This document shows, piece by piece, positions 1-16,055 of a stretch of 16,055 bases of DNA (its first letter is position 1; every line of letters starts with the position of its first letter). The DNA comes from Dunaliella salina (Eukaryota; Chlorophyta; Chlorophyceae; Chlamydomonadales; Dunaliellaceae): positions 113,273 through 129,327 of the forward strand of contig MU069678.1 in assembly GCA_002284615.2 (NCBI GenBank), given 5' to 3'. Position numbers and translations under genes: made by a program. Below the pieces are notes generated by a model that made no database searches, was not told where the DNA came from, and saw nothing but the letters and a program-made list of their open reading frames with translations.

Positions 1-400
1 GAGGTGGTTAAGTTGTGAATTTTTGTGTGTCCACATCCCCGGCATCATCATGCCCTGGTCTTAGAGTTTGGCGGAAGCAGCAGCAGCATGGATGTCCATG
101 GCTTTGGGCTTGCAGTTGGGCAAAAGCGCCACATTGGGCCAAGCCATGCACACCCATGCTGCTGCTGCTTCCTCCAGATTGCAAGCCCATGCCCTGCGCT
201 CAGAATTTGGAGGAAACAAACTCTGAGGCAGAGGGGAGGGGGGGAGGAGGGGTTCATCTTGTGTTGTGGACTTCCGTGTGTCCACATCCCCAGCATTATC
301 TGCATCACCAAAACCATGCATATCCATGCTGCTGCTGCTACTGCGGCTTTCTCCGAAGTGCAAGCCCACGTGCATGGGCATGCAAGATTTTCCACGGAAG
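1..400. repeat. Three-copy CTG/CAG-rich module, one copy inverted
   Basis: A module of about 55 bases (CCAAGCCATG, a short spacer, ATCCATGCTGCTGCTGCT, then a segment ending in GCAAGCCC) occurs three times: on the plus strand near 139-190 and 304-365, and inverted near 61-113. A second motif, GTGTGTCCACATCCCC, occurs at about 27-42 and 277-292. All six frames are fairly open here, which reflects the low-complexity CTG and GGAG composition and not a gene. The region lies upstream of a splice acceptor, so it is probably intronic. I recognise no protein or repeat family in it. Confidence 0.6.
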
Positions 401-605
401 CCGGAGAGCCAGGGCCGGTACCCTACTTTTGGACTTCTCTGGTGACACAGTCCTGAGATCTTTAAAGGTGTAGGTGTCTGAATCTACCCTGAAGCCGAAG
501 TGCGCTTCATGGTTCGCTCCTGATCACATATGGTCAGCTCCCCACATGCTGGGCCTCATCCTTGTGCATTTGTCCAAGTTTTCATGCATATGACGCGCGC
601 ACGCG

Positions 606-621
<16 letters not shown>

Positions 622-699
<78 letters not shown>

Positions 700-720
700 T
701 GCACGCACACACGCACACGC
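622..720. repeat. (CA)n microsatellite
   Basis: An uninterrupted CA tract covers 622-696 (about 37 units). It is flanked by imperfect CG/CA-alternating sequence from about 595 to 720. The tract sits inside the presumed last intron, about 34 bases from the splice acceptor at 730. Polypeptides of Thr-His or Val-Cys repeats read from it are artefacts. Confidence 0.97.
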
Positions 721-730
721 TCGCTCGTAG

Positions 731-865
731 GCTGTTTATGAGCTGTACAACATCACACCAACCCAGCAGCCAGATGAGGACAAGCTGTCCAAAATCGTCA
801 TTATCGGACGTAACCTCAACAAGCAAGCCTTGACAGAGTGGTTTGCACAAACCCAGGCAGGCTAA
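731..865 (+). CDS. C-terminal exon of a CobW/G3E-family GTPase (CobW_C domain)
   Basis: From the AG at 729-730 the plus strand is open for 44 codons to a TAA at 863-865. The peptide starts AVYELYNITPTQ and contains KIVIIGRNLNKQAL. The pattern (Q)AVyeLYdi ... IGRNLd..aL is the hallmark of the CobW C-terminal domain, which closes many CobW/ZNG1-like metal-chaperone GTPases. These proteins use GTP hydrolysis to deliver a metal such as zinc or cobalt to client enzymes. Only the last domain strand and helix are present. The GTPase core (Walker A, CxCC) must lie in exons left of the window. The exon opens in phase 0 straight after the acceptor TCGTAG. The acceptor lacks a good pyrimidine tract, because a CA microsatellite fills the intron end. 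No other host gene is recognisable. The family call is firm; whether the locus is intact is unknown. Confidence 0.8.
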   Translation, partial: AVYELYNITPTQQPDEDKLSKIVIIGRNLNKQALTEWFAQTQAG

Positions 866-1640
866 TGTATGTTACGATGGCAGCACACTGATCGACACGT
901 TCAAGAATCCCTCCTCTTGCTGCGAGTTTTTTCAGCTCTTCATTCAGGCAAGCCAGCAGCTTCACAGGAGAGTGAGCTGCTTGTGGCCAAATTCTTTGCT
1001 TGGTTCAAGTAGAAACGATTAATGGATGTGCCTTGATTTCATTTTGGGTAATGCTCATCAAACTTTTCCCATTCTTTTGTTCAGAAAAAAGCGCGTGCGA
1101 TCGTGACGTGTTCGTACATGCAACAGTTGCCTTGCCTTGCTGTGGTGCGCAATGCGGAGGCATTTCGGGAGTGGCAATTGAACTTATATTGTTGCACATG
1201 TATAGTGATGTTTTTGCTAATGACTTTGGACAAGGGCTAAGGGCTGGGATTGGCAGGTGGAAGATGGAAAGGAAGCACCTGGTAGTGCTTGCTCTGTCAT
1301 GTGCGTGCATGTCAGTGTGGGCTTGTCTAAACGCCTGGATGCTGACATTTCATGTTTACAGGCCCGTATGTTTTATTGTGTGCCTCCTCTTCTTTGGATC
1401 TGGATTCATCCTTATTATTAATTGTGAGGTGATGGCATCTGATGACCCATTGCCTAAGGATGTCATTGGCAATCCTCCTGGCAGCTAGATGTTGTTGGCG
1501 CAACAGTCGTGTTTTGTTCAGCAGGTATTTCACACTCACAAGGACATGGTGCTCACAGAAGAAATTGGATGGAAGATTTGCATGAGCCAGCAAGTGGTTT
1601 ACAAAGGTGGTCCTACCGCCTATTCTCTGCTGTGTTGGTA
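866..1640. other. Probable 3' UTR / intergenic stretch, no gene recognised
   Basis: The stretch after the CobW stop codon holds no recognisable domain. A plus-strand frame stays open from about 1000 to 1488 with hydrophobic segments, but it starts at a TTG, resembles no family I know, and overlaps an open minus-strand frame. Long 3' UTRs occur in several eukaryotic lineages, so this could be the transcript tail of the CobW gene. No clear polyadenylation signal stands out. Confidence 0.4.
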
Positions 1641-1649
1641 AAACAAACG

Positions 1650-1738
1650 GACACAAAGGAAAGAATGGGAAAGGAAAGGTAGTGAGGGAAACGAAAAAAA
1701 GAATGACATATGCAGAGAAAATGCTCTGCCTGCATCAA
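1650..1738 (-). repeat. Very short LINE 3' tail remnant (B type)
   Basis: The plus strand reads an A/G-rich run, then GCAGAGAAAATGCTCTGCCTGCATC. This resembles the terminal block of the B-type LINE tails elsewhere in the window (GCAGAGAAACTCTCCCTGCATC near 13140). It is read as a minus-strand, strongly 5'-truncated insertion next to the larger family I element. The call rests on a short match only. Confidence 0.4.
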
Positions 1739-2917
1739 GAAAGAAAAGAAAGAAAATGAAAAACTACATGGGCGGAGGAACTTTCCCTACACCAGTTAAG
1801 GAGAGGGAGACACATTGGCTCAAAATAGCTGTGAGTCCCCTCAAGGTTTACAAGGGTTACAAGGGTTACAAGGAGTTGGCCTACAGCCCGAGAATCTGGC
1901 TGATCGGCTGCTGGTGAAACATTCTCAACCAGCATCAAAAATTGAATCCAATTCCGACAAAAATTTCGAAAACCTGCACGAGTCTTGATTCAGAAAAGCA
2001 ATGACTTCAAGATCAGTTAAACAATGGAACCTCTCCAAAAAGGGAATTAAGTCAGTGTTTGGGAGCTGGGCAAAAATGTGAAATGGTCTGAAGAGATCAA
2101 TAAACAGGTCCTTATATTTTCTCCGCAGCTCACACACTTCAAAGTGCTTGCACATCAGCACAATCACACTTGTCGCAAATGTTTGATCCACCGTGCCATT
2201 TACAAGACTCGACCTTTAAGCAGTGAGCCAAAGTCTAAACCTGCTCACATTCCTCATGACTCCTTTGTCCAGACCTCTAAATAAGTAAGATGGAGTACAA
2301 AAAGGAGTGTGTTTTGTTTGATTCAAAGGCATCCCAAACCAATGATGGTAAGTCACTGCTTTCTTGTTCACCGTCCGCGGATTTAGAGTACCCGCATCTC
2401 TCCAAACCTTTTGCTGCCTGTATCTCAAATCACAAATGAATTCCTACATGGGGATCTTGGAAGCACTCAGCATCCTTTGCTTAAACATGTCCTCTGAGCG
2501 CATGCCACTAAAGGCTGAAGACACATGAGCAGACCAACAAGCCTCATCCCTATTAGCAAGGTTTAAATCTGCTTTCAGAACCCTGCGTAATGTCTCACTG
2601 TTTGAGTTAAGCATACTGTTAAAAAACTTGACAGTGGCCCTGAACCAATAGAACTGTAGAGGCTCTTGGCCACACTCTCTCAGCACTGGCCAGATTGTGG
2701 CAGAGCTCTTCACACCTAGAAACCGCCTTAAGGAGCACAATTGCTTTTTTTGTAATTGGTTCTTGAATTCGCTGCCTTCACTTAAATATCCTGTTCCCCA
2801 CACTTGGCACGCATGCATTCCAGCCGGAATACCATACGCTTTAGATAGCCAAATTAAAGCGTGTGGCCTATCCCTAAGCTCATGCCCACGCACAAACTCT
2901 CTAATCCTTTGCTGCGC
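1739..2917 (-). pseudogene. LINE family I, 3' part: post-RT region, C-terminal zinc motif and 3' UTR
   Basis: The minus strand encodes, in shifting frames, the part of a LINE ORF2 after the polymerase. At 2893-2444 it has the block RPHALIWLSKAYGIPAGMHACQ followed by VLRECGQEPLQFYWFRAT. At 2428-2216 it has VWRDA and VMRNVSRFRL. At about 2210-1925 it has a CDKC...HFEVC zinc-binding pattern followed by LRRKYKDLF. The order is what one expects from thumb to C-terminus. Frames change near 2435 and 2180, so the copy is dead. The 3' UTR covers about 1924-1766. It contains the 9-base GTAACCCTT minisatellite and ends in a T/C-rich tail at about 1739-1765. The 5' end is cut off at about 2917, against another LINE tail. 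Catalytic RT motifs are missing from this copy. Confidence 0.8.
1843..1873. repeat. 9-bp minisatellite in LINE 3' UTR
   Basis: The unit AAGGGTTAC (or AAGGTTTAC) is repeated about 3.4 times. Related shorter runs occur at 2920-2937 (two units) and 3282-3291 (one unit), always in the same position of family I tails. The reverse strand contains TAACCCT, which superficially resembles telomeric repeat, but the spacing is 9 bases. Confidence 0.8.
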
Positions 2918-3180
2918 TCAAGGTTTACAAGGTTTACGAGGGAACATAACCTTCAGCCAGAAAGTTTGGCTGCTCGATGTGGTGAAAGAAATACATAAGT
3001 CCAGAGATGAAGCGATAAGTCTGAGTATCTTGGTTTTGAAAAAAAACGAGCTACATTCAGAGAGCAGGCATCAGAATAAAAAGAAAGATCCTGTATCATC
3101 TGACACTACTCTGTGCGTCCCCTCAACCACAAGGTATGTGACAGAAGAGGCTTACAGTGATCTAGAGGGTTACTAGAAGC
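2918..3180 (-). repeat. Truncated LINE fragments (family I C-terminus and UTR; small family II end)
   Basis: On the minus strand, 3050-2920 can be read as a family I C-terminus (QNQDTQTYRFISGL), followed by the same UTR and minisatellite seen at 1925-1840. Adjacent, at about 3175-3105, is a decayed family II end (ASSNPLD, compare ASGNPPDPH) with B-type UTR (ACCTTGTGGTTGAGGGGACGCACAG). Part of this block recurs at about 3281-3470 and again near 8204-8262. Nothing here is intact. Confidence 0.6.
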
Positions 3181-3199
3181 TGGCTGTGAATGGTACTTT

Positions 3200-3475
3200 G
3201 CGTGTCTAGTCATTACAGGTAAGGTTACATCAGCGCAGGGAACGAAGACGCATTGACTCAAAAGAGCCAAGTGTATCCTTCAGGTTTACAAGGGAAACTA
3301 ACCTTCAGCCAGATAGTTTGGCCGCTCGGCGTGTTGAAAGAAAAGCACAAGTTCGGAGATGACTGATAAATCTCAGTATCTTGGTTTTGGAAAAATAGAA
3401 ATATATCCTAAGGACAGGCATCAGGAAATAGAAAGGGCCTGTATAATCTAACACTTCTCTGCATGCAGGAAAGGT
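3200..3475 (-). repeat. Second family I LINE tail fragment
   Basis: Positions 3281-3470 repeat 2924-3110 with many substitutions. Shared anchors on the plus strand are ACCTTCAGCCAGA.AGTTTGGC, AGTATCTTGGTTTTG and CTGTAT.ATCT. Its UTR (about 3290-3210) carries a decayed version of the GAGCCAATGTGTCTCC block found in other B-type tails. It is a minus-strand relic, 5'-truncated. Confidence 0.6.
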
Positions 3476-3685
3476 GTACCCCTAAGATGTGCATACTTTC
3501 TTTTAAGACGACAGAGGAAGCTGCAAGAACAGAGGAACATAACATGTCTTCCATCCTGCCATTGTTCTGAAGTACATGAATCACATTGAGGTGCATGTCC
3601 ATGCTAGTTAGAATTTTCGACTCAAAGTCTGTGGGAGTGCAACCAGAAGCAAGTGACATTTCTTTGCATATTAATTGATTCCCTG

Positions 3686-3773
3686 TGTAATGTAATGTAA
3701 TGTAATGTAATGTAATGTAATGTAATGTAATGTAATGTAATGTAATGTAATGTAATGTAATGTAATGTAATGT
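3686..3773. repeat. (TGTAA)17 pentanucleotide array
   Basis: The array has seventeen perfect TGTAA units followed by TGT, with no interruption. Read on the minus strand it gives a repeating LHYIT peptide, which is an artefact of the 5-base unit. The lack of mutations suggests recent expansion. It separates two stretches of unassigned sequence. Confidence 0.97.
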
Positions 3774-4340
3774 TTCTCTGCACGTGCCAACCCAACTCCA
3801 GTTATAAATACCTAGGAGTATGGAGAGGCTTGCCAAAAGCAGAATTATGCCTGAAGGGAAGCGCTGCCCAATTGTGGTACTTGGCTAACTTGTTCAAATG
3901 ACCACCATGTTCTGCCTGATCCTCAGTTGGCCACGCGCTCCTATGCCTCTTACGGAAATCAACCGCAAAAACTTTTACCCCAATAGGCTGGCCTGCGTAA
4001 ACGCAATGTGTGAAGCAGTTGCGTCTGCCCCATTTCTCAAAGATATGAACTCTGATTTCCTAGAAATACTACTCATGTCAGTATTTGCTATGCGAACCTT
4101 GCGGAAAGTTATGCTGTAGCAGGCCTGGGAGGCTTTATAAAGTCTGACAGCAGCTCAAAACCGATAAAATTGCAGCGCTTCAAACCCGCATGCATGCAGC
4201 ACGGACCAACTTGGTGCAGTCTTTTCAACTCCAAGGACACGGTTCAATAAACACAAGTGAACAGTCTGCAATGGATGGGCAAGCCATCTCAGCTCCTGGC
4301 CTCACAATCCTAGTACCCCAAACTTGTCTAGCATACATGG
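3774..4340. other. Unassigned stretch with a weak RT-like motif
   Basis: The plus strand at 3803-3820 encodes YKYLGV. This pattern marks the end of the palm domain in many reverse transcriptases, so this may be a plus-strand LINE relic. The downstream frame is broken by several stops, and I could not recognise further RT or thumb motifs. A plus-strand frame open at 3898-4119 has no recognisable domain. Confidence 0.3.
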
Positions 4341-4346
4341 TGTCCT

Positions 4347-4735
4347 GAGAAAAAGAAAGAAAAGAAAAACTACGCAGGCAGTGAAAACACTCCCCACATC
4401 AATTAGGGAAAAGGGGATACCTAGGGCCAAGGCACCGTGTATCCTCTTCACCAAGAGAAAGCAGAAGAAAGAAGACAGTAAGGATCAGGTGGGTTACTAG
4501 CAGTACCCCGTGCCTGACCTTGTTGAGAGTTGATAAAGGTTTTCTCAAGAGCGCGTTTGGTGCTGGCGAGTTTGTAAGCATACAGGACAGAGTGAGCATG
4601 TAGCTTCTGGCTTCAAGCTTGGTGGCCTTGAAAGTGTCAAGACCAAGCTCCTTAAGAGGCTCCAATGTGTGTGGGGTGTAGATGATTCCTCCCACACCTA
4701 ACAGGATAGTATGGAGGGTGACTTGAGCTGAGGCT
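4347..4735 (-). pseudogene. LINE family II, truncated C-terminus plus B-type 3' UTR
   Basis: The minus strand from about 4720 encodes GGIIYTPHTLEPLKELGLD, matching GGSIYTEHTLKQFKQLGLD at the end of the nuclease-like domain of the copy near 13400. In another frame it ends QARGTASNPPDP, matching the family II terminus ASGNPPDPH. The UTR follows and ends in a CTTTT-rich tail at about 4347-4365. At least one frameshift separates the two parts, and the stop codon is lost. It is a 5'-truncated insertion. Confidence 0.8.
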
Positions 4736-4869
4736 CTAGAAAGATGACGGCAAAAGTCCCGATTACTGAGTTGCTATTTTCTCAGTGTTTTCCTGATCAA
4801 AAGAGCTGAGCAGCCAAACTCAATGGCTGAAGGCTTGATTCCCATTGTATCCTTGTAACCTTATAACCT

Positions 4870-5268
4870 TGTCTAGCATACTTGCATGCAGGAATAATAT
4901 ATGTCTGAGTCAGCCAAAGCACGGCATGAGGCCTACCTGCCAGCTTATAGTCACCCGCAAGTTGCCTAACACGACGACATCCACCCAAATACTTGAATGA
5001 CTCAGATCAAACAAGCTACTCTTCAAGCGTGAAAGTGGGAGTATTTGTTCCCTTCGAGTCAAAGTGCACCACCTCTGACTTTGAAACATTGATGATTAAT
5101 CCCTTCCTCTATACATACCCATGCAATCTGTTCAGAAATCTGTTCAGCACGAGCTGGAGCTCATTAGGATCTTTGGCGGTAAGGCAGAGGTTATCTGCAT
5201 ACAACATATGTGTCACTCGGGTGTCACTTGCACCTGTGACTGTGGTAGGACAGCCTTGCTTTACCTGT
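4870..5268 (-). pseudogene. LINE family I reverse transcriptase fragment (palm motif C to thumb)
   Basis: The minus strand encodes HMLYADNLCLTAKDPNELQ, the RT catalytic box, at about 5207-5150. The canonical YADD is changed to YADN (5190-5201). It is followed by RKGLIINVSKSEVVHF and then SFKYLGG near 4995-4981, in the order of palm motifs C, D and E. Downstream is RPHAVLWLTQTYIIPACKYA, homologous to the thumb entry of the family I copy at about 2870. Several in-frame stops, and the loss of the second catalytic Asp, show it is dead. It supplies the polymerase piece that the 1739-2917 copy lacks. The two may be parts of one rearranged insertion or separate insertions. Confidence 0.8.
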
Positions 5269-5327
5269 CATGCAAGATTGTCGTCCTTTACATTTCACTG
5301 ACCTGGCAGCACACAGCACTACCCCCC

Positions 5328-5381
5328 TAATTCTTAGCAGATGGACGGAGGACACAAACGAAGTACAGATGCTAAGAATTA
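5328..5381. repeat. Perfect 12-bp inverted repeat
   Basis: TAATTCTTAGCA (5328-5339) and TGCTAAGAATTA (5370-5381) are perfect reverse complements separated by 30 bases. They could form a cruciform or RNA hairpin, or mark the termini of a tiny element. Nothing coding lies inside. Confidence 0.7.
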
Positions 5382-5800
5382 TCAAGTAAATGTCTCAATG
5401 CCTAGGATGAAATGGTTGACAGGTCAGTGAGCAAGCAGGCAGGCATGAACAAATCTAGGATATGTTTCGCGATGACCAGACTCTGAATGGTTGGAGGCAC
5501 TATAGGTTTTGCTCAAAGATTAGTACCCCTCAATCAGCTCAAATTGCCTGCACAACTTTTTAAGAGTTCTCAGCCAGAATCACTGGTACACATTCAGAAG
5601 CACTAGTACACATCAAGACAACCCCCAGCAGCATATTTCACACATTTCTAGATGCCAGAAAACACCATCCATCTCACTCATAATTTCCCTCTAGCATTTA
5701 TGCTTGCTGCTCGCTTCCTATGCCACTGCACAGCTGGCTCCGAAGTTCTCCAGACCACAAATGCCCCCAGGATGCGCGCCCCCGAAAGTGGGTAAAGTTG
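5382..5800. other. No recognisable gene
   Basis: I see no conserved domain or RNA here. The only structure is a small imperfect direct repeat, CACTGGTACACAT / CACTAGTACACAT, near 5580-5615. Confidence 0.4.
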
Positions 5801-5812
5801 CCAATCAAAGTG

Positions 5813-6082
5813 AGAAAGTCAGTGTCAAAAAAGGAAGAGGAAAAGGAAAAGCTACGCGAGCTGGACCGGCCCCCAAGCATCACGGAAGGAACAACTTTGC
5901 TGCAAACAGCGTAATGAACCTCCAAAGGTCCGCCCACCCGGGCTCGAACCCGGACCTCCTCCGTCGCTGAAGGCTCCCGAGAGAGGCGCAACTGCTGGAC
6001 CACACAGATTCCACGATCCCTTGGCTTTCGGGGATCCCTGGTCGAGGCGTTAGTGCCAACTCGGCCAAGAAATTTCAAAATT
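5813..6082 (-). mobile_element. tRNA-derived SINE with LINE-like 3' tail
   Basis: On the minus strand, a pol III A-box-like TGGCCGAGTTGG (complement of 6056-6067) is followed by a second A-box-like TGGTCCAGCAGTTG (5989-6002) and a near-perfect B box, GGTTCGAGCCC (5940-5950). This looks like two tRNA-like heads in tandem, the first resembling a serine tRNA. The acceptor and T-stem pairing is imperfect, so it is not a working tRNA. A unique body leads to GCGTAGCTTTTCC and a T/C-rich tail (5856-5827), which matches the terminal block of the LINE tails in this window. A possible imperfect target-site duplication is CAATCAAAGTG (5802-5812) and CAATCAAGTG (6083-6092); about 14 extra bases beside the tail make it uncertain. 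Confidence 0.72.
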
Positions 6083-6595
6083 CAATCAAGTGGTTGGCGT
6101 CAATAATCTCCTGCATGAGACAGAGCTTCAAGGAGAGGCAATAGTGACTTCTGAAAGGGCCAGTAAGTCAGCAGCACAACAAAGCCAATCAGTTGCTGCA
6201 GTTCAAAGCAGATGAACCAACAACTTAACCTGTTCAGCCCCATCTCTTCGATTTGTAGCGACTCTGCGAGCTCAAACAGACTCAGAAGAAGGTTAAAGCA
6301 GTTCAGATGTGCTGCACTGGTTATGCTATGTTGGATCATGAAAAATGCTTGTGCGTTCCAGCAAAGATACAGCAGCCTTGGTGTTCCTCTTCCCAATCCA
6401 GGATACCGCAGCAATCTAGCAATGACAATAATATGGCGTGACATACCCCTAGTTTAGGATGTGCATGGGCTCTCTTACATCCATCCACCAACACCCATTC
6501 ATCATTGTTGCAAATGTTTCTTAAAACATTCAGTAGGCAGGTTGGCATGCATGCGCACACTAAATGTACCCTTCATATCAAATTCAAGGAAGTGA
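6083..6595. other. No recognisable gene
   Basis: Minus-strand frames at about 6444-6100 and 6560-6336 are open but resemble no family I know and show no motifs. This may be older repeat or intergenic sequence. Confidence 0.35.
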
Positions 6596-6648
6596 TAAAC
6601 CAATGAGGATCTGGAGGACTACTGGAAGCACCTGGCTCTAGAATCCGA
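6596..6648 (-). repeat. Family II LINE C-terminal scrap
   Basis: The minus strand encodes LEPGASSSPPDPH followed by TGG, where the intact copy near 13240 has a TAG stop (LEPGASGNPPDPH-stop). It is a short relic of the same terminus. Confidence 0.65.
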
Positions 6649-6848
6649 CTGGTTTTCTTGTGCTCAACAGGCGCCTGACATTGAGAAGATTGTGGAGGGA
6701 AGAAATTAGCTCAACAAACAAATTAAAGCAAGTTTGGCCAGAAAAGGAAGACACGAACATTCAGTACCACTAATGACTGTAAGGGGGCCTACCTAAAGCA
6801 AATCCGAGGGGTTTGGCCTCCACGCCTGAATGTATCCGCTCTAGCTCT

Positions 6849-7085
6849 GAAAGAAAAGAGAAACTACACAGGCAGTGGATACACTCCCCGTATCCATTAA
6901 GGAAAAGAGGATACCTTGGGCCAATGCATTGTGTATTCCCTTCACCAAGAGAGAAAATGAAGAAAAAATGACAGTGGGGATCAGGAGGGTTACTGGCAGT
7001 AGCCCGTGCCTGACTTTGTTGGTGAGAGCTGAAAGAAGTCTTCTCTAGAGCTCGTCTGGTACTGGCAAGTTCGTTAGCGCACTGG
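6849..7085 (-). pseudogene. LINE family II, truncated end with B-type tail
   Basis: The minus strand encodes VQCANELASTRRALE and, further on, QARATASNPPDPH, matching VQYAHKLVTTRRAIE...ASGNPPDPH in the copy near 13300. The stop codon is lost. The B-type UTR follows and ends in a CTTTT-rich tail near 6849-6860. The insertion is cut at its 5' end at about 7085, where the A/G run of the next element begins. Confidence 0.8.
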
Positions 7086-7690
7086 ACTATAAGAAAAGAA
7101 AAAGGGAACCATTACGCAGGCAGTGAAAACACTCCCCACATCAATTAAGGAAAAGAGGATACCTTGGGCCAAGGCACCGTATATCCCCTTTACCACCTTT
7201 GGACAACATCTCTCGAAAACATCTCTCGAGCTATTCCAGACTGGTCTTTCCCAAATGGCACTGCCTCACCTGCACGGCACCAAAGCCTCCCTAATGCTAT
7301 CTTTGTGCGCCCTTTTCCAGGCAGAAAAACTTGATCCTTCCAAGACTCCCTCACAAGATAGGGGCATCAACCTCGTTGAGCTTAAATTCTGCCCTGACAT
7401 GAATCCCTTCGTCACTTTAGAACGTGTGCAGGCTCAACATTCCCACATCATAAACAGACTTAAAATAGGCAGCTTAAGAAACCCAAACAGGAATAACAAA
7501 GTGACTTTGCGCATCATCTTGATTGGTGTGGGTGGCATGATTGACAACGATTGTACAATTACACCTTTTGTAAATCTGGGCCTGACCAAACAAAAAGCTG
7601 AATTGCTAGCATCCCAGCTTGGGGACCATGCCATCTAAAGATTATCCACCATCATTGACACTAGACATGCCCTTTGCTTTCATGGGTAGG
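7086..7690. mobile_element. Family II LINE insertion with inverted 5' part (twin-priming structure)
   Basis: At 7086-7195 lies a minus-strand B-type tail (A/G run, then TACGCAGGCAGTGAAAACACTCC). At about 7196 the orientation flips, and the plus strand encodes the nuclease-like domain: LPNAIFVRP near 7290, then NLVELKFCPDMN near 7372, then IILIGVGGMID near 7517 and a decayed IIDTRHAL near 7655. The two segments meet by their 5' ends. This is the arrangement left when LINE integration primes on both target strands. In this copy the PD motif reads PN while E-L-K is retained, and a frameshift lies between them. Joining of two separate insertions is the alternative. Confidence 0.65.
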
Positions 7691-7860
7691 GTGCGGAATA
7701 TAATATTATTTTTGAAAATCTGTATTATATAATAATACAATTATATAATATTAGATCATAATATTACATAATAGAAACATACCCAAAGGTACCTGTAATG
7801 AGCATCATTTTACTATTACATAATATAAAAAATGATAATATAAATAATATTAGTTGGGAG
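7691..7860. other. AT-rich island
   Basis: About 165 bases are made of ATAAT/TATTA words with short palindromic runs, very unlike the surrounding composition. It separates the inverted LINE segment from the A-type LINE end. It may be an AT-rich insertion, an organelle-derived piece or an expanded microsatellite. No gene is visible. Confidence 0.6.
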
Positions 7861-8131
7861 CCCCTCACACTATTCATGGGGCATCTGGGAGGGGGTTTGC
7901 TGGGCGCGCGGAGGCGGCTGAGGATGGAAGGAGAGTCCGAGTGCTCAGGGGCATTGCAAGCAGCCCTCCGGATCCCCATTAGTTTTGTCTCATGCTCTCT
8001 CCTAGGTTAGTTTTGTCTAGTTTAGGTAGAGGGCCCCCTGGTGAGGCTTCTAACTTTTGTTAGGGGTTCTTCCCTTAATGCACGCGGCCTTCGGCTTGCG
8101 CAGACTTTTCTTTTCTTTTTCTTTTTCTTTT
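7861..8131 (+). pseudogene. LINE family II C-terminus with A-type 3' UTR
   Basis: The plus strand encodes LRGIASSPPDPH followed by TAG (stop ending near 7982), the same terminus as the copies at 11763 and 13240. A different UTR follows, here called type A: TTTTGTCTC, CTCTCTCCTAGG, GTTTTGTCTAGTTTAGGT, then GGTTCTTCCC and GCGCAGACTTTTC, ending in a (CTTTT)n tail at 8108-8131. The left limit is uncertain. Sequence from 7861 to about 7940 is not matched by the other copies. Confidence 0.75.
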
Positions 8132-8199
8132 TACCTTGGGAATATAACGGTAAGCGTCATTGTCTCGAGTCAGCAAGGAACGTTACACATCCTCAGGAT

Positions 8200-8264
8200 T
8201 AGTGGAGAAAACTAAAAAAGGCCTGTATCGTCTGATGGTACTCTGTGCATTTGAAGGAACCCAG
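8200..8264 (-). repeat. Short family I LINE scrap
   Basis: The plus strand GGCCTGTATCGTCTGATGG and CTCTGTGCAT match the two family I tail fragments near 3085-3115 and 3440-3465. It is too short for more. Confidence 0.45.
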
Positions 8265-8284
8265 GAAAAATTGCTATAACTCAT

Positions 8285-8445
8285 TTACATTTCAAAAAGT
8301 CAGCTGATCCATCTTGCCCCCTCTCAGGCTGCCATCATTTGGACAGCGCACTACACGTGCTCTCAGGCTGCCAAAATCATATCATCTCCAACATGAGAAC
8401 TGAACGCCATAACATTGCAGGCAGAATGATTACAAAAGTGTTCAT
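8285..8445 (+). pseudogene. LINE family II fragment with CCHC zinc knuckle
   Basis: The plus strand encodes HFKKSADPSCPLSGCHH and then HVLSGCQNHIISNMRTERH. This is close at the nucleotide level to the minus-strand copy at about 14065-13920. The zinc pattern C-x4-C-x7-H-x4-C is intact. It meets the minus-strand copy 2 tail-to-tail at about 8445, so either an inversion or an insertion in the opposite orientation took place. Confidence 0.75.
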
Positions 8446-8605
8446 TGTAAACAGTGCCAGCCACACCAATTAAGATGATACGTAGTGTCACTTTGTTACT
8501 CCTGTTTGGATTTCTTGAGCTGTGGGATTCAAGTCCGGTTTCAGTGTAAGAGTGTTGAGCTGCTGCCCGTTCCAAAGTGATGAAGGTGTTGGTGTCGGGA
8601 CAGCA

Positions 8606-8707
8606 TTGCAATTCAACGAGGTGGATGTCCCTTTCACGATCAGGGACCTGAGAGGGATCATAGTGGACAGGTCGGCCTGGGATAGAGCGCACAAAAATAG
8701 CATCTGG
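8606..8707 (-). pseudogene. PD...ExQ nuclease-like core of copy 2
   Basis: The minus strand at 8707-8606 encodes PDAIFVRSIPGRP followed by DIHLVELQ. In copy 1 the equivalent reads RPDAIL...HLIEIK. The pattern PD-x(n)-E-x-K is that of restriction-enzyme-like endonucleases, which nick target DNA in R2-type LINEs. The catalytic Lys is Gln here, consistent with decay. The segment after it, LRIILIGVAGTVYNEH, matches copy 1. Confidence 0.7.
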
Positions 8708-8923
8708 GCAGTTTTGGTGGCGGGCTGAGGAGCCTGTACTAATCAGGGATGCTATGTGTTATGTTTCAGGGACTTGCATGCCCTGCTCCTGGAGTCTCTC
8801 ATTACTGCAGCCATCCATGCCATTAAGGGAAGGGCCCTACCTGCCTTTACTGAGGGCATTATCACAGACATTAAGGCCTGCACAGTGTCTGTTGGTGTAT
8901 ATCCCACTCTTTGTTGAGTTGGT

Positions 8924-8974
8924 ACACCTGAGGAGTATGTGATCAATGTTGTCTTCAACACCACAGAGTGGGCA
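8924..8974 (-). pseudogene. CCHC zinc knuckle of copy 2
   Basis: Seventeen codons encode CPLCGVEDNIDHILLRC, a C-x2-C-x7-H-x4-C zinc-binding pattern. It lies between RNase H and the nuclease-like core, as in R2-type LINEs. Copy 1 has C-x4-C-x7-H-x4-C at the same place, so the two copies belong to different lineages. Confidence 0.75.
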
Positions 8975-9040
8975 CCTTATAGAAGTTGAAGGAAAGGTGA
9001 ACCTGATGGCATCTTTTTGTATGTATCTGTTTGGTACTTA

Positions 9041-9211
9041 ATCACATTAAGAAAAGAAAAAGAACAGGAAAGTCTACGCAAGCCAAAGGCCGCGTGCATG
9101 AAGGGAAGGTCCTCTAACTGGAAAGCTAGAGGCCTCACCAGAAAATCCTCGGAAACTACACTAGACACAGCTAGCCTAGGAGAGAGCCAGAAACAGATCA
9201 GATCACATTAA
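9041..9211 (-). mobile_element. A-type LINE tail insertion with 10-bp target-site duplication
   Basis: A 151-base insertion (9051-9201) is flanked by perfect copies of ATCACATTAA (9041-9050 and 9202-9211). It reads on the minus strand from GGCTCTCTCCTAGGCTAG through GCACGCGGCC and GCTTGCGTAGACTTTCC to a T/C-rich tail, so it is the A-type LINE UTR alone, truncated before the coding part. It interrupts copy 2 between RNase H and the CCHC knuckle. Confidence 0.9.
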
Positions 9212-9539
9212 TATGCTGTTGAAGGGTAATATTGGGATTTTTTCCAGAAGGAGTTGCTGATCTCCTTGTGAGCAAGTTTACAGTTTGGACTGTGAGCTTG
9301 GACGCTGACTGTGGTGATTGGAAAAACAAATGGCGGGGCAGAGTTGGGCTTCTGTTGTAGTCAGCAGAGCAAAGCTTGTGCATTTTGTGCATGTGTTCTT
9401 TCAGTTTGCCATTGAGGTTGGTGAGATATTGGATTGTTAGTGGTGCATTCCATCATTTTGTGCGTAAGAGGTCTTCAATAAAAGCCAGTAGAAATTGTGG
9501 AATGGGTCCCTGGCATCTGGAAGTACAATGTCTGTGGTG

Positions 9540-9960
9540 TCCGTGAGGTCTGCTGTGTGAGCGCAGGCGTTGGCCCCCTCATTGCCTACTATGCCAGAGT
9601 GTGCTTTGACTTTGTAGAAATGAATTGTGTGGGGGAAATGCTGTAATATGGTTGATATATCGTGGATGATGACCCTCTGCATGCAGGTGGTACCCCATGC
9701 GCATGGGATTCAGGCTTTGTCTTGAAATCTGGGAGAGGCAGGACGCACTATCAATGTAAGTTTGCTTGTGTTGGAGTGCCACAAGGATGGGTGCAAGTTC
9801 TGCTCTGGTGATTGTGACAATAGGCCCATGACCACTGGGTTTTGAATGCAAGTGTTGTGAGGATGGGGAAGTGTTCATTCTGGTTTGTAAACGCCTGAAC
9901 CACAGAGTGGTGGAGAGTCATCATTTTGGTGTTTAATGACATTGCCATCTGTGTACGTAA
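9540..9960 (-). pseudogene. RNase H domain of copy 2
   Basis: The minus strand shows VTYTDGN near 9955 (first Asp), TITRAELAPI near 9815 (Glu), YIDSASCLSQI near 9750 (Asp) and YKVKAHSGIVGNEGANACAH near 9620-9560. In most RNases H of this type the last block has an Asp in G-N-E-x-A-D. Here it is Asn, so the fourth catalytic residue is lost. In-frame TGA codons and a frameshift break the domain. It would remove RNA from the RNA:DNA hybrid during element copying. Confidence 0.8.
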
Positions 9961-9983
9961 CATTCCTCCAGTCCTTGATCTAG

Positions 9984-10066
9984 AAAAGAAAAAGAAAAGA
10001 AAAGAAAAGTCTATATAGACATATATGCAAGCCAAAGGCCGCGTGCAGTAAGGGAAGAACCAACCA
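9984..10066 (-). mobile_element. A-type LINE tail fragment inserted in copy 2
   Basis: The plus strand has an A/G-rich run (9984-10010), then a short spacer and GCAAGCCAAAGGCCGCGTGC followed by GGGAAGAACC, the terminal part of the A-type UTR. It is oriented on the minus strand, severely truncated, and separates the methyltransferase-like domain from RNase H in copy 2. No clear target-site duplication was found. Confidence 0.75.
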
Positions 10067-10259
10067 ATTAATTGATTTTGATTTTAGGTGTGAACATTTC
10101 CTTGCAGTTGGCAGGAAGGAAGGCTGCCCTTGCTTGAGGGCACTTGTGTAAGCAGGTATCAACGTCAAGGTGGAGTAATTGGAATTTCTTTTTCCAAGCG
10201 TTTGATGCATGGTGCTGGTGGGTGTGCAGGGGCATGGCGGGACTTGGGAGATGCAACAT

Positions 10260-11065
10260 CTTGACCGAGGAGTTGGAACCAATCTTTGTTAGTGCTGTAT
10301 AGCGCTTCTCTGACATTAGGATTCCAGACAACAATTAGTTGCATGGGATAAGAAGGTAGGGTAGGGTTAGGAAGGATACCAAATCAGTGTTGGGGTGCTT
10401 GGAATTGGATGTTTCCGGCAGGAAATTTGGCAAGCACTTTTGCAAGGTCTGGGTTATTGTTAAGCCAACCCATATATGCGTTACAGCTGAAGCCTCTCCA
10501 GTGGGGCAGGAGCATGAAGGTGGCGATTGGTCAAACGTGACCTTTGTCTTGATAAACTTTTCTTTTCTTTTCTTTTGGCAACTGGTTCTGTGCTTTGGAG
10601 GGAGGAGTGGACTGCATGGCGCAAGAGCCTAAACATAAGTCATTGTCATGAGGGGAATGGCAAGAGGAGAAGCCATTGAAGCAAACAGAGAGGGCGTCTG
10701 TGTGTGCCCCAAAGACCTGATCACGGCAGCTTGCGCTGAAGTAAGTGTTGAAGGTACTGTCAAATTCAAGAGGGTTTAAAAACCTCTGTTGAGATCAAGC
10801 ACCATTTATGTACGGCTGAACAAATGTGTGGAGGTGCGATCAGCATATCATTGTTGTGGATTTTTATTGTTTTGATAGAGAGATGTTTTGATTGAGCCTT
10901 TTGAAGTGAGAGTAGTCCCATGAATTCTGTTGCAGACTCCTGGCCAGGTGGCTGGATGGTGGCATGGATGCCAGCCTTTTTGGCTGCTTCATAAGCTCCA
11001 AGCAGGATGCTGAGTCTGTCTATAGTGAGCATACCATCTCGCTTTCCATTGGCATTGTAAATACA
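10260..11065 (-). pseudogene. PCIF1-like methyltransferase domain of copy 2
   Basis: From 11065 the minus strand encodes CACIYNANGKRDGML and LLGAYEAAKKAGIH. After a frameshift near 10790 come PLEFDSTFNTYFSAS, CRDQVFGAHTDALS and NGFSSCHSPHD. After a CTTTT tract (10558-10577) come ATFMLLPHWRGF and PAGNIQFQAPQ. Copy 1 has the same blocks. The series SPL-x-F-x(n)-Y-x-SA, D-x2-FGA, G-x-S-x-x-(N/H)P, LP-x-W and a final Asn-containing strand matches my recollection of the PCIF1 N6-adenine methyltransferase domain. The catalytic NPPF-like site reads HSPH here, so activity is not expected. Confidence 0.6.
10554..10580 (+). repeat. (CTTTT)n tract splitting the methyltransferase-like domain
   Basis: The plus strand reads TTTTCTTTTCTTTTCTTTT at about 10559-10577, between two halves of a coding region that are contiguous in copy 1. 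It looks like the tail of a plus-strand LINE insertion so short that no UTR can be recognised. Confidence 0.5.
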
Positions 11066-11423
11066 GGCACATTCGCAGGTGTTTACTTCCGGCATTTGTG
11101 CTGGCATAATAACCCCATTAAATGCGACAGGTTTAAGGGTTTCCTTCATGAGGCCAACATTTCCTAGAATGATATCATGTTGCCATGCTGGCATGATGTC
11201 TGTCTGGGGGTTGGTAGGTCGAAAGTCAAAGGTAACATTTTTGCAAATGGCACAGCCGATTTTTGAGAGCCATGAGAAGTCAGGCAGGCTCTGAGGATTG
11301 CTTTCAAAACCTTGGTTGACCAGATTGTCCAGGTCCATCTCATTTTTGTTCCAGACTTTCCTCTTCAAATGCTTGCACGTGGGCATGTAGATCTGGGTGC
11401 ATTTGTAACGTATCAACAGCTTT

Positions 11424-11633
11424 CCATTTGGGATGCCATTCCACGTAGATCATTTCGCATTCTCCAGCGAAGTTGAGCCTTTTCACTTTTTGGGAGGCTG
11501 ACAAAGGGGGGCATGCGGGGCAGTCCCAGCACTCATCAGGATTGCTTAATGCTTGGTCATGCTGGGAGCAGACTTTAATTTCTATGAGACAGCCCCAGTG
11601 GTATGTGCGGTGGCAGATATCACAAGTGGGCAT
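11424..11633 (-). pseudogene. PHD finger (second half) and W-P-W motif of copy 2
   Basis: The minus strand from 11633 encodes PTCDICHRTYHWGCL and then CWDCPAC, giving C-x2-C-x4-H-x2-C...W-x-C-x2-C, the second part of a PHD finger. The first Cys pair, DPCCQLC, is encoded at about 11705-11685, in another frame. PHD fingers read histone H3 tails. About 25 residues later comes IYVEWHPKW and a helix ending AFEEE, resembling a decayed chromodomain-like repeat with W-x-P-x-W. PHD fingers are known in some CR1-like LINE proteins. Here the finger precedes a methylase-like domain. Frameshifts on both sides show it is not expressed as such. Confidence 0.75.
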
Positions 11634-11718
11634 ATCCTCGAAGCGTTCAGATTCCTGTGTGTTCTTTGCTCACTGGGCTCCAGCAGAGCTGGCAACATGG
11701 GTCTATGTCATATGCTAG

Positions 11719-11952
11719 TGCGTGTGGCCCTTCCACACAGGAATCGTTTCTTTCAGGGGCATGGCTAGCAATCCTCCAGATCCCCATTAGTTCTGTCTCT
11801 TGCTCTCTCCTAGGCTAGTTTTGTCTAGTTTAGGTGGAGGGCCTCCTGGTGAGGCCTCTAACTTTTGTTAGGGGTTCTTCCCTTTATGCACGTGGCCTTT
11901 GGCTTGCGTAGACTTTTCTTTTCTTTCTTTCTTTTCTTTTCTTTTGCGTGTG
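11719..11952 (+). mobile_element. A-type LINE 3' end inserted into the PHD region, with target-site duplication
   Basis: The insertion at 11727-11944 is flanked by TGCGTGTG at 11719-11726 and 11945-11952. On the plus strand it encodes the last codons of family II (FRGMASNPPDPH, then TAG), followed by the A-type UTR and a T/C-rich tail. Taking it out with one copy of the duplication brings the first Cys pair of the PHD finger next to the linker upstream. It is therefore younger than copy 2 and lies in the opposite orientation. Confidence 0.85.
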
Positions 11953-11989
11953 CACCTGTCTCGGCATCTGTGTACCTCTGTACGTGGCT

Positions 11990-12590
11990 GACTGTTTGAG
12001 GATATGCTATCCTGCTGCCAGCTGCCTGAAGGTACATTGTCTACTTCCATATCCTGGGCATCAAAGAGGGGGTTGCTGTAAGTTCTGGAGTCATGATGTA
12101 TGTGTATGTCGGAAGCAGGGCCCTCATTGACCAGGGTGCAGTTGGGGGAGCCTGTGGGGAGCTTTGTCCAGTTCCAGCCTGTTGGTGTGTGACCTGTGTT
12201 TATCATCATGCATATGTCGTGTTGTTCATGCGGCGTGACTCAGGGGGGTTATTGGGCAAGCTGTCTTGGATCTGTATGATTGTGTTGATGAGATCAGGTG
12301 TCAGGTTGTGAGTGTTGAGAATATGGGAAAATTTGTTCAGGGCTGTGATGTGTCTGTTCCTAATTTTGCCTCCGAACAGGGATGCGAGTTTGTTTTCGTC
12401 AATGACATGGGTGAGGTAATTCAGCAGGGACGAGAGCCTGTGTATGCCTACTTCCATGAGGGATCCCTCATGCTCCCTCCGGAGTGTGTGCAATGGCCGG
12501 CTAAGGACTTGAGGGTGGTTTGCATTGGCATTGAAAGAGTATTTAAGTTCTTTTCCGGTTGCATCGTGAGATGCGTGAGGATGTTGCATT
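11990..12590 (-). pseudogene. Post-thumb-like region and linker of copy 2
   Basis: At 12589-12206 the minus strand encodes LRREHEGSLMEVGIHRLSSL, then NYLTHVIDENKLASLFGGK and TALNKFSHIL. This resembles the region following the RT thumb in R2/RandI-like LINEs (compare LRKDKINFGLGCPTL in copy 1). A frameshift near 12209 leads into a polar, acidic stretch (FDAQDMEVDN) that looks like a flexible linker before the PHD finger. The assignment to a post-RT position is an inference from weak similarity. Confidence 0.5.
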
Positions 12591-12662
12591 TACAGAGCGA
12601 ACTCACCAACTTGCCAGGTATAAAAGGAAGAAGAAAGGAAGAACAAGGGAAGGCAGGAAGTG

Positions 12663-12693
12663 TGCCTCAGGTTTTAAAATAAAACCTGAGGCA
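12663..12693. repeat. Perfect hairpin, 14-bp arms
   Basis: TGCCTCAGGTTTTA (12663-12676) and TAAAACCTGAGGCA (12680-12693) are exact reverse complements with a 3-base spacer. It lies in the segment between the two duplicated blocks and inside no recognised gene. Confidence 0.9.
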
Positions 12694-12795
12694 AGTTGGA
12701 AAGTGTTTCTGGAAATACAAAAAGATGGAGACATTATACTAGGGAACAGGAAAGTACACAGGTCACACATCTCACTTCCTGCAACCTCCAAGAAC

Positions 12796-12824
12796 CTGAG
12801 TTCTTTTGCAAGCAAAGAACTCAG
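12796..12824. repeat. Perfect hairpin, 11-bp arms
   Basis: CTGAGTTCTTT (12796-12806) and AAAGAACTCAG (12814-12824) pair around a 7-base loop. It lies 100 bases from the 14-bp hairpin, and both contain CTGAG. Confidence 0.85.
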
Positions 12825-13111
12825 TGATTTGTGATGCTAGAGCAAAGGTAAGAGAGCCTGTGTATGCCTACTTCCATGAGGAGTGTGTGCAATGGCCGGC
12901 TAAGGACTTGAGGTTGATTTGCATTGGCATTGAAAGAGGATTTAAGTTGGTGATGCTAGAGAAAAGATAAGGTGCTCCTTGAAAGGATACTTAAAGAGCG
13001 CTGTTGTTGATGCAGAGATATTTCCTAGGAGCATTACCATGTGGGGGCATTTGGTGGACCGGCCGTGTCTGCCAGTGTTATTGAGGCTGGTGGTGAGAGC
13101 CGTTGCGCACC

Positions 13112-13238
13112 TTGAAAAGAAAAAAGAAAAACTACGTAGGCAGAGAAACTCTCCCTGCATCAATTAAGGAAGAGGAGACACATTGGCTCCAAAAGGGCTG
13201 TGAGTTTCCTCCACAACAAGGTAAGAAAAAAGGGAAAG
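13112..13238 (-). other. B-type LINE 3' UTR and tail
   Basis: This untranslated tail follows the TAG stop. Blocks in order on the minus strand are CTTACCTTGTTGTGGAGG, AACTCACAGCC, GAGCCAATGTGTCTCC, CCTTAATTGATGCAGGG and CTACGTAG, then T/C-rich sequence. The same blocks follow the family I copy at about 1880-1745 and the truncated ends at 4347, 6849 and 7086. Confidence 0.85.
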
Positions 13239-13571
13239 CTAATGGGGATCTGGAGGGTTACCGGAAGCACCTGGCTCTAGACCCTGGGTGTAGGGAGTAT
13301 TCTTGTTTTCAATAGCGCGGCGTGTGGTGACTAGTTTGTGTGCATATTGTACAGAATGAGCATGAAGTTGTCGAGCAAGCTTACTGGCACGATGGTGATC
13401 CAGTCCTAGTTGTTTGAATTGCTTGAGGGTGTGCTCTGTGTAAATACTACCACCAACACCCATGAGAATAGGGTGGATTGTAACAACTTTAGCGTGAATA
13501 AGTTTACACAGGTCTGCATGCTGCTGCTTTGCAGCTTTCAACTGATGCTCAGGCCTTGTGTCTTCACAGAA

Positions 13572-13748
13572 CTTGATTTCTATCAAGTGCACATGGCGTT
13601 CATTCGCATACAATTCATGGGGTTGCCGTCCACTCCTAATCCTGGTGGTCCTCCGCATGGACCTGCGCAAAAGGTGTTGTGTTTGAATAGAAGAAACATT
13701 GTTAGAAGTTGGCTTGGCATTAAGAGGGGTGATCAAAATGGCATCTGG
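13572..13748 (-). pseudogene. PD...ExK nuclease-like core of copy 1
   Basis: RPDAIL (starting at 13751) is followed, about 50 residues on, by HVHLIEIKFCED with the E-x-K pair, then by QLKAAKQQHADL. This spacing and the hydrophobic strand before E-x-K suit a PD-(D/E)xK, restriction-like endonuclease of the kind found C-terminal in R2 and Dualen/RandI LINEs. All three key residues are present. It sits after the zinc knuckle, as expected. Confidence 0.7.
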
Positions 13749-13985
13749 TCGACTTGTATTGAGTCTTTTCATTCCTTGAAGGTTTCGAGGGAAAAAGTAA
13801 GCAGGTATAGTTCTATTTGAGGCGTGTGTAGGGAGTTGCAGGTTATGTTGAGCAAGCTTGAAATCGCTTCCAATGTCTGTGTAGACCAGGCCTGCTCCTA
13901 CAGGGCTTTTGCTGAGTGCTTTTGTAATCATTCTGCCTGCAAATTTATGGCGTTTGGTTTTCATGTTGGAGATGATATGGATCTG

Positions 13986-14042
13986 GCAGCCTGAGAGCAT
14001 GTGGAGTGCGCTATCCAAGTGATGGCAGCCTGGAAGGGGGCA
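13986..14042 (-). pseudogene. CCHC zinc knuckle of copy 1
   Basis: It encodes CPLPGCHHLDSALHMLSGC, a C-x4-C-x7-H-x4-C pattern with all ligands intact. It is followed by a basic stretch (NMKTKRHKFAGRM). Such knuckles next to a restriction-like endonuclease bind target DNA in R2-type elements. Confidence 0.8.
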
Positions 14043-14439
14043 CATTGGGTCAGTAGACCTTTTGAAATGGACTGCATGCTTTTGATTGTAGAAGGTGCCT
14101 GTGCGATACCATAGGATGGTACGCTTCATGGGTATGGAAATGTTGGGCGAATGTCTGAAGGCATTGCTAATTTTCTTATCCACTTGCGGTAATAAGTTTC
14201 AATAGTAAGAGTAGTAACCAGTTCTGGCATTGGCATATCCAAGTTTGTGTTTAGAATGCATGTGGGACTTGAGAGCACCTTGAAGATTTGGGAGATAGGT
14301 GAGTTTGGGGGCGGGTGGGGGACCCGTAGATGTGCCTGCAGCATGCACTCTTTCTTCTTTGGCTAACCAGGAAATATTTGTAAATGGATCTCTACCAGGA
14401 CCTGCACTGCGGTGGCACCAGGTATCTGGGTGTCTGCCA

Positions 14440-14850
14440 CACAGTTCTGGGCTTGTTTTGCCTGATGCTTTGCAATGGCATCTGCACATTCATTTCCAGC
14501 GATGCCAGCATGGGACTTCACTTTGTAAATTCGAATTTTGGTATGGAAGTCTCTAATGAGCGTTGAAATCATTTTAAGGACGTCTCCTTGGATATGCCTC
14601 AGATGTCTTTCAGGATAGAGAAGCTGTTTACGTATTTGATTGAAAGAGGTGAGGCTGTCTGATGCAATACCTGCATATTTGGTGATGATAGCAGCAGCAA
14701 TTGCTGCTAATTCAGATCTAGTGATGGTTTTAGTAATCCCAGTACCGTTTGGGTCTACAAAGTTCTTGCTGTCAGTGGACGGGCAGCAGGGGACGCCTGC
14801 TCCAATTTCTTGCTTTCCGTTACGGACAAGTCAGCTGCCATCTGTGTATG
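14440..14850 (-). pseudogene. RNase H domain of copy 1, with in-frame TGA
   Basis: The minus strand has WAYTDGS, then TGA (14831-14833), then RNGKQEIGAGV, TITRSELAAIAAAI, GIASDSLTSFNQI and IYKVKSHAGIAGNECADAI. The four catalytic residues (Asp, Glu, Asp, Asp) are all present. Apart from the TGA the frame is open to 14363. A frameshift near 14420 then moves the coding to another frame (RDPFTNISWLAKEE). Confidence 0.85.
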
Positions 14851-14950
14851 CCCATGACCTCCAATCAGCAACTTCGAGAGTTGGGGGAGTTCTGGATTGG
14901 CTGGGCACCAAGTCTCCTTTCAGGCCCTGTTGCCAGTCTTTGTTATGATT

Positions 14951-15673
14951 GTTGAGATGAACTCGAGCTGCAGTGTTCCAGACAGCAAAGATACGAAGGT
15001 CCCAGGTATGCTGAGGTAGAGGTACCTCTTGGTTAGGACATGATTGAGGGGCACTGTAAACAAATGTTTTGCAAGGTATGGTTCCAAGGTCGTAACAGAG
15101 GTGGGGGTAGGCAGTGACAAGTTTGGAGTAGGGGTTGGTTATCATGTTCTTTTTCCAACCCGGAAGGAACATGAATGTAGCAGTGGCTTCTGTGTTGAGA
15201 ATGGTAGAGTAAATGGCATATTGCAAAGCTTGGGTCGTGATTCCCTCGTCATAAATGGGATGGCAGACTGAGAAGCCTGAGAACTTGGATGAGAAGGCAT
15301 TATGCATGGCACCAAAAAGGGTGTCTCTGGAGACCGCACTCCAATAATTCTGGTACTGTGGGTTGTGGTCTAGTGGGGAGGCCTTTTTTTCTTGGGTTAC
15401 CAAAGCCCATTTTTGAAAGGCAGCATGAATGTGGGTTGGAAGGGCTCTTGAAAAAGAGTCTACGATCTCCTTGCTAGAGTACTTTCTTTCAAGCATGGAT
15501 TTGCGGGAAAGAAGTCCTTGCAGCTCAGTGGCAAAGTTGCCAGGAGGTGGCATTATTTTCTCGTGCATGCCAGCAAGCTTGGCCCCATAAAAATCCCTGT
15601 AGAGGATTTGGAAGCGGTTAGGGGGTATCATACCAACACATTTGCCTTGCGTATAATATATGCAGGCCATGTG
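14951..15673 (-). pseudogene. PCIF1-like methyltransferase domain of copy 1
   Basis: Inside an uninterrupted frame (start taken as Met at 15925), residues 85-150 hold MACIYYTQGKCVGM and FATELQGLLSRKS. Residues 180-325 hold KASPLDHNPQYQNYWSAV, RDTLFGAMHNAFSSKFSG, SVCHPIYDEG, TATFMFLPGWKKN, YDLGTIPCKTFVYSAP and WDLRIFAVWNTA. These blocks and their order fit the PCIF1 (cap-specific N6-adenine methyltransferase) domain as I remember it. The catalytic NPPF-like site would be HPIY, which lacks the Asn, so catalysis is doubtful in this copy. It lies between the RT thumb and RNase H. The domain assignment is from memory of the family, with no alignment run. Confidence 0.6.
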
Positions 15674-15829
15674 TGCCTGGAAATTTTCCGCGAGAATGAG
15701 GGGAGGTGGAGGGGGAGGGAAAAGGCAGAGGGTTGGGCACCCAAGTCCAAAGTTGATTTTGTCTTTTCTTAATATGGATGTGGCAGTGCATCGCCAGAGA
15801 TTATACCTGTCTTTGACAGTGGTGAGGAT

Positions 15830-15974
15830 CATCTTATCGCAGCCTGCAAGGTCATTCTCAGAGCAGGGTATGACTGGAAAGGCATATGCAATGCTCGGGA
15901 TGATGGCTGTACGAATGACATCCATGGTTTGCCTAGGTGTGGCAAATGAGGAAGCCAGGCCTGTAATCTTTCCT

Positions 15975-15978
<4 letters not shown>
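15830..15978 (-). pseudogene. RT thumb-like segment of copy 1
   Basis: The minus strand reads EGKITGLASSF, then TMDVIRTAIIPSIAYAFPVIP and GCDKMILTTVK. This is the usual thumb pattern after a LINE palm domain (a run of helices with iiPs..Y). The frame stays open upstream until it enters the (CA)n tract at the window edge. Confidence 0.6.

Positions 15979-16055
<77 letters not shown>
15979..16055. repeat. (TG)n microsatellite at the window edge
   Basis: The TG tract is uninterrupted from 15979 to the end of the window and presumably continues. It interrupts the upstream coding part of LINE copy 1. Confidence 0.97.

What the first reader, a model, noticed from the sequence alone, without database searches (positions are those of the whole stretch)
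8446..15978. LINE family that appears to carry a PCIF1-like methyltransferase between reverse transcriptase and RNase H
Two independent, diverged minus-strand copies share the same blocks between an RT-thumb-like region and RNase H: SPL...Y-x-SA, RD-x2-FGA, an (N/H)P site, LP-x-W and, in copy 1, a final strand with VWNTA. This is what I would expect of a PCIF1/MT-A70-like N6-adenine methyltransferase. Captured cytosine methyltransferases are known in some algal and dinoflagellate retrotransposons, so a captured adenine methylase would extend that theme. Conservation in both copies despite decay elsewhere implies it was part of the ancestral ORF.
Basis: partly seen in the sequence, partly recalled or inferred. 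Interest (0 to 1): 0.88.

Follow-up and report, generated by a model that had tools for sequence, protein, structure and literature searches.

The report
Jumping gene with PCIF1-like methyltransferase domain
A many-copy jumping gene (LINE retrotransposon) in a genome that is likely a green alga's carries, between its reverse transcriptase and its RNase H, a domain related to the mRNA-cap methylating enzyme PCIF1; its pattern of mutations suggests that selection has kept the domain although its catalytic letters are changed, and it would likely act on the element's own RNA or DNA.

Summary
Window copy 1 hits Pfam PCIF1_WW just above the curated cut-off (1.7e-7); other genomic copies reach 3.5e-11. 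A family profile hits only PCIF1 among 177,635 PDB sequences. The predicted fold, of low confidence, has PCIF1 as its six best PDB matches.

Pairwise linkage gives the order protease-like domain, APE, RT, zinc finger, PCIF1-like domain, RNase H, CCHC, R2-type endonuclease: a Dualen-type LINE (APE plus RLE). The part from the PCIF1-like domain onwards recurs in metagenomic and NCBI proteins. Changes shared by three or more copies are mostly synonymous (N/S 0.19; singletons 0.67), as in RNase H and RLE, so the domain was probably under selection while the element was active.

Against expectation, PCIF1's catalytic NPPF is replaced. Position 1 is His in 46 of 49 genomic places read (CHPIY, CHPPH, CHPPY in three subfamilies); a remote relative has APPG. 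PCIF1 N553A is inactive, so activity is open: a His-variant methylase acting in cis (about 0.45) or a non-catalytic binding module (about 0.4). No paper with a PCIF1 domain in a transposon turned up. LINE-DNMT and DIRS-Dam are precedents, so it is a new variant, not a new kind.

The parts
13242..15979 (-). Copy 1 (subfamily A), decayed: RT end, PCIF1-like domain, RNase H, CCHC, RLE; C-terminus ...NPPDPH at 13242
   Evidence: tblastn with L009, L011 and P0084
15722..15979 (-). End (thumb region) of the reverse transcriptase, copy 1
   Evidence: 42% identity, 4e-20, to the RT ORF of L011; RVT_1 6.1e-22 in L011
14903..15721 (-). PCIF1-like methyltransferase-fold domain, copy 1
   Evidence: Pfam PCIF1_WW 1.7e-7 over 15146-15538; most of the 108 scored genomic matches span residues ~86-358 of the query, i.e. 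this stretch
15368..15382 (-). ASPLD, aligned with ASPLN of PCIF1, which lies in or next to its active-site loop
   Evidence: loop limits F479-P494 from PMC10544176 (passages); that ASPLN falls in this loop is my inference
15308..15331 (-). SRDTLFGA; D-x2-FGA is invariant in the seven diverse relatives aligned
15251..15265 (-). CHPIY, the position of PCIF1's catalytic NPPF (motif IV)
14459..14851 (-). RNase H domain, copy 1 (one in-frame stop after TDGS)
   Evidence: Pfam RNase_H 5.4e-9 over 14459-14809; WAYTDGS start in the preceding frame
13242..14408 (-). C-terminal part: CCHC at 14019-14042, then R2-type restriction-like endonuclease with RPD at 13734-13754 and E-I-K at 13569-13586
13112..13238 (-). 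3' untranslated end of copy 1 with a (CTTTT)n-type tail (end approximate)
   Evidence: similar 3' end in L009, L012, L016, L017 and the window, read by eye
8438..12511 (-). Copy 2 (nearest to subfamily B of the queries compared), decayed and broken by short repeat insertions
   Evidence: tblastn with L052, L009, P0090
11349..11660 (-). Zinc finger (PHD/RING-like, CDICHRTYHW), copy 2
   Evidence: 68% identity to L052; weak Pfam PHD_4 0.034, below cut-off; zf-RING_15 9.2e-5, below cut-off, in L011
10255..11065 (-). PCIF1-like domain, copy 2 (two frames; RDQVFGA at 10705-10725, motif IV CHSPH); upper limit approximate
   Evidence: no Pfam match in the frame 10766-11449
9482..9979 (-). RNase H region, copy 2
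   Evidence: tblastn 28% to L009; no Pfam RNase_H match in 9579-9917
8438..9025 (-). CCHC (CPLCGVED 8951-8974) and RLE (PDAIFV 8690-8707, VELQCC 8600-8617), copy 2
   Evidence: tblastn 27-31% to L009, P0090 and P0084

Best explanation
The window holds two decayed copies of a LINE whose polyprotein carries, between reverse transcriptase and RNase H, a domain homologous to the cap-adenosine methyltransferase PCIF1 with the catalytic NPPF changed to HPIY or HPPH, and this domain is predicted to bind SAM and likely methylates the element's own RNA or new DNA in cis. The element is a Dualen-type non-LTR retrotransposon (two endonucleases: APE before RT, R2-type RLE at the C-terminus), with a zinc finger before the PCIF1-like domain. 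Shown here: domain order (by shared frames and pairwise linkage), homology, copy number, occurrence elsewhere, and a mutation pattern like that of RNase H and RLE. Inferred: the polyprotein binds its own RNA, as LINE proteins do; the zinc finger replaces PCIF1's WW and cap-binding parts in bringing substrate to the domain; SAM is bound by the kept SPL and D-x2-FGA loops; an adenine of the element's RNA or of the cDNA being made is methylated, with His standing in for Asn. My split: PCIF1-related domain 0.95, Dualen type 0.85, catalytically active 0.45.
Against: Against activity: PCIF1 N553A is inactive (PMC9124189, passages) and here that Asn is His in 46 of 49 genomic places read; N in 1, Q in 2. 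In subfamily A the third motif letter is Ile; in B the aromatic is His; the remote P0113 has APPG. The part of PCIF1 that binds the cap, its helical domain, is not clearly seen (best row aligns PCIF1 residues 476-668), and no WW domain was found. The model is of low confidence (mean pLDDT 59.6). A first PDB profile (A1) did not find PCIF1, nor did copy 1 alone. Copies were chosen by similarity, so the selection figures are biased; the zinc finger and the linker behind the domain show no significant difference (p 0.13, 0.25). No single copy with all parts was read.
Confidence: 0.7

Rival explanations
1. The domain is a PCIF1-derived pseudo-methyltransferase: it no longer methylates but is kept as a nucleic-acid (or SAM) binding module that holds the element's RNA or the target for target-primed reverse transcription.
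For: Catalytic Asn replaced in nearly all copies and proteins read; N553A kills human PCIF1; NPPF/APPA and NPPF/SPPG are used as dead mutants (PMC10544176, passages) and the remote P0113 reads APPG; the third and fourth motif letters vary between sequences (I, V, T, P, N and others; Y, H, F, G and others).
Against: S-P-L and D-x2-FGA stay invariant in seven sequences as far apart as 23% identity. C-H-P is nearly fixed rather than drifting, which suggests a job for the His.
Confidence: 0.4
2. The domain is an active enzyme with another target atom or substrate (for example protein or another base), His acting as a new catalytic residue.
For: A fixed His at the catalytic position with kept SPL and D-x2-FGA fits changed chemistry.
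Against: No direct evidence for another substrate; the fold neighbours listed after PCIF1 include adenine methylases of RNA and DNA such as RlmJ, METTL5 and TaqI, though a shared fold shows no function.
Confidence: 0.12
3. Ordinary LINE connection sequence that resembles PCIF1 by chance.
For: The Pfam score of window copy 1 is only just over its cut-off (31.4 against 31.1); the model has low confidence; two PDB searches missed PCIF1.
Against: Independent methods agree and nothing else ranks near.
Confidence: 0.03
4. The PCIF1-like piece is a host gene or another mobile element that happens to lie beside LINE pieces.
For: Only 13 contigs pair a scored RT match with one of the 226 PCIF1 places (both lists are capped), and in copy 1 RT and PCIF1 lie closer than elsewhere, probably by a deletion.
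Against: Continuous frames: L009 1606 codons with zinc finger, PCIF1, RNase H and RLE, L011 from RT onwards; same-strand order 14 to 0; same fusion to RNase H and RLE in metagenomic proteins.
Confidence: 0.02

Closest known systems
Dualen/RandI group of non-LTR retrotransposons
   Same: APE upstream of RT, RNase H after RT, C-terminal CCHC and R2-type RLE. [quoted passage not shown] A cysteine protease in Dualen is recalled from Kojima and Fujiwara 2005, not read; a Josephin-like domain lies upstream of APE here (12 pairs on 11 contigs in order).
   Different: A zinc finger and a PCIF1-like domain sit between RT and RNase H. Whether described Dualen elements already hold an unrecognised PCIF1-like part was not testable; no Dualen sequence was available.
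PCIF1/CAPAM (mRNA cap m6Am methyltransferase)
   Same: Same Pfam domain, matching fold, aligned ASPL[ND], D..FG[SA] and motif IV positions.
   Different: NPPF is mostly HPIY, HPPH or HPPY; no WW domain found; cap-binding helical domain not clearly seen; embedded in a retrotransposon polyprotein.
DIRS retrotransposons with Dam-like adenine methylase, and SymbioLINE-Dnmt / SymbioDIRS-Dnmt3 / KnitGypsy-Dnmt3
   Same: Retrotransposons that carry a captured methyltransferase; DNMT domains there also show purifying selection (PMC5890265, passages).
   Different: Different enzyme families (Dam, C5 DNMT). In SymbioLINE the DNMT is mostly in an ORF upstream of the RT ORF. Here the domain is PCIF1-related and lies inside the pol polyprotein of an APE plus RLE LINE.
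R2 non-LTR retrotransposon
   Different: R2 has no RNase H, APE or methyltransferase-like domain (general knowledge).

Membership tests
Dualen/RandI non-LTR retrotransposons | LINE-type reverse transcriptase | tested here: met
   RVT_1 6.1e-22 in L011; window copy 1 keeps its end
Dualen/RandI non-LTR retrotransposons | APE endonuclease upstream of RT | tested here: met
   22 APE-to-RT pairs in order within 12 kb, 0 reversed, 0 opposite strand, among 134 APE and 78 RT matches. In L053 itself Pfam found no APE; only an end motif is read by eye. Not seen in the window copies.
Dualen/RandI non-LTR retrotransposons | C-terminal restriction-like endonuclease with CCHC | tested here: met
Dualen/RandI non-LTR retrotransposons | RNase H | tested here: met
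Dualen/RandI non-LTR retrotransposons | Cysteine protease domain (recalled) | tested here: inconclusive
   Josephin-like domain upstream of APE: 12 pairs in order, 0 reversed, 0 opposite, from 39 Josephin matches; only 1 Josephin-to-RT pair (C485)
Dualen/RandI non-LTR retrotransposons | RT branches with Dualen | not tested
   no Dualen reference sequence held
PCIF1 m6Am methyltransferases | PCIF1_WW (PF12237) domain and PCIF1 fold | tested here: met
PCIF1 m6Am methyltransferases | Catalytic NPPF | tested here: not met
   His at position 1 in 46 of 49 genomic places read (50 found, 1 not covering the motif) and in 60 of 64 proteins (79 matched, 15 not covering it; the 64 include the window copy and one gap)
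PCIF1 m6Am methyltransferases | N-terminal WW domain | tested here: not met
   no WW match at E 1 in the 1605-residue L009 ORF; the RT part and what lies upstream of it are not in that ORF
PCIF1 m6Am methyltransferases | Cap-binding helical domain | tested here: inconclusive
   best row aligns model residues 82-269 with PCIF1 476-668; others start at 424-429
MT-A70 methyltransferases | MT-A70 domain with DPPW | tested here: not met
   no MT-A70 match at E 10 in seven window ORFs or at E 1 in L009 or L017
DIRS elements with Dam-like methylase | Dam-like methylase and tyrosine recombinase | tested here: not met
   no such Pfam match in the ORFs scanned

The most novel reading that the evidence does not exclude
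A Dualen-type LINE carries a working, re-tooled PCIF1: a methylase with a His-Pro-x-Tyr active site that marks adenines of the element's own RNA or freshly made cDNA in cis, so that each new copy arrives already marked and is shielded from degradation or kept transcriptionally open in an algal host. That would be the first LINE with an adenine methylase of eukaryotic cap-methyltransferase descent.
Probability: 0.35. Interest if true: 0.85.

Novelty: new variant of a known kind. Interest (0 to 1): 0.72.

Why it matters
PCIF1 is known as the writer of cap m6Am in eukaryotes. Finding its fold inside a retrotransposon lineage would show that a cap methyltransferase, like DNMTs and Dam, has been captured by mobile elements, and it offers a natural set of catalytic-loop variants (HPIY, HPPH, HPPY, APPG) in which to ask which residues of this methylase class are needed. 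It also makes a question testable: does a retroelement write or read an adenine mark on its own RNA or DNA? The green alga Chlamydomonas is named among lineages with robust 6mA, a mark tied to permissive chromatin (PMC12695648, abstract and passages), so a self-marking element in such a host would be of direct interest.

Tried and rejected
Sequence search of the PDB with copy 1 alone gave only a weak R2 thumb match (E 1.2). Profile A1, built from proteins with untrimmed flanks, hit only coiled-coil-like entries at E 0.53 and worse; the three-subfamily profile A4 found PCIF1. A phage tblastn found nothing. Zinc-finger matches (PHD_4, zf-RING_15) are below curated cut-offs, so I call it only PHD/RING-like. 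Pfam did not find APE in L053. A host PCIF1 gene was not seen: the best PF12237 match in the genome scores 47.3 bits, and all 30 loci fetched for its best matches (L021-L050) match one of the three element subfamilies at 87-98% identity to the probe; but only 150 of 881 candidates were scored and the search ignores introns, so absence is not shown. Literature searches for a PCIF1 domain in a transposable element found none (open-licence library only; listings seen, and passages of seven papers: with 68, 65, 71, 72, 73, 76). Kojima and Fujiwara 2005 and Iyer et al. 2016 are recalled; a look-up by DOI for the second failed because it is not held. Species: Dunaliella is a guess from composition and from P0089, a Dunaliella salina protein whose last 64 residues are 75% identical to a stretch just behind the domain; not tested.

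Weaknesses of the counts: score only the best candidates, so linkage and copy numbers are lower bounds. In one search I merged by eye, leaving out 32 of 150 places as overlaps (226 places remain); C134 counts twice among the 14 RT-PCIF1 pairs and C1170 twice among the 12 Josephin-APE pairs. A first motif tally over genomic loci counted some places twice and was replaced; I use only the protein tally and the Fisher tests.


Full report
What was checked. The finding names two minus-strand LINE copies with a PCIF1/MT-A70-like block between RT and RNase H. Copy 1 (13242-15979) and copy 2 (about 8438-12511) are both there. In copy 1 the motifs sit where claimed: ASPLD 15368-15382, SRDTLFGA 15308-15331, CHPIY 15251-15265, LPGW 15155-15166, VWNTA 14969-14983. 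Copy 2 keeps RDQVFGA and a CHSPH site with a frame change before it.

How widespread and how old. In this genome 108 places were scored with copy 1 as query, of 7268 first-look candidates, at 79-87% identity besides the window itself. Subfamily A shares only 32-35% identity with B and C over the aligned region. Outside, P0082-P0087 (52-71% identity to L017 in the matched part of the searched stretch; P0087 with a shorter PCIF1 part) and P0090 (41% to P0086) keep a PCIF1-like part, RNase H, CCHC and RLE and end in ...PPDPH or, in P0090...PRDPH. P0113 (23%) keeps a PCIF1-like part (4.7e-5, below cut-off) and RNase H. Few hits carry a source's name; many of those that do are labelled Pelagomonas calceolata in EukProt, which may be contamination (not tested).

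Is it kept by selection. Among up to 37 copies, changes seen in three or more copies have N/S per site 0.19 in the PCIF1-like domain, against 0.67 for changes seen once (Fisher 7e-8). RNase H gives 0.15 and 0.76, RLE 0.15 and 0.83, the linker before the domain 0.22 and 0.60; the zinc finger (0.31, 0.54) and the linker after the domain (0.36, 0.59) show no significant difference. The reading is that old, inherited differences passed selection and recent ones mostly did not. The copies were picked by similarity, which biases both classes.

The catalytic loop. At the first position of motif IV, 46 of 49 genomic places read have His (A 35 of 37, B 7 of 7, C 4 of 5; one further place did not cover it), one has Asn and two Gln. 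Of 64 proteins covering the motif, 60 have His, one Asn, and one is a gap. Subfamily motifs are CHPIY (A), CHPPH (B), CHPPY (C); P0090 has CHPPY, P0104 CHPNY, P0113 APPG. Human PCIF1 N553A is inactive (PMC9124189, passages), and APPA and SPPG are used as inactive mutants (PMC10544176, passages). S-P-L and D-x2-FGA stay invariant in seven diverse sequences. So the SAM side looks kept and the target side changed; that S-P-L and D-x2-FGA serve SAM is inferred from their place next to PCIF1's active-site loop.

Mechanism. I commit to a SAM-binding domain that acts in cis on the element's RNA or cDNA, His replacing Asn, at about 0.45. The near rival, a non-catalytic binding module, stands at about 0.4. 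The steps from SAM binding onwards are inference. Precedents for the logic are DNMT-carrying LINE, DIRS and Gypsy elements and Dam-carrying DIRS elements (PMC5890265, passages).

Membership. The element meets the tested Dualen features (APE, RT, RNase H, RLE). The domain is PCIF1-related but I do not file it as a PCIF1 m6Am methyltransferase, because NPPF and the WW domain were tested and not met. No paper reporting a PCIF1 domain in a transposable element appeared in searches of an open-licence library.

Verdict. New variant of a known kind.

Noticed in passing
11753-11940, 7945-8131, 9049-9197, 9984-10061: A short repeat (90% identical between the first two; inverted at 9049-9197) that ends in a CTTTT-type run like the LINE 3' end. 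Three copies (11753-11940, 9049-9197, 9984-10061) lie inside LINE copy 2. It looks like a SINE using this LINE's tail; RandI-linked SINEX elements of Chlamydomonas, one of them with (CTTT)n, are listed in PMC3747384 (passages).
   Followed up: partly
4478-4767 (-), 6974-7087 (-), 7321-7680 (+), 8285-8455 (+): Four further stretches related to the element's C-terminal part in the window; whether they are separate insertions was not tested.
   Followed up: partly
L009:6756-7739 (-) and 39 places in the genome: Josephin-like cysteine protease domain (7.6e-7 in L009); in 12 pairs it lies 0.4-3 kb upstream of APE on the same strand; probably the N-terminal protease of the element.
   Followed up: partly
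P0113 (ENA source): A remote relative with RNase H and a PCIF1-like part whose motif IV reads APPG, close to the APPA and SPPG changes used to inactivate PCIF1.
   Followed up: partly
P0089: A Dunaliella salina predicted protein (DUNSADRAFT_4421) whose last 64 residues match the element just behind the PCIF1-like domain: an annotated gene model that seems to include a LINE piece.
   Followed up: no
P0001 and other EukProt hits: Many relatives are labelled Pelagomonas calceolata, several with running numbers above one million; contamination of that set by a green alga is possible.
   Followed up: no
15980-16055: A TG microsatellite cuts copy 1 inside the RT; beyond the window the fetched locus reads N, a gap or a withheld stretch.
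   Followed up: no
L012:6827-7143 (-): A second, more diverged PCIF1-like place (55% to the subfamily C probe, motif CHPPH) about 1.4 kb upstream of a subfamily A copy, perhaps a fourth subfamily.
   Followed up: no
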